64,000 bases of DNA, taken from NCBI RefSeq assembly GCF_031198435.1, contig NZ_CP133548.1, positions 3,940,001 to 4,004,000 of the forward strand. The letters run 5' to 3'. Below, piece by piece: positions 1-64,000 of this stretch (its first letter is position 1; the number at the start of each line of letters is the position of its first letter). Origin of the DNA: Pleionea litopenaei. Its GTDB lineage: Bacteria > Pseudomonadota > Gammaproteobacteria > Enterobacterales > Kangiellaceae. Below the pieces are notes generated by a model. It was not told the DNA's origin. It was given only the letters and a program-made list of their open reading frames with translations, and did no database searches. The position numbers and the translations under genes were made by a program.

Positions 1-4
1 CGTA

Positions 5-976
5 TTGAAACAAGCCTCGAAATGGGCAACTGCTGCGGTATTATCGTGGTCAATGATTAGCGTGTCGGCGGAACAGAAGTCGAACACACCTGATTGGTAT
101 CTGAATTTTGATGTTGCTGGCTTGAGAAGCAGCGAAATCATGCAGCATAAAGCTGACGATCAAAAGAAAGCTGAGCAATTAATTGATTTATTGCTGGGAG
201 AGGCTTCGGCTAAGAGTGTGCAAAGAGCCTATGCTTTTGGGTATGTCGAAGAACATAAGGTGCTGATTTTACAGGGTGCTTTTAAATCACATGCCAATGA
301 GATCAAACAACGCTGGGAAGCACTAGGATTTGCTCAAGTCGAGGCGGCACCGGCGGGTATCTACAAAGTTGAAGCCAAAAAGGCCATCGAGCGATTTGCC
401 AGCATGGCGAAGGCAAAAGGACTGGTCGACGGTGACTCAGATATACAAATTGATGATAAATCGAGCTCTGAAGGGCCAAAGTTTATCTACAGTACCATGT
501 TAGGAGAGCAACATCTGGTATTTAGCGATGATTTAACACTGTTGCAGATGCAGCAGGCAGCGACCTTACCGAAGATGGATGGAAGCAGCATTTTTGAAGT
601 GGTTGTCGATGTTAAAAAGGCGTTAGTGCATGGTGGGGTCAACATTGACGATTTGAATCAAGCTAACTACCAATTTGAATCCATTTCAGCGCAACAGTTG
701 TCACAGGTATCGGTTTCTTATCAAGAAGAAGGGGAATACTCCAAGCTGCAATTGGGCTTAAAAGCGGATACTGAAGAAGTGGCGAATAATATTCGTTCGA
801 TTGCTCAAGGGATTATTGCTCTAAAGCGTTTAGGAACTCGTGATCCGGTGGTCTTAGATGTATTAAACAATATTCGTTTTGACCAAAGCGGTGGCGATCT
901 TTTAGTAACCTTAGCGGGACCGATAGCGTCGCTAAAACGTTTAACCGATGATGCTCCAAAAGCGATGACTGAGTAA
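5..976 (+). CDS. Secreted hypothetical protein, 5' end at window edge
   Basis: I do not recognise the family. The visible reading frame begins at a TTG at the very edge of the window, so the true start may lie a few bases upstream. The first ~22 residues form a Sec signal peptide (basic start, hydrophobic AVLSWSMIS, then VSA before a Glu), so the protein is probably periplasmic. The mature part is about 300 residues, soluble, with no membrane segment or catalytic motif I can name. It ends 12 bases before an ECF sigma factor gene, so the two are probably co-transcribed. The function is unknown; a role as part of the sigma factor's regulon is only inference. Confidence 0.75.
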   Translation: MKQASKWATAAVLSWSMISVSAEQKSNTPDWYLNFDVAGLRSSEIMQHKADDQKKAEQLIDLLLGEASAKSVQRAYAFGYVEEHKVLILQGAFKSHANEIKQRWEALGFAQVEAAPAGIYKVEAKKAIERFASMAKAKGLVDGDSDIQIDDKSSSEGPKFIYSTMLGEQHLVFSDDLTLLQMQQAATLPKMDGSSIFEVVVDVKKALVHGGVNIDDLNQANYQFESISAQQLSQVSVSYQEEGEYSKLQLGLKADTEEVANNIRSIAQGIIALKRLGTRDPVVLDVLNNIRFDQSGGDLLVTLAGPIASLKRLTDDAPKAMTE

Positions 977-988
977 GAGACTCTTTGC

Positions 989-1558
989 ATGTCTGATGAA
1001 GCTTATTGGATTGAGCAAAGCATAAAAGGTGACCACCAGGCGTTCGAACGTCTGGTGTTTGCTTATGAACAGAGATTAATGAGATTTTTAAGGGCGCGCA
1101 GTTCACGCATTGAACTGGTCGATGATGCCTTTCAAGAAACCTTTATTAATGCATTCCGTTATATTAAAAATTATGACAATCGGTATGCGTTCAGTACTTG
1201 GCTATTCAATATCGCGGTGAATGCACTGAATCATCAATATAGGAAAGAGAATAAGCATTCAATCAATGCCGAAGAAACAGATGTCGAACGCTGTCTTGAT
1301 GAAGTTGAAGGAAGTGATATGTCGATCGACCAACAACTGGAATCGGCAAATGTATGGCGCATTGCCGATCAAATTTTGCCTCAAAAACAAGTGCATTTGT
1401 TGTGGTTGCATTATGTAGAAGGTTATATTGCAAGAGAAATAGCGGTCATCTTAGAATGCAGTATTCCATGGGTTAAAATTAATTTGATACGTTCTAAAAG
1501 TAAATTACGAAAATTTTTAGAATCTCAGCAAGCTAATCATTTAGATTGGGTTGTGTGA
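989..1558 (+). CDS. ECF-type RNA polymerase sigma factor
   Basis: This is a 189-aa sigma-70 family protein of extracytoplasmic-function type. Region 2 is visible at about residues 20-85 (core FERLVFAYEQRLMRFL, then DDAFQETFINAFRYI and a basic FSTWLFNIAVNALNHQYRK), binding core polymerase and the -10 element. Region 4 follows at about 125-180 with a helix-turn-helix (EGYIAREIAVILECSIPWVK) for -35 recognition. Region 3 is absent, as in ECF factors. The next gene encodes a single-pass membrane protein that would fit an anti-sigma factor. The family call is secure. The signal and target genes cannot be read from the sequence. Confidence 0.93.
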   Translation: MSDEAYWIEQSIKGDHQAFERLVFAYEQRLMRFLRARSSRIELVDDAFQETFINAFRYIKNYDNRYAFSTWLFNIAVNALNHQYRKENKHSINAEETDVERCLDEVEGSDMSIDQQLESANVWRIADQILPQKQVHLLWLHYVEGYIAREIAVILECSIPWVKINLIRSKSKLRKFLESQQANHLDWVV

Positions 1559-1601
1559 ACGCTAGGCATTTTTGTTTGGAGAGAGCAATTGGTGAGAACA
1601 C

Positions 1602-2117
1602 ATGAGTAACGAGAATACTCCAGCGGTAAAACGCAAAGCGAGTCAGCTCAACATTACGGAGTACTTGCGTGCAGAAGCCGATAATATTTCCGATCACGTT
1701 AGTGAGGACCGTCATGCTCGTTTGATGCAAACTATTCGTGGTTATGCCAAAGAGTCAGAGAAGAGTAAATTAGCAAGCACTAAACCTGTGAGGCGTAAGT
1801 CTTCTAATAGGTTAACCAGAATATCGTTTGTTTGGCCAAGCTTAGCAGTGGCAATGATGTTAATGTTGGTCTTGGTTGTGTTGATTAACAATGGTGTTGA
1901 GAATCAGGGTGATAGTAACGGTGTAACCAATACTCTGGTCGATCATTCTCCCACTAACTCCTCGTCGACTAAAAGCTCTCCGACGGAATCTTCTTTGAAT
2001 GGACTGTCTTCGCCGAACAAGTCACAACCTTTAGTTGCCAGCGTAGAACTAACTCAAGAGTATCAAGCGATTCAAGCGGACTGGAAAAAGCTTTCAAAAC
2101 AACTAACCAGCCTGTGA
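1602..2117 (+). CDS. Probable membrane anti-sigma factor partner
   Basis: This 171-aa protein starts 43 bases after the ECF sigma gene. It has a charged N-terminal cytoplasmic part of ~73 residues, one membrane segment at about 74-97 (VWPSLAVAMMLMLVLVVLI) and a Ser/Thr/Asn-rich, low-complexity periplasmic tail. The topology and the position directly after a sigma factor gene are typical of anti-sigma factors. I see no zinc-binding HxxxCxxC (ZAS) motif, so it would be a non-ZAS type. The role is inferred from context and topology, not from a recognised domain. Confidence 0.65.
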   Translation: MSNENTPAVKRKASQLNITEYLRAEADNISDHVSEDRHARLMQTIRGYAKESEKSKLASTKPVRRKSSNRLTRISFVWPSLAVAMMLMLVLVVLINNGVENQGDSNGVTNTLVDHSPTNSSSTKSSPTESSLNGLSSPNKSQPLVASVELTQEYQAIQADWKKLSKQLTSL

Positions 2118-2292
2118 TTTTTCGATCTTTCTGAGACGGGGCGGTTAGCTGAACTCATTATTTGAATTCGCAATGCTCGCGAAGTTACCTTCTTGCATTT
2201 TCTTCACTAACCAGCCACTATGGTGGTGAGATCGCCATTGAGCTGTCGGTGCCTCACTGTTCATTCGTTACGATAAAAAATAGGAGATAGTT

Positions 2293-2835
2293 ATGCGAAC
2301 TAACCTTTTAGTAATGATGCTTTTATTGGGCCTAGGATACAGCTCTAATGTATTAGCCGGCTCTGAAAGTGGTTTATATCTCGGTGCGAGCATTGGCCAA
2401 GGTTCGGTAGATACAGGTGATCCCGTGTTTAACGTTGATGAAGATTCTTCTGGCTTTAAAGTGTTTGCTGGTTACAATTTTGGCGCAATACCAGCAATGG
2501 ATCTCGCGGTCGAGTTAGATTTTCGCGACTTTGGAACCTATGAAAATAGCAATTTGAATATTGAATCGGATCTCACGTCGTACGAAATATACGGCTTAGC
2601 CGGTTTTGATTTAGGACCGATAGGGCTATTTGGAAAAATGGGCTATTCCAATACGGATATTGAATCGGTCGTTAATGGTATTAATGTTAATGACTCCGAC
2701 TCCAATCCGACCTATGGTGTTGGCGCCAAGTTTCAACTTGGTTCATTTGCGATTAGAGCTGAATATGAAGTATTTGATCTTGATGGGGTTGATGACTTAA
2801 CCATGTCTTCTGTCGGCTTTGTTATGACGTTCTGA
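2293..2835 (+). CDS. Outer-membrane beta-barrel protein
   Basis: This 180-aa protein has a signal peptide (MRTNLLVMMLLLGLGYSSNVLAG, cleaved near residue 22) and a series of alternating amphipathic strands (SGLYLGASIGQGSV, GFKVFAGYNFG, AMDLAVELDFRDFG, TYGVGAKFQLG). It ends in FVMTF, a terminal aromatic of the kind recognised by the BAM complex. Size and pattern fit the 8-stranded OmpW/OmpA/opacity-like barrels. A good ribosome site (AGGAGATAG) precedes the ATG. It stands alone between the sigma-factor genes and the giant membrane protein. The exact subfamily and function are unknown. Confidence 0.85.
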   Translation: MRTNLLVMMLLLGLGYSSNVLAGSESGLYLGASIGQGSVDTGDPVFNVDEDSSGFKVFAGYNFGAIPAMDLAVELDFRDFGTYENSNLNIESDLTSYEIYGLAGFDLGPIGLFGKMGYSNTDIESVVNGINVNDSDSNPTYGVGAKFQLGSFAIRAEYEVFDLDGVDDLTMSSVGFVMTF

Positions 2836-3231
2836 TCTCAAAGGCATTTCTAATATCTTGTAAGCAAGGAGAGGTGGCGAAACCTTTCCTTGCATTCTTC
2901 AACATCGAATTTGCTACTTTCACATTAAGCACATCAAGCACATCAATCACCTCAAGCACATCGCGCTTTTCGAATGACGGTGCACTGAGTACTCAAAGCC
3001 AATGCACATCTCGATTCGTGAAGATATCGAAAAAAAATTCAAATTAGTTGGTAAAAATGGCTAAAGTCCTCTAAGGAATAGGATATAGCAGGCGGAGCTG
3101 TGTCTTTCATTTATCAAGGTGTGAATAGAATAAGTTGTTGCAGTGATCCTCGATAGACCTTTTGACCCGTCGTAAAATAACCGAGCGAGTTATTCTCCGT
3201 TGCTAATTGAATAAAAGGAACTATTTATTGT
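2836..3231. other. Intergenic region with short CACATCAAG-type repeats
   Basis: About 400 bases without a gene. Near 2930-2965 there are several imperfect copies of a CACATCAAG-like 9-mer in a row. The rest is AT-rich and presumably contains the promoter of the following gene. I see no RNA gene or convincing terminator. Confidence 0.5.
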
Positions 3232-6200
3232 ATGGACACAAAAAGTCGACGTTATACTGGGCTTATCATCCTGTTAATTAGCATAACCGTGATCGGTGGC
3301 GTCGCTGGTTTATATTATTATTTTCAAATTAAAACCAATGAAGAGTATCAAAATCGATTACACTTTCGAGAGTTACGTGATACCAGTGTTGCCCTAGACA
3401 ATGCACTTGAACAAATAGAGCAAGCGGGTGTCTTTCAGATCAGCGGTTTAGGTAGAGAGCTCGAAGAAGACTTATTAGAGATTGACATCGTTGCCGATAG
3501 CCTTATCGCCAAAGAACAAGAGAAAGAAACCTTACCAGAGCAAGCAGAAAATTTAGAATTAGAAGAAAAACTCGAAGCGGCCACTGAGACCTACGTTAAT
3601 CTATTAGAAGACATAACCCTCGCAATTACAGCATTGGAAGATGAAGCCTACTCTGAAATTAATGATTTATGTTATGACCATGCGTCATTTTGTTCATGGA
3701 TTGACTCAGGTAATACACTGGTTGATTTCAATGAATACCCAAAAATTGATATCTCTGAGCAATCGGTTGAGATCATTCCTATCGTATATCAGCAACATTA
3801 TGAAAAGTATTTAGGTATTTTTTCTGATGAAGTTAATCAGAGCAGTACGGCTATTAAGGATCGGTTGACTTGGATTGCTTCGCAAAAAAGTAGCTTACAG
3901 AAATTGCTCTATAAAGCCGAAGATCAATTAAATCGTCGATCTGTAGCTCAAAAATCGAAAGTTCGAACGGTATCGAAAGACGCTCGAAAAAATACCGAGT
4001 CATCAGAGTTTAGGTGGGAGTCGGTGACTTGCGACGCGCTTTTAAAACAGTGGCCAGAAGCATGCGATGCCTTTTCAGAATTACCTAGATTTCATAGCAA
4101 CAACCCCATTACCTTTAATGATGCCGAAAAACTACTTGAGATATGGATGAGCGAGTCACGCTATCTCAATAAAATACTCTCGATAGCACCAGAAATTGCC
4201 GCGAGTTTTAGTCAACAGAGAGAAACAATACTGAAGTTAATTTATCAAATTAACTATTACCAAAAGAGCTTGTCGGATGTCGCTCTAGAACAAGGTGGAC
4301 GATATACCCGATTGCAAAGACAGTTTATTGAAAAGTTAACGAAGCTTCTTAACTATTCGCTAGAAGATATTAGTCTGGTTAAAATGACTTATGTTAAATC
4401 ATACTTTTTATGTGTGAACAATTCGTCAACGAGTAATTGCCAATTACAGCGCTCACGACTCGAAAAATATATGGAGCGATGGTTAAAGCGAGAGAACCCC
4501 TATCACTCACCTTCACAGAGAAATATTTTTGAGAGTGCTAAATTGGTTAGAGAGTTAAAGAAGTCAGAAAGTAAGCTTTCGAGTAACCGTAATGAAAAAC
4601 TAAAGCAAAGACTGACTTGGATCTCTCCAAGTGAAGCGCATGAACAATTTGAATTAACCTTGCACGAGTGGCAGATTCTCTATCAAATCACTTCTTCTAA
4701 GTCTCTAGGCGATAAGACGCTAGAGAGTAAAAAATCAATGCTCATTCCTTTAAGTAACTTGTTCCCTGCTGAAAGTGCACGTTTCCCGCTTTTATTATTG
4801 GTCAATGAACATGGCAAAGTTATCGCTAGGAAAGATAATGCAACCATCAATTCATCACAGTTTGGGTTAGAGTTCGACAATGTTAAAAGTTGGCTGTCGG
4901 GTGATGGCTTTTCCAATAACTCCTCTGCGAGTAAAGATGCCAAAGCGAAAGCATCGGCTGAGGCGAATGCCGGTTATTCTTATTTTCAAGATATTACGCT
5001 GGGTGGTGAACAGTACAGAGTCTTTGTGTCGCCTTACAAAAGCTTTTTACTCGATGAAAACAAACAACATTTTTTAGTCGGGTTAAGAGCAAAGGAAAAT
5101 CTAACCTCAGAAAAGTTAATCGTTTCCAATAGTGCAATATCCGTGTTTATTCTTGGATTCCTTCTTTTGATAGCCTTTTGTTTCATGTTGAAAATCCCTC
5201 TTGTTTCGAGTCGGCAAGGCTTCTCTAAAACGGATCGCGTCTTGATAAACCTAGGTATTTTTAGTGTGATGGGCATTGTTTCCCTATCTCTGGTTGTCTT
5301 CTATATATACACGACGTTTAAGAGTGAAGTAAGAGCTCAGCATGAAGCAATGTTTCAACAAATCGTCGAAGCGTTTAATCAGGAGCTAAAAACACTTGAT
5401 AATTTATCGATCACTGCACTGAATACGCAGGAGCAAAGCACTACAAAGAAGCAAAACAATTCAAAGAAAGAATACTGCTTGAATGGCATTTGTGACTTAC
5501 TGCTTACCAATGACGTAAATTCCTCCGCTGCTAACAGTTCTTTAATGACTGATAGCATTACTTCAGGGCCTCAGACCAGAGAAGACTTCTTAATAGAAAA
5601 TACATTCAAACTGTCTGCACAAAGTGGCGTAATGGATGGTATTGCGCTTTGGTCTGCACGTTCACTATTTCGAAATGGAAAGGCCATCGATTTAAGTCAG
5701 CGTGAATATTATAAGAGAGCCAATAATGGGCAAGTATGGCAACGCGATAACGCTCAGTGTGAAGGTATTTTTTTGCAACGCGTTTTTAATAAACGAGACA
5801 GCCGAATGACCACGCAAATAGCTCATCCAATTGGCAAGGAACAGCTAGGTCATTGTAATGTAAGAAGTTATGGTGCAACGTTAAAGACCTTCTTTTCTGC
5901 CGTAATGCCCAGAAATTCAGGTTATTTGGTTTTTGAAAATGCAACCGGAAGAGTTCTCTTCCATAGCAATGACAGTCGAAGTCTGGTCGAGAACTTATAC
6001 GTTGAGACCGATAACAATCCAAAGCTCCATGCGTTACTGTCATCTACCAGCGTCACCGCTGGTGAACCTGTGCACTTGTCAGTCAGTTATCGCGGAAAAT
6101 CGACGGAGTTCTGGGTTGGTGGTTTACTGGAGGGGGTTCCTTGGAGCTTAGTCGTCTTTCACGATAAACAGGAGGCGCGTCAGCTAAATTTATCTGTAAC

Positions 6201-8160
6201 GATACTCTCGCTGGTACTATTCTTTGGTGCACTTGGATTATTTGGGTTGATTAAATTAACCTGTGTTGCAATAGGCCGAACCTGCGCAGAGTGGCGCCCG
6301 GTTAAAGCAATAAACGCTATTTTTAGTCGAATTGCCAGTTCGACCATTCCCGCTCGTTTTCGTGAAACGAAGACTCAACAAATACTGGTTAAACAAGTTT
6401 ACTGGTTAGCGATTGCTATACTTGTCGCTTGGTTTGCAACCATTGTCAGTCATAATATACACCAACGTATTTATGAGCGATTAATGTTAAATGATATCGA
6501 GAAAAGCTTCGCTATTTCATCAAAGTCGGTTGATCGTTATAACCGGTCCTTTATGCCAAGTTTATCGACTCCACGTTTCTCCTGTTATTTTGGACAATCG
6601 ATAGCGACTTCATGTCATTTGACTCAAAGAGACTACAAAGTGTCGACTGATGTTTCTGAAGACGGTGCACTATGGGTATTTAATTGGGATACACCATTAC
6701 CTATATCGGATATTTTCTGGGCCTTGTCGCAAAAAAATCAGGAGCAAGATTTAGAAAGCCATTTACCTTATGCGATCAAATCCTTGTATCAAAACTCATT
6801 GAGCTTTCATTGGTCAAGTTTGACGATATTACTTATTCTCACTCAACTAGTGTTAGCATTTGTGATGTTGTATTTTGTTAAGAGTTGGAAGTTGAAACGA
6901 ATGTTAGGCGTTCACTTAGAGCCTCACTTTAGATTGACTGAGCAAGATAGTTGGAAGCGCGAGGTTGAACGTAAAGTAGAAGCAATTACTTACACCTCTA
7001 GGGTTCAAGTCATAAGACCCACCAGTGAACTAATTAATGCTGTGTTTGCGTGCGAAGATAACCACTTTTTACTCGATAGAGTTATCAATATTCATCAACT
7101 ATTTGAGCCCTCGTCTAAAGACTTCGCAATGATCGAAACTGAGCTATCCAAACCACAAAGTGAACCTGTCACTTTAATACTCGATGGTTTCGAGAGTTTG
7201 TGCTCTGATGGTGAGCGAAGGTTGTTGGCGTTAAGTTTTTTAGAGCGGTTGCATTCTAATTCTAAGCTAAACCTCATTCTTATTTGTGAAGTGGCGCCGC
7301 TTTATCGCTTGACTAGGCAAGAAGAGTATATAACGGATTTTGAAACGCTTCAGAAACACATTTCGACGGATGAAAGTAAGCTTATTGCGTCTCGTAATGA
7401 AATCACTCGTTGGTCTCAATTGTTGCAGTCATTTTGTAAAATATACAGTTGGACAGCGACCACTAAAACTGAATTAGACGACCGGTTTGATCCTACTCTA
7501 GTACTTCTTAATGAAGCCAAAGGTTGGCCTGAATTAAATGAAGTAGCCGAGCAATTTATACATTACAGTTGCGTGGCTAAAGTAACATCGAGTGAAAATT
7601 TCAGTCCTGAAGAGTTGATTCGCGATCTACATTCGGCACTGAGAACAGACGAGGTACCCGATAAGTTGGCTCAATTTATTAGAGTCGGTGGTTGGACGGC
7701 AGAGCAAATTATTGAATTTTTTAGTGCCAATGCAGGCGCCGCATATCGCTTTAGATGGGGACTTTGTACTCGAGATGAAAAGTTCTTGCTGTATCAATTG
7801 TCTCACGATGTGCAACCTAATCCGCTCAACTTAGAGCCTTTAGAACATATGCAGAGACGAGGTTATATTTACCAGGGTGCACAGTGGTTTATTTGTAATC
7901 AAAGCTTTACTCGTTTTGTTAGAACCGCTGAGAATCAAGCGACCTTTGATGAGTGGGTCGCCAATGCGAAAGAAGGTATGTGGAAATATGTGCGAATCCC
8001 TCTGTTCGCACTAGTTATTACATTGGCTGCAGCGCTTGTCTATACCGCAACCGATGCCATTGAAACAGCGATCAGTGTGATGGCGGGATTATTAGGTCTG
8101 ATTCCTTTAGCCATGAAAAGTGTTAACTTATTTAGAACTTTTGAGCGCAGTGAAGGCTAG
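3232..8160 (+). CDS. Giant multi-membrane sensor-like protein (1642 aa)
   Basis: No full-length family recognised. Order of parts: membrane segment at ~10-31; a long, partly coiled periplasmic region to ~630; two membrane segments at ~634-652 and ~672-695; an extracytoplasmic region of ~280 residues that looks Cache-like (motifs DLSQREYYKRA and GYLVFENATGRVLF); membrane segments at ~985-1010, ~1050-1075 and ~1190-1215; a cytoplasmic part with a Walker-B-like LILDGFESL near 1315; and two membrane segments at the C-terminus (~1585-1630). No kinase, GGDEF or HAMP module is visible. It may be a membrane signalling or STAND-like ATPase scaffold, but I see no Walker A (GxxxxGKS), so ATP binding is doubtful. 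It is preceded by a 400-base gap and is monocistronic. Confidence 0.7.
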   Translation: MDTKSRRYTGLIILLISITVIGGVAGLYYYFQIKTNEEYQNRLHFRELRDTSVALDNALEQIEQAGVFQISGLGRELEEDLLEIDIVADSLIAKEQEKETLPEQAENLELEEKLEAATETYVNLLEDITLAITALEDEAYSEINDLCYDHASFCSWIDSGNTLVDFNEYPKIDISEQSVEIIPIVYQQHYEKYLGIFSDEVNQSSTAIKDRLTWIASQKSSLQKLLYKAEDQLNRRSVAQKSKVRTVSKDARKNTESSEFRWESVTCDALLKQWPEACDAFSELPRFHSNNPITFNDAEKLLEIWMSESRYLNKILSIAPEIAASFSQQRETILKLIYQINYYQKSLSDVALEQGGRYTRLQRQFIEKLTKLLNYSLEDISLVKMTYVKSYFLCVNNSSTSNCQLQRSRLEKYMERWLKRENPYHSPSQRNIFESAKLVRELKKSESKLSSNRNEKLKQRLTWISPSEAHEQFELTLHEWQILYQITSSKSLGDKTLESKKSMLIPLSNLFPAESARFPLLLLVNEHGKVIARKDNATINSSQFGLEFDNVKSWLSGDGFSNNSSASKDAKAKASAEANAGYSYFQDITLGGEQYRVFVSPYKSFLLDENKQHFLVGLRAKENLTSEKLIVSNSAISVFILGFLLLIAFCFMLKIPLVSSRQGFSKTDRVLINLGIFSVMGIVSLSLVVFYIYTTFKSEVRAQHEAMFQQIVEAFNQELKTLDNLSITALNTQEQSTTKKQNNSKKEYCLNGICDLLLTNDVNSSAANSSLMTDSITSGPQTREDFLIENTFKLSAQSGVMDGIALWSARSLFRNGKAIDLSQREYYKRANNGQVWQRDNAQCEGIFLQRVFNKRDSRMTTQIAHPIGKEQLGHCNVRSYGATLKTFFSAVMPRNSGYLVFENATGRVLFHSNDSRSLVENLYVETDNNPKLHALLSSTSVTAGEPVHLSVSYRGKSTEFWVGGLLEGVPWSLVVFHDKQEARQLNLSVTILSLVLFFGALGLFGLIKLTCVAIGRTCAEWRPVKAINAIFSRIASSTIPARFRETKTQQILVKQVYWLAIAILVAWFATIVSHNIHQRIYERLMLNDIEKSFAISSKSVDRYNRSFMPSLSTPRFSCYFGQSIATSCHLTQRDYKVSTDVSEDGALWVFNWDTPLPISDIFWALSQKNQEQDLESHLPYAIKSLYQNSLSFHWSSLTILLILTQLVLAFVMLYFVKSWKLKRMLGVHLEPHFRLTEQDSWKREVERKVEAITYTSRVQVIRPTSELINAVFACEDNHFLLDRVINIHQLFEPSSKDFAMIETELSKPQSEPVTLILDGFESLCSDGERRLLALSFLERLHSNSKLNLILICEVAPLYRLTRQEEYITDFETLQKHISTDESKLIASRNEITRWSQLLQSFCKIYSWTATTKTELDDRFDPTLVLLNEAKGWPELNEVAEQFIHYSCVAKVTSSENFSPEELIRDLHSALRTDEVPDKLAQFIRVGGWTAEQIIEFFSANAGAAYRFRWGLCTRDEKFLLYQLSHDVQPNPLNLEPLEHMQRRGYIYQGAQWFICNQSFTRFVRTAENQATFDEWVANAKEGMWKYVRIPLFALVITLAAALVYTATDAIETAISVMAGLLGLIPLAMKSVNLFRTFERSEG

Positions 8161-8675
8161 TATGATTTTGGCAGAATCATCTTCGATGGCATTCATTCTT
8201 TGCATGCGAACAGAAAGTATAATGAATTATGAGACACTCAAGAACTTAACTCTCTTTTGTTGATGTATTTGTAGAATCAAGTGCAATTAGTTTAGAGTTG
8301 ATTCAGGTAAAATATGAAATCCGCTGTCTTTGTAAACATGCTGTTTTAAATTTAAACCTCTTCTTCTGTGCAAGCCTTAATGCTAAATAGACATCGAAAC
8401 AATAACTCAATAGGGACTTTACCGGTTAACTTTGTGAACAATTCACACTCCCTAATCTCGTTGCCAAATAAATTGATGGCTAGCGCTAAACCTTTCGCAA
8501 AATCAATCTCTTAACCAGTTACGCGCTTGACCAGCGGATGGTATCTTGCCACTATGAAAGCGCTTTCATAATAAGCGTTTTAATAAGAAAGGCTTTGTCG
8601 ATAGCCTTTCTCTGATCCATATCTTTAAACCACCCAGATTTGAGCCGTTCTGGTGACATAACAAGGAAAAACACC
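8161..8675. other. Upstream region of the glucanase gene
   Basis: About 515 bases without a gene. It contains the LacI-type palindrome at 8553-8570 and, just downstream, a hairpin at 8586-8612 with a 9-bp stem (AGAAAGGCT / AGCCTTTCT) in what would be the 5' leader. There is no T-run after the hairpin, so it is a leader structure rather than an obvious terminator. The rest is AT-rich and shows nothing else. Confidence 0.5.
8553..8570. promoter_or_regulatory. LacI-family-type operator palindrome
   Basis: A perfect 18-bp palindrome with core TGAAAGCGCTTTCA. The central GCGC with flanking symmetric arms is the classic form of LacI/GalR-family operators controlling sugar-use genes. It lies about 105 bases upstream of the glucanase start, where it could control the promoter. 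No LacI-family gene is present in this window, so the regulator would be encoded elsewhere. The site type is established knowledge; its use here is inference. Confidence 0.65.
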
Positions 8676-11036
8676 ATGAGCACAGTCATGCGCAGTTTGC
8701 GCACACTCAGTGTGGGCCTCGTAACCGTTGGGGGATTATTGGCGGCAAATTTGTCGTCGGCCGATGTTCGTAACCCAACCATTGGTCCGCTTATTTTTGA
8801 AGAGAACTTCGATTCATTTAATCCCTCTCATTGGAACGTTGTTACTGGCGATGGTTGTCAGTTTGGCCCAGATCTATGTGGCTGGGGAAATCAGGAGCTG
8901 CAATGGTACGGCGAGAATAATCTCTCGATTGAATCCATTCCTGGAGACAGCGGAAATAGGGCATTGGTGATAACCGCCAAGCGAGAAAATGTAGAGGGGC
9001 GGGCATTCACTTCAGGCAAAGTCGATTCTCAAGGCTTGTTTGCAATTCACTATGGCATGATTGAAGTTCGCATGCGCATTCCGAATTTAAATACAGGGCT
9101 GTGGCCAGCAGCTTGGATGTTAGGAACCAGTACTGCAAGTTGGCCTGCAAAAGGTGAAATTGACATGATGGAAATGGGGCACAAAGCCTCTTATCGTCAA
9201 GGCGCCGATATTAATACATTCGTTGGTGCGAATGCGATTTTTTATGCCGATGAAGCCTGTGTTCCAGAAAATCCGACGTGTGCGGCGAGTACCGCTTGGG
9301 GGGCTGATAACCACCATATCTCTGCCAGCTCAATGGCGGATCGCTTTGTGACTTACCGAACCTATTGGAGCGATCAACAATTGCGTTTTACCGTTGCTGA
9401 TAATGGCGTTGAATATGATCTTTACGACAATCCAATCGACTTCAATGATCAGATGACGGAGTTTCAACAACCGTTTTATCTGCTGCTTAACATGGCCGTT
9501 GGTGGGAACTTTACTGACGCGGCTAATAACAGCCAAGTCACGGTGCCAATGCCCGCAAAGATGTACGTAGATTACATTCGAGTTTATCAAATCGATGGTT
9601 TAGGAGAAGTGTTAACGGGGAATCCAACTCCACCGGAAAGCGGAACCTTTGGGGTTTTTACCGATATCACGCCAACCAGCAATAAGCTGCAAGCGGGCGT
9701 CTCTTCCGATATTTACAACTGGAATCAAAGTTCGGTTGAAGGTGGCAATTTACCTCCCGCTGAAGGCGACGAGGTTATCGCATGGCGATACACCGCTCCT
9801 GGACAATGGTTTGGCGGCGGTGTGCAAAGTCGACAGCCGCGTGACATGAGCCAATTTGATCAAGGGTACCTCAGTTTTCGAGTCAAGATACCGGCGGATA
9901 TTGGGTTTAAAGTAGGTATTGCGGATACTTATACGAATGTTAGTTGGATCGATTTTCCGGCCAATGAATCTAGGTATGGATTAGTGCGTAATGGTGAGTG
10001 GAGCCGAGTGAGCATTCCGATTGAGGAATTGCGTGGCGAGTTTATCGCACTGCAATCGATGCAAGGGATGTTTTATTTTGCAAACAGTGATCAAGGCTTA
10101 CCAAATCGAACCTTTGAGTTTGCTCTTGACGACATCGTATGGGAGGGCGGTGGTGACTCTGCTCCGCAAGACAGCGACGGTGATGGCGTGTTAGATAGTG
10201 ATGATCTCTGCCCAAATACACCACCAGATACTCAGGTTGATGCGCAAGGTTGTCCGTTACCTCAAACCGATCTCCTGACCATTCAAGCCGAAGATTACAG
10301 TGCATTTTTTGACACCACGGCCGGCAACACCGGGGGAGCCTATCGAAATGATAATGTCGATATTGAGGCAACGCAAGATACCGATGGCGGCTTCAATGTT
10401 GGATGGACAGCCGCGGGCGAATGGTTAGAGTACAATGTCTATCTCAACGCAGGTGAGTACTCTCTCTCGTCAAGAGTCGCGTCTCAAGCGGGTAATGCCG
10501 TATATTCAATCCTGGTCAATGAGCAATGGATAGGCTCAAACTCAGTGAATTTTACCGGTGGCTGGCAAGTTTATGAAACCCAATCGCTGGGCCGGTTTAC
10601 CGTTAATGACGGGCAACACCGTATTCGGGTGAAAGTTGAAGGTGGTGAGTTTAATGTTAATTGGCTAAAAGTTGATCGAGTGATGCATGGGGATGCTGAT
10701 CAAGATGGCGTACCCGATCACCTTGACCAATGTCCCAATACGCCGCCCAACTCGGCGGTGGATAATCAGGGGTGTCCGTTGGTCGCCGATGTTTATGGCG
10801 CCTTACGCCAAGGCAACCAATTAGTGTTCTACGTTAACCAAAGCAGTTGGGCGACCGTGCATTACCGAATTAATGAGGGTGCCCAGCAAAATCTATCGAT
10901 GACAGCAACCAATGGGCGGAATGAATATTCATTGCTCGGACTCAACGCCGGCGATCGAGTGACCTATCGCTTCACTTATTGGGACGACAGTTTACCCGGT
11001 GCAATTGATAGTCCCTGGAACGAAGCGACCTATTGA
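8676..11036 (+). CDS. Modular secreted GH16 endo-beta-1,3-glucanase (laminarinase)
   Basis: Secreted hydrolase of beta-1,3-glucans such as laminarin. I chose the ATG at 8676, preceded by AAGGAAAA, over an upstream in-frame TTG. Signal peptide ~1-29; GH16 catalytic domain ~35-305 with the family motif GEIDMMEMG (nucleophile E161, D163, acid/base E166); a carbohydrate-binding-like beta domain ~320-490; a thrombospondin type-3 Ca-binding repeat (DSDGDGVLDSDDLCPNTPP) ~497-527; a CBM6-like domain ~530-668; a second type-3 repeat ~672-702; and a C-terminal ~85-aa domain resembling CBM56 glucan-binding modules. The multi-CBM design fits growth on algal polysaccharide. The GH16 call is secure; exact substrate preference and the CBM56 label are inference. 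Confidence 0.93.
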   Translation: MSTVMRSLRTLSVGLVTVGGLLAANLSSADVRNPTIGPLIFEENFDSFNPSHWNVVTGDGCQFGPDLCGWGNQELQWYGENNLSIESIPGDSGNRALVITAKRENVEGRAFTSGKVDSQGLFAIHYGMIEVRMRIPNLNTGLWPAAWMLGTSTASWPAKGEIDMMEMGHKASYRQGADINTFVGANAIFYADEACVPENPTCAASTAWGADNHHISASSMADRFVTYRTYWSDQQLRFTVADNGVEYDLYDNPIDFNDQMTEFQQPFYLLLNMAVGGNFTDAANNSQVTVPMPAKMYVDYIRVYQIDGLGEVLTGNPTPPESGTFGVFTDITPTSNKLQAGVSSDIYNWNQSSVEGGNLPPAEGDEVIAWRYTAPGQWFGGGVQSRQPRDMSQFDQGYLSFRVKIPADIGFKVGIADTYTNVSWIDFPANESRYGLVRNGEWSRVSIPIEELRGEFIALQSMQGMFYFANSDQGLPNRTFEFALDDIVWEGGGDSAPQDSDGDGVLDSDDLCPNTPPDTQVDAQGCPLPQTDLLTIQAEDYSAFFDTTAGNTGGAYRNDNVDIEATQDTDGGFNVGWTAAGEWLEYNVYLNAGEYSLSSRVASQAGNAVYSILVNEQWIGSNSVNFTGGWQVYETQSLGRFTVNDGQHRIRVKVEGGEFNVNWLKVDRVMHGDADQDGVPDHLDQCPNTPPNSAVDNQGCPLVADVYGALRQGNQLVFYVNQSSWATVHYRINEGAQQNLSMTATNGRNEYSLLGLNAGDRVTYRFTYWDDSLPGAIDSPWNEATY

Positions 11037-11089
11037 TCGAGTCACATATTGATCATTGACCTCGGAAAGGCTTAATCGGACCGAGTGCA

Positions 11090-11122
11090 GCAGTCTCATT
11101 TTGATTAAAAGTGAGACTGCAT
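11090..11122 (+). terminator. Hairpin terminator candidate after the glucanase gene
   Basis: A 9-bp stem (GCAGTCTCA / TGAGACTGC), continued by TTTT/AAAA with one bulged G, lies ~60 bases after the glucanase stop codon. The tract after the stem (ATTTCCCTTT) is only moderately T-rich, so efficiency is uncertain. Confidence 0.55.
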
Positions 11123-11255
11123 TTCCCTTTGAAAGCGCTTAACAAAAGCGTATTCCGCGCTTTTATTAATCAAGATTCCTTTTTAATTCATCGCTGCTTG
11201 TAATATTTACTTACACTGATTGACTAAGTGAGCATCTATTGGAAAGGAGTTTATT

Positions 11256-12956
11256 ATGGTTATTGCGATCTTATCGATCATTTTTCTGGTAATCGGGGTG
11301 GGGACAGTATTTTTTAATAAAGCTGTGCCTGGGTTAAAGGGGGTTAATGGCGGCAGCGGAAATATAACAGGAAAGTTGGTGGGGGGGGCCTTGCTACTGT
11401 TTGGTATTGTCGGATTTTTCTCTCGCTCATTTCTCATTGTTGATTCTGATGAAATAGGTCATCTAAAGAAAATATACCTAGGTGGTGACTTAGGCGTTGG
11501 AAAAATTATTGCGACAGATGGAGAGAAGGGACCTCAAGCTGAAATATTAGGACCCGGCTTTCATTTCATGTTTTTAGTCAACGTTTTGTACGATGCTGAT
11601 ATGAAAGATGTCGTAGTCGTTCCAGATGGCTCTTATGCTGAACTTATAGCAAGTGATGGAGCTCCGTTACGTCCAGGACAGTTCATTGCTGACGAGTGGC
11701 AAGAAGAGCAATTCGAAAATATGATGGATGCGACCTATTTTCTGACGGAGGGGAAAGGACAGAAAGGCCCGCAGCTAACCGTGTTACCTCCAGGAAAGTA
11801 CCGAATTAACCGTTATTTATTCGATGTAAAAATTCATAAAGCCTTAGATGTACCAGCCGGTCATGTGGCAGTAATACGTTCGAATGTAGCGACTCGAGGG
11901 CAAGATTGTCCTGACGTTATTAAAACCGCCGCCGGATCGCCAAATGCGAAAGTTGCGACGCCGATCGTACCTAAAAACTGTATTGGTGTGTGGGACGAGC
12001 CTCTTCCTCCAGGGAAATATTACTTGAACCAAAAAGCGTATGTTCCAACCATTATTCCAACGCGGATTCAAACCTGGGCCTACAAAGGTGGGTATACCGA
12101 ACGTTCAGTAAAACTTGCGCTGAATGACGATGGCAGTATTTTGCAAAAGTTTACCGAAAAGGAAATTCCTGTTCCTGAAACGGCAGCGGACAAAGCCATC
12201 AATGTGCGTGTTGAAGGTTGGGTGGTGCCCGTGGATGCTCGCATTCTGGTCTCCGTTGAACCTAAGTTTGCACCGACAGTTGTCGCAACCGTTGGTGATC
12301 TTAAGGCCGTTGAAGATAAAATTATAACGCCAGCCATTCGTGACATTATGCGTACCATTGGTGGTCATCCAGATCGAAAAGCGCTCGACTTTATTGAAAA
12401 ACGTGATGAGCTTGCCAAGTTGGTTGAAGACTCAATTGTCAAAGAAGGTTCGAAAGCAGGAGTGACCATTCAAGAAGTTCGACTGGGTGAACCTTCCATA
12501 CCGCCAGAATTGATGGTTGCTCGATTACGTGAACAATTAGCGAATCAGTTAAAGAAGACCTATTTAGAAGAGCAAAAGACTCAGAATGAACGAATAAAGG
12601 TCGAGCGAGAGCGCGCTTCTGCAAATCAGCAGTCGGTCTTAGTGGCGGCAGAAATTGCCAAGCAAGCGGCTGAGTTCCGAAAAGAACAGTTAAAGCTCGA
12701 GGGTGAGGGTGAGAAGCTTCGCTTAATGGAAATTGCACAAGGACAACAGGCGCAATCCAAAGTATTGGGTCAAGATCGTGTTCTTCAGTTGCAAATGTTG
12801 AAAGAGATTTTACAAGTTGCAAAAGATAATCCTGAAATCATTAAAGTGCCGATGGTACAAGTCTCAGGATCAGGATCATCTCTTGAGGGTGCGGCCGCTG
12901 TGTTAGGCGCGTCAAATTTTGGGCAAATGATGAAAAATTCGTCGAAAGAGAAATAG
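11256..12956 (+). CDS. SPFH/band-7 (flotillin-like) membrane protein
   Basis: A 566-aa membrane-scaffold protein of the SPFH/prohibitin superfamily, which organises lipid domains and oligomerises in the inner membrane. Two hydrophobic segments (~1-20 and ~38-58) anchor the N-terminus. The band-7 region spans roughly 190-400 (DVPAGHVAVIRSNVATRG ... INVRVEGWVVPVDARILVSV). A Glu/Lys/Gln-rich coiled coil at ~425-510 (KVERERASANQQSVLVAAEIAKQ) supports oligomerisation. The start has a strong AAAGGAG site. It stands alone, closed by a strong terminator, and no NfeD partner is adjacent. Function beyond scaffold is unknown. Confidence 0.9.
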   Translation: MVIAILSIIFLVIGVGTVFFNKAVPGLKGVNGGSGNITGKLVGGALLLFGIVGFFSRSFLIVDSDEIGHLKKIYLGGDLGVGKIIATDGEKGPQAEILGPGFHFMFLVNVLYDADMKDVVVVPDGSYAELIASDGAPLRPGQFIADEWQEEQFENMMDATYFLTEGKGQKGPQLTVLPPGKYRINRYLFDVKIHKALDVPAGHVAVIRSNVATRGQDCPDVIKTAAGSPNAKVATPIVPKNCIGVWDEPLPPGKYYLNQKAYVPTIIPTRIQTWAYKGGYTERSVKLALNDDGSILQKFTEKEIPVPETAADKAINVRVEGWVVPVDARILVSVEPKFAPTVVATVGDLKAVEDKIITPAIRDIMRTIGGHPDRKALDFIEKRDELAKLVEDSIVKEGSKAGVTIQEVRLGEPSIPPELMVARLREQLANQLKKTYLEEQKTQNERIKVERERASANQQSVLVAAEIAKQAAEFRKEQLKLEGEGEKLRLMEIAQGQQAQSKVLGQDRVLQLQMLKEILQVAKDNPEIIKVPMVQVSGSGSSLEGAAAVLGASNFGQMMKNSSKEK

Positions 12957-12977
12957 TGTTGGTTCAGAAGTAACCAG

Positions 12978-13013
12978 TGGCCACGGAGCGTAAGGTTTCG
13001 TGGCCATTTTTTT
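12978..13013 (+). terminator. Rho-independent terminator of the SPFH gene
   Basis: A ~10-bp stem (TGGCCACGGA paired with TTCGTGGCCA, one G-T pair), an 8-9 base loop, then seven Ts. It begins 21 bases after the SPFH stop codon. Textbook intrinsic terminator. Confidence 0.9.
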
Positions 13014-13232
13014 ACCTCTGATTTTTTACCCTCTTAGAAGAGCCTCTTTGTACCATGAAGCTTTTTGCCATGAAATTCTTTGCCGCGAAGCTGCTTCATT
13101 TGAGTGCATAAGCGTGTTGCTGAAAGATTAAGCAACTCTCACAACAGATTGATTTCTATATCTTATATTGAAATATAGTCTAGACTTTATAAAAAGCTGA
13201 AAAGCAAAATAAAATAAGTTGTAGCCTATCTT

Positions 13233-16200
13233 TTGATGCGTGTTCTAACAGTATGTGCTAATCGTTTGATTTACACTGGGTTATTGGTCTTGATAGTGGT
13301 TTGGTCAAGGCTTGGGTACTCAGTGGGGGAACCTTTGTTTTTTAAGTCGTTGACTCAAGAACAAGGGTTAAGCCAGTCTTCAATCATTGATATTCATCAG
13401 TCAAGCGATGGCTACCTTTGGCTGGCGACTCAAGATGGTTTAAACCGCTTTGATGGCTACGACGTAACAACCTTCAAACACGATCCTGAAAATCCACATT
13501 CGATATCGGATAATTTTATTTGGTCCATTACGGAAGATCGCGAAGGTTACTTGTGGATAGGAACCGCAAAAGGCGGGTTGAATCGTTTTGATCCTAAAAC
13601 AGAAATCTTTACTCGTTTTCAAAACAACCCGGAAGATTCCTCGAGCCTTTCGAGTAATCAAGTTTTAGATGTCTTTATCGATAGCCAAGAGCGAATTTGG
13701 GTTGGCACTGCGAATGGTGGCTTAAATCGATATTTGCCAGCCACCAATCAGTTTCTTCGCTATGGTAATTTCTCGGCACAAACGACGCCACTTAATTCCA
13801 ATACCATTAAAGTTATACGAGAAGCATCGAATGGAAAACTTTGGCTTGGTTATAGCCACGCGCCTTTCTTAAGATTTCCAGGGGCTGGGTTTAGTTTGTT
13901 TGATCCCGACACTTCAATTAATTTGCCGTACGCCAAACCTCAAGGGCTTTCAGACAATAATGTCACCGACTTATATGTTACGGATAAATTTATTTGGATC
14001 TCGAGTTACGGTGGTGGACTTGATCGTTTAGATTTGCAGACCAATCAAATAGAAAAAATGTCGTTGCCAACGACCGATCAGTCGCCGCGAATTATGAATA
14101 TTGAAATCGATGATCAAAATCATCTTTGGATGGCTTTAATGGGGGGCGGTCTGATTGAACTATCGCCTACCTCTCTTGCTTCATTTTTACATCGTTCAGA
14201 TGAATCAGAAAGCCTAACGCTTAATGATAATAGTGCAAGCTATGTGTATTTTAATAATGATATTTTGTGGGTCGGAACTTGGCAAGAAGGGCTCAATTTT
14301 TCTAATACGCAAGGTCGTCAATTTAAAAAGCTTCTCAGTGGTTTTCATCAACCCAATAGCTTATCCGATCCTAATGTAACCTTTATCACGCAAGCACCTA
14401 AAAGTGGAGACATCTGGTTAACCAACTCGATCTCGTTAATGCAATACGACTCCCAGTTCAATTTTATTCGCCGATATGAGACGAGTGAATTATTACCAGA
14501 CTCGACCGCGCGAACCATTCGGTTTGTATTTGTCGATTCGAATGACAATGTATGGTTCAACTGTGAGCAGCTAGGTTTGTTTCGATTAGAAGGTGCTCAT
14601 TCTAAGTCGATTGCTTCGAAAGCGGTTCAATCAGACACGACGCTACAAAAGCGACGCGATGAGAACAAGACTAATTACCGAGCGATTCCGATGCAACCCT
14701 TGATTCAAGAGACACGAGTCGTTGCTATGGCTGAGTTATCGGAAAACTTATATGTCGTCGGCACTCGAAACAACGGACTGGTATTATTAGACACACAACA
14801 ACAAAAGTCGATGCCAGTCTTGATGGCAGAGCAGGGAGATGCTGCGCTAGCAAGAACCATGAGCATTGATGAAAAGCCGGCGGTTACTAAAAACGGTCTG
14901 GTCTACGACACTATGATGAAAGGTTGGTGGGTAGCGACCATGGATCAAGGCCTGCAATATCTGAGTAACGAGGGCATTCTTTATCCCTTAACAGAAATAA
15001 ATGAACAATTGCAGGAAGTCACCATAACCAGTGTTAAACCCATTCAAAATAATCAGCTATGGATAGGAACACAAGGCAGTGGTGTCTACCGACTCAACTG
15101 GCACCAAAGGCGTCTTATCGATGAAGTCCCCACTTGGACGATGTTATCCGAGAAGCAAGGCCTCGCGACGAATGCGATTGGTGCTATTGAAGAAAGCAAC
15201 TCGCAAGTGTGGGTGACGACGACACAAGGACTAAGTCTTTATAACCTAAAAGATCAATCGTTTTTAAACTTTGATGTCAGTGATGGAGTAATACCGGGAT
15301 TCAGCATTGGTGTGAATCTAAAAACAAAAGACGGTGTAATCGCGTTCGGCGGATTTACCGGTGCAAATTACTTTGAGCCTGCAGCGTTTAAGGTGGCAAA
15401 CTCAGAAAATTCTTTAATCATTAATCAGCTTCTACTGGGCAGCAACGTTGCTCCAATTTCACTTGATAAAACTTTAACGCCGTTGCAAGATAGTTTAGTG
15501 CAGTATTCCGGTCAGTTAAATTTTCATTATTCGCTAAGCCATTTCACACTCGGCTTTAGTAGTTTAGATTATATTAATCCCAAAGCGGTGAAGTACGCTT
15601 ATCGTTTGGTTGGGTTTGATACTCAATGGCTGTATACCGATGCATCTCGACGATTCGCAACCTATACCAACCTTGATCCTGGTAACTATACTTTTGAGTT
15701 GAAAAGAACCGACCACTTTGGTCGCTGGCAAGATCACATTTTACGTCTCCCAATCGAAGTCAATCCTGCGCCTTGGGAAACTTGGTGGGCGTATTGTTTG
15801 TACGTACTTAGTGTTTTTATTATCGGTTATTTATTCTTATTGCAACGGCTTCGAGAAGTCCGAGCGATCAAAGAGCGCAACGAGCAGCTGTCTGTTACCT
15901 CTAAACTTTTTGAAAATACTTCTCAGGGTGTCGTTTTGTTTGATCGCTATCGTAAAGTCGCCTTAGTCAACCAAGGATTTACTGTAATGACGGGCTTAGA
16001 TGCCATGGATATTATTGGTCGGAGTTGGCAGTTGCCTTTGGTGCATGAGCAAAGAGCAGAAACCATCGATGACATACTCTCTCAAGTGGCTGATGGAAAA
16101 AAATGGCAGGGTGAGCTTTGGGCTGAGCGTAAGGTAGGTGAAATCTTCCCGGTTGAAATGGTTGTTGACAGTATTCAGCGTCACAGTGAAAAGCCTTCTG

Positions 16201-17618
16201 AGTTGAAATATTCGCGTCAATTTCAATACGTTGCTCTCATTTCTGACATTACTCAAAGAAAAAGTCACGAACAAAAATTAAAAGAACTGGCTTATTATGA
16301 TGAGCTGACATTATTACCTAATCGGAGTAATTTTGAACGACAGGTTGAAGCGGAAATTGAACAGTCGTCTTTAAATCAGTTAGCGCCTTTTGCCGTGATG
16401 TTTGTCGACTTAGACAATTTTAAAGGCATTAATGATTCTCTTGGGCATAATATTGGTGATCAATTTCTACAAAAATTATCGCGGCGCTTGAGGCTGAGTA
16501 TTGAGCATCGAATTACCATTGCTCGTTTAGGCGGCGATGAATTTCTGATTTTGGTTCCTCATCAAGTCGTCGCTGACTACCAAGATGAACAGCAAGTTGA
16601 TTCAGAGACGGTTGCCGCTCGTATCGCACAAACTTTGTATGAAATTACCTTACAACCGGTTGACATTGATGAGTACAAACTGCGGGGTTCTTGCAGTATC
16701 GGTATTGCCGTATATCCACAACATGGCACTACATTTGAGCGATTGCTTCGAAATGCTGACACAGCGATGTACGAAGCGAAGAAAAATAAGTCGATTAACA
16801 TTCTTTGTTATAACAATCGAATGAATGTACTGGCCAGGCGGCAATTTGAAATTGCTGAAGAAATGCGTGGCGACATTAAAGCCGCCAAGTTTTTGCCTTT
16901 CTACCAACTAAAAGTGGATGCGCTCAATGGAGCCATCAATGGATTAGAAGTTCTTGCGCGCTGGCATAATGAAAAGTTAGGGTGGGTCAGTCCGGCACAG
17001 TTTATCCCCATTGCCGAAGAGCGAGGATTAATTAATGCACTGTCAGAGCAGGTGATAGAAACCGCTTGCGTGGAAGTTCTCCCATTGTTGCAACAAAAAC
17101 TACTGCAGGGACGAATGGCCATTAACTTATCACCGGTGCAGTTCCAACAAGTTGATTTGGTTGAATGGCTACTAGGTATATTTGAACGCGCCGATTTCCC
17201 TTTAGATGCAGTAGAAATTGAAGTAACTGAAAGCGTTGCGATGCATGATAGAAATAAAGCGCTGGAGCAACTTAATGCCATTCGCGATCTCGGCATGACT
17301 ATGTCATTAGACGATTTTGGTACAGGTTACTCTTCTCTGAGCTATCTACATCAATTTCCTCTGAATACCGTCAAAATCGACAGGGCGTTTGTTAGCGAAG
17401 TATTAACCAATACAGATAATCAGAAAATTATTTCAGCAATCATTCAAATGTCACACTCATTAGGAATGACGGTTATTGCTGAAGGTGTTGAGAGCAAAGA
17501 GCAAGTCGCCTTTTTGAGCGCTGAGAAGTGTGATCTGATTCAGGGCTACTATTTTCATAAGCCCTGTGACATTCATGAGTTAACGACGTTCTTAACATCA
17601 AAACCAAAATTGCAATAA
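13233..17618 (+). CDS. Two-component-propeller / Y_Y_Y / PAS / GGDEF / EAL signalling protein
   Basis: A 1461-aa inner-membrane sensor for cyclic-di-GMP turnover. After an N-terminal hydrophobic segment comes a large periplasmic beta-propeller (~30-760) made of repeats such as GYLWLATQDGLNRFDGYD and IWVGTANGGLNRY. A Y_Y_Y domain (~770-850) and one membrane span (~851-872) follow. The cytoplasm has a PAS domain (~885-1000), a GGDEF domain with intact RLGGDEF (~1099), and an EAL-type domain with EVL in place of EAL, plus DDFGTGYSSL, VIAEGVE and a terminal QGYYFHKP. Both enzymatic halves keep core motifs, so either synthesis or breakdown is possible. No RxxD inhibitory site is seen before GGDEF. 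The propeller may sense a sugar released by the neighbouring enzymes (inference). Confidence 0.92.
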   Translation: MMRVLTVCANRLIYTGLLVLIVVWSRLGYSVGEPLFFKSLTQEQGLSQSSIIDIHQSSDGYLWLATQDGLNRFDGYDVTTFKHDPENPHSISDNFIWSITEDREGYLWIGTAKGGLNRFDPKTEIFTRFQNNPEDSSSLSSNQVLDVFIDSQERIWVGTANGGLNRYLPATNQFLRYGNFSAQTTPLNSNTIKVIREASNGKLWLGYSHAPFLRFPGAGFSLFDPDTSINLPYAKPQGLSDNNVTDLYVTDKFIWISSYGGGLDRLDLQTNQIEKMSLPTTDQSPRIMNIEIDDQNHLWMALMGGGLIELSPTSLASFLHRSDESESLTLNDNSASYVYFNNDILWVGTWQEGLNFSNTQGRQFKKLLSGFHQPNSLSDPNVTFITQAPKSGDIWLTNSISLMQYDSQFNFIRRYETSELLPDSTARTIRFVFVDSNDNVWFNCEQLGLFRLEGAHSKSIASKAVQSDTTLQKRRDENKTNYRAIPMQPLIQETRVVAMAELSENLYVVGTRNNGLVLLDTQQQKSMPVLMAEQGDAALARTMSIDEKPAVTKNGLVYDTMMKGWWVATMDQGLQYLSNEGILYPLTEINEQLQEVTITSVKPIQNNQLWIGTQGSGVYRLNWHQRRLIDEVPTWTMLSEKQGLATNAIGAIEESNSQVWVTTTQGLSLYNLKDQSFLNFDVSDGVIPGFSIGVNLKTKDGVIAFGGFTGANYFEPAAFKVANSENSLIINQLLLGSNVAPISLDKTLTPLQDSLVQYSGQLNFHYSLSHFTLGFSSLDYINPKAVKYAYRLVGFDTQWLYTDASRRFATYTNLDPGNYTFELKRTDHFGRWQDHILRLPIEVNPAPWETWWAYCLYVLSVFIIGYLFLLQRLREVRAIKERNEQLSVTSKLFENTSQGVVLFDRYRKVALVNQGFTVMTGLDAMDIIGRSWQLPLVHEQRAETIDDILSQVADGKKWQGELWAERKVGEIFPVEMVVDSIQRHSEKPSELKYSRQFQYVALISDITQRKSHEQKLKELAYYDELTLLPNRSNFERQVEAEIEQSSLNQLAPFAVMFVDLDNFKGINDSLGHNIGDQFLQKLSRRLRLSIEHRITIARLGGDEFLILVPHQVVADYQDEQQVDSETVAARIAQTLYEITLQPVDIDEYKLRGSCSIGIAVYPQHGTTFERLLRNADTAMYEAKKNKSINILCYNNRMNVLARRQFEIAEEMRGDIKAAKFLPFYQLKVDALNGAINGLEVLARWHNEKLGWVSPAQFIPIAEERGLINALSEQVIETACVEVLPLLQQKLLQGRMAINLSPVQFQQVDLVEWLLGIFERADFPLDAVEIEVTESVAMHDRNKALEQLNAIRDLGMTMSLDDFGTGYSSLSYLHQFPLNTVKIDRAFVSEVLTNTDNQKIISAIIQMSHSLGMTVIAEGVESKEQVAFLSAEKCDLIQGYYFHKPCDIHELTTFLTSKPKLQ

Positions 17619-17853
17619 CCTGTTGCATTGATACCGTGGCTCTCTCTGATATTTTCAGTACAAACGAAAATAAAAAAATACGGCTTTAGAACCGATAGAT
17701 ACTACCAATATACTCGTCTAAATAAATTGAGATAATTAGCTCGAAAGTGCGACGTGAATTTGAGTCTGTTCACTTTATCAACTATATCTGGTGAATCGTT
17801 TAATGAATTGAATGTCGCATATGATGTGGTGTTCAAGGCGAAGGAGTGTTGCT

Positions 17854-19128
17854 ATGAGAAAACGGTTGATCATTTGCTGTGATGGTACTTGGAATGAGCC
17901 GGATAGAAATCCGACGAATGTGGTGAAGCTCGTCAGAGCCATTCGACCGATAGACAGTGAAGGCATTCATCAAGTGGTTTTTTATGACCAGGGTGTTGGA
18001 ACGCAAGGCTTTGCTGATAAATATTTAGGTGGCGGTCTGGGCAAAGGTGTTCGAAAAAATATACTCGATGGCTATCGTTTCTTAGTTCACAACTTTAACC
18101 CTGGTGATGAAATTTATTGTTTTGGTTTTAGTCGCGGTGCTTATACGGCAAGAGCGCTTGCGGGTATGTTAAACGCCGTTGGTTTGATTGAGAAAGATGA
18201 ATTAGCGCAATTAACCGATGTCTATAAGTATTATCGAACACCTCCGGAAAAACGCTCTGCAGAAAAATACCATGGCAATTACCGACCCGATGTCACCATG
18301 GTTGGGGTTTGGGATACTGTCGGTGCACTTGGCGCGCCTACTCCGATGCTAGGTCGCTTTACTAAACGATTTATTAGCTTTTTTGATACTACACTGAGCC
18401 CTTATGTTAAGCATGCATATCATGCGTTAGCGATGGATGAACAACGAGGACCCTTTCGTCCTGACTTATGGACGGGACAAATTAATCCTGATCAAAACGT
18501 TGAGCAAGTTTGGTTTGCCGGTGTTCATTCCGACGTAGGCGGAGGATATCGAGAGCGAGGACTCTCTGATATCACTTTGCAATGGATGATCGTCAAAGCT
18601 GAGGCGCTGGGGCTTGAGTTTGATGCCAATATGTTGAGCAGTGAGCACTTTCTAAAGCCCGATATTATGCAGCCAGTGCACGACTCATACAGTATGGGGT
18701 ATCGAGCGTTATCCTATTTGGGCGTTGATAAACACATTCGCTCCTTGCGAGGAAGCAGTGCCATGCCACCGATTAACGTGAGCATTCATTCGAGTGTTGA
18801 AGCTAAACGTTCACAAGACGATTCTTATCACCCCGAAAATTATAGGTCATTGGTCAACGATGAAATAGCAACGGTTACCAGTTTGGCTGAACAACGAGAG
18901 CGCGTTCGTCAAAAAGCGAAAGTTAAAGCTGCAAGAATCGAAATGAATGGTCAAACAACCTCGTGCGATCTCATCAATTTCAGCGCCATGGGCGGAGCAA
19001 TGATTAAGACTGACAAAACGCTCGAGGTTGATACGCCGGTGATGTTGAGTAGCGACTATTTTGCCAAAACGTCTGGCCATGTCGTTTGGAGTGACGCCAA
19101 TACTGCGGGTATTCGATTTGCTAGTTGA
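17854..19128 (+). CDS. DUF2235 alpha/beta hydrolase fused to a C-terminal PilZ domain
   Basis: A 424-aa protein. The N-terminal ~300 residues are a DUF2235 domain, the fold of T6SS phospholipase effectors such as Tle1, with the opening LIICCDGTWNEP, the nucleophile-elbow GFSRGAYTAR and the later motif WFAGVHSDVGGGY. The C-terminal ~75 residues look like a PilZ c-di-GMP-binding domain: RERVR fits RxxxR at ~348, NFSAMGG fits [D/N]xSxxG at ~373, and it ends in VVWSDANTAGIRF. I chose the ATG at 17854, which has AAGGAG 8 bases upstream; an upstream in-frame start exists. There is no signal peptide and no T6SS gene nearby, so a cytoplasmic, c-di-GMP-controlled hydrolase is a likely reading. Confidence 0.85.
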   Translation: MRKRLIICCDGTWNEPDRNPTNVVKLVRAIRPIDSEGIHQVVFYDQGVGTQGFADKYLGGGLGKGVRKNILDGYRFLVHNFNPGDEIYCFGFSRGAYTARALAGMLNAVGLIEKDELAQLTDVYKYYRTPPEKRSAEKYHGNYRPDVTMVGVWDTVGALGAPTPMLGRFTKRFISFFDTTLSPYVKHAYHALAMDEQRGPFRPDLWTGQINPDQNVEQVWFAGVHSDVGGGYRERGLSDITLQWMIVKAEALGLEFDANMLSSEHFLKPDIMQPVHDSYSMGYRALSYLGVDKHIRSLRGSSAMPPINVSIHSSVEAKRSQDDSYHPENYRSLVNDEIATVTSLAEQRERVRQKAKVKAARIEMNGQTTSCDLINFSAMGGAMIKTDKTLEVDTPVMLSSDYFAKTSGHVVWSDANTAGIRFAS

Positions 19129-19420
19129 GTTTTTTTGAGTGTTAGTAGAAGGGTATTTGGCCTCTCGCGTTAAATATCCTTCGTTTCTTTTTTTATTTTT
19201 ATCCTTTCCCTATGTGTGACCCCCTTCAAAATTCTTAAATGTTCGGTGAGAACTGTTTCTCATTCTCAATAACTGGTCAGATATGTCGGTGGACTTCTAC
19301 TAAGAATGAGGGCAGATTGCGGCCAAAGCAGCGGAGTTTGCTGTTAATTCGATAAGGGCGTGAAGAGTCAATCGCTCAGAATTATCAAACGCATAAGTAT
19401 TTTAGATACAAGGACAAGAC

Positions 19421-21007
19421 ATGGATAAGCCACTCGCATCTTCGTTAAGAAGCTCATTGATTTTTTTATTTTCACTATCTTTTCCAATATCGATAACGGC
19501 GGAACAATGCACTGATGCTCCCGTTAATGGGCAGCTTTATTCCATTGCTAACAAAAGCTCAGGGGCAGTATTAGATGTAGCCGCATACTCAAAAGAACCC
19601 GAAGCAAATATATTAAGCTGGCGCTATCAGCAAAGTGAAAACCAACATTTTTATCTGCATCAACTCGATAATGGCTATTGGACTATCCAGTCGCAATTAA
19701 GTGGAATGAACCTAGATGTTTTTCAGTTTTCACAATCTTCCGGCGCCAATATTATTCAATGGCATCCAAGCAATACGGTTAACCAACAATGGTCACTGCA
19801 ACCCAAAGGTGATGGTTCATTTGCGATTGTTGCTAGACACAGTGGTAAAGTGATCACCGTCGCGGGGAGTAACAATGGCGCGAATATTTACCAAAATAAT
19901 GACATGGGAAATGTCTCTCAGCGTTGGCATTTTAATCCCGTTGACTCGGCTTGTGGTGCGCAGCAGGTCGTGTCAGGTTTTGCCTCAATGCCAGGTGGCG
20001 ATGGATTAGCAACAACGACAGGTGGTGGCTCAGCAGCGTCTGTGAAAATAGAGTCTTGCGATCAATTGGCTAACCTAGCTGACAGTGATCAGCCGCGAGT
20101 TTTACTGTTACCGAATCGCGCGTTGGACTGCCGAACCTCGGCTCGAGCACAACCCGTTTGTGAAATTTCTTGTCCAAGTTATCAAGATCCTGGTAAATCT
20201 ATTTTTCGAATTCCCGTTGGCAATCAGCGATGTACCGATTTAGGTTCACATACCGATGCAACGATTACGAAATCTCGTAATGAAAGGAAAGTTCGAGTTG
20301 GTTCGAATACAACAATAGTGGGACTGGGTAAAGACTCGCGTGTTCGCGGTGTCAATTTTGACTTAAGTGGTTCGCAAAACATTATTCTACGTAACTTTCA
20401 AATCGATGACGTTAATCCTGAGTTGGTCGAAGCTGGAGATGGTGTGACCTTGAACAACAGTACTCACATTGTTTTAGACCATCTACGCTTTCGACTAATC
20501 AGTGATGGGCATGTCGATATTCATGATAGCCAGAATGTCACCTTAAGCTGGAATCGATTTGATGGCTACAACGCTGCGGTGTGTGGTAATCAACATCACT
20601 ACACCAACTTGGCCTATAATTCGCAAGTCACGTTTCACCATAATTTTTGGAACCATACGTCAGGGCGCAACCCCAAATTAGTTGGCCCAGCAACGCGAGC
20701 GCATTTGTTTAACAATTTATGGAAAAACATTCCTTATTTTGCGGTCAGTGTGTCGCAAGGCGCGCAAGCGAAACTCGAAGCCAACTATTTTGAGAATGCA
20801 TCCAAACCGCATTGGAACGAAGGCGATGGATTCATCGATGGCGGTAATGACAGTAATGAGTATCGCGGAAGTTCTAGTCGCAGTGCGTATCGACACACTG
20901 GAAATGATTGGGTGCTCAATGACATAGCGTGGTATGTTTTCTCACCTGAGCCAGCCATTGACATCCCTCCTGTATTGGACCAAAAAACAGGACCTCAAGC
21001 CAACTAA
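19421..21007 (+). CDS. Secreted RICIN-pectate lyase (PL1-like)
   Basis: A 528-aa extracellular enzyme that would cleave polygalacturonate by beta-elimination. Signal peptide ~1-27; a RICIN/beta-trefoil carbohydrate-binding domain ~30-172 with three QxW-type repeats (NILSWRYQQSENQHF, NIIQWHPSNTVNQQW, NIYQNNDMGNVSQRW); then a parallel beta-helix of the PL1 type from ~200. In the helix, GVTLNNSTHIVLDHLRF, DGHVDIHDSQNVTLSWN and SGRNPKL match the conserved Ca-site and the RNP motif of PL1. The gene has an AAGGACAAG ribosome site and is followed by a long hairpin. The enzyme family is clear; whether the substrate is pectin or another uronan is inferred. Confidence 0.88.
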   Translation: MDKPLASSLRSSLIFLFSLSFPISITAEQCTDAPVNGQLYSIANKSSGAVLDVAAYSKEPEANILSWRYQQSENQHFYLHQLDNGYWTIQSQLSGMNLDVFQFSQSSGANIIQWHPSNTVNQQWSLQPKGDGSFAIVARHSGKVITVAGSNNGANIYQNNDMGNVSQRWHFNPVDSACGAQQVVSGFASMPGGDGLATTTGGGSAASVKIESCDQLANLADSDQPRVLLLPNRALDCRTSARAQPVCEISCPSYQDPGKSIFRIPVGNQRCTDLGSHTDATITKSRNERKVRVGSNTTIVGLGKDSRVRGVNFDLSGSQNIILRNFQIDDVNPELVEAGDGVTLNNSTHIVLDHLRFRLISDGHVDIHDSQNVTLSWNRFDGYNAAVCGNQHHYTNLAYNSQVTFHHNFWNHTSGRNPKLVGPATRAHLFNNLWKNIPYFAVSVSQGAQAKLEANYFENASKPHWNEGDGFIDGGNDSNEYRGSSSRSAYRHTGNDWVLNDIAWYVFSPEPAIDIPPVLDQKTGPQAN

Positions 21008-21037
21008 CATCTGGCTGTTACCGTTTCTCCCTTCGTG

Positions 21038-21067
21038 CCTCTCAAGAGTCTGGATGATCTTGAGAGG
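21038..21067 (+). terminator. Hairpin after the pectate lyase gene
   Basis: A perfect 10-bp stem (CCTCTCAAGA / TCTTGAGAGG) with a 10-base loop, 31 bases after the stop codon. There is no T-run behind it, so it may act as an mRNA 3' stabiliser or a weak terminator. Confidence 0.45.
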
Positions 21068-21204
21068 TAACGATCAATATTAAAGTCGTTAATTGAATAA
21101 ATTAAGCGCTTGTAGTGAGCAATTAAACTTGAGAGGATGGTACTTCTTTCGATTTTCCCAAAACTTGAATCGAAAATAAGTCATCAACTAAGTTCGGGTG
21201 TCAC

Positions 21205-22395
21205 GTGCGTTTTATATTTTTAATGGTTTGTGTATTTACTTGCGGTTTGCTTCTATCTGCGACGAAACTGTATAAGTGGGTGGATGAAAAGGGGCAAGTA
21301 CATTACTCGGATAAGCCACACGCCGCTGGGCAAGTCGAGGAGCAGACGCTTAACTCGTCGAACGTACCACAAGTGAGTATTCCAACGCCGCTACCTATTA
21401 ACTTACCGGATCCTCGTCGGGTCATTTTCGTTGCTAATCAACCTTTATTTTCACAAAGTTTAGTTGCGCGCCAACAGGTGGGTGAGTATCGCTTCGGACA
21501 AGACTGTGTTTCGCCAACGGCATTAAATTTATCGAGATTTGGAGCGTCGAGCCCACATCATCGGATGTTTCCCTCCGCTACACGTTTATCAGCCGTGGCT
21601 GCATCGCAATTTATTCAGAAAAAGTTAAAAGCAACCTATCAAGAAGCTGCGCAGATTAAGAAAAATAGAGAGCTGTTAGACAGCACGGTTATTTTTGAAA
21701 TTGCTGAAGCAACGATTGTCGCATGTAATCCTAAAGTCCGTAGAGATCGCCGTAAAGGTCTCGCGGCCGAGACCGATCCTGAGCAGTATAGGTGGTATCA
21801 ATTTACTCAAGCACAAGCTTACTTGAAAGTTAATTGGTGGGTGCAAGACCCTAAAGGCAGTTTGTTATTTAAAGGGCAAACCGAAGCGTCGACGAGTAGG
21901 TGGAGCAAAAACACGAATGTTGATAAAACGGTTCTTAAAGTATTTGAACAAGCAACACAAAATTTATTAAGTGATTCGAACTTTGTTGCTTGGTTATCTT
22001 CAGGTCAGAAAGAAGAAAGCCTTTGGTCGAAAATTACCGGGAGCCACTCAGAAAGTCAGCAGGAAAGTATGTATTTAACGCGTGCAAAAATTGCGCAAGC
22101 ATTAAGTTATATGACGCAGGGAAAGGTAATGGTCGCGGAATATTATATGATGGAAGGGGAGTGGCCAGATCAACGTCTTTTTGCTCAAGGCTTTGATGAT
22201 GCAACGCTCTTGACAGAGCACAATATAGAGACGTTGAATTTATTAAATGATGGTTCGATACAAGCGTATTTAAACTTTTCTCGACCAGACTATATAACGC
22301 TGACGCCAACCGCTAAAGGCAGTATGATTCTTTGGAAATGTTACACCAGTTTAGACAGCCGATTCGTTGAAACTCTTAACTGTGAACAAGAATAA
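21205..22395 (+). CDS. DUF4124-containing secreted protein
   Basis: A 396-aa protein. A short signal peptide is followed directly by a DUF4124 motif (KLYKWVDEKGQVHYSDKP), a small domain common at the N-terminus of gammaproteobacterial envelope proteins. The remaining ~340 residues are soluble and not recognised. The GTG at 21205 gives the full hydrophobic signal; an ATG six codons later is an alternative, and neither has a clear ribosome site. The gene is monocistronic between two hairpins. Function unknown. Confidence 0.75.
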   Translation: MRFIFLMVCVFTCGLLLSATKLYKWVDEKGQVHYSDKPHAAGQVEEQTLNSSNVPQVSIPTPLPINLPDPRRVIFVANQPLFSQSLVARQQVGEYRFGQDCVSPTALNLSRFGASSPHHRMFPSATRLSAVAASQFIQKKLKATYQEAAQIKKNRELLDSTVIFEIAEATIVACNPKVRRDRRKGLAAETDPEQYRWYQFTQAQAYLKVNWWVQDPKGSLLFKGQTEASTSRWSKNTNVDKTVLKVFEQATQNLLSDSNFVAWLSSGQKEESLWSKITGSHSESQQESMYLTRAKIAQALSYMTQGKVMVAEYYMMEGEWPDQRLFAQGFDDATLLTEHNIETLNLLNDGSIQAYLNFSRPDYITLTPTAKGSMILWKCYTSLDSRFVETLNCEQE

Positions 22396-22583
22396 TTAAA
22401 ATAGAGGTATTGCTGCAACGGTTTTCATTTTGTCACTGCGATTATCAAAGTAAATGTTGAGCATTGTGAGTGTTTAACCTAGCAAGTTTACGACATAATT
22501 AGTGCATGAGATAGGGATTGCATGAGATAGAGAGTGCTCATCAAGCCTTTAAACCTTTAAAAGCCTGATGAGCGAGGATGCGT

Positions 22584-24170
22584 TTACTTGTTGCTGTTTT
22601 CTAAATGGGCTTTTTCGAAATGCGCTTTGATGTAACCATTTAACAATCGGATGCCAAATGAAGTCGATCCCGGAGAAGCTTTGACCGGAGTCGCTTTATC
22701 ATTCCATGCTACGCCGGCAATGTCTAAATGCACCCATGGCGTTTGTTCTCTTACGAAACTTCCAACAAAAGCGGCTCCAGCGCTAGCGCCTGGCGCTGTA
22801 GGTCCCGAATTCATAATGTCAGCAACATCATTTTTGATGGCTTTAAAGTGGTTATCATTCAGTGGCAATTGCCAAACCTGTTCGCCCGTTGATACACCCA
22901 TGGTTAAAAACTGGCTGGCAAGCTCTTGGTGTCGAGTAAACAAGGCTGCGTAATCTTTACCTAGCGCTCTTGAAGCAGAGCCCGTTAAGGTCGCCAAGTC
23001 AACAAGTAGAGCAGGGTTATAGGTTACGTCACCGTAATAGATACCATCGGCTAGAACGAGTCGACCTTCTGCGTCCGTCGAACGAATTTGAATCGTTTTT
23101 CCTGACATAGACGTCACAACATCACCCGGGCGTTGTGCATTAGCTCCTGGCATATTCTCGGCAAGTGCGGCAATGCCCACGACATTAACTTTAGCCTTTC
23201 GACCGGCTAAGGCATGGACGGTACCAATGGCACTCGCCGCACCTGACATATCAAATTTCATATTCCACATGTTAGGAGGATTCTTTAAACTAATGCCGCC
23301 AGTATCAAACGTAATACCTTTTCCAACTAAAACAATAGGGGCTTCACCTTTCTTGCCTCCTTGGTATTCGACAATCATCATTCGAGGAGGGCGTTGACTG
23401 CCTTGCCCAACACCGTAAATGGCTCCCATGTTTTTATCTAACATGTCATCCTCGTCGAAGACTCGAATGTTAATGTTTTTCATGCCTTTGAAATGAGTCT
23501 TCCATCGTTGAACAAAACTTTCTGGATAAATAATATTCGCTGGTTCGTTAGAAATATTTCGCGTATACCAAATTGCATTCGCAACAGGATCGATTTCATT
23601 TTGATACAAAGCGCGAGTTGCATTGGCGTCGGAGACGATAAACTCTATCGACTTGACGGTTTTTAAGTCGTCGGATTTTGTTTTATATTTGTCAAAGTAG
23701 TAGCTTCCCAGTTTTGCTCCGTATGCAAGTTGAGCGGCTTTCTCTGGTGCTAACGATACGATAAACGGCGGAATGGTTTTGAACTCTGCAAGGGCTTTTT
23801 GTGCTGCATTGCCCCCAATCTCTTGCCATTCTACGTCAGTATTTTCAGAGACATCTCCGAGCCCAATGAGTAATATCGTCTGATAGCCGCTGCCTTTCGG
23901 TGCCGTTACCACTCGGGTGGTTTTGGCTTCGCCGGTAAATTCGGTGGTCGTAATTAAATACTCCAGGCCGCCTTGTGTTTTACGATTAAGCTCGCTCGCA
24001 AATGCGCCTAATTCACCGCCTTTCGCTATGCCGAGAAGTATATTTTGCTGTGCAGGTAGCTGACTGCTGAAGTTGATGGTTGTCGGAGTCTCAACCTTGG
24101 CTTTTGCCAAGAGTGGCGAAGTAGCCACCACAACGATGATGGTGATCAGTAGATTAACCCAATATTTCAT
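22584..24170 (-). CDS. Exported M17 leucyl aminopeptidase
   Basis: A 528-aa metallo-aminopeptidase that removes N-terminal residues from peptides with two divalent metals. The first ~23 residues are a signal peptide (LLITIIVVVATSPLLAKA), so unlike cytoplasmic PepA it is periplasmic or secreted. The N-terminal substrate domain spans ~30-180. The catalytic domain shows the metal and lysine motif VGKGITFDTGG, then KFDMSGAA, and the M17 signature TDAEGRLVLAD. A stable hairpin with arms GCTCATCA / TGATGAGC lies downstream at 22529-22567. It is probably used in nutrient peptide scavenging (inference). Confidence 0.92.
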   Translation of the reverse strand: MKYWVNLLITIIVVVATSPLLAKAKVETPTTINFSSQLPAQQNILLGIAKGGELGAFASELNRKTQGGLEYLITTTEFTGEAKTTRVVTAPKGSGYQTILLIGLGDVSENTDVEWQEIGGNAAQKALAEFKTIPPFIVSLAPEKAAQLAYGAKLGSYYFDKYKTKSDDLKTVKSIEFIVSDANATRALYQNEIDPVANAIWYTRNISNEPANIIYPESFVQRWKTHFKGMKNINIRVFDEDDMLDKNMGAIYGVGQGSQRPPRMMIVEYQGGKKGEAPIVLVGKGITFDTGGISLKNPPNMWNMKFDMSGAASAIGTVHALAGRKAKVNVVGIAALAENMPGANAQRPGDVVTSMSGKTIQIRSTDAEGRLVLADGIYYGDVTYNPALLVDLATLTGSASRALGKDYAALFTRHQELASQFLTMGVSTGEQVWQLPLNDNHFKAIKNDVADIMNSGPTAPGASAGAAFVGSFVREQTPWVHLDIAGVAWNDKATPVKASPGSTSFGIRLLNGYIKAHFEKAHLENSNK

Positions 24171-24398
24171 TCTTGGTACCTTCTTGTAACTGATTGTTAT
24201 AATTAGAAATTTTTTAAAAAGTGGAGGAGCGGGACCTCTGACTTTAACCGCCGATTAGTATAGTACGGTGGGGCAGCAATGAAAGCGAAAACTAAATTGC
24301 AACGAAGTTTTAAATAGTGCACATTTATGCACGTTTAGCTTTCAGTAAACTTATTCGGCAGAATTTTTCACTCAATGATTACATTTAATAAGGTGTTT

Positions 24399-24848
24399 AT
24401 GAAGTATTACGAAGACAAAACCGTTTCACTGCCAAGAATTACTCAAGTACAAGGCTATTTCTTAGCCATTCCTTCATTTATTATGGCGACTATCTGGGTG
24501 CTATCTAACGATCCTTTGCTGATTGTATTGCTCGTGTTAGTGGGTTACTCATTGCTCGCCGTAACCATATATTTTTGGTGGGCAAGGAGACCAGCAGCGA
24601 TTATCGAAGATAATACACTTAAGATTTACGATCCTTGGTCAAGTCCATATTCTCTCGATCTTTCTCAAGTAAAAGAATGGCAACTAAAAAATCATACTGA
24701 GGACAGTGATCTTCTTGAAGTTTTATTAACATCGGGTGCGAGAGCGCACATTGTTATTCATGATGAAGTCGAACATCGTCAAGATGATCGGTTGATCAAT
24801 TTTATTCAAGAAAATTGCTCACAAATTCCACTGAATGACCATCGGTGA
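24399..24848 (+). CDS. Two-pass membrane protein of unknown function
   Basis: A small protein (149 aa from the ATG at 24399) with two adjacent membrane helices (YFLAIPSFIMATIWVLS and IVLLVLVGYSLLAVTIYFWW) and a soluble C-terminal domain of ~75 residues. I prefer this ATG because AAGGTG stands just before it; an ATG eight codons upstream lacks a ribosome site. The layout resembles bacterial PH-like membrane proteins, but I do not recognise the family. Confidence 0.6.
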   Translation: MKYYEDKTVSLPRITQVQGYFLAIPSFIMATIWVLSNDPLLIVLLVLVGYSLLAVTIYFWWARRPAAIIEDNTLKIYDPWSSPYSLDLSQVKEWQLKNHTEDSDLLEVLLTSGARAHIVIHDEVEHRQDDRLINFIQENCSQIPLNDHR

Positions 24849-24892
24849 GAGTAATTTTATTCTTAGTTGTCGAGCTATTGCTTTAATGACGG

Positions 24893-25213
24893 TTAGTTGG
24901 ATGTATCAATAATTTTTATCATTCGACTTATTATCAGTCGATAGCCGAGATAACGCCAAGCGATAGCGAAGAAAACAACGGAGAAGGTTAGCAACAGCCA
25001 ATGTACTTGAAGATAAGCTAAGGTCATTGATAGCGCGTAAAAGAAGATTAATGCTGAAATATTAAAAATAATCGACTTAGCTTTTTCGAAGTGAATGAAC
25101 TGATGGCACTCTAAACATAATACTTTGGTGATTAATCGTGTTGTTAGGATTGTTTTCAAGCTCACCGGGTGTTCACAGTGAGGGCAAACTAATGCATTCA
25201 TTGGTCTTCTCAT
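24893..25213 (-). CDS. Small zinc-ribbon membrane protein
   Basis: A 106-aa protein. The N-terminus carries two CxxC knuckles (CPHCEHP near 10 and CLECHQF near 34), which would bind one zinc. Two membrane helices follow (IIFNISALIFFYALSMTLAYL and WLLLTFSVVFFAIAWRYLGY). It lies alone between convergent neighbours. The family is not recognised. Confidence 0.65.
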   Translation of the reverse strand: MRRPMNALVCPHCEHPVSLKTILTTRLITKVLCLECHQFIHFEKAKSIIFNISALIFFYALSMTLAYLQVHWLLLTFSVVFFAIAWRYLGYRLIISRMIKIIDTSN

Positions 25214-25333
25214 GTTGCTTGATCATTTGAAAGAGTGGTCACACAGTCATTGGTATGGTTAATGATTAGCATGGTTAATGAGGTGATTGTCTAAAACTTA
25301 GTGTCGGCTTCAGGCAATCACCCCATCGAAAAT

Positions 25334-26695
25334 TTACTTCAAGTCTTTTAGCCAGTTAAGCACAACTTTTAAAGTTGCGTCAGTATAGTGCTCTCCAGGA
25401 TTCGCAACATTATTCTGCCCATTTGCCATAGCATCCATTAATGCAGCTCTTGATGGATAGGTCATTAGTGCATGTTCTGTTTTTGGTATGATGACGCTTT
25501 TAGCCAATTTTTTGTTCTTCTTATTTACGCTATTGACTAGATCTTTTGTCCACTGATCATTAATGGCTTGTATATCGTATTCACCATGTATGGCGAGTGT
25601 CGGCGTGTTTAGACTTTCCCAAACAGATTTAAAATCGTATTGGTTTTGATCGCGGAAAAACGAATAGTGACGATGAAATATCTGATCGCCATTGATCGGA
25701 ATCAGGTTCGATGCAAGAGCGTCTTTCAACTTAGGATCTTGCTGAATATCTTTAAGATCACGCTGACTGTTTAGCCAAGCGTCTATGAGTGGCTGAATAA
25801 GTTTTCGATTGTTTGCGGCTTCTTGCTTGTCCGTTCCAAACAATAAAGCCTGCTCTGAATAAATATCTAACAGGTAGTCATACCATGGTTTGACCACAGT
25901 ACCGTAAACCATAATGCTTTTCACCGGAGCTTTTTGCGCAACTAATGGGGCATACAAGCCGCCAAGAGAATGTCCAAAGATGTGAATTTGCTCCGCATCG
26001 ACATAAGGTAGCTTTTTTAACTCAGCCAGTGCCGCATGGAATCCAGATAATTCGGTCGTAAAGTCTATTTCGGAGCATTGCTTATCGCCAAGACTGTCCC
26101 CAACACCGAATTTTTCGACACGATAGACAACATAACCAGCTTTAGTTATGTCGGCAAATAACTGGCGAATAGTGAGTTGCGGAAGGCTGCCCCAGTCGAC
26201 AGAACTGCAAGTGTAGCCTTGGATATAAAAAACGGCCGGACGTTTCTCGTTATTTTTTAATCCCTTTGGTTGATAGATATAGCTTCGTAGCCGATTATTG
26301 CCAACATCAACAACGTCAGCGATTACATTAAAATCTTCACTGGTTTCTTGGGGTCTTGCTTGTAGTTTTCCCACTAATGCAAGGGATTCTTCGCCACGAG
26401 TAATCACGACATTAATTTCAGAACCTGCTCTCAAGGGATTCATTGCTGAAATCAAATCGCTAAAGCTGGTAATTTTTTGGCCATTGAGCTTAGTTAATCG
26501 ATCGCCTACCTTCAAACCTAATGCAGAGGCGGTCGAATTCGGAGCGACTTGAGTTATCTCCATGCCTTGGTCATTAACTTGTTGTGAACCTAATAGGCCA
26601 AGCATGCCACGTGGCGGCAGCTTATCGGCGACTAAGGAAGCTGTCAGTGTGACTGCGCATAACAAAATTAAGTAAGGTAATAGTGACTTCTTCAT
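25334..26695 (-). CDS. Exported PDZ-domain alpha/beta hydrolase
   Basis: A ~450-aa periplasmic or surface hydrolase. Signal peptide ~1-22; PDZ domain ~28-115 (ITQVAPNSTASALGLKVGDRLTKL); then an alpha/beta-hydrolase domain with nucleophile elbow GHSLGG and a C-terminal HGEYD and KTEHALM, giving Ser, Asp and His of the triad. The PDZ-hydrolase order is uncommon but seen in gammaproteobacteria. I set the start at the second ATG (26695), where GGA spacing is better; an ATG at 26701 is also possible. It follows the DUF885 gene by ~20 bases, so the two form an operon. Substrate unknown (ester or peptide). Confidence 0.85.
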   Translation of the reverse strand: MKKSLLPYLILLCAVTLTASLVADKLPPRGMLGLLGSQQVNDQGMEITQVAPNSTASALGLKVGDRLTKLNGQKITSFSDLISAMNPLRAGSEINVVITRGEESLALVGKLQARPQETSEDFNVIADVVDVGNNRLRSYIYQPKGLKNNEKRPAVFYIQGYTCSSVDWGSLPQLTIRQLFADITKAGYVVYRVEKFGVGDSLGDKQCSEIDFTTELSGFHAALAELKKLPYVDAEQIHIFGHSLGGLYAPLVAQKAPVKSIMVYGTVVKPWYDYLLDIYSEQALLFGTDKQEAANNRKLIQPLIDAWLNSQRDLKDIQQDPKLKDALASNLIPINGDQIFHRHYSFFRDQNQYDFKSVWESLNTPTLAIHGEYDIQAINDQWTKDLVNSVNKKNKKLAKSVIIPKTEHALMTYPSRAALMDAMANGQNNVANPGEHYTDATLKVVLNWLKDLK

Positions 26696-26717
26696 AAACA
26701 TTCCATTTTAGTTGAGG

Positions 26718-28058
26718 TTAACGGTGCAACTGACTCTCTTGGTTTTGGATCGATTTGCTTGGCGCTTGCATGTCTTTTGTGGCTGTGAAAAATTCGCTGT
26801 ATCGCTCGAGTGCACTAAGCGGTAGGTGCGATATTGACAGTAGGTTGCGATGAAATTCGGTGAGTTGGAAGTGACTGTCTTGTTGCTGTTGTTTGAGCAA
26901 TTGCTCAATCTTATATTGCCCATACACGTAGGTATTGACTTGCATCGGCCAGCGTTTTATTCGCGCAAGTTCTCGTTCCATGATGTCGGCTCCTTCAGGA
27001 AAGTTTTTTAACCAATGGCTACGAACTTGTTCGTCATTCCATCCGAGAGCGTGCATACCTACGTCAACTTGAACACGCATGGCTCTTAATGCTTGCCATT
27101 TTAAGGCGTAATAAAGACTGGCTTTGTCTTGAAATAGGCCTAAATCCGCTCCATAGCGCTCGATGTACGCGGCCCAACCTTCGACCATTGCCATCGAAAT
27201 AGTCGATGCATCTCTATTGCCACAAAGCGCATACTTTTGCGACCATTGGCTTTGTAAGTGATGTCCCGGTAGGCCTTCATGCAAATATAGAAAATCCATT
27301 TGTGCCAAATTATAGTGTTCTGACGTCGCGTTAAAATAGAAGGTGTTTTGCTCTGAGTCATAGTACGCAGGCGCAAGAAAGTCAGGACCTAAAGACGACT
27401 TTGCAATATTTAAGGATTGCAGGTCTTTTGTTTCTACAAAGAGTTTTTCGATGAGTTTTTCAACACGTTGGTGTCTTTGTTGGTAACCCTGTAGTAGAGC
27501 CTCTTCTTGCCCAACTTTAATAGAAGAATAGGTCACCGGCTCGACTGAAACATCACGGAGTAAAGTGATGGAGCGATTGAACGTTTGCTCTCCAATGTTA
27601 TACAAAGCTTGAGGAGCAATATCTTCTCCTAACCATAATAAGGTTAACAATCGATACCATTTCAGTGAGTCAGGTAAGTTAGCAACAGAGCCTTGGTAAG
27701 TGATGGGGTGGTTGGCTAAGCTGTGTGCCAATACCTGCATTTGGGTAATCGTCTGAAAGCGATCGAGCTGTACTTGGTCACAGGCTGTGAGAGCATGGTT
27801 GTTTTGAGTGACATTGTTGAGTTGTACCAAAAACTCATCCCAGCTTGATGAGTGTGTTTGCGTACGTAGACTTTGCCATTGCTTCGTCATTTGCTGAAAG
27901 TCGAGTTGCAAAGGGTACTGTTCAAGAGCGTCGAATTGTTCTTTGAGCGCGGTGAAAGGTGTCTGCTGCGACATTGCCGTTGTAGAGTGAACCTGTGAAA
28001 TGAAGCTAACCAATAGCACTAGGCCAATTGTGGCGTGTAACGATAACAATCTTTTCAT
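26718..28058 (-). CDS. DUF885 family exported metallopeptidase-like protein
   Basis: A 446-aa protein with a signal peptide (LHATIGLVLLVSFISQVHS) and the DUF885 hallmark HEGLPGHHLQ, a zinc-ligand pair of the HExxxH kind, plus the flanking MVEGWAAYIERYG that supplies the distal Glu. DUF885 proteins are usually 550-600 aa; this one is shorter. It is the first gene of a two-gene operon with the PDZ-hydrolase. A peptidase role is inferred from the family; no substrate is known. Confidence 0.82.
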   Translation of the reverse strand: MKRLLSLHATIGLVLLVSFISQVHSTTAMSQQTPFTALKEQFDALEQYPLQLDFQQMTKQWQSLRTQTHSSSWDEFLVQLNNVTQNNHALTACDQVQLDRFQTITQMQVLAHSLANHPITYQGSVANLPDSLKWYRLLTLLWLGEDIAPQALYNIGEQTFNRSITLLRDVSVEPVTYSSIKVGQEEALLQGYQQRHQRVEKLIEKLFVETKDLQSLNIAKSSLGPDFLAPAYYDSEQNTFYFNATSEHYNLAQMDFLYLHEGLPGHHLQSQWSQKYALCGNRDASTISMAMVEGWAAYIERYGADLGLFQDKASLYYALKWQALRAMRVQVDVGMHALGWNDEQVRSHWLKNFPEGADIMERELARIKRWPMQVNTYVYGQYKIEQLLKQQQQDSHFQLTEFHRNLLSISHLPLSALERYSEFFTATKDMQAPSKSIQNQESQLHR

Positions 28059-28872
28059 CGACGAGCTCCTGAGCCTTCTGCGCTGAATCTAGGTAGAGTT
28101 TAGAAAGTTGTACCGGAACGGTAGAATAACCTGATAATTTCGGCTGATCTTTACGGTATTTGTTAGAAATTCTTAACGAGCCCGGTTAATTATGGAGCAA
28201 AGCTTGGCTGCGCTGTCGATAGGTTACTCGGAATCTAATCTAGGATTCACACTTGATTGATCATAAGTCGACCGCTAGAATGCTCATCAATCTTTAAAGG
28301 AAAAATTTTACAGGAAACCGCTTTGTTACTCTTAAACTGTTATCAACCTCTAAGCATACCGTTAGTAGGCAATCGCTCTACCAGCGATTTCGTGCTCGGG
28401 TGCCTGTTGATTAAACAAGCGGAGCATACAAAGTAAGTTAACTTCCAGTTTTGGAAGTTTGCAGCTTCCGAAAGCGGATTTTATAAAACGAACAAGTTTT
28501 GAATTGATAAAAACGTCGGAAGCTGAAAAGCAACCGGCGTTTTTTTATGCCTTGAAAAAATACAGAAGGACAAGTCATTGACGAATAAATATCGAATATT
28601 GGTGTAGTTGATTGAAATTGAATGGGTCTGTTTCAAACAAATGAGGTGAATTTACCTAGGTTTTTAGGTGAAGGGTTTTGTACGTCTGCAATATGCGTAA
28701 GTTGTTGAAAAATAAATAAAATAATTAATAAAATGCATTGACGAAGCGTTTTTTTCGCGATTAAATAGCCGGACATTGATTGAGGGAAGTCATTTTTAAG
28801 TTAGCGTCCTCAAAAATGCTGTATGAATAAACTGAATTAGATGAACGTAAGCAAGAAAACTTAAGAAAGGTA
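28059..28872. other. Long AT-rich upstream region of the RNA island
   Basis: About 810 bases without a convincing gene. It holds a hairpin at 28367-28405 (inner stem AATCGCT / AGCGATT, outer AGGCA / TGCCT), the attenuator-like element at 28440-28547, and weaker stems around 28650-28672 and 28790-28818. The left ~250 bases would contain the divergent promoter of the DUF885 gene. Confidence 0.5.
28440..28547 (+). promoter_or_regulatory. Attenuator-like terminator/antiterminator RNA
   Basis: Three stems can form. First, AACTTCCA / TGGAAGTT (28440-28459). Second, a perfect 10-bp pair CAGCTTCCGA (28462-28471) with TCGGAAGCTG (28516-28525). Third, AAAACGTCGG (28510-28519) with CCGGCGTTTT (28534-28543, one G-T pair), followed by a run of seven Ts. 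The second and third share bases 28516-28519 and so exclude each other. This is the layout of a transcription attenuator or riboswitch expression platform. No known riboswitch aptamer is recognised. Confidence 0.55.
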
Positions 28873-29124
28873 ATGAGAGACATGATGATGACATCGAATA
28901 GCCATAGCGGAAAAATCAGTCGCCAGAAGATTTCAGGTAATGGCACCGCTAATGATCGCCATTTTCTCATTCATTTGACTGAGCAATTGATTGCTTATGC
29001 CGATAGTTGTGAAAGTGGAATAGGTTATTTGGTGGGAGATAAACGTGATTTGGTAGGACATAAAAAAAGTGCATTGGTAAAGGAAAATCTATTTCCGATA
29101 GAGAGCAACATCAAACTAAATTAA
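28873..29124 (+). CDS. Small hypothetical protein of the RNA island
   Basis: An 83-aa ORF with a ribosome site (AAAGG, 3-4 bases before the ATG). It is hydrophilic with a basic, Ser/Gly-rich N-terminus (GKISRQKISGNG) and a more folded middle (FLIHLTEQLIAYADS, then GIGYLVGDKRDLVGHKK). I recognise no family. It lies between two attenuator/terminator-like RNA elements, and its stop codon is one base before the next hairpin. It might be a leader or regulatory product of the island. That it is translated is plausible but unproven. Confidence 0.5.
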   Translation: MRDMMMTSNSHSGKISRQKISGNGTANDRHFLIHLTEQLIAYADSCESGIGYLVGDKRDLVGHKKSALVKENLFPIESNIKLN

Positions 29125-29217
29125 AACGCTTCCTTGTTTGGAAGCGTAGGCTTCCGGATAAGAGAGAATCGTTTTGAGTATTCTTGAACCGCAAGCCGAA
29201 AGGTTTGCGGTTTTTTT
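29125..29217 (+). terminator. Leader hairpin plus strong intrinsic terminator
   Basis: Directly after the 83-aa ORF is the hairpin ACGCTTCC / GGAAGCGT (29126-29147). The terminator proper is at 29187-29217: an 11-bp stem AACCGCAAGCC / GGTTTGCGGTT (one G-T pair), a GAAA tetraloop and seven Ts. AAAACG (29123-29128) can instead pair with CGTTTT (29170-29175), giving a second fold. It ends 35 bases before tRNA-His. Confidence 0.8.
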
Positions 29218-29252
29218 ATGCCAAAACTTTGCGAGGCTCAGTCATTATTGGA

Positions 29253-29329
29253 GTGACCATAGCTTAATTGGGTAAAGCTTCGAGTTGTGATCTCGAATGA
29301 TGCCGGTTCAAATCCGGTTGGTCACCCCA
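29253..29329 (+). tRNA. tRNA-His (GTG), atypical
   Basis: Acceptor stem GTGACCA / TGGTCAC, D-arm GCTT / AAGC with GGG in the loop, anticodon loop TTGTGAT (GTG), T-arm GCCGG-TTCAAAT-CCGGT, discriminator C73 and encoded CCA. The base before position 1 is A, not the G-1 found in most bacterial tRNA-His genes, so the genome-encoded G-1:C73 identity pair is missing. The flanks form a perfect 11-bp inverted repeat (29241-29251 with 29327-29337) that would pair through the CCA. It is the first tRNA of the island. Confidence 0.88.
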
Positions 29330-29550
29330 ATAATGACTGCATTGAGCGGTAGAGCAATTTTCTGCTGGCCCAATAATGACTGCATTGAGCGGTAGAGCAA
29401 TTTTCTGCTGGCCCAATAATGACTGCATTGAGCGGTAGAGCAATTTTCTGCTGGCCCAATAATGACTGCATTGAGCGGTAGAGCAATTTTCTGCTGGCCC
29501 AATAATGACTGCATTGAGCGGTAGAGCAATTTTCTGCTGACACAATAATG
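29329..29550 (+). repeat. Five 43-bp tandem repeats after tRNA-His
   Basis: Units start at 29329, 29372, 29415, 29458 and 29501. The first four are identical; the fifth differs only near its end (TGACAC for TGGCCC), and a partial AATAATGA follows at 29544. Each contains GAGCGGTAGAGCA, which resembles a tRNA D-arm, and CCAATAATGAC, which copies the 3' end and trailer of tRNA-His. They look like amplified tRNA-derived fragments. Frames open on the minus strand across them are simple products of the repetition and are not genes. Confidence 0.9.
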
Positions 29551-29636
29551 ATGTTTTTAAACGGAAGAGTTTAATAGAAGGGTGGTGATCAATTATCTCC
29601 AAGGATGGAGACCCTCACTTCTCTTTACTTTATTAG

Positions 29637-29665
29637 AGCAAGGTTGAGCAATACCTTGCTTTTTT
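29637..29665 (+). terminator. Intrinsic terminator just upstream of tRNA-Leu
   Basis: Stem AGCAAGGT / ACCTTGCT (8 bp, 8-base loop) followed by six Ts, ending 6 bases before tRNA-Leu. It closes the tRNA-His/repeat transcript, or is a processing signal for the tRNA. A small hairpin CTCCA-AGGA-TGGAG lies upstream at 29597-29610. Confidence 0.85.
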
Positions 29666-29671
29666 ATTAAA

Positions 29672-29748
29672 GCCCTGGTGGCGGAATTGGCATACGCGGC
29701 GGATTTAGATTCCGTTTTCTGAGAGTTCGAGTCTCTCCCAGGGTACCA
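29672..29748 (+). tRNA. tRNA-Leu (TAG) without the long variable arm
   Basis: Acceptor GCCCTGG / CCAGGGT, a Leu-like D-arm (GCGGAATTGGCATACGC), anticodon loop TTTAGAT (TAG), T-arm GAGAG-TTCGAGT-CTCTC, A73 and CCA. The variable region is only 5 bases (TTTCT), giving 77 nt in all. Bacterial tRNA-Leu is normally class II with a long extra arm and ~85 nt or more. The amino acid identity is therefore less certain than the anticodon. Confidence 0.85.
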
Positions 29749-29780
29749 AGTCTAATTTTGGTAACGCATTAAATCGATTT

Positions 29781-29855
29781 GGGTGCATAGCTCAAAGGTA
29801 GAGCGACGGCCTGTTAAGCCGTGGGTTGAAGGTTCAAGTCCTTCTGCGCCCGCCA
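29781..29855 (+). tRNA. tRNA-Asn (GTT)
   Basis: Acceptor GGGTGCA / TGCGCCC, D-arm GCTC-AAAGGTA-GAGC, anticodon stem ACGGC / GCCGT with loop CTGTTAA (GTT), T-arm GAAGG-TTCAAGT-CCTTC, G73 and encoded CCA; 75 nt. This is the most regular tRNA of the island. Confidence 0.92.
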
Positions 29856-29894
29856 ACATTGAGGTTCAATAAAAAGATTGCGATGGCAAGATAC

Positions 29895-29952
29895 TGCTGA
29901 GGTTTTGCCCTACAGACCCGTCACGGTGAAAGTCCGACTCAGCAACTTTTTT
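29895..29952 (+). ncRNA. Structured element ending in a T-run, just before the CAT tRNA
   Basis: A 7-bp stem TGCTGAG (29895-29901) / CTCAGCA (29938-29944), enclosing a 36-base region with CCG-TCA-CGG and GTGAAAGTCC, followed by a run of six Ts that ends 2 bases before the next tRNA. It may be an intrinsic terminator with a large structured loop, or a decayed RNA gene. I do not recognise it. Confidence 0.4.
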
Positions 29953-29954
29953 AG

Positions 29955-30028
29955 GGGCTGCTAGCTCAATTGATAAGAGCATCCGGCTCATAACCGGAGG
30001 GTTCCGAGTTCGAGTCTCGGGCGGCCCA
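29955..30028 (+). tRNA. tRNA with CAT anticodon on a Lys-type body, no encoded CCA
   Basis: Acceptor GGGCTGC / GCGGCCC, D-arm GCTC / GAGC, anticodon stem TCCGG / CCGGA with loop CTCATAA (CAT), T-arm CCGAG-TTCGAGT-CTCGG and A73, followed by TTA so no genomic CCA. It is 63/74 identical to the tRNA-Lys 150 bases downstream, including the anticodon stem, so it is probably a duplicate with an altered anticodon. The D-loop has GA where GG is expected. It could be elongator Met or Ile2 (lysidine-modified). It is unlike the regular tRNA-Met at 54427-54503. Confidence 0.82.
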
Positions 30029-30180
30029 TTAAATTTTTAAATTTGTCTATTTTGATGATGTGTATTTTTTACTTTGGATTTACTTTGAAATTACGTTGAT
30101 TGCTTTGTGAAGAAAGGATCGCAATGTTAACAAACGGATTAATCCTAAAGTGATTGATCCAAAATTAATTAATCAAGAAT

Positions 30181-30257
30181 GGGTTGCTAGCTCAACTGGC
30201 TAGAGCATCCGGCTTTTAACCGGAAGGTTTCGAGTTCGAATCTCGGGCGACCCACCA
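30181..30257 (+). tRNA. tRNA-Lys (TTT)
   Basis: Acceptor GGGTTGC / GCGACCC, D-arm with GG, anticodon stem TCCGG / CCGGA with loop CTTTTAA (TTT), T-arm TCGAG-TTCGAAT-CTCGG, A73 and encoded CCA. It is the likely parent, or sister, of the CAT tRNA upstream. It ends 37 bases before the cREC gene start. Confidence 0.92.
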
Positions 30258-30294
30258 AAACTCGTTCATGTTATTGGTCGAAAGGAGGACTATC

Positions 30295-30606
30295 ATGAAA
30301 TTATTTCTAGACGATGTACGTCCTGCACCAGCAGGTTGGAAAGGCGTTCGCTGGCCACAAGAGGCCATTAGCTTGCTGATGACTGGTTCGGTAACCGATT
30401 TAAGTCTCGATCACGACTTAGGAAATGACCAAAAAGGAACGGGTTACGACGTTATCGTGTGGTTAGAAAAAGCAGTGGTTGAATATGGTCTCATTCCACC
30501 CAGCATTCGGATCCATTCATCCAATGGGCCTGCACGTAAGCGAATGGAGCAAGGCGTTCGTTCGATACAATATTTACATCGAACACGCGGGCGAAAGCTT
30601 TATTGA
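30295..30606 (+). CDS. Cyclic-phosphate-processing receiver (cREC) domain protein
   Basis: A 103-aa single-domain protein. It opens with MKLFLDDVRPAP, has SLDHDLGNDQKGTGYD in the middle and IHSSNGPARKRM near the end, which fits the cREC_REC family: receiver-like proteins with clustered acidic residues, predicted from genomic context to act on cyclic-phosphate RNA ends in RNA-repair systems. The ATG at 30295 follows AAAGGAGG, a near-perfect ribosome site; an upstream in-frame start is ignored. It is embedded between tRNA-Lys and tRNA-Cys, which supports a link with tRNA metabolism. The enzymatic activity is predicted, not shown. Confidence 0.8.
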   Translation: MKLFLDDVRPAPAGWKGVRWPQEAISLLMTGSVTDLSLDHDLGNDQKGTGYDVIVWLEKAVVEYGLIPPSIRIHSSNGPARKRMEQGVRSIQYLHRTRGRKLY

Positions 30607-30792
30607 TCCCCGCGTATCAAATTGCAGTAGAGGTTTTTCAAGCTAACCAATAGTTTCGAAGGGTTATTGGATCGTTTGAAAGTTTAGGAAGAGATAAAAC
30701 AAGGACGTTTCTTATTGCATAGATTATGCAAAAGTTTATTCGCCAAAATATTTTAACTTAATTTTTTGTAAGGTGTACTTGGAAGGTGTTCT

Positions 30793-30867
30793 AGGGCGGT
30801 GGCAGAGTGACCATGCGGTAGGTTGCAAATCTATAGAAGGCGGGTTTGATTCCCGCCCGACCTTCCA
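30793..30867 (+). tRNA. tRNA-Cys (GCA) with an acceptor mismatch
   Basis: D-arm GCA / TGC, anticodon loop TTGCAAA (GCA), T-arm GCGGG-TTTGATT-CCCGC, U73 as usual for Cys and encoded CCA. The acceptor stem AGGGCGG / CCGACCT has one G-A mismatch at the fourth pair. The leader TTGGAAGGT (30779-30787) is perfectly complementary to ACCTTCCAA (30860-30868), which covers part of the acceptor 3' strand and the CCA, so an alternative fold is possible. The D-loop has GA rather than GG. Confidence 0.78.
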
Positions 30868-30920
30868 AAAACGATAATAATTGAACCAAATTGGGAACCG
30901 ACGTTTTCAAGGAGAAGAAC

Positions 30921-31481
30921 ATGCAAACGCGAATTCTACGATTAAATAAAGCCGGACAAGCAATGGAGTGGATCGATCATGAAACTGCTGCGAGTTTGTA
31001 TGCTAAACAACAAATTGTGTGGAGTTTCGGTGATGAGTCAACGATATTGCATGGAGGATACTCCCGATTGAATGGAGAACGCTCAATAATCAAACTTGCA
31101 CCCGTTATCGCAACGGAAGGTCAAGTGAATCAATTTGATCAGCGAATACCGAAGCTTTGCAACAGTGCGCTGTTTCGACGTGATCAAAATTTATGTTTGT
31201 ATTGTGGTCAAAAGTTTCGCTCTGCCGAGTTAACGCGAGACCATGTGATGCCACAAGCAAGAGGGGGACCGGATACTTGGACTAATTGCGTTGCTGCGTG
31301 TAAGTCGTGTAATCACTTTAAAGCATGCCGGACACCCGATGAAGCGAATATGCCATTATTAGCCATTCCTTTTAAACCCAATAAATGGGAATATTTGGCA
31401 TTGGCTAATAGAAATATTCTGGCCGATCAAATGCAGTTCTTAGTGAAGGGCTTTTCAAATAATATGAGGCGGCTAAGTTAG
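30921..31481 (+). CDS. HNH endonuclease
   Basis: A 186-aa protein with an HNH nuclease domain in the second half: LCLYCGQKF (first CxxC), RDHVMPQARGGPDTW (the catalytic His in DH), TNCVAACKSCN (Asn and second CxxC). The four Cys bind a structural zinc and the HNH core binds a catalytic metal. The first ~85 residues are a separate domain with no motif I recognise. I chose the ATG at 30921 after AAGGAGAAG. It is 53 bases downstream of tRNA-Cys. The target, DNA or RNA, is unknown. Stand-alone HNH proteins of this kind are common beside phage and mobile tRNA clusters. Confidence 0.9.
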   Translation: MQTRILRLNKAGQAMEWIDHETAASLYAKQQIVWSFGDESTILHGGYSRLNGERSIIKLAPVIATEGQVNQFDQRIPKLCNSALFRRDQNLCLYCGQKFRSAELTRDHVMPQARGGPDTWTNCVAACKSCNHFKACRTPDEANMPLLAIPFKPNKWEYLALANRNILADQMQFLVKGFSNNMRRLS

Positions 31482-31498
31482 CCGTCTCATATTATTTG
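31456..31498 (+). terminator. Long palindrome overlapping the HNH stop codon
   Basis: The sequence around the HNH stop forms an inverted repeat of ~20 bp (AAATAATATGAGGCGGCTAA / TTAGCCGTCTCATATTATTT, one G-T pair). The TAG stop lies in the apex. A/T tracts at both ends make it a candidate bidirectional terminator. Confidence 0.7.
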
Positions 31499-31799
31499 GA
31501 TAGGAAGGTGTTATTAAAGTATTTCACTGATTCAATTAAGAAAAATGTGACCTAATTTCCGGTCTAACAATAGAATATTCGATACTCTTAAAATGCAGCG
31601 GTAAAGCGAAGATATCGACTAAAAAATGACTCGGTCGCTACGACTTATTATGCGATGCATATAGGTATCTGAGATAGCCGTTCTGCAGTTTAAGGTGACC
31701 TTTAGTTTAATATCACCTTTAGTTTAAGATCACCTTTAAAAGTATGAAAGGGTGAATAAAGGTTGAATAAGATTATTTGGATGATCAAAAGGAAAAGTC
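31482..31799. other. Intergenic region after the island
   Basis: About 320 bases with no gene. Around 31690-31740 there are three imperfect copies of a CACCTTTAGTTTAA-like unit. I see no RNA gene. Confidence 0.5.
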
Positions 31800-32192
31800 A
31801 TGCAACGCCAAACGACAAAATCACTGCTAACACTTGCCATTGGAACGTTATTCAGTACCAGCTTATGGTCAAATGAAAATGATGAAATTGGTGAGCTGCT
31901 CTATGAGTCAAGCTTGATGTATTGGCCCGTTATCGAGAAGTGCAGTAAAGAAGTCAGTCCTCGATATAAGAAGGCCTATCAAGATTGGTTGAAGAATAAC
32001 AAAGCAACCATCGATGCAGCAAAAGAAGCTTTAAGAAAAACCATGGGTGAGAAAGCGACTGAGAAAGATGTTGAAGCGCTTTACAAGCCTCAGCTAGATG
32101 ACCTAGAGATGGAGCTAGTAGCAACGACAAAAGAAGACTTGGTATCCATGTGTGATGCGACACTAGAGATGATGCAAGAAAATATGAACTAG
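31800..32192 (+). CDS. Periplasmic hypothetical protein
   Basis: A 130-aa protein with a signal peptide (SLLTLAIGTLFSTSLWS) and a helical, highly charged mature part. Two Cys (EKCSKE and SMCDAT), far apart in sequence, could form a disulfide. An AAAGGAAAAG site precedes the ATG. No family recognised. Confidence 0.7.
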   Translation: MQRQTTKSLLTLAIGTLFSTSLWSNENDEIGELLYESSLMYWPVIEKCSKEVSPRYKKAYQDWLKNNKATIDAAKEALRKTMGEKATEKDVEALYKPQLDDLEMELVATTKEDLVSMCDATLEMMQENMN

Positions 32193-32656
32193 TATATTTT
32201 TGAAAAAGTAGTCTCATTAAATAATTCGGTTATGAATCAAGCCTTTTATAAACGAAGCTTTTTATGAACGAAGTCTTTTATAAACGAGTATATCGATAAA
32301 TATATACATAAAACTATTTATAAATTTGTACTATAGAGTAAGTGACGGTCTTACTGCTTTGCTAAGACTGCTTGACCGTCACTCACTTTTAACGAAAGCT
32401 TGTCAAACTCGTTGTTTCTTTAAACCTCTAACTTTTTGTCATAGTGGTTTAGCGATGTAAGTGTTCGGTTAGAATAAATGATCGCCTAATACTATTGAGC
32501 GCTTAATATTAAAGACTCGCTAATATTCATGAGCACTTAATATTAACCAGCACTTAATATTAACCAGCATATAAAGCTGTCACATTGTAAAAATACGTTG
32601 CCAAAAATAATAAGTCCATAGGTTGGACACTGCCTTGACAAGGAAAACTCATATCT
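32193..32656. other. Repeat-rich AT intergenic region
   Basis: About 460 bases without a gene. It contains imperfect tandem copies of a CTTTTATAAACGAAG-like unit (32238-32300) and of AGCACTTAATATTAACC (32495-32575), plus the hairpin at 32339-32382 listed separately. The promoter of the following gene probably lies in the last 100 bases. Confidence 0.5.
32339..32382. terminator. Strong hairpin, possible terminator
   Basis: Outer stem AGTGACGGTC / GACCGTCACT (10 bp). The segment inside also contains GTCTTA / TAAGAC, which can pair instead or partly in addition. There is only a short T tract. It may terminate the 31800-32192 transcript. Confidence 0.5.
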
Positions 32657-33184
32657 ATGGAAAAGCAATTAATTCCACCGGTGCTTATAGAAACTCCTCG
32701 CCTCGTTTTAAGACATTTTTATCAGGGAGATGCGCAAGGCGTTTTTGAATTCAATCAACATCCAGAAATGCTGAAATACATACCCGGTGATCCCATCTTA
32801 AGTTCGGTCGCTGAGGCGGCGCAAATCATCGAAAACGTTTGGTTAAATGAATATCGGCAATATGGCTATGCTCGATATGCCGTGATACTGAAAGGTGAAA
32901 TCAACCCAATCGGGTTTGCTGGGTTTAAGTTTGAACCTGAGTTTGGCTTTCCTGATTTAGGGTATCGAATCGCACCTCCTTTTTGGGGAAAAGGGCTAAT
33001 TTCAGAAGCGGTAGACGCGTTGTTGGTTTACGGCAAAACAACGCTTGAGCTGAATAAGATTGTGGCGATTGCAGCCGTCGACAATGCGGCTTCCAATCGA
33101 ATTTTACAAAAATTTAATTTTAAGCAGACCAATACATTAGTAGAGCATGGAATGCCTCACTACTTCTATGAAAAACTGCTATAG
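32657..33184 (+). CDS. GNAT N-acetyltransferase (RimJ/RimL type)
   Basis: A 175-aa acetyl-CoA-dependent transferase. It starts ETPRLVLRHFYQGDAQGVFEF, has the strand and motif A region LGYRIAPPFWGKGLISEAVDALL, where the usual GxG/A pyrophosphate-binding loop is WGKGL, and ends with NAASNRILQKFNF as in RimJ/RimL-like enzymes. Substrate unknown; members modify ribosomal proteins, antibiotics or small amines. Monocistronic. Confidence 0.88.
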   Translation: MEKQLIPPVLIETPRLVLRHFYQGDAQGVFEFNQHPEMLKYIPGDPILSSVAEAAQIIENVWLNEYRQYGYARYAVILKGEINPIGFAGFKFEPEFGFPDLGYRIAPPFWGKGLISEAVDALLVYGKTTLELNKIVAIAAVDNAASNRILQKFNFKQTNTLVEHGMPHYFYEKLL

Positions 33185-33393
33185 CTCTCTTTGCACTAAA
33201 ACTCTCTTTAAAGACTAAGTTCACGCGTTACAGCATAATCTGATCGTATGGATAAAAATCAATCGGTTAGAGCGTTAAGCGCTTGTCAATCTTCCTTTAT
33301 GATAGGTATGATAACCTCTGAGCTAAAGCGACCTAAGTTCACAATAAAAGGCGTTTTAGTGTCGTTATGTTCGACTACTTGGAGGGTATTATA

Positions 33394-33750
33394 ATGAAAG
33401 TTATTTTAAGTCTAACTGCACTTCTAGCATCTTCGGTCTATGCCATCGATAACCAAAGCACGGTTTGTTCCTTTGGAGAGAATACGCGCAAGATAGAGCT
33501 AGTGTATCCGAATCAAACGGAGCTGCCATGCGAAGTGCACTACACCAAAGGCGAAGAGACCAAGGTTTTATGGAAGGCATCTGGCGAAACCGGGTTTTGC
33601 GAAGCTAAGTACGCAAGCTTTGTAGAGAAGCAGGTTTCTTGGGGATTTTCCTGCAAAGATATGAGTACTAAAGCAGAGTCAGCTCCAGAGCCAGAGGCGA
33701 GTAGCGAGCCTGAGGCTGAAGAGACAAGCTCGGAAGAAAAAGACTCTTAG
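33394..33750 (+). CDS. Small secreted hypothetical protein
   Basis: A 118-aa protein from the ATG at 33394, which follows GAGGGTATT. Signal peptide (MKVILSLTALLASSVYA), then ~75 residues with four Cys (VCSFGE, LPCEVH, FCEAK, FSCKD) likely forming two disulfides, and an acidic Glu/Ser/Pro-rich tail. A strong hairpin follows at 33802-33831. Function unknown. Confidence 0.7.
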   Translation: MKVILSLTALLASSVYAIDNQSTVCSFGENTRKIELVYPNQTELPCEVHYTKGEETKVLWKASGETGFCEAKYASFVEKQVSWGFSCKDMSTKAESAPEPEASSEPEAEETSSEEKDS

Positions 33751-33801
33751 GATTCATCTAAATCGAAAGGCAATAGTTGGCATTAGCCAATCTAACGCGC
33801 G

Positions 33802-33831
33802 ATCAAAGGCGAATCATTGCGCCTTTGATCC
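33802..33831. terminator. Bidirectional hairpin terminator candidate
   Basis: An 11-bp stem GATCAAAGGCG / CGCCTTTGATC with an 8-base loop, ~50 bases after the small secreted protein and ~100 bases before the SWIM gene. T-rich sequence (CTTCCTTGAT) follows. Confidence 0.6.
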
Positions 33832-33931
33832 TTCCTTGATAAACGAATATTGACCATCCTTTTTTGTTGTCAACTCGTTTATGCCGCGTTAAAAAATAAC
33901 CTAGCGGACCTATTAATGAAGGAATCATTAA

Positions 33932-35302
33932 GTGACAGCAGCATTCGACCATACTTATGAGTACGCCTATTCTTCAGGCATTCGCGCCATTGATAATAAG
34001 CAACATTTAGCCCTTGCTACGAGCAGTCCGAATCACCTACAGCCGTATTTTTTTGATGGGCAAGTGCGTTCGCCCAAACTATTCGGCGATATGCTAATTA
34101 CTTTAAGCGATGTTGTTAGGACTCATTTCTACTTACCAAGACCCGCGCTACTTGATCCCGTACTAACCAGTAATGAGCAACTTCTTCGTCTTGAAGGATT
34201 CAGTGGGTGCTGCGGAGTCTATGCGCGAGTGGATTTACCCAGTGATTTTTTCGAAGGTGAATGTCATGGTAAAGGCACCACGAATGTCGACTTTAATGCA
34301 CCCATGCGCAATGCATTAATGAGGTTAAGAGATTCCGAAAAAGTTGAGTTTGCGGTCGGCAAACAAGAAGTGGCGTTAACCACAAGTCATGAATCAACCA
34401 TTGAGAAAAAAGTAAAGCTGCCACTGCGTTGGATCAAAGGGTTCAGTGAAGTTCAAGCCTATCAACCGCGCTTAACCTTGGTTATGGAAGTCAGCGCAGC
34501 TGATGGCTTGCAATTTATTCGGAGCCTACCCAAGACTTCCGCTCCAAAGCAACCAAGTTATGCCGTCAGTCGAGGGCGAGGAATTCGTTTAACTCAAAGA
34601 CCTCAAAAGGGTGCTGTTAAAATCAGTGGTACACATCGAGTGCGTGTGATCGAAGCATTAATGCATAAAGCCACCAGTCTTCGAGTGTGGTCAGATCAAG
34701 AAGGCGAAACCAGTGCTTGGGAAGTTTGCTTTCCCATTGGTTCATTTTTCTTAATGATCAGCCCAGAGGTTTACCGTAGCTTTTCTGGCGAAGGCCAAGT
34801 GTTGAGCGGTTTAGGGCAATCTATCAACGAAGCAGCTCTCTCGAAAGTCCGAGCTCAACTTACCTGGCAATCAGAAGTCAATCCTATCGCAATAGCCGAA
34901 TTAACTCAGCTGCCGATTGCCGAGGTCGATCAAGCTTTGTTGGTTCTTGGCAGCCGAGGACTAGCGGGTTTTGATGTTGCGACGGGTCATTATTTTCATC
35001 GAGAACTCCCTTTTGAACTAGAAAAAGTCGATGAACTTCAGCCGCGATTAAAGGGTGCTCGGAATCTGATAGAACAAGGAAAAGTAACGGCGATTCGTGC
35101 GAATGGTCAAAATCAAGAGAATGCTTCAAAGACTATCAAAGAATACGAGATTAGCGGAAGCGATGTAAATCATCGTGTTCGTTTATCGGAAGAGGGCGAT
35201 CATTGTACTTGTGTTTGGTTTAGTAAGTACCAAGGTAAACGTGGACCTTGTAAACATATATTAGCTGCGCAAATTGATGCTGAAAATACCGCTAAAGGTT
35301 AG
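33932..35302 (+). CDS. SWIM zinc-finger protein
   Basis: A 456-aa cytoplasmic protein. The C-terminus has a SWIM zinc finger, CxC...CxH, seen as CTCVWFSKY then GPCKHILAA, which binds nucleic acid or protein. The preceding ~420 residues belong to the larger SWIM-family protein type and carry no known catalytic motif. Start is GTG at 33932 with GAAGGAATC upstream. It ends 9 bases before the 1037-aa gene, so the pair is one operon. In many bacteria such SWIM proteins sit with a MoxR AAA ATPase, a VWA protein and a HEAT-like protein; here only the last is adjacent. Confidence 0.85.
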   Translation: MTAAFDHTYEYAYSSGIRAIDNKQHLALATSSPNHLQPYFFDGQVRSPKLFGDMLITLSDVVRTHFYLPRPALLDPVLTSNEQLLRLEGFSGCCGVYARVDLPSDFFEGECHGKGTTNVDFNAPMRNALMRLRDSEKVEFAVGKQEVALTTSHESTIEKKVKLPLRWIKGFSEVQAYQPRLTLVMEVSAADGLQFIRSLPKTSAPKQPSYAVSRGRGIRLTQRPQKGAVKISGTHRVRVIEALMHKATSLRVWSDQEGETSAWEVCFPIGSFFLMISPEVYRSFSGEGQVLSGLGQSINEAALSKVRAQLTWQSEVNPIAIAELTQLPIAEVDQALLVLGSRGLAGFDVATGHYFHRELPFELEKVDELQPRLKGARNLIEQGKVTAIRANGQNQENASKTIKEYEISGSDVNHRVRLSEEGDHCTCVWFSKYQGKRGPCKHILAAQIDAENTAKG

Positions 35303-35311
35303 GAGAAGAAC

Positions 35312-38300
35312 GTGAGTCCAGAGCAACTAGAGCAGTTGATTTTTGAGGCTAAAAAACCAATCGAGTTGGTTCGTCTATTGAGTGATTTGAGTGAGAAAGA
35401 CAGGAAGGCATTGTCCACTCATTGTGCTAATTTGTACAAGCAAATTAAGAAAGGCGAAGCCGATAAAGAAGCGTCTTCGTTAGTAGTAAAACATTTAGAT
35501 AACGCTGAAAGCTACTGGCAGTCGCAGGCCTTTAAACATGTGCAATTAGCCATCTTGGGCTTGTGTCCTTTATCGGTTGTAAAACGGACGATTGAATATT
35601 TAGATTGGGGATTTAAAGATTTCGCTTATCAAGTCATCGTCGATCGAAAACCTGAGTGGATTGACGATTGGTTAGATTTTGAACTTAGTAAAGAGTTTAC
35701 CAGTCTAGACTTTAAGATCATTCGTGAGTGGATGGCTAGCGGTGTTTGCAAGAAGCCTAAAGTGGATGGTTATGTTTTAAAGTTTGTGACGGCATTGAAA
35801 TCATTCGGATACGGTGAAGATAAAGAACAGTATATTCCGATCAGTCGTCGCTTAGTCGATGAGCCAGATTTACAAGAGGATATTTGGCGACTCTTTGATA
35901 TTGAGACCGATGCTTTCGCGACGGTCAATTGGTACGGTGACAATCGGCCCGATAATTATGAAACGTTTAATGAAGCCTTGGTCAAGTTGAGTCATGATGG
36001 TGTTATCAGCAGAGATCGACTTTTAAGTGAAAGCTTAGCGGCTCTTTCTAAAGACTTTAGTCAGTTAACCTGTTCTGGTTTTCATAAATTTCATGAAGCA
36101 TTAGCACCGACCAAAGATGAACGAGCATCGAGACAAGGTGAATATATTAATCTTTTATTTCATCCGATTGGGCATGTGGTTAAGTTCGCATTGAGAAATA
36201 TAGGAAAAATGCAGCGGGAAAAAACACTTAATACAGACCTGTTTTTAGAAAGCGTGTCCGCCGTTTTCTCCCATGATGCCAAGGGCATTGCAATGGATGG
36301 TTTGAAGTGCTTAGAACGAGCGCTCAAAGATAAACCAGAGTTAAAAGAGGTTACATTAAACACCATAAGCGATGCGTTAAAGCACAGTCACTCAGATGTT
36401 CAGGCGAAAGCCATTGAACTACTCAAACAGAACAAAAGCGATATTTCTGACGATTTAAAACGTGAACTTGAAAACGCAGTGTCATTTGTGACAGACGCTA
36501 ACAAGCCATTGTTGGGAGAAATTTTAGATATTTCGCAAGTGGGCTCTAGTGACAATGATGTCTACGACGATCAAACTTTGGAAGATACTAGGAATAAACT
36601 CAAAACGCTGAGTGCTAATCATAGGAATTTGTTAGGTATTGACGACGAGTTATCTCTGCAGTTTACTGAAAACCGCGTTCTTCACTTTAATAGTATTGAT
36701 GCGACTTTAAGAAACACCCAACTACCCGATGTTGTGAGTTCTATCGATAACGAGAGTGATTTACTCGATCTATTAGCGCATTCCATTGAAGTCGTAGACC
36801 AAGCCGTCGATTTCGACCGAATTCTTGATGCCATAAGCCGAATTATCCCTGAGCGCAACGAAGCGTTCAAAGCCAGAACGGCACCGTTAATTAAGCGCAT
36901 TGAAGATGGCGGACATTTAGATTCAATGAAAGGGCTTTTTTCAAATTCGGGACTGTTATTACATGAAGTAACCGATCTTGTAATGACTTGGCTAACGGGT
37001 AAGTTATATGAAACGCCTCCTAACCGGTATTCAAAAGGGAACTTGTACTTTATACCCATTATCAATATGGTGCGGGCAATAAAACACCGTGTTTATCAGC
37101 AAAAAAGTCAGCCATTACTGTCATTTCCAACTCATTTGGGAGGTTGGATTGATCCTGTAGTTTGGGTTCGTCGGTTACACAGCGCACGCAGCAGTCAAGT
37201 GTCATTTGAGAGAGTCGATTTTTGTTTGTCTCTGTTACGGTTACTACCATTTAATAGAGACAAAGCATTAGAATCTATTGGGGAGTTAGCATCACCGTTG
37301 GATCGTATCGTTAAGTTTGCTCTGGGTGAAGAGGTTACCTTAAACTACGATGATCGGCTTGATTACGATCTTTGGATCAGTGCGGCGAGAAGCCGAGATC
37401 CGTTATATGACTGGTCGAGTTATTTCGAATTATTTAATATCGACGATCATTCTCCCAATGGATTTAAACCGGCAACATTTCAATGGCAGTTGATCCAAAC
37501 AGAGTCGCATGGACAAAACATTTCTGATTGTCAAATACGAACGCTTGTTGATCAAGTGACGGTTTACAGTAATCTTGAAGAAACCGATCATTCGTCGAAA
37601 GCCGACTCCTCACTCAAATCAATGGTTGCCTTCGGTAAGAAATTATTCTCAGGCGCGAAAAAACAACTCACAGGGTTAAGTATTGAGCACAGTAAAGTAC
37701 CGAGTATTGCCTTTAGTTCAGTACAAAAGAATAAATACGTTTGGACCAGCGAGTTAACCTCTGCTTGGATTACCCAATGGGCCATGACATTGTGGCCTAG
37801 AAATCCGGATGGGTTCTACACCTACGCGGCCATGCGTTTAGTGCAAAGGATTGATGATAACAGCAGTGTCTTTGACCCAAACTTTGCTTTCTTTGAAAGT
37901 CTGTTCGATGGTATTCGACCTTGGTCAGAGTTGGCTCATCTGGTCCTTGTGTTCGGTCTTATTGGTAAAGATTCAGATTCAAAGTCGTTAGCCATCGATG
38001 CACTGATTGAAGGCATCGATAACGATTTGGTATCAACTCAGTCTATATCGTTAATCTTGGAGCAATTAAATACCATTGGATTTATCAAACTTAATCGATT
38101 AGCTGACAGCTTGAAAGTGGTTGCAGAAGTGTCTAACGAGCATCGATATATCATCAGCCAAGTTTTACAAGAGGTCTTAAAAACGGTTGACTCGAAACAA
38201 AGAAACCTTCAGGTGTTGTTTGCTTTGCTTCTCGATATCAATACCGCACTAGATATCAAGGTCATCAAAGAGCTAGAACCATTGTTAACTTCTTACAAAG

Positions 38301-38425
38301 GTAAAAGTAAGGTTGCCGAAGCCGCAAAGAGGTTAATGGGTATATCTGGGGCTAATAATTCTGGAATAGTGAAAGCTAGGGCGTCGATTGTTGAAAGACG
38401 ATTGGCGCGACTTAAAGAAACTTGA
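35312..38425 (+). CDS. DUF6493-like HEAT-repeat protein
   Basis: A 1037-aa all-helical cytoplasmic protein with HEAT/ARM-like repeats (for example KGIAMDGLKCLERALKDKPEL and HSHSDVQAKAIELLKQNKSD). There is no signal peptide or membrane segment. Size, start (MSPEQLEQLIFEAKKPIELVRLL) and the SWIM neighbour agree with the DUF6493/DUF5691 type, but that is recognition by pattern, not a search result. Start is GTG at 35312 with AGGAGAA. It is probably a scaffold working with the SWIM protein; function unknown. Confidence 0.75.
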   Translation: MSPEQLEQLIFEAKKPIELVRLLSDLSEKDRKALSTHCANLYKQIKKGEADKEASSLVVKHLDNAESYWQSQAFKHVQLAILGLCPLSVVKRTIEYLDWGFKDFAYQVIVDRKPEWIDDWLDFELSKEFTSLDFKIIREWMASGVCKKPKVDGYVLKFVTALKSFGYGEDKEQYIPISRRLVDEPDLQEDIWRLFDIETDAFATVNWYGDNRPDNYETFNEALVKLSHDGVISRDRLLSESLAALSKDFSQLTCSGFHKFHEALAPTKDERASRQGEYINLLFHPIGHVVKFALRNIGKMQREKTLNTDLFLESVSAVFSHDAKGIAMDGLKCLERALKDKPELKEVTLNTISDALKHSHSDVQAKAIELLKQNKSDISDDLKRELENAVSFVTDANKPLLGEILDISQVGSSDNDVYDDQTLEDTRNKLKTLSANHRNLLGIDDELSLQFTENRVLHFNSIDATLRNTQLPDVVSSIDNESDLLDLLAHSIEVVDQAVDFDRILDAISRIIPERNEAFKARTAPLIKRIEDGGHLDSMKGLFSNSGLLLHEVTDLVMTWLTGKLYETPPNRYSKGNLYFIPIINMVRAIKHRVYQQKSQPLLSFPTHLGGWIDPVVWVRRLHSARSSQVSFERVDFCLSLLRLLPFNRDKALESIGELASPLDRIVKFALGEEVTLNYDDRLDYDLWISAARSRDPLYDWSSYFELFNIDDHSPNGFKPATFQWQLIQTESHGQNISDCQIRTLVDQVTVYSNLEETDHSSKADSSLKSMVAFGKKLFSGAKKQLTGLSIEHSKVPSIAFSSVQKNKYVWTSELTSAWITQWAMTLWPRNPDGFYTYAAMRLVQRIDDNSSVFDPNFAFFESLFDGIRPWSELAHLVLVFGLIGKDSDSKSLAIDALIEGIDNDLVSTQSISLILEQLNTIGFIKLNRLADSLKVVAEVSNEHRYIISQVLQEVLKTVDSKQRNLQVLFALLLDINTALDIKVIKELEPLLTSYKGKSKVAEAAKRLMGISGANNSGIVKARASIVERRLARLKET

Positions 38426-38452
38426 GATTATAAAAATCGGAGCCTCATCATT

Positions 38453-39298
38453 TTGACTGCTGACTTACAAAAGAGTAAATCAACGAGTTATATAACGTCA
38501 TCGTTAGATAGCAACGTGTTGACGTTAACCATGAACCGTCCAAAGAAACTGAATGGTTGGACGCTGCCGATGATCGAGTCATTGGTTGGCGCCTTTGCCG
38601 AGGCAAGCAAAGACGATCGAGTTAAGGCGGTCATTTTAACAGGAGCTGATCCCTATTATTGTGCCGGTGTTGACCTAGGTGGTTCACTTAAACTAATGCA
38701 CCCTAAAAAGCTTCATCAGTCGATCAAGGCGCTGAATGAGCGTTTATTCAATTTATTCATCGAGTTCGATAAGCCCATTCTGATTGCCGTGAATGGCCCT
38801 GCCATTGGAGCAAGTGTTACTTCGGCAACCTTATGCAACGGGATTATTGCTTCTGAAAATGCGACCTTCTCGACGCCTTTTGCCTGCCTAGGCGTACCGC
38901 CAGAAGGATGTTCTAGCATTCATTTGCCGCGCTTAATTGGTTCTGATAATGCCAAACGAATGTTGGGCGAAGAGGGCTGGAAGCCATCTGCAGAAGAAGC
39001 TTTAAATATCGGTTTAATTCAATGGTTAGAGCCTCACGTGTCTTTACTGAGTAAAGCCCAAACAATTGCTAAAGGCTGGGTTAAGATTGGCAGTTCAAGA
39101 GACTACTTAGCTAATGCCACGCGGGATGAGTTAAAGTCTATTAATGCGAAAGAGTCAGTAGCGGTGGCCGATGCTATGTTGAGTGCCGCGTTTCTTAAAG
39201 AGCAGGCGCGTTTCTTTTGGCGAAAAAATAAGAAGATTCCGTCATTGCTTTTCTGGTCGCTTTGGGCATTGCGACCAATTTGGGGAAGGTTGTTATAA
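38453..39298 (+). CDS. Enoyl-CoA hydratase/isomerase family protein
   Basis: A 281-aa crotonase-fold enzyme. The oxyanion-hole regions are present: AVILTGADPYYCAGVDLGG and NGPAIGASVTSATLCNGIIA. LGVPPEGCSSIHLPRLIG supplies the position for the second catalytic acid; it reads PPEGCSS, so a Glu is kept. It acts on acyl-CoA in fatty acid or amino acid breakdown. Start is TTG at 38453 with CGGAG upstream; it follows the HEAT-repeat gene by 27 bases and may be transcribed with it, although functionally unrelated. Confidence 0.88.
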   Translation: MTADLQKSKSTSYITSSLDSNVLTLTMNRPKKLNGWTLPMIESLVGAFAEASKDDRVKAVILTGADPYYCAGVDLGGSLKLMHPKKLHQSIKALNERLFNLFIEFDKPILIAVNGPAIGASVTSATLCNGIIASENATFSTPFACLGVPPEGCSSIHLPRLIGSDNAKRMLGEEGWKPSAEEALNIGLIQWLEPHVSLLSKAQTIAKGWVKIGSSRDYLANATRDELKSINAKESVAVADAMLSAAFLKEQARFFWRKNKKIPSLLFWSLWALRPIWGRLL

Positions 39299-39357
39299 CG
39301 TCAATCTGATTCTACTCGTCGAGAGTTCGAGAGATCTAGAGAACAAGAGTTTTGTTT

Positions 39358-39807
39358 ATGAAAAAGTTAACCGTTAAATTTACCGCCTATTTGCTCGGCG
39401 TTTTTATCTGTAGTTCTGCCCTAGCTTGTAGCTGCCGTTTAGGTGACGTTGATGAAAAGTTTGCACAACATGAATTTGTCTTTACTGGCAAAGTGAGCAA
39501 TATTGTTCGCCTAGACGCTCGAAATGCTTTTGGTGACCCAGCAATTATTGTCACTTTTGAAGTAGAAAAGTCTTGGAAAGGCGCTGGTAAAACCATTGTG
39601 TTGCATACGGCCGAAAATGCAATGGGTTGTTACGGCTACTGGTTTAAAGAAGGTCATGACTACTTGGTATTCGCGTTCCAAGACCAGTTAAAACAACTGG
39701 ACACTTTTTGGTGTGGCGGCGTTATTCCTAAATTAACTAATGAAGGAGAGCCTTCCAGTAATTATTCTGAGGAAGTGCAGCAGCTTAATCATTTATCTGA
39801 ACAATGA
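39358..39807 (+). CDS. Exported Cys-rich TIMP/NTR-like protein
   Basis: A 149-aa protein from the ATG at 39358. Hydrophobic leader (FTAYLLGVFICSSALA) directly followed by CSCRLGDVDEKFAQHEFVFTGKVS. The mature N-terminus CxC followed by a beta-rich domain is the layout of the tissue-inhibitor-of-metalloprotease/netrin (NTR-like) fold. The Cys could also be lipidated. Further Cys near 102 (MGCYGYWF) and 123 (FWCGGV) suit disulfides. It may be a protease inhibitor (inference). Confidence 0.7.
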   Translation: MKKLTVKFTAYLLGVFICSSALACSCRLGDVDEKFAQHEFVFTGKVSNIVRLDARNAFGDPAIIVTFEVEKSWKGAGKTIVLHTAENAMGCYGYWFKEGHDYLVFAFQDQLKQLDTFWCGGVIPKLTNEGEPSSNYSEEVQQLNHLSEQ

Positions 39808-39945
39808 GTATTTTAAATGGTGATTCTAAAGAGTGATTCTAAATAGATATCTTAAATAGTTATTGAAAAATAGTTATGAACCCATCCTAACCTTCCGTCG
39901 TCTTTATAAATAACTACATGAATAACTGATGGATTAAGGCGACTT

Positions 39946-40479
39946 ATGCTTCAAGCACAAATAGACTTACTGGTCGTCGAAGCTCAAAGTGGGAACACTA
40001 AAGCTTTTGAGTGTTTGGTCGTCTACTTCCACCCCCAGCTTTTATCCTTTGGGCTCAGTCTCAATAGTAATCGAACGGTGATTGATGATGCGCTTCAAGA
40101 AACATGGATGTCGATAAGTCGTAAACTACGAACCTTGAAAGATCCTAGAGCGTTTAAAAGTTGGCTGTTCCGTGTTGTTCGTTGGCGAGTGATTGATCTC
40201 ACCAAGTCTAAGGCTTCGCAGTATGAGTCGTTAGATGAGCATTTACTGCAAGGCGGTGCAGAGATGTCAATGGAGCTTGATGAATCGACACTGGAGCTTA
40301 GAGCCCTGAAGCAAGCTATCGATCAGCTAGCAGACTCTGAGAAAAGCGTCATTACCCTCTACTATTTGGCTGAATTTTCGGTGTTTGAAATCAGTCAAAT
40401 ACTAGAAATTCCAGAAGGCACCGTTAAATCTCGCTTAAATAGGGTGCGTAATCAATTACAACAAATCATTGTTGATTAA
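39946..40479 (+). CDS. ECF-type RNA polymerase sigma factor
   Basis: A 177-aa sigma factor. Region 2: TVIDDALQETWMSISRKLRTLKDPRAFKSWLFRVVRWRVIDL. Region 4: SEKSVITLYYLAEFSVFEISQILEIPEGTVKSRLNRVR, a standard helix-turn-helix. It is the first gene of a two-gene operon with the membrane protein that starts 48 bases later. It is distinct from the ECF gene at 989-1558 and has a more canonical region 4. Confidence 0.93.
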   Translation: MLQAQIDLLVVEAQSGNTKAFECLVVYFHPQLLSFGLSLNSNRTVIDDALQETWMSISRKLRTLKDPRAFKSWLFRVVRWRVIDLTKSKASQYESLDEHLLQGGAEMSMELDESTLELRALKQAIDQLADSEKSVITLYYLAEFSVFEISQILEIPEGTVKSRLNRVRNQLQQIIVD

Positions 40480-40527
40480 CAGGAAACGCCATTGAGAAAC
40501 CTATGTGATGAACCTGAGGAGGTCAGC

Positions 40528-40905
40528 ATGAACTTAGATGACAAAATTAAACAAGCGTTGAAGATGGACGAAGCAGAAGTTAATAAGCTGCTCGCTGAAG
40601 AAGGAGGTCTATTTGCGCAACTCGGCGGTGTGTTCAGTGGCTCAATGAAAGGATGGAATATTTATGGCTTTATTCTTTCGTTTTTTATCGCAGCCGCTAT
40701 GTTCTGGTGCGGTTATGAATTTTTTGTTAGCACGACGCTTGATGAGCGCATATTCTGGGGCGTATTAACCATCGCTGCTGCAGTGATGACGATGGGCATT
40801 AAAATTTGGTTCTGGATGGAAATGAGCCGACATTCAACGCTGCGCGAAATCAAGCGCCTTGAGTTAGCGGTGGCTCAGCTCTATGCAAAACACAGTGGCG
40901 AATAA
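40528..40905 (+). CDS. DUF6768-like membrane protein, probable sigma partner
   Basis: A 125-aa protein from the ATG at 40528, chosen because GAGGAGG stands 6 bases before it; an upstream TTG in frame is ignored. N-terminal cytoplasmic part with acidic MNLDDKIKQALKMDEAE, two membrane helices (WNIYGFILSFFIAAAMFWCGY and RIFWGVLTIAAAVMTMGIKIWFW) and a short C-terminal helix. The layout matches the DUF6768 proteins found after ECF sigma genes. The role is probably to hold or sense for the sigma factor; this is by context only. Confidence 0.72.
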   Translation: MNLDDKIKQALKMDEAEVNKLLAEEGGLFAQLGGVFSGSMKGWNIYGFILSFFIAAAMFWCGYEFFVSTTLDERIFWGVLTIAAAVMTMGIKIWFWMEMSRHSTLREIKRLELAVAQLYAKHSGE

Positions 40906-40997
40906 CTTAATTTAGAGTTCTAGACCGCCACCTTAAGGTATCTCTTAATGAAATTTCGTGTCACTTGTGCGTTTAATAGCAATTAATTATTGAGAAA

Positions 40998-42458
40998 ATG
41001 AGAAGATTCGTCCGTGGCCCACTATACTCTAGTCAGGGTAACTGGGTGAACCACGCAATGGTAAAAGCGAGCGACTTCGATAAAATTAATGTTAAGAGTA
41101 TTGTGGATAATGCAGCAATTGGTGTCATTATCCACAATTTAGACTCGTCTATTGTCTACGCAAATCCGACTGCCTTGAAATGCCTTCGTCTTAGTTTTGA
41201 ACAAATGATTGGCAAAGATGCACTTGATCCACAATGGCACTTTGTTGACGAACAAGGACGCATTCTTCCTGCCGAGGAATTTCCTGTGAATAAAGTACTC
41301 ACCTGGAAAACACCGATAAAGCAAGAAGTCATAGGCGTTGTTGATAGCTACAGTAAAACCTCATGGTTTATGGTTGATGCTTATATGGAAGTAGGTGACC
41401 AACCGGATAAAGGTTTCGTTGTGGTTACTTTTACGGATATCACCGAAGAAAGAACGTCATTTTCATTTCGTGATGTGGTTGAAAGTGCACTCGATGCTAT
41501 TGTCGTCACTGAAGCGCAAGCCATCGAAGCACCGCTAGGGCCAAAGATAGTTTATGTCAATAAAGCCTTTGAGGAGCTAACTGAATATTCTGAAGAAGAA
41601 TCTTTGGGTGAAACGCCAAGAATTTTGCAAGGTAAATTTACTGATAAGCAAACGGTAAAAAGAATTCATGATGCGTTAGTGAAAAAGGAGCCAATTAGAG
41701 AAACCATTTTAAATTACTCTAAGTCAGGCCGACCTTATTGGTTAGATTTGAACATCATTCCACTTACCAACTCTTTAGGCGAAGTGACGCATTTCGCCGC
41801 GATTGAACGCGACGTCACTGAGGTTACCTATCGAGCCGAACAGCTCGAAAAACGTAATGAAGAATTACGAGAATTGAAGAAAAACTTGCAACAAATAATT
41901 GATAAACAAACAGCGGAGTTGAAAGAAGCCAATCTTCGTCTTGAGCAAATGGCTTATTATGACACGCTAACCAAATTACCCAATCGTCGTTACTTTCAAG
42001 ATCAACTCGTAAAAATACTCTCTCACGCCGAGAGATATCGTTTTAAGGTGATGTATGGTTTGGTTGATATTGACGACTTTAAAGTCGTCAATGATACCTA
42101 CGGACATGATGTTGGTGACGAAGTGTTAATACTAATTGCTAAAGCATTTTTTCATGTGTTTCGACGCCAAGATGCATTTGCCAGGTTCGGTGGCGAAGAG
42201 TTTGCTTTTGCGGTTGAGTTTACCAATGAGCAAGATGTTGCGGTAGTTTGTGAGCGATTAATCGAAGAAATTGCTAAGCGATCGTACGAAAGCGAATCGC
42301 TCGATAAACCGATCAAAGTAACCGCGAGCGTTGGTGTGACTTTCGATAACACAACCGGGATTGCTAATGGAACGAGTTTATATCGACAAGCTGATAAAGC
42401 GCTATACCAAGCTAAGTCTGAAGGCAAAAATCGCTTTGTTGTTTTGCCGCTAAATTGA
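40998..42458 (+). CDS. PAS-PAS-GGDEF diguanylate cyclase
   Basis: A 486-aa cytoplasmic enzyme making cyclic-di-GMP from GTP. Two PAS domains (~33-140 and ~155-275; the second with YVNKAFEELTEYSEEE and PAC-like FAAIERDVTE), a coiled coil (~280-312), then a GGDEF domain with an intact FGGEEF and an RRQD sequence fitting the RxxD inhibitory site. No membrane segment. The start is uncertain: the ATG at 40998 lacks a ribosome site and an ATG ~20 codons later is possible. The second PAS resembles blue-light LOV/PYP-type but lacks an obvious NCRFLQ, so light sensing is not supported. Confidence 0.92.
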   Translation: MRRFVRGPLYSSQGNWVNHAMVKASDFDKINVKSIVDNAAIGVIIHNLDSSIVYANPTALKCLRLSFEQMIGKDALDPQWHFVDEQGRILPAEEFPVNKVLTWKTPIKQEVIGVVDSYSKTSWFMVDAYMEVGDQPDKGFVVVTFTDITEERTSFSFRDVVESALDAIVVTEAQAIEAPLGPKIVYVNKAFEELTEYSEEESLGETPRILQGKFTDKQTVKRIHDALVKKEPIRETILNYSKSGRPYWLDLNIIPLTNSLGEVTHFAAIERDVTEVTYRAEQLEKRNEELRELKKNLQQIIDKQTAELKEANLRLEQMAYYDTLTKLPNRRYFQDQLVKILSHAERYRFKVMYGLVDIDDFKVVNDTYGHDVGDEVLILIAKAFFHVFRRQDAFARFGGEEFAFAVEFTNEQDVAVVCERLIEEIAKRSYESESLDKPIKVTASVGVTFDNTTGIANGTSLYRQADKALYQAKSEGKNRFVVLPLN

Positions 42459-42651
42459 ATATTCTGAATGCGCTAGGTTTTAATTCTCGGCTTTTTAAAC
42501 GACTAAATTTTAATAAATAGCGTTGTCATTATTTAATGCGTAGCATGTAAGTCAACAAAGCATATAAGGGTTGCCTTTTCATATTTTCCCCATTAGACTA
42601 GCGCCAAATTGACAAAATTCGTCGATCAACTAACTGCAAAGGAGATTAAAA

Positions 42652-42693
42652 ATGAGTTTAATTACTATCTTTTGCGGGTCACTCTCTGAGTAA
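42652..42693 (+). CDS. 13-codon leader ORF of the rtcB-prfH operon
   Basis: A short ORF, MSLITIFCGSLSE then TAA, with a strong AAGGAG site 7 bases before the ATG. It starts 183 bases upstream of rtcB. Its last codons and stop lie inside one arm of a hairpin (see the attenuator entry), so ribosome position on it could set the downstream fold. No family; the peptide is too short for homology. The strength of the ribosome site in an otherwise non-coding leader is the main evidence. Confidence 0.6.
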   Translation: MSLITIFCGSLSE

Positions 42694-42778
42694 TTTCAAC
42701 TTCTCAAACAGTTTGCATTACTCAAAGCGTCAGCTAATCCGTTAACCAGTCAGTTAACGAATAGCTTCGATTGAGTAA
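42687..42778 (+). promoter_or_regulatory. Attenuator-like alternative hairpins before rtcB
   Basis: Segment 1 TGAGTAAT (42687-42694, the end of the leader ORF), segment 2 ATTACTCAA (42717-42725) and segment 3 TTGAGTAA (42771-42778). Segment 2 pairs with 1 (8 bp) or with 3 (8 bp), not both. The 2-3 fold is reinforced by AGCTA / TAGCT (42732-42736, 42762-42766) and CGTTAAC / GTTAACG (42740-42746, 42753-42759). There is no T-run after segment 3, so translational rather than transcriptional control, or Rho, is more likely. Confidence 0.6.
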
Positions 42779-42834
42779 GGCCCGCCGATTCTAAATACTT
42801 AAATATTTTAACCTATTTCTTAGGGAATTGGATT

Positions 42835-44031
42835 ATGGGCAACTGTATTCAAAATTTGTCTGAAAACGTTATTTTGGTTGCAAAATCAGACACCTGGATC
42901 GAAGGAAAAGCGATCCAACAATTAAATAAAACGGCTGAGTTAAATGGAATGATCCGCGCAGCAGGTATGCCAGATCTCCATCCAGGTCGTGGCTACCCGA
43001 TCGGTGCTGCTTTCTTAACACAAGGTAAAATTTACCCTGCCTTAGTTGGAAATGACATTGGTTGTGGTATGGGGTTGTGGTCGACCGATATAAAAGTTCG
43101 GAAGGTTAACCTCGATAAGTTTACTAAGCGATTAGCTCATATCGATGCGCCATTGGATGACTCATGGAATGACTATCGTTCAAAGCGAATGAGCGAAAAA
43201 GGGCTCGCGCCGACATCGTTTGATTCAGCTTTGGGAACCATTGGCGGAGGCAATCACTTTGCAGAACTTCAGCAACTCGATGAAGTTTATGATGACGAGT
43301 GCTTAAAGCAGTTCGCCATCGACAAAAATCACCTAGTGTTGCTAGTGCATAGCGGCTCCCGTGGCTTGGGGCAAAGTATACTGCGACAACATGTTGAGGC
43401 GTTCGGGCATGCTGGTTTAACTAGCTCGACTGAGGCTTTTCACTCATACATGCTCAACCATAATGCTGCGGTAACCTTCGCCGAATTGAACCGAGAGTTG
43501 ATTGCTTTACGCATGCTTAAAAGTTTAAGCGCGAAAGGAAACAACCTATTGGATGTTAATCATAATTTGGTGACTCGTTTCGAAAGCTCTTCAGCAGTGA
43601 ATTCGCATGAGAACCTCACGAGCGAAGGCAATGTTGACCTGTGGGTGCATCGAAAAGGCGCGACGCCAGCGGATCAAGGACTGGTGATGATTCCAGGTTC
43701 AAGAGGTGATTACAGTTACCTCGTTAAACCGCTCGTCGAGTCGGAGCAAAGCCGAACTTGCTTACACTCTTTGGCTCACGGTGCGGGTCGTAAATGGATT
43801 CGTAGTGACTGTAAAGCGCGTTTGTCGAAACGATTTAAAAAGTCTGATCTAGAACGCACTCAATTCGGTAGCCGAGTGATTTGTAAGCACAGCGAATTGA
43901 TCTTTGAAGAAGCGTCAGAAGCTTACAAGTCAATCGACTCGGTGATCGCAGCGATGCAAGACGGCGGTTTAATTCAGTCGATTGCGCGGTTTAAGCCGGT
44001 CTTAACCTATAAAACATCGGGAGGCTGTTAA
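42835..44031 (+). CDS. rtcB2: RtcB2-type 3'-5' RNA ligase
   Basis: A 398-aa RtcB-family ligase that joins 3'-phosphate or 2',3'-cyclic-phosphate ends to 5'-OH ends using GTP and Mn2+. Visible motifs: LVGNDIGCGMG (metal-binding Asp/Cys), GGGNHFAELQ, HSGSRGLG, and LAHGAGRKW, whose His (residue 315) is the expected GMP-carrying residue. It is followed by prfH with a one-base overlap, which marks the RtcB2-PrfH pair known to rescue ribosomes with cleaved 16S rRNA, as after colicin E3. It lies behind a leader ORF and attenuator-like hairpins. No rtcA or rtcR is present in the window. Confidence 0.93.
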   Translation: MGNCIQNLSENVILVAKSDTWIEGKAIQQLNKTAELNGMIRAAGMPDLHPGRGYPIGAAFLTQGKIYPALVGNDIGCGMGLWSTDIKVRKVNLDKFTKRLAHIDAPLDDSWNDYRSKRMSEKGLAPTSFDSALGTIGGGNHFAELQQLDEVYDDECLKQFAIDKNHLVLLVHSGSRGLGQSILRQHVEAFGHAGLTSSTEAFHSYMLNHNAAVTFAELNRELIALRMLKSLSAKGNNLLDVNHNLVTRFESSSAVNSHENLTSEGNVDLWVHRKGATPADQGLVMIPGSRGDYSYLVKPLVESEQSRTCLHSLAHGAGRKWIRSDCKARLSKRFKKSDLERTQFGSRVICKHSELIFEEASEAYKSIDSVIAAMQDGGLIQSIARFKPVLTYKTSGGC

Positions 44032-44678
44032 TGATTTTGTTTTTACTATCAGCCGCTCAAGGCCCAAGCGAATGTTGTTTAGCCGTTTCATTAGCGGCTA
44101 AACAGCTGAATCGCGATGCGGTAAAAAGTGGAGTAGCAATTACCTTAGTTGAGTCTGAACAAGGGTTAGAGCCGCAAACTTACAAGTCGATGTTATTTAA
44201 GTTAGAGGGGGATCGCGCGGAAGATTTAGCGAAGCAATGGAGCGGAACGCTGCAGTGGATTTGCTCGAGTCCGTATCGACCAAAGCACCGTCGAAAGAAT
44301 TGGTTTTTTACCGGAAGTTTTACTAAATCTGAAGCGCTGATCAAGGCAAGTAGGGTTCAAGAAACGGATCTGCTTTTCGAAGCATGTCGTTCATCGGGGC
44401 CGGGTGGGCAACATGCCAATAAAACCAGCTCTGCAATTCGAGCGAGCCATGTACCCTCGGGTATTGTGGTGAAAGTCGAGTCTGAACGAAGCCAACACGC
44501 GAACAAGCGATTGGCCATAGCTTTGATTGAACATAAGCTAGAAAAGAACATGGCCGAGAAGCAACGTTCTGACAAAAGCAAACGGAGACTGCAACATCAC
44601 TCCATTGAGCGGGGCAATGCTGATAGAGTTTTCAAAGGGATGAAATTCGAGGAATCTTCTTCACCCAAAGTGAAATGA
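44031..44678 (+). CDS. prfH: Peptide chain release factor H
   Basis: A 215-aa class-I release-factor-like protein. The GGQ motif is at 125-127 in RSSGPGGQHANKTSSAIR, the peptidyl-tRNA hydrolysis loop, with a basic RSQHANKRLA segment behind. It lacks the full stop-codon-reading domain of RF1/RF2, as PrfH does. It shares one base with the rtcB stop (TAATG), so translation is coupled. With RtcB2, PrfH frees peptides from ribosomes damaged in the decoding centre so that the rRNA can be religated (established for the family). Confidence 0.92.
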   Translation: MILFLLSAAQGPSECCLAVSLAAKQLNRDAVKSGVAITLVESEQGLEPQTYKSMLFKLEGDRAEDLAKQWSGTLQWICSSPYRPKHRRKNWFFTGSFTKSEALIKASRVQETDLLFEACRSSGPGGQHANKTSSAIRASHVPSGIVVKVESERSQHANKRLAIALIEHKLEKNMAEKQRSDKSKRRLQHHSIERGNADRVFKGMKFEESSSPKVK

Positions 44679-44760
44679 TCTAAGCTGGTTCATTTAATTG
44701 AAAGGCTATGTTTACTGAAAGATATTGATTAAAAACTGGTTCAGTGTTGTTTTTTTAAAG

Positions 44761-44805
44761 AGCTCTACGTGATTTTGTAAAACTAAAGTAGGTAGAGCTT
44801 TTGCT
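44761..44805 (+). terminator. Weak hairpin after prfH
   Basis: Stem AGCTCTAC / GTAGAGCT with a 23-base loop, then CTTTTGCT. A possible terminator of the rtcB-prfH operon, with a poor T-run. Confidence 0.4.
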
Positions 44806-44918
44806 ATCTTACAGAACCGCACAGGTGCAATATTTTATTAATGTTCGCTATCGATTTAACGAGTGTTTTATAATATTTTGGTATTACCAGATCTTCCTTT
44901 CATTAAGCTGTCTAATCA

Positions 44919-45623
44919 TTAATCTGTTGTTTTATTAAATTCTCGTTTCATAAAGCAATAACCAACGCCACGAACAGACTTAATGTAAAAGGCATTTTCT
45001 GATGTTAAATCGAATTGCTTTTTCAGATTGGATATAAAGTTATCAATGGTTCTATTATCGACATAAACGTCTTTTCCCCAGCAAGCGTCTAGAATGTCTT
45101 CTCGTGAAAGTACTTCATTAGTGTGTTCAATCAGTAGCTTTAAGATACTAAATGCTCGGGAGGTTAAATGTAGACTTTCTCCATGATACTTAACCGTCAT
45201 GGATCGCCAATCGACTAACCGCCCATTGATATCTAACGTCAGCGTTTCTCTTTTGGCAAGAGGGCGCCTAAGTAGGGCCTTAATCCGCATTAATAGTTCT
45301 TGAGATCGATAGGGTTTAGAAACGTAGTCGTCGGCACCCGATTCAAAGCCTTCAACGATGTCCTTTTCTAACCCGCGTGCGGTTAACATTAAAATTCTGG
45401 TCTCAATTGATTGTTCGCACAGCCACTGAGAAAGTTGATAGCCATCGCCATCTGGCAGCATGATGTCTAGAACGGTGAGATCAATCGATGAGTGATTGAA
45501 GATATCTTTTGCCTCAGCAATGGTTGCTGCTTGAACAACAACAAAGTCTTCAAGTTCTAAGAAGTCGCTCAGAGTTTCGCGTAAATTTTGGTCATCTTCG
45601 ACGATTAAAATAGTAGCAGTCAT
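44919..45623 (-). CDS. OmpR-family response regulator
   Basis: A 234-aa regulator. Receiver domain ~3-118 with acidic VEDD, phospho-acceptor D53 in VLDIMLPDGDGY, LTARG and KPY (Lys ~103); winged-helix DNA-binding domain ~135-228 ending in ISNLKKQFDLTSENAFYIKSVRGVGYCF. It is the last gene of a three-gene operon with the kinase upstream (separated by one base). It probably controls the VWA operon or envelope genes; the targets are unknown. Confidence 0.94.
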   Translation of the reverse strand: MTATILIVEDDQNLRETLSDFLELEDFVVVQAATIAEAKDIFNHSSIDLTVLDIMLPDGDGYQLSQWLCEQSIETRILMLTARGLEKDIVEGFESGADDYVSKPYRSQELLMRIKALLRRPLAKRETLTLDINGRLVDWRSMTVKYHGESLHLTSRAFSILKLLIEHTNEVLSREDILDACWGKDVYVDNRTIDNFISNLKKQFDLTSENAFYIKSVRGVGYCFMKREFNKTTD

Positions 45624-45624
45624 A

Positions 45625-47475
45625 TTATTGAAACGTTAATTCCCATTGTGTGCCAGTAGTATACGGCACAGTATTGTTCAGGTTATTGATTTTACCGATG
45701 GATGCGTCTGCCTCTGAAAGTGTTTTCGATTGCAAAATTCGTAAGCTACCATTGTGGATTTGCATGACTTTAAGTGACAGTGCCAGTCCTAAGCCAAACC
45801 CTTTCTTTTGCTTGTGATGGGCTTGGAAAAACGGCTCAAAGATATCAGCCCATAACGCTTTGTCGATACCGATACCATTGTCTGAAACGAGTATGCTGTT
45901 TAAGCCTTGGTTATTAATACTAGACTCAAATGTTAGCTCGACTTGTGAATGGTTGTTGTATTTTACGGCGTTCGAAACAAGATTTAGCAGAACTAAGCTG
46001 AATAAAGGTTTATCCACCAATGCTTCAGCGTCAGGTGATATTTTATTATTAATGATAATATCTTCTGGTAATGATTCTTGAACTTCGTCGACTAAACTTT
46101 TAAGTGATATCGACGTTTTATTAATACTCATCTTCTCTGACTGTAAACGATTGAATGACAATATATTATCAACCATCAGCCAAAGTCTATCGGCTTCTCG
46201 TTCAATCCGTTTTGGATAATCTTTCCCATCAAGCTTTTTAGTGAGTCTTTTATCCAGTGTTTCGGCCATTAATCGAATCGAGGCGAGCGGTGTTTTTAAC
46301 TCATGACTCACCAGATTTACAAAGTCTTCTTTTAACTGAATATAGTGTTCTTTACGCTGATGTTCTAATTGAATCGCCTGAACCGCGTAAATCGATAAAC
46401 TCACTAATATTATCAATATGATGACTTTTATTAGCATAAACCATTGTTGATTTGTTTCCTGAAGTCCCCAAGATGGGCGGTCGATAGTAAGCGTTAGCTC
46501 TTGTTCGCTTTCTGGTAGCCGGCTCATATTCCAATTAATTGAGTCATTAGGATCCAGCTGGCCACGTTGAATAAGCTGGCTAGTTAAACTCTTCAACTCC
46601 TGAGGAAGGTTGATAGGGATAACTATGCAGTTCTCTGCATCATAGGCTTTCGAAATCCTGTCTTGGCCAATGACGAGTTTTTGCGTGCAGTGGAGTGAAT
46701 GCAATGATGTCTCTGACTTTAAAATAGCTCGGCGATAATCCCTTAGCCTATCGAGTGGAAGATTTACCCTTTCCGCATACCCTTCAATCAAATTCAATAT
46801 GGCTTGAGTATCTTCGCGATTAAACCGGTTTACATTATCAATTAGTAGATTAAACGCAGACCGAATGTGTATGTTTTCTGACTGAAATCCTTGAAATAAA
46901 ATAGAGTCCACCAAACTTTGACTCCACCTCTTGTTCTTTCCCACTTCTAAAAGCATCAAGCTAGACGCAATTTCCTCTATAGCGGTTAATTGAAAGTTTT
47001 CTTTTTGACTGAGAAAAACTTGCATCAAAGTGCGCAGTGATTGTTGGTCGTTCGCTTCTAATGCACTTGCCATATCTTTAATGTTGTCGACGCGCTCTTG
47101 CATCAGCTTGTTAAGCGACGCTTTTGGTTGTTCATCCTTGAGACTCGATGTCAGATCTTGCCAATAGCTGTCCCATAATGAGCTAGCATTTGAGGGCTTC
47201 GGTGGAAATACTGGTTGCTGCTGTTGAAACCAATAAAAATTGGGTTCGTACTTGATCCAATTGGTTTTTAGCTCTGAGAAGCTATTCGGTAGGCTGTTAA
47301 ACTGACTATTGAGTTGGGTTATTAACGAGCGCTTGGTCGCGTCGGCAAGTAATTGTTGATTGCTAGTAAGTAGCGATTGATTTTTTTGATATTCAACCAT
47401 GAGCAACCAAAGAAACATCATCCCACCGATAATTATAAGTGGGATGAATGCCGATTTTCTGAGTTGTTTTACCAT
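45625..47475 (-). CDS. Membrane sensor histidine kinase
   Basis: A 616-aa kinase. Membrane segment ~10-27, a long (~315 aa) periplasmic sensor region of no known family, second membrane segment ~345-366, DHp domain with SHELKTPLASIRLMAETLD (phospho-His ~390) and an HATPase domain with SNAVKYN, DNGIGI and KKGFGLGLALS. No HAMP domain is seen after the second span. Gene order VWA, kinase, regulator suggests that the kinase responds to, or controls, the VWA lipoprotein. Confidence 0.93.
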   Translation of the reverse strand: MVKQLRKSAFIPLIIIGGMMFLWLLMVEYQKNQSLLTSNQQLLADATKRSLITQLNSQFNSLPNSFSELKTNWIKYEPNFYWFQQQQPVFPPKPSNASSLWDSYWQDLTSSLKDEQPKASLNKLMQERVDNIKDMASALEANDQQSLRTLMQVFLSQKENFQLTAIEEIASSLMLLEVGKNKRWSQSLVDSILFQGFQSENIHIRSAFNLLIDNVNRFNREDTQAILNLIEGYAERVNLPLDRLRDYRRAILKSETSLHSLHCTQKLVIGQDRISKAYDAENCIVIPINLPQELKSLTSQLIQRGQLDPNDSINWNMSRLPESEQELTLTIDRPSWGLQETNQQWFMLIKVIILIILVSLSIYAVQAIQLEHQRKEHYIQLKEDFVNLVSHELKTPLASIRLMAETLDKRLTKKLDGKDYPKRIEREADRLWLMVDNILSFNRLQSEKMSINKTSISLKSLVDEVQESLPEDIIINNKISPDAEALVDKPLFSLVLLNLVSNAVKYNNHSQVELTFESSINNQGLNSILVSDNGIGIDKALWADIFEPFFQAHHKQKKGFGLGLALSLKVMQIHNGSLRILQSKTLSEADASIGKINNLNNTVPYTTGTQWELTFQ

Positions 47476-47487
47476 ACTTTGCGTCGA

Positions 47488-49212
47488 TTATTGCAACAAG
47501 GGTACATGATCAATGCTGATACTTGAAACCGGCGTTGAGTCTTTATAGGGGTCTATCCGATTATCGAGCAGGGCTGCTTGTTCTATCGCTTTACTCAACT
47601 GTTGAACACTGTCTTTTCGCTGATAGTTTGCTGGCAATGAAACTAACAGTTCATCGATTTTCTGATAAGAGTAGATGCGAGACCAATAGGATTGTCGTAA
47701 CTTCTCGGCGAATGCTGCTGCAGCAGCAGATAAGCGTAGATCTGATGAAGCTAATAGCACATTGTTTCGAATAACTGAGTTTGGAATTGTCTTCTTCATC
47801 ACTCTTACTTTGTCTTGCATTGGATATTTATAAGCAATATTCAGTTTTCCGATGTCATCATCGAGCTCTGTTAATTTGACTTCATAAAGCGCGGTCACAC
47901 GATGTCCTGCACCTAACTCCCCACCATCTTTCTTACCATCGAGAAAGTCTTGTTTATTCAAATGTCGGTTCTCGTAACCCAGTAGCCGATAGTGAGTCAC
48001 TTTTTCTGGATTGAACTGAACTTGAATCTTGGCGTCTTTGGCAACGGTTTGCAGATTTTGTGTCAACTTGTCGACAAATGCTTCTTGAATATCGTTATCG
48101 TTCGAAAAATAAAGGTAATTACCATTCCCTTTATTAGCGAGTTGTTCCAATAAGTAGTCGTTGTACATTTGAAGACCGACACCAACCGTTGTTAAAAAGA
48201 CACCTTTTTGTTTGTAGTCTTCAATTTTTTGCAGAATCTTTTCTGGCTCAGTCGTACCAACATTGGCCATGCCATCAGAGGTTAATATGACTCGATTAAT
48301 GGATTCATTATTGAACATTTGATCGGCTAATTCATAACCTAAATGGATCCCTGCTGCTGCGTTTGTACTACCTTCGGTATTCAGCTCTCGAATACTTTGA
48401 TTGATGTACTGTGCATTGCGGGCTTCTGTTGGCGGAATAATCACTTTGGCATCATCGCTGTAGGTCACTAAAGCAACTTTATCATCGGCACGTAATTGTG
48501 AAACCAAAGTGATCATGGCTTTTTTGAGCATGCCTAATTTGTCGCCCGATGCCATTGAGCCGGAAACGTCTGCCACAATCACAAGATTAAGAGGCTTGCG
48601 AGCGTCTTTTTCAATCGACTGGGTTTGCACTCCTAGATGCAGAATGTGATATCCGGGACGAAAGGGCGAAGGCATGACTTCTGCAGATAAGCCGAATAGC
48701 TCATCAGACGGTTGGTATTGGTAGTCCATAGCATTGACGAACTCTTCAACACGTATCCCTTCTTTGGCCGGCATACGATGCTGGTTCAGCATATTCAATG
48801 CGAGCTTATAAGAGCCATTGTCTGCGTCCATGGAAAAGGTAGAGAACGGTTCTGCTTCAGTTAACACCGTGGGGTTAACGCCATAGGCTTTGAAGATTTG
48901 ATAATTATTATTTCGTTGATAGAACTTGGGGGGAACTTCAACGCGCTCTTCTTGCGTAGTCACTTCTTCACGGGTGGTTACGGCAACTGGCGACAAATTT
49001 TTTTCGGTATCTGGTCTCGCCGTACCGCCAGATCTCTTAATTCGAGAGCCTGTTATGGTAATTTTATCAGAGTCCTGTTCGGCTCGCGGCGCAGATGGGG
49101 TTACCGTCTCTGTGGTCTCGTACTCTGTCGTAGCGCAGGCAACGATCATAAGCGTTAGTGAAGCAGCGCTAACGGTCTGTAGAATTTTTTTAGTTTTCAT
49201 CTTTATCATCAT
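47488..49212 (-). CDS. VWA-domain lipoprotein (YfbK/DUF3520-like)
   Basis: A 574-aa envelope protein. Lipoprotein signal ending in MIVAC near residue 26. A YfbK-type N-terminal domain (STFSMDADNGSYKLALNMLN), then a von Willebrand A domain with the MIDAS motif VIVADVSGSMASG (DxSxS) and TSDGMANVG, then a DUF3520-like C-terminal part (RLSAAAAAFAEKLRQSYW). It contains the curious ITITGSRIKRSG stretch, like the plug start of TonB receptors. First gene of an operon with the kinase and regulator, 12 bases before the kinase gene. The start is uncertain by four codons (second in-frame Met-Lys). Confidence 0.9.
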   Translation of the reverse strand: MMIKMKTKKILQTVSAASLTLMIVACATTEYETTETVTPSAPRAEQDSDKITITGSRIKRSGGTARPDTEKNLSPVAVTTREEVTTQEERVEVPPKFYQRNNNYQIFKAYGVNPTVLTEAEPFSTFSMDADNGSYKLALNMLNQHRMPAKEGIRVEEFVNAMDYQYQPSDELFGLSAEVMPSPFRPGYHILHLGVQTQSIEKDARKPLNLVIVADVSGSMASGDKLGMLKKAMITLVSQLRADDKVALVTYSDDAKVIIPPTEARNAQYINQSIRELNTEGSTNAAAGIHLGYELADQMFNNESINRVILTSDGMANVGTTEPEKILQKIEDYKQKGVFLTTVGVGLQMYNDYLLEQLANKGNGNYLYFSNDNDIQEAFVDKLTQNLQTVAKDAKIQVQFNPEKVTHYRLLGYENRHLNKQDFLDGKKDGGELGAGHRVTALYEVKLTELDDDIGKLNIAYKYPMQDKVRVMKKTIPNSVIRNNVLLASSDLRLSAAAAAFAEKLRQSYWSRIYSYQKIDELLVSLPANYQRKDSVQQLSKAIEQAALLDNRIDPYKDSTPVSSISIDHVPLLQ

Positions 49213-49455
49213 CCTTCTATTTCTGAATGATCACAGTATATGAACTGCAGGATTCTGAATTGTCATGGTTTTGTCACAAGCGTATCACAGTTTTGTTAGA
49301 GCCCATCAGGGGTAACTCGATAGCCATGAATAAAATTTGGGTGTTTTTGGGAGAATAGTGGTAAAGCTACCACATTAAAAATATCGATGTGAATTAAGTA
49401 CTTATGGTATGGTAAGAACTGGAACGATAGCAAACAGCTGTAAGATATTGAATTT

Positions 49456-51810
49456 ATGGAAAAAACATCTTTTTTAGCCAGCCTTTGGGAACGTCGGGTA
49501 CCACAAAGCGTAGGATTGTATATCGCCGCCACTTGGATGGCGATCGAGATCGGTGATTGGGTCATTGAGCGATTCGTCTTAGCACCAGAAATTACCTCCT
49601 ATATCTTTATTGCCATGATTTCGTTTTTGCCGTCGGTGATTTTATTGGCGTATCAATACGGCAAGAAGGGCAAAGATCCTTGGCATAAATCGACCTTTAT
49701 GGTGGTTCCATTGAATTTAGTGGCCGCTGCCGCCTTACCGATTGCGTTAGTGCAACCGGTCAAAGCAACGGAAGTGAAAACCGCTGTTGATGAAACGGGC
49801 AAAACACAAGAGTATGTGATTCCCAAACAGCAGTATCAGAAACGCATTCTTAACTATTTTTGGACATCGGATAATCTAGGCGATGACGATGTTTGGTTGC
49901 AATACGCTCTGCCTTGGTTATTGTCGAAAGATCTCGCGCGCAATGAGTTTTTAGCCAGTTACACGGCCTTTGAGCATGCGCATATTTATCAGATTATTCG
50001 AGAAGCGGGTTTTGAAAAGGGCATCGGTGAGCCGATGTCGTTGCAGTTAAAAACGGTTCGCAATCATTCGCGAGAGTTTTTCATTACCGGTTCGGTCAAC
50101 AAGCAAGAGAACAATTATGTCATGTCGGCAACGCTTTATCGCTCGAAAGACGGCAAAGTCGAAGCGACCTTTTCAGCGCAAGGCGATAATATTTTCAATA
50201 CGGTTGATGTACTTTCTGAGCAAATCAGTGCCAAGTTAGTGGGGTTTGCTGCCAGAGAAAATTTGACCGATGATTTTCCCGTTACTGAGCATGTTGTTTC
50301 GAATATCGAAGCCTTAAAGAGTGTAACCAATACGTTAGTTGAGAAACTTCAACTACCTTACATGACAGATTATGTTGAGAAACTTGAAGCGGCTTATGAA
50401 TTGGATAAATCTTCAATAGAAATTCAAAAGCTGCTGTCGCACGCTTATGCGAGTGTTGGCAAGGCGAAGTTGGCCGAAAAATTTGGCGAGATGGTTAAAG
50501 AGCAATCATATAAATTAACGCGAGAAGAACGGTTTTTTATTCAAGGTTATCTCTATGGTTTAAAAGGCGATTATGAATCGCATTTAAAAGTACTGAAACT
50601 CTGGGTCGAGCTGTACCCTAATTCAGCTGATGCTCACAGCACTTTGGCTCAATACCTTCAAGCTTATGCTGGTGATCTAGAGTTAGCGGAACAAAGTTTA
50701 TTGAAAGTTATTTCTTTGCTGCCTAATGATTTGGGGGCGTTCTTCCGACTGTCTAAACTGTACGAGAGCATGGGCGATCTCGACAAAGCCATTGTGAACA
50801 TGCAAAAGGCTATCGACCTTAGTGACGATGATGTTAACGGCAATCTCTACCTTGCTCTGCTGTATGAGCAAAAAGGTGATTTCGCGAAGGCCAACGATAT
50901 TTATGAGAAAGTCTCGATAATTGATCCTAGCAATAAATCGGTGGTTTACTTTATTGCCCTGAACAATTACAAGTTGGGTCACTTTGCTAAAGCGAAATCG
51001 AGTCTCTCTCGATTACTTGAAAAAGAGGAGGTTCCAGTTAGTCAGAGAGCCTCATTGGTGAGCGTATTGAATGAAATTGATGTAACGCTTGGAAAAATTA
51101 AAACCGCTCGTCAACGGATTCTTGATCTAGAAAGTCTGCTGTCGAATATTCCTGCATCGAGAAAAATGAGGGTTACCACCATCCCGAATATTGAGCTGTT
51201 AGGAAAGCTTGGAGAGACGGCTCTGCAAATGGTAGAGATTGAACGTTCCGTCAAAGAGATTGAAGCGCCTTACAGTTATTCGGTTGAGTACTTAATGCTT
51301 GAAGTTTATAAAGCACAGAACAACGTTGAAGGTGTTAAGCAATTCATTAATAAGTTCGAATCGTTGAATGAGCAAGATGACGAACAACACTCGTCGCAAA
51401 ACTTTGTGAGTTATATTCTTGATTACGCTTATTTGACTCTTTATGAATTAACCAATGACTACTCGAAGGCAAAAGAGAAGGCTTATGTTATCGCCGAAAG
51501 AGCAAAGAAAGTTTCAGGCGGCCTTATGGCGCGGTTTTCTTATCTCGGTTGGAAGGTTAAGTTAGCAGAACTCTATCGCTATACTGAGCAGTATCATGAA
51601 AGTGAAATGTTGCTGCTAGAAGTGTTAAAAGAATTCCCGGCTTCAGTACTCGCCAAGAAAGCGTTGGTCGAGTTGTACATTAAAACCGATCGCATTGATG
51701 AAGCTCGAAAACTTGATGCGGATATTATGAACACCTGGTCAGAAGCCGATGCTGAGTATGTGAAGTATCAAGAGTATTTGAAGGTGAGGAGTTCCCTGGA
51801 GTTGGGGTGA
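49456..51810 (+). CDS. TPR protein with N-terminal membrane segments
   Basis: A 784-aa protein. Three hydrophobic helices near the N-terminus (VGLYIAATWMAIEIGDWVI, YIFIAMISFLPSVILLAY, FMVVPLNLVAAAALPIALV) anchor it. A middle region of ~200 residues has no known family. From ~340 there are at least ten tetratricopeptide-type repeats (for example LGAFFRLSKLYESMGDLDKAIVNMQKAIDL). It is likely a scaffold for protein complexes at the membrane. Whether the 136-aa gene 33 bases downstream is co-transcribed is unclear. Confidence 0.82.
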   Translation: MEKTSFLASLWERRVPQSVGLYIAATWMAIEIGDWVIERFVLAPEITSYIFIAMISFLPSVILLAYQYGKKGKDPWHKSTFMVVPLNLVAAAALPIALVQPVKATEVKTAVDETGKTQEYVIPKQQYQKRILNYFWTSDNLGDDDVWLQYALPWLLSKDLARNEFLASYTAFEHAHIYQIIREAGFEKGIGEPMSLQLKTVRNHSREFFITGSVNKQENNYVMSATLYRSKDGKVEATFSAQGDNIFNTVDVLSEQISAKLVGFAARENLTDDFPVTEHVVSNIEALKSVTNTLVEKLQLPYMTDYVEKLEAAYELDKSSIEIQKLLSHAYASVGKAKLAEKFGEMVKEQSYKLTREERFFIQGYLYGLKGDYESHLKVLKLWVELYPNSADAHSTLAQYLQAYAGDLELAEQSLLKVISLLPNDLGAFFRLSKLYESMGDLDKAIVNMQKAIDLSDDDVNGNLYLALLYEQKGDFAKANDIYEKVSIIDPSNKSVVYFIALNNYKLGHFAKAKSSLSRLLEKEEVPVSQRASLVSVLNEIDVTLGKIKTARQRILDLESLLSNIPASRKMRVTTIPNIELLGKLGETALQMVEIERSVKEIEAPYSYSVEYLMLEVYKAQNNVEGVKQFINKFESLNEQDDEQHSSQNFVSYILDYAYLTLYELTNDYSKAKEKAYVIAERAKKVSGGLMARFSYLGWKVKLAELYRYTEQYHESEMLLLEVLKEFPASVLAKKALVELYIKTDRIDEARKLDADIMNTWSEADAEYVKYQEYLKVRSSLELG

Positions 51811-51843
51811 GACGATATTAGGTATTTTATATAGTGAAGAATT

Positions 51844-52254
51844 ATGTATCCTTTTAACCTAAGTATTACAAATAATGTTGGTTTGTATAAGTTGAAGGAC
51901 GGTCGATATCAAACGACTAAGCGAGGTCAAGTCGATCCGATTATGGTTGGATATGAATACGTGCTTGTCCAAAAGGAAATTGCTGACTATTTTGAGTCCC
52001 TTAATATCGAGCGAGTATCTTTTGTACCTACAATCATTTGGGACAGACCTAATGACAAGGAATATAGTGATTATGTCAGACTTGATGTCAATCATCATTT
52101 TACTGAAGATGATATAAATGATTTAGACTTAGATGGAAAGCAATTCTTGTTAATGAATAAAGAATATTTATTTGTTTCGCCAGAACTTAAAGTTGAATTA
52201 GAAAGCTCGAGATACGGCTTTCGCTTTACAGAAGGTCTCTCATTCTTTGGTTGA
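51844..52254 (+). CDS. Small hypothetical protein
   Basis: A 136-aa acidic, soluble protein, with no signal peptide or membrane segment. The beta-rich, Asp/Glu- and aromatic-rich composition is like that of small immunity proteins of polymorphic-toxin systems, but I see no toxin next to it and no diagnostic motif. It starts 33 bases after the TPR gene, and its codon use is more AT-rich than that of its left neighbour. Confidence 0.6.
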   Translation: MYPFNLSITNNVGLYKLKDGRYQTTKRGQVDPIMVGYEYVLVQKEIADYFESLNIERVSFVPTIIWDRPNDKEYSDYVRLDVNHHFTEDDINDLDLDGKQFLLMNKEYLFVSPELKVELESSRYGFRFTEGLSFFG

Positions 52255-52625
52255 TTAATTTATATTGTCTAGAAAAAGCATTTCACAAATAGACTTACCT
52301 CCATTCAGGCATAAAGAAGCTAGCGGTTACTAATGCGCTAACGAAAGGGCAGATTGTATCAAAGACGTCCTAAGCGTTTTTGACCCTACGTGCTTCGTTG
52401 CGGTGCTGCTTGTAGCGAATTGCTGGCGCAATTGTCTGAAGGTTGAAGGTTAAGAGGTAAAATATTAATTCTACAGGTTCACAATGGATTGTCCATAAAT
52501 TAGACTAGGTTCGTATTCCTTATTTTTATATTTGATATAGCTGCTTAAAATTATAACTTGAAGAGAGTGCAAAACTTACTCGGATTTATTAATACAAATT
52601 GCGAAGCTAAGATAAAGGACGACTA
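52255..52625. other. Intergenic region with a dispersed repeat copy
   Basis: Contains at ~52345-52440 a diverged single copy of the element found in tandem at 53955-54420 (GGGCAGATTGTATCAAA ... GCGAATTGCTGGCGCAATT). The remaining ~180 bases are AT-rich and show nothing else. Confidence 0.6.
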
Positions 52626-53903
52626 ATGACAGAAAGGATGCAATGTAAAACGGTAGATTGTACTGGACAAATTCTACCCTCCACAGCGGAAAGAACTGGT
52701 GGATACTGCATGCCTTGTATTCAGAAGAAAGAACGGGCTGAACGACAAAAGTATATTGAGGAAAATAGGAGAGATATAGACCCTTTTGATGGAGTAACGG
52801 ATCCAGTTGAAATAATTCTTCTCCATCACGTAAGGCGTTCTCCAGAACCACTAGTAAAGTATTTGCCATTTAAAGGTGAACTTGAGGAAGTTTACAAAAC
52901 TTTATCTGAATTTGATGAAGCTAGATTAATTGATTTTTCTATAAAAAAAGCAGAAAAAGGTGAACTTGAATATATTGAGAACATATGCCTTGAATTAACA
53001 GCTTTTAGAGAACCAAATTTTTCTAAGCTGCACAAGTATATGTTAAGAGAAAAAATTTATTACCCTTCAATGCTATTTAGGAATGCAAGTAAAGAAGTTG
53101 GCAAAGAGTTAATCTTAAGACTTGGGTTAGAGCCTGACAATATTAATCTCTTATTATTGTCTTTAGCTTGGATTGAGAATGATGATGTTTTGAAAGAGTT
53201 TGCATCTTGGAAAATCAAATTACCTGATTGGTCGACTCAGCTTTATATCCATCCTTCAGATTACTCTAAGGAAGCGGGTTGGATTACATCCGCTAATGAA
53301 GAAAAACAAACGCTATATTTTGACAAATGCTTACCGATTTTATCAAATAAGCCAAATGAGTCAGTTAAAAATATTGGTAGCTTAACTGAGTCAGATTCTA
53401 GATGTGAATGGTGTGGTCAGCGCTTAACGAATTTACTAGAAATTGATATTTCAAATAACGTTTTCGACTTTTTAGGCTTTAAAGGAAGTAAAGTCAAGCT
53501 AGCGACTTGTGAAGTTTGTTCGTGCTACTCGAATGGATTATTTATTGACTTTGATACAAGTGGAAACGTTGCTTGGTCTAGATATAATAAAAAGCCAGAA
53601 TATTTACCAGATGATTCTGATGAGCGGGAACGTCTTCCAAAAAAATGTTTAGAGGTGTCATCCTCTTTTAGAAGCCCTTATTATGCAGCGAACGAATTTT
53701 TACCGACTACATTTTCTCAGATTGGTGGGATGCCAGCATGGATTCAAGACTTTGTCTATCCTGACTGTCCAGAGTGTACTGGCACAATGAAATTCATTGC
53801 TCAAATATCTAATGACGAGATCGAAAAGTATCGTGAAGGGATGTACTACGTTCATATTTGTTCTTCATGTATGATTGCGTCAACAAGCTATCAGCAAACA
53901 TAG
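52626..53903 (+). CDS. Cys-rich protein with DUF1963-like end
   Basis: A 425-aa cytoplasmic protein. N-terminal CxxxxC and CxxC (MQCKTVDCTG, YCMPCIQKK) suggest a zinc knuckle. A helical middle follows, then more CxxC pairs (RCEWCGQRL, TCEVCSCYS). The C-terminus FSQIGGMPAWIQDFVYPDCPECTGTM then FIAQISNDE resembles DUF1963 (YwqG-like) proteins, which often occur in toxin-immunity neighbourhoods. The codon use is more AT-rich than that of the surroundings, hinting at transfer. Function unknown. Confidence 0.7.
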   Translation: MTERMQCKTVDCTGQILPSTAERTGGYCMPCIQKKERAERQKYIEENRRDIDPFDGVTDPVEIILLHHVRRSPEPLVKYLPFKGELEEVYKTLSEFDEARLIDFSIKKAEKGELEYIENICLELTAFREPNFSKLHKYMLREKIYYPSMLFRNASKEVGKELILRLGLEPDNINLLLLSLAWIENDDVLKEFASWKIKLPDWSTQLYIHPSDYSKEAGWITSANEEKQTLYFDKCLPILSNKPNESVKNIGSLTESDSRCEWCGQRLTNLLEIDISNNVFDFLGFKGSKVKLATCEVCSCYSNGLFIDFDTSGNVAWSRYNKKPEYLPDDSDERERLPKKCLEVSSSFRSPYYAANEFLPTTFSQIGGMPAWIQDFVYPDCPECTGTMKFIAQISNDEIEKYREGMYYVHICSSCMIASTSYQQT

Positions 53904-53954
53904 TGCATTCAATATGCAGTAATGATTAATTATTGTGAGCGAAGAGTTCGTATA

Positions 53955-54420
53955 GGGGCAGATTGTATCAAAAACGGCTTATGCGTTTTTGACCCTACGG
54001 GCTTCGCAGCGTTGCTGCTCGTAGCGAATTGCTGGCGCAATTGGTGAACTGTTGGGCTGGTGAACGTATCTTTTACTGCCAGATACAAAAAAGCCCTCAT
54101 AAGGAAGGGGGCAGATTGTATCAAAAACGGCCTAAGCGTTTTTGACCCTGCGGGCTTCGCAGCGTTGCTGCTCGTAGCGAATTGCTGGCGCAATTGGTGA
54201 ACTGTTGGGCTGGTGAACGTATCTTTTGCGGCCAGATAAAATATGACTTCATAAGGAAGGGGCAGATTGTATCAAAAACGGCCTAAGCGTTTTTGACCCT
54301 TGCGGGCTTCGCAGCGGTGCTGCTCGTAGCGAATTGCTGGCGCAATTGGTGAACTGTTGGGCTGGCGAACATATCTTTTGCGGCCAGATACAAAAAAGCC
54401 CTCATAAAGAGGGCTTTTGT
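53955..54420 (-). repeat. Tandem ~152-bp repeats derived from the tRNA-Met 3' region
   Basis: Three head-to-tail copies start (plus-strand view) at 53955, 54108 and 54259, spaced 153 and 151 bases. Each begins GGGGCAGATTGTATC, of which GGGGCAGATT is identical to the T-arm/acceptor part of the tRNA-Met at 54427. Each has a hairpin TCAAAAACG / CGTTTTTGA and AATTGC / GCAATT. They also carry decayed copies of the tRNA terminator (AAAAGCCCTCATAA). Open frames across them on the minus strand are not genes. Confidence 0.85.
54392..54418 (-). terminator. Terminator of tRNA-Met
   Basis: Stem AAAAGCCCTC / GAGGGCTTTT with a 5-base loop. Read on the minus strand it ends in a T-run, 9 bases after the tRNA 3' end. 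Confidence 0.85.
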
Positions 54421-54426
54421 TGAATC

Positions 54427-54503
54427 TGGTAGCAAGGGGCAGATTTGAACTGCCGACCCCATCATTATGAGTGATGTGCTCTAACCAACTGAGCTACCTT
54501 GCC
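54427..54503 (-). tRNA. tRNA-Met (CAT)
   Basis: Minus strand: acceptor GGCAAGG / CCTTGCT, D-arm GCTC / GAGC with GGTT, anticodon loop CTCATAA (CAT) in stem ATCAC / GTGAT-type, T-arm GGCAG-TTCAAAT-CTGCC, A73 and encoded CCA. It resembles the E. coli elongator tRNA-Met. This is a regular tRNA, unlike the CAT tRNA of the island. Confidence 0.93.
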
Positions 54504-54669
54504 ATTTCTTAGATCATCGGTCGATGTCGTAAGAGGCGCGTATTTTGCTGATTTAGGGCGGCTCTGTCAAGGCCTTTGAGGCCATGAAATGCGAGAAAAT
54601 CGAATCTGTGTAACCTTTTGCCCTTAAGCCCGTCTATGCTGTACCTAAAACCACGGAGAAAATTACCTC

Positions 54670-55332
54670 ATGAAGAATAACCCGTTGATTTTTATCGCAT
54701 TCATGGCCTTGGCCTTGGGTGTGTCTTGCTCTAAGGCGGATTCACGCAGTGAAATTGCTGACAGTGCCGATCTGGTGCATCCGCTGTTGATTGGCCAGTC
54801 AGTTCCTGATGTTCCATTTTGGACGGCGGAAGGCAAACCGGTAACCCTTGGTAAGTTAGCAAAGCAGAAGCCGATTGTGCTGGTGTTTTATCGTGGTGGA
54901 TGGTGTCCCTTTTGCAATCACCAGCTCGCGGAATTGCAGACCATTGAGAAAGATCTGACCAAAATGGGCTATCAAATATTGGCAGTCAGCCCTGAGTTAC
55001 CCGATAAGTTGGCCAGTATGAAAGCTGATCGAGCGTTAAACTACACCCTATTGTCGGACTTTCAAATTGAGGGTGCTCGTGCTTTTGGGGTGGCCTTTCG
55101 GGTAGAAAACGCCATATCAAGCTTGATAAAAACCCGCTATGGCAGTGAATTGCAGCGGTTTAAAGGTGAGTCGAAAGCCAATTTACCAGTACCTGCGGTG
55201 TTCATCATCGACCAAGAAGGAGTGATTCAATTTTCGTATGTGAACCCAAACTATCAGGTTCGATTGCATCCTGAATTGCTGGTCGCGGCGGCAAAAGTCG
55301 CTCTAAAAGATGAAAATGTACGCCTAAAGTAA
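54670..55332 (+). CDS. Peroxiredoxin-like (AhpC/TSA) lipoprotein
   Basis: A 220-aa thiol-redox protein. Signal peptide with lipobox-like LGVSC near residue 20, so probably membrane-anchored in the periplasm. Thioredoxin fold with FYRGGWCPFCNHQLAEL, a CPFC redox pair at the peroxiredoxin-like position, and AVFIIDQEGVIQFSYVNPNY. It would reduce peroxides or protein thiols. The AAACCACGGAGAA site precedes the ATG. Monocistronic. Confidence 0.88.
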   Translation: MKNNPLIFIAFMALALGVSCSKADSRSEIADSADLVHPLLIGQSVPDVPFWTAEGKPVTLGKLAKQKPIVLVFYRGGWCPFCNHQLAELQTIEKDLTKMGYQILAVSPELPDKLASMKADRALNYTLLSDFQIEGARAFGVAFRVENAISSLIKTRYGSELQRFKGESKANLPVPAVFIIDQEGVIQFSYVNPNYQVRLHPELLVAAAKVALKDENVRLK

Positions 55333-55444
55333 TGATTCTCGCCTAATTTCGCCGCTCCTCCGATGAGCGGCGTTTTATCGCTTGGCTTTCTTGCCGCCAT
55401 TCACTAAACTCGATTGTTTGTTGTAGTGATAAGGAATAATAAGA

Positions 55445-55960
55445 ATGTCAGAGCAAATGTATGAAAGCCCGCAAGCCGATTTAAACACCCAAAACCCGAA
55501 TGCTGCGATCAAGTTTAAGCGTACAGCCTCGACGGTATGGGGAATAATCTATATGGTACTCGCTGTCATAGGCTTTTTAGCGACCTTAGGTGGTTTGGCG
55601 GCGGCCATGAGTATCGGTGATGGCATGGTGCCTCATCTGTCAAAAGACCTTATGATTTTAGATACCTTTTTAGCCATGGGCGGCAAAGTATTTCTATTTC
55701 TATTCAGTTTAGCGTTGTTACTTCGTGCATCTTGGGTGAAGACCATCGGTATTATTGGCCTGGTTTACAGTTTGATCGATACAACGTTTAAGGCGGTGGC
55801 GATTATTCCTAAGCAAGCGGAAACGGCGATTAACGACGCTGCAGCAATGGGAACCTACGTTGGCTTTTATGTTTTGGCGGTCGTATCTGCCATGATGTAC
55901 ATCGGCTATTTGATTTACTTAAAAAGTGATGACTCTAAGCGCGAATTTAATCTGAAGTAA
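55445..55960 (+). CDS. Four-helix membrane protein
   Basis: A 171-aa inner-membrane protein. An N-terminal polar ~25 residues with YESPQADLN is followed by four membrane helices (WGIIYMVLAVIGFLATLGG, KVFLFLFSLALLLRA, IGIIGLVYSLIDTTF, YVGFYVLAVVSAMMYIGYLIYL). AAGGAATAA precedes the ATG. No family recognised; the start motif YESPxxD is common in small bacterial membrane proteins. Confidence 0.75.
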   Translation: MSEQMYESPQADLNTQNPNAAIKFKRTASTVWGIIYMVLAVIGFLATLGGLAAAMSIGDGMVPHLSKDLMILDTFLAMGGKVFLFLFSLALLLRASWVKTIGIIGLVYSLIDTTFKAVAIIPKQAETAINDAAAMGTYVGFYVLAVVSAMMYIGYLIYLKSDDSKREFNLK

Positions 55961-56049
55961 TCAGGTTTTCAGAGCATTAATATTCAACATTCGATGATGC
56001 AAACATTAAGACGTGTTTGCATCACAAACTTTAGCAAAAGGAAAAGACC

Positions 56050-57225
56050 ATGCGTTTGCTTAAACATTGCTCTCAGTTGAGTGTGTTACTTGGTGTTTGT
56101 TTTATGGTGGCGGCGCTACCAGCACGCTCAGACTCATTTGAGACCTATCAGAAAAACCCAACGCTTGAAAATGCTGCAGAAGTATTTGTGGAAGGCATGA
56201 ACACCCGTGATATTCCAACGTTGAATAAAATTGTTGATGTTGACGGATTGCTAGATCGAGCATTGAATGGTCTTGGTGATGACCAAACCATGCGAGACGT
56301 AAAGCGCGGAGCCAAGCAGGGCATTGAAGCGAATATGTACAACAACTGGTTTCGAGTGTTGAATGAAACCGATGGTGTTGTCGACTTTCGTCGCTTGATC
56401 AATGTTGACGGCCAAAAGCGTGCATTGGTGTTAATGGATATGGGCGAGAGTGGTATGAACTTCCTCGAACTCATCGTTAATCCTAAAACTCGTAAAGTGG
56501 AAGATATCTACGTTCACACCACCGGAGAAACCCTATCGCAATCGATGACCAAAGTCTTCGGTATGATGATGCCGAATAGCTCAAACTTTTTAAAGCGCAT
56601 TCTTGATCGCAGAGACATTGATAATGCGATTGTGAACTCATTTCGTGACATCAATAATTACAATCGACAAGGTCAATACGATAAAAGTTACCGAAAATTA
56701 AAAACACTTCCACAAGATGTGCAAGACACTCGGGTCATTTCATTAATGAAAGTTTTTATGGCACAAAGCCTAAGTGATGAGGTTTATCGAAAAGAACTCG
56801 ATCAGCTAGATAAACTGCATGGCAAAGATCCGGAGATGTTTTTTATTTTGATGGACCATTATTTCTTTACCGAACAATATGAACGTGGCATTTCAGGTTT
56901 GAAAATGTTGAACAAGCGATTTGGTGAAGACGGAGCCATCGAGAATTTAATTTCAGTGTATCAATTCTTAAAAAAGGATTACACACAAGCACTTAAGCAC
57001 ATAGATAAAGCCATTGCTATGGAGCCAGAGAAACTTGATCATTATTGGTTTAAAGCCGATGTGTTAAACGGTAAAGGTGACTTCAAAGGAACCTTAGCCA
57101 CCTTCGATAAAATTGAAAGCATGGCCGATATTTATGTCGATCCAAGCGAACTTCGTAAACTTGAAGGTTACGAAGCTTTTGTGGCCTCTGACGAATTTAA
57201 ACGCTGGGCAGCGAAGCGCGAGTAA
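56050..57225 (+). CDS. Exported TPR protein
   Basis: A 391-aa periplasmic protein with a signal peptide (LSVLLGVCFMVAALPARS). Residues ~30-180 form a domain with no known family (helical, then beta). Residues ~210-370 hold TPR-like repeats (FLKKDYTQALKHIDKAIAMEPEK). AAAAGGAAAAG precedes the ATG and a strong terminator follows. Function unknown. Confidence 0.75.
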   Translation: MRLLKHCSQLSVLLGVCFMVAALPARSDSFETYQKNPTLENAAEVFVEGMNTRDIPTLNKIVDVDGLLDRALNGLGDDQTMRDVKRGAKQGIEANMYNNWFRVLNETDGVVDFRRLINVDGQKRALVLMDMGESGMNFLELIVNPKTRKVEDIYVHTTGETLSQSMTKVFGMMMPNSSNFLKRILDRRDIDNAIVNSFRDINNYNRQGQYDKSYRKLKTLPQDVQDTRVISLMKVFMAQSLSDEVYRKELDQLDKLHGKDPEMFFILMDHYFFTEQYERGISGLKMLNKRFGEDGAIENLISVYQFLKKDYTQALKHIDKAIAMEPEKLDHYWFKADVLNGKGDFKGTLATFDKIESMADIYVDPSELRKLEGYEAFVASDEFKRWAAKRE

Positions 57226-57251
57226 ATGAAAAGCCAATAGCCAATTTAAAA

Positions 57252-57275
57252 AGCCGACACTTTGTCGGCTCTTTT
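57252..57275 (+). terminator. Intrinsic terminator of the exported TPR gene
   Basis: Stem AGCCGACA / TGTCGGCT with a 3-base loop, then CTTTTA. Begins 27 bases after the stop codon. Confidence 0.8.
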
Positions 57276-57311
57276 ATGGAAGGCTAAAGATATTCAAGTG
57301 TCTCGATGGCG

Positions 57312-57923
57312 TTAAAAGTCATCGCAAGAGCTTACTTCAATAATAGAGTCGATGCCTTTTGACTTGTAGCAATCTTGCAGTAGTGAGCAGTAACATACTT
57401 CCACTGAAAGCTTCCACCGTTCTCGATTAATTTGATCCCATAGGTTAGCGTTTAATGCATGGCGATTTAACGTCAAGGCATCCACCAATTCATTCGCGGG
57501 TAATATTATATGATTGGTGCTCGCGGTGATAATGGCGTATTCAACCGAATCATTGAACGCTCCCTCTTTAACGCGCTGATTCATTTCTTGAAACCCTGAG
57601 GTACAACAAGCCAGTAAAAAGTCGTATAGGCTATGGTAGGATTGATCGAGGTAGTGGTACTTCATGCGTTTAACTAATGCTGGCCCAACACCTTAGTTTT
57701 TTACCACCAACTTAAGCTGCTGCTGATTACGTTCTGAATCGTAGTTGCTCGAAGTAAATTGAATCAGTGGGTAGATCATTGCTTTCGCTTGCGCCGCTTC
57801 TGATTGTGCTTGAAAGTAAGTGGCAATAAAAGAAGCCAGTGAGATGCCAATGGCACAGACCGCAATAATAAAGTTGAGTCGGCGTGAAGGCGTAAAGTTA
57901 TGATCGGTACCGTGACTGTCCAT
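57312..57923 (-). pseudogene. Membrane-anchored hypothetical, interrupted by an in-frame TAA
   Basis: Two open frames (57693-57923, 76 aa; 57312-57665, 117 aa) are in the same frame, separated only by TAA at 57693-57695 and nine codons reading GVGPALVKR. Read through, they give one 203-aa protein with a membrane helix near 18-37 (NFIIAVCAIGISLASFIATYF), then AMIYPLIQFTSSNYD, VVKN-stop-GVGPA and a Cys-containing C-terminal domain (VEVCYCSLLQDC). N-x-GVGPA is a typical continuous motif in such proteins, so a nonsense mutation is the simplest reading. The rest is undamaged, so the change is recent, or the stop is read through. Confidence 0.75.
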
Positions 57924-58012
57924 AGATTCTGGGCTCTTGAATATTGATGGATTTTAGTTCTAGATTGACTTGATAGATTATCAATATAACCGATAAGTTA
58001 TTCGCCGACATA

Positions 58013-58039
58013 AAAAAAAGCGCATGAAGCGCTTTTTTT
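58013..58039. terminator. Bidirectional intrinsic terminator
   Basis: Stem AAAAAAAGCGC / GCGCTTTTTTT with a 5-base loop. Lies 42 bases after the ychF stop, so it ends that minus-strand transcript. Confidence 0.88.
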
Positions 58040-58080
58040 ATGGAACTATTTTTTTATGGGACTATTTTGAACCTGCAAGC

Positions 58081-59172
58081 TTACACATTAAAGCGGAAGT
58101 GAATGACATCGCCATCTTTAACGATGTAGTCTTTTCCTTCTAGACGCCATTTACCGGCATCTTTAGCGCCTTGCTCGCCGCCTAATTCAACGTAGTCGTT
58201 ATAAGCGATAACTTCTGCTCGAATGAAACCTTTTTCAAAGTCAGTGTGAATCACGCCGGCTGCATTGGGAGCGGTCGCGCCTACGCGAACAGTCCATGCG
58301 CGTACTTCTTTAACGCCAGCAGTGAAGTAAGTATGCAGATTTAAGAGGGCATAACCTGCTCGAATCACACGATTTAGGCCAGGTTCTTCGAGTCCCATTT
58401 CTTGTAAGAACTCGACTTTCTCTTCGTCTTCAAGGCTCGCAATTTCTGATTCCATTGCCGCACAAACTGGAACAACTTCTGCGTTCTCAGCGGCTGCAAA
58501 TTCGCGGACCTTATCTAATTGAGGATTGTTTTCAAAGCCATCTTCATTAACGTTGGCAATGTACATGGTTGGCTTTGAAGTGATTAAGTGCAATTGGCGA
58601 ACGATTTTCCATTCGTCGTCGTCAAACTCAATCGAGCGAACGGCTTTGCCTTCATCGACAACCGGTTTAATTTTTTCAAGAACCACAAGGCGTGCTTTGG
58701 CATCTTTGTCGCCGCCTTTAGCCAGCTTCTGCGCGCGGAGCATCGCCTTTTCAACGCTTTCTAAATCAGCGAGGGCGAGCTCGGTATTGATAACTTCAAT
58801 ATCGGCAATGGGATCGATTTTGCCAGCGACGTGAACGATGTCGTCGTTTTCAAAGCAACGAACCACGTGCGCAATGGCGTCAGTTTCTCGAATGTTCGCC
58901 AAGAATTTGTTACCTAAGCCTTCACCTTTTGAAGCGCCGGCAACAAGTCCTGCGATATCAACGAATTCCATTGTGGTTGGCAGAATTTTCTGCGGCTTCA
59001 CAATGTCTGCTAATTTATCTAAACGCGGATCCGGTACTCCAACGACCCCTGTGTTTGGATCGATGGTGCAGAAAGGATAATTTTGTGCGTCGATACCAGC
59101 ATCGGTCAGCGCATTAAACAGCGTCGATTTACCGACGTTTGGTAAGCCAACAATTCCGCAATTAAAACCCAT
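58081..59172 (-). CDS. ychF: Redox-regulated ATPase YchF (OLA1 family)
   Basis: A 363-aa P-loop ATPase of the TRAFAC class, binding ribosomes. Walker [13 protein letters not shown] at ~8-19, [17 protein letters not shown] (switch II), the NKxD position altered to NVNE as is typical for the ATP-using YchF, and a C-terminal TGS-type domain ([21 protein letters not shown]). It is next to pth, the standard gammaproteobacterial order; in E. coli ychF is linked to stress and catalase control. Confidence 0.97.
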
Positions 59173-59227
59173 GATAAGTTACCTTATGTCTCGCTTCTTA
59201 AATGGGCAGAAGCTATTTAGTCAATGA

Positions 59228-59824
59228 TCAGTTCGACTGACCGATTTTTAAACTGTGCAAGTATTGCATCGCTTTGTCAAAGCGACCGCTGATGATATCG
59301 TCGATGCTTCGAACGGCTTCATAAACCGCATCATCAATTCGCTCACGCTCGGTATTGGATGGTTTTCCTAATACGAATCCGGTGACTTTGCTTTTATCTC
59401 CCGGATGACCAATACCCACGCGTAAGCGATAGAAATCTCGTTGATTAGCCATCTGACTGATAATGTCTCTCAGGCCATTGTGACCACCATGTCCGCCGCC
59501 TTTCTTAAGACGAATTTCACCGGGTTTAATATCGAGCTCATCGTGCGCAACTAAAATTTCGTCGACATCAATTTTAAAAAAGTTAGCAACAGACGCGACA
59601 GATTTACCGCTTAAATTCATAAACGTAGTAGGAATAAGTAATCTGACGTCGTGTTGATTGATCAGCCCACGACCGAGTAAGCCGAAGTGCTTAGTATCGT
59701 CGTTTAGAGGTATGTTGAAGCTTCGAGCGAGCTGCTCGACAAACCAGGCGCCAGCATTGTGGCGAGTATCTTGATATTGTGGGCCTGGATTAGCCAAGCC
59801 CACAATGAGTTTGATCGTTGACAC
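59228..59824 (-). CDS. pth: Peptidyl-tRNA hydrolase
   Basis: A 198-aa enzyme that frees tRNA from drop-off peptidyl-tRNAs. Motifs: [18 protein letters not shown] (catalytic His ~20 with Asn10), [31 protein letters not shown]. The GTG start at 59824 is set by homology of the first residues ([14 protein letters not shown]). It lies between rplY/ctc and ychF. Confidence 0.97.
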
Positions 59825-59850
59825 TTTATTAACCTAAGTGCCGCAGCGAA

Positions 59851-60474
59851 TTATTCTTCGCCGCCTTCTTCTTCAGACTCATCGGCTGCATCTGCAGCGC
59901 CACGACGAGTAACGGTAACTACCGCGTGATCGTGATCGTCGCCTTGAAGCAAGTCAGCGATTTGAACGCCTTTTGCTAATTTGATGTCTGATAAGTGAAT
60001 AACGTCATTTACGTCTAGTGCTGCAACATCAACTTCGATGAACTCAGGAAGATCTTTAGCTGCACAAACAACTTCGATGGTGTTCATTTGATGTTGGATC
60101 ATGCCGCCAGCTTTAACACCAACACAAGATTCTTCGTTGATGAAGTGAACAGGCACTTGCATGTGGATAATGGCTTTGTCAGAAACGCGTTGGAAATCCA
60201 TGTGCGTAACTTTAGGCTTGAACGGGTGACGTTGCATGTCTTTCAAAATCGCTTTTTGCTTTTTGCCATCGATGACTAACGTCAAGATGTGCGAGTAGAA
60301 AGCTTCGTGCTCAACGTGTTGTAAAACTTCGTTGTGCTCAAGAACCAAAGGTTGTGGCTCTTGCTCGCCGCCGTAGATGATGGCTGGTACTTTGTCTGCT
60401 TCACGACGTAGGCGGCGGCTCGCACCTTTCCCCATGTCTGAACGCAGCTCTGCATTCAATACAAATAAATCCAT
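59851..60474 (-). CDS. rplY: 50S ribosomal protein L25 / general stress protein Ctc
   Basis: A 207-aa long-form L25 (Ctc/TL5 type): N-terminal 5S-rRNA-binding domain ([20 protein letters not shown] ~5-25) and the C-terminal beta domain (~100-185), with an acidic tail [11 protein letters not shown] start at MDLFVLNAE (60474), preceded by GGAG; a longer frame upstream lacks homology. First of the block rplY-pth-ychF, read on the minus strand. Confidence 0.96.
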
Positions 60475-60655
60475 GGTATTTCTCCAAGTGATAGTTCTAT
60501 AAACGCCGACTTCCGCGACCAAAAGTCGGATGGACCCTCATTAAAGGGCGGCAAATTATACAGTTTTGGGGGTAGCAGGTAAACCGCTTTATTGGCTTTT
60601 AGCCGCGAGATTGACGGCTATTGAGGCTGTTCGCGTATTCATGGCCATCAACTTC

Positions 60656-60684
60656 AATAAAAAAGGAGCCAAAAGGCTCCTTTT
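60656..60684 (-). terminator. Terminator of prs
   Basis: Stem AAAAGGAGCC / GGCTCCTTTT with an AAAA loop and a T-run on the minus strand, 35 bases after the prs stop. Confidence 0.88.
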
Positions 60685-60718
60685 CAAGGTTTCTCTAAGA
60701 GCTCTTACTTAAAGAGTC

Positions 60719-61666
60719 TTATTCTAAAAACATGGTTGATAGCGACTCTTCTTCGTTCACTCGACGAATCGCTTCGGCCAAAAGGTTTGACATGGTTAAT
60801 TGGTCAATGCGATCGCAGGCTAATGCTTCTTCACTTAGTGGAATCGTGTCAGTCACAACCAGCTTATCAAGTGCTGAGGCATTGATGTTGTCAATGGCTT
60901 TGCCAGACAACACAGGATGAGTACAGTAAGCCACCACCGATTTGGCTCCGTGTTGCTTCAGAGCTCCGGCAGCCAGACAAAGGGTACCAGCTGTGTCGAC
61001 CATATCATCGACAATGATACAGTCACGACCTGCAACGTCACCAATGATATGCATGACTTCTGACTGGTTGGCTTTCGGCCGACGTTTATCGATAATCGCT
61101 AAGTCTGAATCGTTTAAGCGCTTAGCAACCGCACGCGCTCGAACCACACCACCAACGTCTGGTGATACAACCATCATATTTTCAGTGTGTTGACGCAAGA
61201 TATGCTCAAGTAAAACGGGTGTCGCATAAACGTTATCAACTGGGATATCAAAAAATCCTTGGATCTGATCGGCGTGCAAATCGACGGTCAAAACACGATT
61301 GATGCCGACGATGGCCATCATATCGGCAACCACTTTGGCAGAAATGGGTACACGCGCAGAGCGTACACGACGATCTTGTCGAGCGTAACCGAAATAGGGG
61401 ACAACCGCAGTGATTCGGCCAGCTGAAGCGCGACGTAATGCGTCGGCCATGACCACGACTTCCATTAGGCTGTCGTTGGTTGGTTGGCAAGTCGATTGAA
61501 TGATGAACACGTCTTTACCGCGAACATTTTCCAAGATTTCGACATTAACTTCGCCATCGCTGAATCGGCCAACAGTGGCTTCTCCTAATTCGATGTCTAA
61601 GTTCTTGGCAATTTTTTCGGCGAGTTCTGGTGTGGCGTTACCACGAAAAAGCATCATGTCGGACAT
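60719..61666 (-). CDS. prs: Ribose-phosphate pyrophosphokinase
   Basis: A 315-aa PRPP synthetase: transfers pyrophosphate from ATP to ribose-5-phosphate for nucleotide, His and Trp synthesis. Motifs: [19 protein letters not shown] (flexible loop with catalytic Arg), [11 protein letters not shown], and the PRPP-binding [13 protein letters not shown]. Standard position between rplY and ispE, with a tRNA-Gln as in many gammaproteobacteria. Confidence 0.97.
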
Positions 61667-62126
61667 GGAAGGGTACCCAATTGTTCAGTCATTTGTGAGA
61701 AGGACGAGTTAAGGGCGAATTTTAGCTCGAAATCGCAACTTTGAAAACCGGAGGAACAGAAATCCTTTATTTTTGTGTTAGTAATTTGTCTGATCAGCGA
61801 CATTTAGATGCCGTTTCTGAATCATCGTCAGGGAGTTAAGGGATTTTGGCGCTTTTGGGGAGCTCGATTCTAGCAAGGATTTCATCGGGCGAAACAATAC
61901 ATAAGCGCCGAATCAGCGCGTACAACCAATACCAATCTTGTATTAAGAGTAACAAGGTTAACTTTGCTGAGCCGAGCAAACCGTCAGAAATCGATGATTG
62001 AAACCGATTCAATGGATTAAAGCTTAAGCGCCGAGAACAGATAGTAAATGCCGAGAAATAGTAATGACCGGTAAACAGTAATGGCCGAGAAACAGTAAGA
62101 TTGAGAATAAAATAGAAAGAAGAAGA
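61667..62126. other. Region between prs and tRNA-Gln
   Basis: About 460 bases. Contains the prs promoter area and, at ~62029-62105, four imperfect copies of a GCCGAGAAACAGTAAT-like unit of ~18 bases. No gene. Confidence 0.5.
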
Positions 62127-62201
62127 TGGCAGGGGTAGCTGGATTCGAACCAACGAATGACGGGATCAAAACCCGTTGCCTTACCGCTTGGCGATACCCC
62201 T
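62127..62201 (-). tRNA. tRNA-Gln (TTG)
   Basis: Minus strand: acceptor AGGGGTA / TACCCCT, anticodon loop TTTTGAT (TTG), T-arm GTTGG-TTCGAAT-CCAGC, G73 and CCA. The tRNA-Gln between prs and ispE is the classic arrangement. Confidence 0.93.
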
Positions 62202-62234
62202 GTATTGGGTGAATAACCTAAGTTATTCGGGACT

Positions 62235-63098
62235 TCAAGATATAAGCGGTGAGGTGTTTATGCCTCGTGCCACAAAGTGGGGCCACTTACATCGGAGCGC
62301 TATTTTACGCGCTTCTCGCTCATTGTCAAAGGGTGCAAACAAACAACTTCCACTTCCAGTCATTCTTGCATCTGGACAAAACTGGATCAGCCAGTCCAAC
62401 GCCTCTTTCACTTTGGGATAGTGTTCCAAAACAACGGGTTGCATAACGTTCAAACCGCGCTTGGGACCACCCTGTGCGAGAAAGTCGCGTATTTTGCTGA
62501 TTTCGCAGTCCCGTGTCAACGCTTTATCTGAAAAAATTTTCGCAGTGGATACAAAACAGTCAGGATGCACCACTAAGTACCATAATTCGGGGAGTTCATA
62601 GGGCGAAATTTGCTCACCGATGCCTTCTGCCCAACCGGTTTTGCCATGAATAAACACCGGAACATCAGCGCCGAGGCTCACGCCGATGGTCGCCAGTTGC
62701 TCTGTCGTTAAACCGCATTCCCATAACTGGTTCAGCGCAATTAATGTGGTGGCACAATCAGAGCTACCGCCGCCAACACCGCCACCCATAGGAAGGCGTT
62801 TATCTAAATGGATATGCCAGCCGGTTACATTCGATGCCTGTCCGTTTAACGCTGCGGCTTTTTCAGCATAAGGTCGCAGTTGCTCAACCGCTTTAAGAAT
62901 GAGGTTGTCATCGGTTTCTAGCTCGGGATTATTGCAGGTCAACTTGATGCCCTGAGGGATGGGGGTAAAAGTTAACTGATCGCCGAAGTCGAGTATTTGA
63001 AAGACGGTTTGCAATTGGTGGTAGCCGTCGTCGGTTCGTCCGGTAATATGCAGCATTAAATTAAGCTTAGCCGGTGCGGGCCAAGTCTGTTCAGTCAT
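62235..63098 (-). CDS. ispE: 4-diphosphocytidyl-2-C-methyl-D-erythritol kinase
   Basis: A 287-aa GHMP kinase of the MEP isoprenoid pathway. Motifs: WPAPAKLNLMLHITGR (start), the GHMP ATP loop LPMGGGVGGGSSDCATTL, and ARMTGSGSCLFAPF near the end. It overlaps lolB by 8 bases, so the two genes are co-transcribed. Confidence 0.96.
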   Translation of the reverse strand: MTEQTWPAPAKLNLMLHITGRTDDGYHQLQTVFQILDFGDQLTFTPIPQGIKLTCNNPELETDDNLILKAVEQLRPYAEKAAALNGQASNVTGWHIHLDKRLPMGGGVGGGSSDCATTLIALNQLWECGLTTEQLATIGVSLGADVPVFIHGKTGWAEGIGEQISPYELPELWYLVVHPDCFVSTAKIFSDKALTRDCEISKIRDFLAQGGPKRGLNVMQPVVLEHYPKVKEALDWLIQFCPDARMTGSGSCLFAPFDNEREARKIALRCKWPHFVARGINTSPLIS

Positions 63099-63735
63099 CG
63101 GGATTCATCTCCCAAGTTCGAACAGAAAACTTCAAGGTAATGTCTGGGTGGGTAATTTTGATCTTTTTCGGCATGGTTAGCCCAGAAAAAGACTCATATT
63201 TTTGAAAGTTCATCAGCCAGTCATCGAAAGCCAGTTGATTCACCAACCCGGAATTATCAAAGCTAACACTCGGCGCATTGTCTGGTAGCCCGAGGATCCA
63301 TTGAGTTAATGCATTGACGGGAATTTGCCAACCGGTCGTTTGCCATAGTAATTGCTCAGGATCGGTGCCGTAGTAGACTTCATCGTCTGATAATGAAATT
63401 TTTGATTGGGTGGGAGTGGTCGTGAGCAGCGCGTAGGTATTTCCCACGAAGCCGTAAATTCTTAATTCAGATTCGCTGCCTTTTCGGTGCCATTCAATGT
63501 TCGCCGTGTTGGATTCTTTTGGTGTGATAATGCCAATACGGCCGACCATACGCCAATGATCGGTGCGTTTTAAGTAGGCCGCTCGTTGTTCGACGGTTAA
63601 ATCTTGTGGAACCGAGTTGTTCGATTGAAACAAGCTACATCCCGTCAGTATGAGACTCACACCAATCATCCAACACAAACGGCGCACGACTCGAGTCAAC
63701 GCGAAATGCGTGAAGTAAGATACAGGCTCGCTCAT
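63091..63735 (-). CDS. lolB: Outer-membrane lipoprotein receptor LolB
   Basis: A 214-aa lipoprotein that receives lipoproteins from LolA at the outer membrane. Lipobox LILTGC near residue 33; mature start SLFQ; the LolB domain with WRMVGRIGI and ELRIYGFVGN. It overlaps ispE downstream and the TPR gene upstream by a few bases. Confidence 0.93.
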   Translation of the reverse strand: MSEPVSYFTHFALTRVVRRLCWMIGVSLILTGCSLFQSNNSVPQDLTVEQRAAYLKRTDHWRMVGRIGIITPKESNTANIEWHRKGSESELRIYGFVGNTYALLTTTPTQSKISLSDDEVYYGTDPEQLLWQTTGWQIPVNALTQWILGLPDNAPSVSFDNSGLVNQLAFDDWLMNFQKYESFSGLTMPKKIKITHPDITLKFSVRTWEMNPDD

Positions 63736-64000
63736 GGTTGGGGTACCAAGATTTTGTACTTGTCCACTAAACGTAAAATATAGCGATTGTCTTTCAGTTC
63801 ATCCCAAGCTTTGAGAAGCATGGATTCGGCTTCATCGCGTTTGCTGTTTTCAATCAGCACTTCTAAATAATGTGCGAACACTTCTGCAGAACTCTCGATG
63901 GTTAAAGCAACTTTTAACGCGCTTTCTGCTTGCTGTAGTTTTCCTAAGCGATAGTAAACCCAGCCTAAGCTATCTAACACGGCACCACTATTCGGTAATT
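63732..64000 (-). CDS. TPR protein, C-terminal end only
   Basis: The frame continues to the window edge without a start; the part seen is ~88 residues. It contains SGAVLDSLGWVYYRLGKLQQAES, the typical last TPR of the ~550-600-aa TPR protein that precedes lolB in gammaproteobacteria. Overlaps lolB by 4 bases. Confidence 0.85.
   Translation of the reverse strand, partial: LPNSGAVLDSLGWVYYRLGKLQQAESALKVALTIESSAEVFAHYLEVLIENSKRDEAESMLLKAWDELKDNRYILRLVDKYKILVPQP

What the first reader, a model, noticed from the sequence alone, without database searches (positions are those of the whole stretch)
28360..31500. RNA-rich island: attenuators, six odd tRNAs, cREC and HNH proteins
In 3.1 kb there are two attenuator-like RNAs, a small ORF, tRNAs for His, Leu, Asn, CAT, Lys and Cys, 43-bp tandem repeats, a cyclic-phosphate-processing receiver protein and an HNH nuclease, the last two on either side of a tRNA. 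Most of the tRNAs differ from canonical chromosomal ones. cREC proteins are linked by context to RNA repair. A tRNA reserve or decoy set against tRNA-cutting toxins, or a mobile tRNA array, would explain this. I know of no described system with exactly this content.
Basis: partly seen in the sequence, partly recalled or inferred. Interest (0 to 1): 0.85.

Follow-up and report, generated by a model that had tools for sequence, protein, structure and literature searches.

The report
Reserve tRNA array with translation alarm
A bacterium keeps a spare set of tRNA genes behind RNA switches whose tiny test genes seem to use nearly every amino acid, so failure of almost any tRNA could turn the spare set on.

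Summary
The island is real: six well-scoring tRNA genes (58-74% identical to chromosomal tRNAs of the same anticodon), a cREC gene and an HNH gene. It is a shrunken copy of a tRNA array: 10 of 14 HNH-bearing genomes of its family have tRNAs beside HNH, and six of these also have cREC (damaged in two). tRNA arrays with HNH are a known kind. What I did not find in print is their control. By a blind rule, 29 of 38 terminators before or inside arrays follow a short leader ORF (18 of 90 control terminators do). In 25 units folded, the stop codon mostly abuts a hairpin, followed by segments that can form an antiterminator or the terminator. The leaders mostly differ in sequence yet hold unusually many different amino acids: at least 19 in 17 of 29 (random ORFs 7%; control terminators 0 of 18), all 20 in 8. 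The excess recurs in arrays found after the idea (z 4.65). Best reading: completing the leader shuts the array off; stalling at any codon, or not starting, turns it on, as a tRNA-failure response. No expression data were available, and the window's own two leaders reach 19 (no Trp).

The parts
28323..28436 (+). Leader ORF 1 (TTG start after AGGA; 37 codons, 19 of 20 amino acids, no Trp; a longer TTG start at 28257 is possible and is the one the blind rule takes)
   Evidence: own P 0.017-0.035; same place in L043 and L044
28437..28546 (+). Attenuator 1: A 28440-28447, B 28452-28459, C 28462-28471, D within 28510-28525, terminator 28510-28546
   Evidence: hairpin z -3.7; same layout in L043, L044, L173. 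Masking does not release D in the thermodynamic fold
28882..29124 (+). Leader ORF 2 (80 codons from 28882, 19 of 20 amino acids, no Trp; the small ORF of the finding starts at 28873)
   Evidence: for this length 19 amino acids is not unusual (P 0.48-0.77), and the blind rule (28-70 codons) does not take it
29125..29216 (+). Attenuator 2: A 29126-29133, B 29140-29147, C 29149-29157, D 29189-29197, terminator 29186-29216
   Evidence: D pairs upstream 0.52 free, 0.27 when 10 nt after the stop are masked (6% of shuffles drop as much); B-C stretch found in 4 of 40 family genomes, once each, at the array
29253..29329 (+). tRNA-His (GTG), first tRNA of the array, flanked by an inverted repeat that would extend the acceptor stem
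   Evidence: first ARAGORN tRNA of the array also in L043, L044, L170, L171, L173
29326..29551 (+). 43-bp tandem repeat, 5.3 copies, containing the tRNA-His trailer
   Evidence: no match longer than 13 bases in the relatives' loci searched
29635..29662 (+). Third terminator, with an overlapping 21-codon GTG ORF at about 29582-29647 that contains Trp
   Evidence: ORF read by eye, weak; blind rule takes no ORF here
29672..29748 (+). tRNA-Leu (TAG) with a short variable arm (77 nt; chromosomal copy 85 nt)
   Evidence: 75-77 nt also in L043, L170, L171, but 86 nt in L045
29781..29855 (+). tRNA-Asn (GTT)
29955..30028 (+). tRNA with CAT anticodon, no encoded CCA, similar by eye to the array tRNA-Lys
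30181..30257 (+). tRNA-Lys (TTT)
30295..30606 (+). cREC: predicted cyclic-phosphate processing receiver protein, 103 aa
   Evidence: PF20274; three array relatives 72-74% identical with Asp residues kept
30793..30867 (+). tRNA-Cys (GCA) between cREC and HNH
   Evidence: same place in L043, L044, L045
30921..31481 (+). HNH endonuclease, 186 aa
   Evidence: PF14279; beside tRNAs in 10 family genomes

Best explanation
This is a chromosomal reserve tRNA array kept silent by ribosome-dependent transcription attenuators in series. Each attenuator starts with a short leader ORF that uses nearly every amino acid. If a ribosome reads it to the stop codon, it covers segment A; B then pairs with C, D is free, and the D:E terminator stops transcription before the tRNAs. 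If any needed charged tRNA is missing, or translation does not start, A pairs with B, C pairs with D, and RNA polymerase reads into the tRNAs, cREC and HNH genes. The spare tRNAs would refill a damaged pool, and cREC would process 2',3'-cyclic phosphate ends left by tRNA-cutting RNases for re-ligation by RtcB, which the genome encodes. Supported by sequence comparison: the array and its recurrence, the terminators, the leader ORFs, the hairpin at the stop codon, the alternative pairings over the set, and the amino-acid excess. Inferred: that the leaders are translated, the on/off logic, the trigger, and the roles of cREC and HNH.
For: Blind rule: 29 of 38 array terminators have a leader ORF against 18 of 90 control terminators. 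Distinct amino acids sum to 534 against 479.9 +/- 7.8 expected from 690 random ORFs of matched length, 0 of 20000 draws. With the leaders' own composition: 534 against 502.0 +/- 6.8; with one value per homology cluster (23 clusters): 420.3 against 397.1 +/- 6.1; 0 of 20000 each. Arrays seen only after the idea: 12 leaders, 222 against 196.6 +/- 5.5. Three Variovorax plasmid leaders outside the blind set hold all 20. Hairpin at the stop codon: mean z -2.98 in 25 attenuators. D pairs upstream more than in shuffles (P 2.6e-6), and masking 10 nt after the stop releases it more than in shuffles (P 5e-4). RNA-repair or translation cargo at other arrays: RNA ligase, release-factor-like protein. cREC near tRNAs in 21 of 80 viral loci (no matched control). 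RtcB in the genome.
Against: No expression data. In 9 of 25 attenuators, window attenuator 1 among them, masking lowers D pairing by less than 0.1 or raises it. The window's own leaders lack Trp, and leader 2 is long enough for 19 amino acids by chance. Some leaders are poor (12-17 amino acids, e.g. in L046, L047, L172, L173, L235). 9 of 38 array terminators have no rule-picked ORF. A helix within 6 nt of the stop is also common in shuffles (69% against 21 of 25). The array here has only six tRNAs; cREC is split by a frameshift in G001 and lacks most conserved residues in G004, and none was found beside four arrays, so it is optional. Several leaders are homologous, so leader-level tests overstate independence.
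Confidence: 0.62

Rival explanations
1. The attenuators sense general translation arrest (for example by antibiotics), and the amino-acid make-up of the leaders does not matter.
For: Free RNA without a ribosome also folds as A:B and C:D. The cyanobacterial tRNA operon is induced by translation inhibitors (passages of PMC10272220). Ribosome-mediated attenuators answering antibiotics are known (listing).
Against: Excess of different amino acids over random ORFs, over control-terminator ORFs and over the leaders' own composition.
Confidence: 0.22
2. A selfish or phage-derived tRNA array spread by its HNH endonuclease, with no tuned host role; here it is decaying.
For: HNH is the most widespread gene of mycobacterial array units (PMC5966550, PMC12803027 passages). 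Arrays occur on plasmids. Short array, tandem repeats, damaged cREC in G001 and G004.
Against: Arrays with like leaders persist across genera of one family. The HNH family is mostly not array-linked: 169 of 369 class genomes have it, and of 57 loci examined from the class and phylum searches 4 had a tRNA within 1.5 kb.
Confidence: 0.1
3. Array tRNAs serve as decoys or cleavage-resistant substitutes against anticodon nucleases of phages or rivals.
For: tRNA sequences are 58-74% identical to host copies. Such a role is proposed for phage tRNAs (PMC10264068, title and start of abstract) and array units (PMC12803027, passages).
Against: His, Asn, CAT and Lys anticodon loops equal the host ones; only Leu and Cys differ (by eye). 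A decoy would not need a leader that tests all amino acids. Overlaps with the best explanation and is not excluded.
Confidence: 0.06

Closest known systems
tRNA array units with HNH (Mycobacterium chromosomes, phages and plasmids; PMC5966550, PMC12803027, passages read)
   Same: Clustered tRNAs, largely redundant with and different from chromosomal ones, with an HNH gene in or beside many arrays
   Different: Here 6 tRNAs (up to 20 in relatives), cREC, and tandem attenuators with amino-acid-rich leaders, which the passages I read do not mention for the mycobacterial arrays
Anabaena trn operon repressed by TrcR (PMC10272220, passages read)
   Same: Silent extra tRNA operon induced under translational stress; HNH genes and rtcB are up in the trcR mutant
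   Different: Control there is by a DNA-binding repressor; here predicted control is by leader translation. TrcR was not searched for here
Amino-acid biosynthesis attenuators (trp, his, leu; recalled) and antibiotic-sensing attenuators (bmrCD, hflXr; listing only)
   Same: Leader ORF, alternative hairpins, intrinsic terminator
   Different: No run of one amino acid; nearly all amino acids once or more; the predicted no-translation state is on; the output is tRNAs
cREC proteins of phages and bacteria (PMC7824862, PMC9503650, passages read)
   Same: Same domain, predicted to resolve 2',3'-cyclic phosphates, linked to RNA repair
   Different: Placed at the 3' end of a bacterial tRNA array beside tRNA-Cys and HNH; 73 of 80 genome loci have no tRNA within 2.5 kb

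Membership tests
tRNA array unit | 20 or more clustered tRNA genes (size as given in PMC5966550) | tested here: not met
   Window has 6; relative L043 has 20, plasmid arrays L133 23 and L136 27
tRNA array unit | tRNAs redundant with, but different from, chromosomal ones | tested here: met
tRNA array unit | HNH endonuclease gene in or beside the array (common, not universal) | tested here: met
Ribosome-mediated transcription attenuator | Short ORF ending just before competing hairpins and an intrinsic terminator | tested here: met
Ribosome-mediated transcription attenuator | Leader position of the ribosome switches the RNA between terminator and antiterminator | tested here: inconclusive
   D pairing falls by 0.1 or more on masking in 16 of 25, set above shuffles; window attenuator 2 yes, attenuator 1 no
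Ribosome-mediated transcription attenuator | Leader is translated and expression depends on it | not testable with these tools
   Indirect only: third-position excess in two of three Variovorax leader pairs
Amino-acid-specific attenuator | Leader enriched in the codon of one amino acid | tested here: not met
   leaders carry 12-20 different amino acids; no run of a single amino acid seen by eye beyond a few residues
cREC family | PF20274 domain with conserved Asp residues | tested here: met
cREC family | Cyclic phosphate hydrolysis | not testable with these tools
   PMC9503650 (passage) calls the domain experimentally uncharacterised
Anabaena-type stress-induced tRNA operon | Silent normally, induced by translation inhibitors | not testable with these tools
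   No transcript data for this organism

The most novel reading that the evidence does not exclude
Bacteria own a general sensor of tRNA completeness: leader peptides built to contain every amino acid, read by a five-segment attenuator that opens a reserve tRNA array and RNA-end repair genes when any one charged tRNA fails.
Probability: 0.55. Interest if true: 0.9.

Novelty: new variant of a known kind. Interest (0 to 1): 0.8.

Why it matters
What bacterial tRNA arrays are for is open: the Mycobacterium avium paper (PMC12803027, passage) calls their role unknown. If their leaders test all amino acids, the arrays become a regulated answer to tRNA failure, by cleavage or by lack of charging, and not cargo. 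It would be a new logic for attenuation (one switch, every amino acid), it links cREC to tRNA repair in a bacterial setting, and it can be tested with a simple reporter.

Tried and rejected
Mobile island with an integrase: none among the seven proteins scanned around the island; bounding repeats were not searched for. Phage or plasmid origin by DNA similarity: no record covers much of the query; the rows listed cover at most 4%, at tRNA genes or unannotated stretches. Attenuator B-C motif in viral contigs: 0 exact matches. Known RNA family for the attenuators: none in Rfam; hits other than tRNA are below their families' cut-offs. cREC as the core of the system: rejected, as four arrays showed none and most cREC loci lie away from tRNAs. 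HNH as an array marker: it is a common family, and loci looked at were mostly away from tRNAs (loci were capped at the 30 best per search). Decoy by anticodon-loop change: four of six loops unchanged. Controls: the control set was too small for length matching (that script stopped with an error after printing the counts); I used random ORFs of the same contigs instead and later counted the 18 control ORFs. My first cluster-level test used a hand-kept set: three of the 29 blind picks dropped (L046 fourth, L047 first, L234), L133 added and some starts shortened; it gave z 4.8. I repeated it on the unchanged 29, z 3.85, and report that. A T5-like phage tRNA region gave no terminators, so it is an uninformative control. 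The 43-bp repeat: unexplained.
Full report
WHAT IS THERE. The window lies at 3,940,001-4,004,000 of a 4.38-Mb contig. Two tools find six tRNAs between 29253 and 30867, a cREC gene at 30295-30606 and an HNH gene at 30921-31481, and a 43-bp repeat of 5.3 copies at 29326-29551. Elsewhere the genome has tRNAs with the anticodons of the five non-CAT array tRNAs, and four other CAT tRNAs (the tRNA search scored 150 of 311 candidates, so the list may be incomplete). The array copies are 58-74% identical to them. tRNA-Leu is 77 nt with a short variable arm (chromosomal 85 nt).

THE SAME ARRAY IN RELATIVES. cREC was found in 9 of 61 genomes, the own one included. Six (G000, G001, G004, G007, G009, G011) have cREC and HNH side by side at the downstream end of a tRNA stretch; G010, G034 and G045 have cREC with no tRNA in the 16-17 kb read. 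cREC is split by a frameshift in G001 and has lost most conserved residues in G004. tRNA-Cys lies between the two genes in four (G000, G007, G009, G011). HNH relatives (E at most 1e-20) occur in 21 of 394 genomes of the order, 14 of them in the own family. Four more of these 14 (G006, G010, G016, G022) have tRNAs beside HNH, and no cREC match in the 12-16 kb fetched. That makes 10 of 14 with tRNAs beside HNH, though G004 shows one tRNA (on a 3.9-kb contig) and G006 two. The other four (G002, G003, G013, G025) had no tRNA within 1.5 kb of HNH. tRNA-His is the first ARAGORN tRNA of the array in six (G000, G007, G010, G011, G016, G022). Arrays hold up to 20 tRNAs (G007). The window copy is therefore a shrunken member. 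Family name: record titles of L052, L053 and L104 say Kangiellaceae, and L054 Pleionea; the window's own genus is not named.

BEYOND THE FAMILY. Of 72 plasmid records with an HNH relative I fetched ten regions; eight have tRNA arrays (five Variovorax or Methylibium or Polaromonas loci L133, L136, L137, L138, L139; also L140 Variovorax, L143 Mycobacterium intracellulare, L144 Acidiphilium), two have none (L141, L142). A Nostoc plasmid region found by tRNA similarity has an HNH gene before 23 tRNAs. One Variovorax array carries an RNA ligase (PF09414); the Methylibium array carries HD and AlkB-like genes, and the scattered array L140 has a release-factor-like gene. Of 57 further HNH loci from the class and phylum searches (30 best per search kept), four had any tRNA (L185, L202, L203, L230). 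For cREC, 7 of 80 genome loci have a tRNA within 2.5 kb, and 21 of 80 viral loci one within about 4 kb, several inside tRNA clusters. I have no matched control for the viral figure.

THE LEADERS. Upstream of tRNA-His the window, L043 and L044 share two attenuators. Each has a short ORF, a stop codon, a hairpin A:B that starts at the stop, a segment C that can pair with B or with D, and an intrinsic terminator D:E. L045 and L046 have three such units and L047 two. L170-L173 have them before or inside the array, and L235, from another family of the class, has two. In the window, unit 1 is ORF 28323-28436 with its terminator at 28510-28546, and unit 2 is ORF 28882-29124 with its terminator at 29186-29216. 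A third terminator before tRNA-Leu (29635-29662) has only a weak ORF.

AMINO ACIDS. By eye the leader peptides, mostly unlike each other, contained almost every amino acid. I tested this in several ways. First, 14 leaders with starts chosen by eye: 252 distinct amino acids summed, against 225.7 +/- 5.4 for protein windows and 233.1 +/- 5.7 with the leaders' own composition, 0 of 4000 each. Second, a blind start rule on 38 terminators in 18 array loci (region limits set by me after looking): 29 have an ORF, against 18 of 90 control terminators (Fisher P 3e-9; control genomes are mostly other, often GC-rich, species). The 29 sum to 534 against 479.9 +/- 7.8 from 690 random ORFs of the same Kangiellaceae contigs, 0 of 20000 draws. 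At least 19 amino acids: 17 of 29, against 7.1% of random ORFs (11.1% at 36-70 codons) and 0 of 18 control-terminator ORFs. All 20: 8 of 29, against 1.3%. Third, the same 29 with their own pooled composition: 534 against 502.0 +/- 6.8; and one value for each of 23 homology clusters: 420.3 against 397.1 +/- 6.1, z 3.85; 0 of 20000 each. Fourth, a split into loci seen earlier (17 leaders, z 5.35) and loci L170-L173 and L233-L235 seen after the idea (12 leaders, z 4.65; 7 of 12 with at least 19, 5 with all 20), 0 of 20000 each. Three Variovorax leaders that the blind rule did not take hold all 20. The window's own leaders hold 19 (no Trp); leader 1 is mildly unusual (P 0.017-0.035) and leader 2, being long, is not.

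THE SWITCH. I folded 25 units (not those of L133, L136-L139, L233, L234, nor the fourth pick of L046; for the first unit of L047 I used another ORF than the blind rule took). The 34 nt after the stop codon fold better than shuffles (mean z -2.98; 23 of 25 below -1.5), and the first helix starts within 6 nt of the stop in 21 (shuffles reach that in 69%, so position alone is weak evidence). Folding the stretch from the stop to the end of D gives pairing of D with upstream RNA of 0.51 free and 0.35 when 10 nt after the stop are blocked, as a ribosome at the stop would do. Shuffled stretches give 0.40 and 0.38. Both contrasts hold over the set (Wilcoxon P 2.6e-6 and 5e-4; the units are not all independent). 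Singly, nine of 25 show a drop that at most 5% of shuffles reach, and nine of 25 show a drop below 0.1 or none, window attenuator 1 among them; there B:C could win only because it forms first during transcription, which I did not model. A 23-base B-C motif of attenuator 2 occurs in 4 of 40 family genomes, once each, at the array, and in no viral contig.

HOW IT WOULD WORK. Leader finished: A is covered, B:C forms, the terminator forms, the array is off. Ribosome stalled anywhere upstream of A, or no ribosome: A:B and C:D form, the array is on. A leader with every amino acid makes lack of any charged tRNA a trigger. Units in series would need all to open, unless inner promoters feed later units; promoter-like sites were seen by eye between units 1 and 2, but the scan finds no more promoters than chance (7 against 8.0). 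The logic differs from trp-type control (recalled), where no translation gives termination. Output: spare tRNAs, cREC (predicted to resolve 2',3'-cyclic phosphates, experimentally uncharacterised: PMC7824862 and PMC9503650, passages) and HNH (role unknown; a part in generating or spreading tRNA clusters has been proposed for such HNH genes: PMC5966550, PMC6409571, passages). RtcB, the likely ligase partner, is encoded twice, once in this window beside a PrfH gene.

WHAT IS KNOWN. tRNA array units with HNH are known and called a putative antidefence system (PMC12803027, passages). The Anabaena operon of 26 tRNAs is silent until translation is stressed, under the repressor TrcR (PMC10272220, passages). 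My searches for leader peptides or attenuation at tRNA arrays, or leaders of all amino acids (listings of titles and abstract starts only), showed nothing like this; the library lacks most subscription journals.

VERDICT. Island confirmed; the reserve idea is supported, decoy and mobility are not shown. A new variant of a known kind, with a leader design that seems new. The main gap is the lack of any expression measurement.

Noticed in passing
window 42835-44678: A second RtcB (TIGR03073) followed directly by peptide chain release factor H (TIGR03072, E 1.2e-78), a paired RNA-ligase and release-factor module about 11 kb downstream of the island.
   Followed up: partly
L240 6732-6794 (G000:C1:1850731-1850793), minus strand: A tRNA-like gene without a proper anticodon lies about 1.5 kb from the first RtcB gene; it may be a Y-RNA-like piece of an RNA repair operon (guess). 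Rfam calls it only tRNA.
   Followed up: partly
L046 6660-6830, 7170-7320, 7340-7570: In G001 several array tRNA genes look interrupted near the T loop by a repeated element of about 85 nt, so ARAGORN misses them (read by eye).
   Followed up: no
window 29239-29251 and 29327-29339: A 13-bp inverted repeat (CAGTCATTATTGG) flanks tRNA-His and would lengthen its acceptor stem; nearly the same 5' stretch precedes tRNA-His in L043 and L044.
   Followed up: partly
window 29672-29748; L043, L170, L171: Array tRNA-Leu is only 75-77 nt (short variable arm), unusual for leucine tRNA; it is 86 nt in L045.
   Followed up: partly
L135 2961-3200: The Nostoc plasmid array has an ORF of 72 codons with all 20 amino acids (40 codons: 19) ending 20 nt before a strong terminator upstream of its HNH gene and tRNAs; not counted in the tests.
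   Followed up: partly
window 53954-54407: A 153-bp tandem repeat of 3.0 copies lies just beside the tRNA-Met (CAT) at 54427.
   Followed up: no
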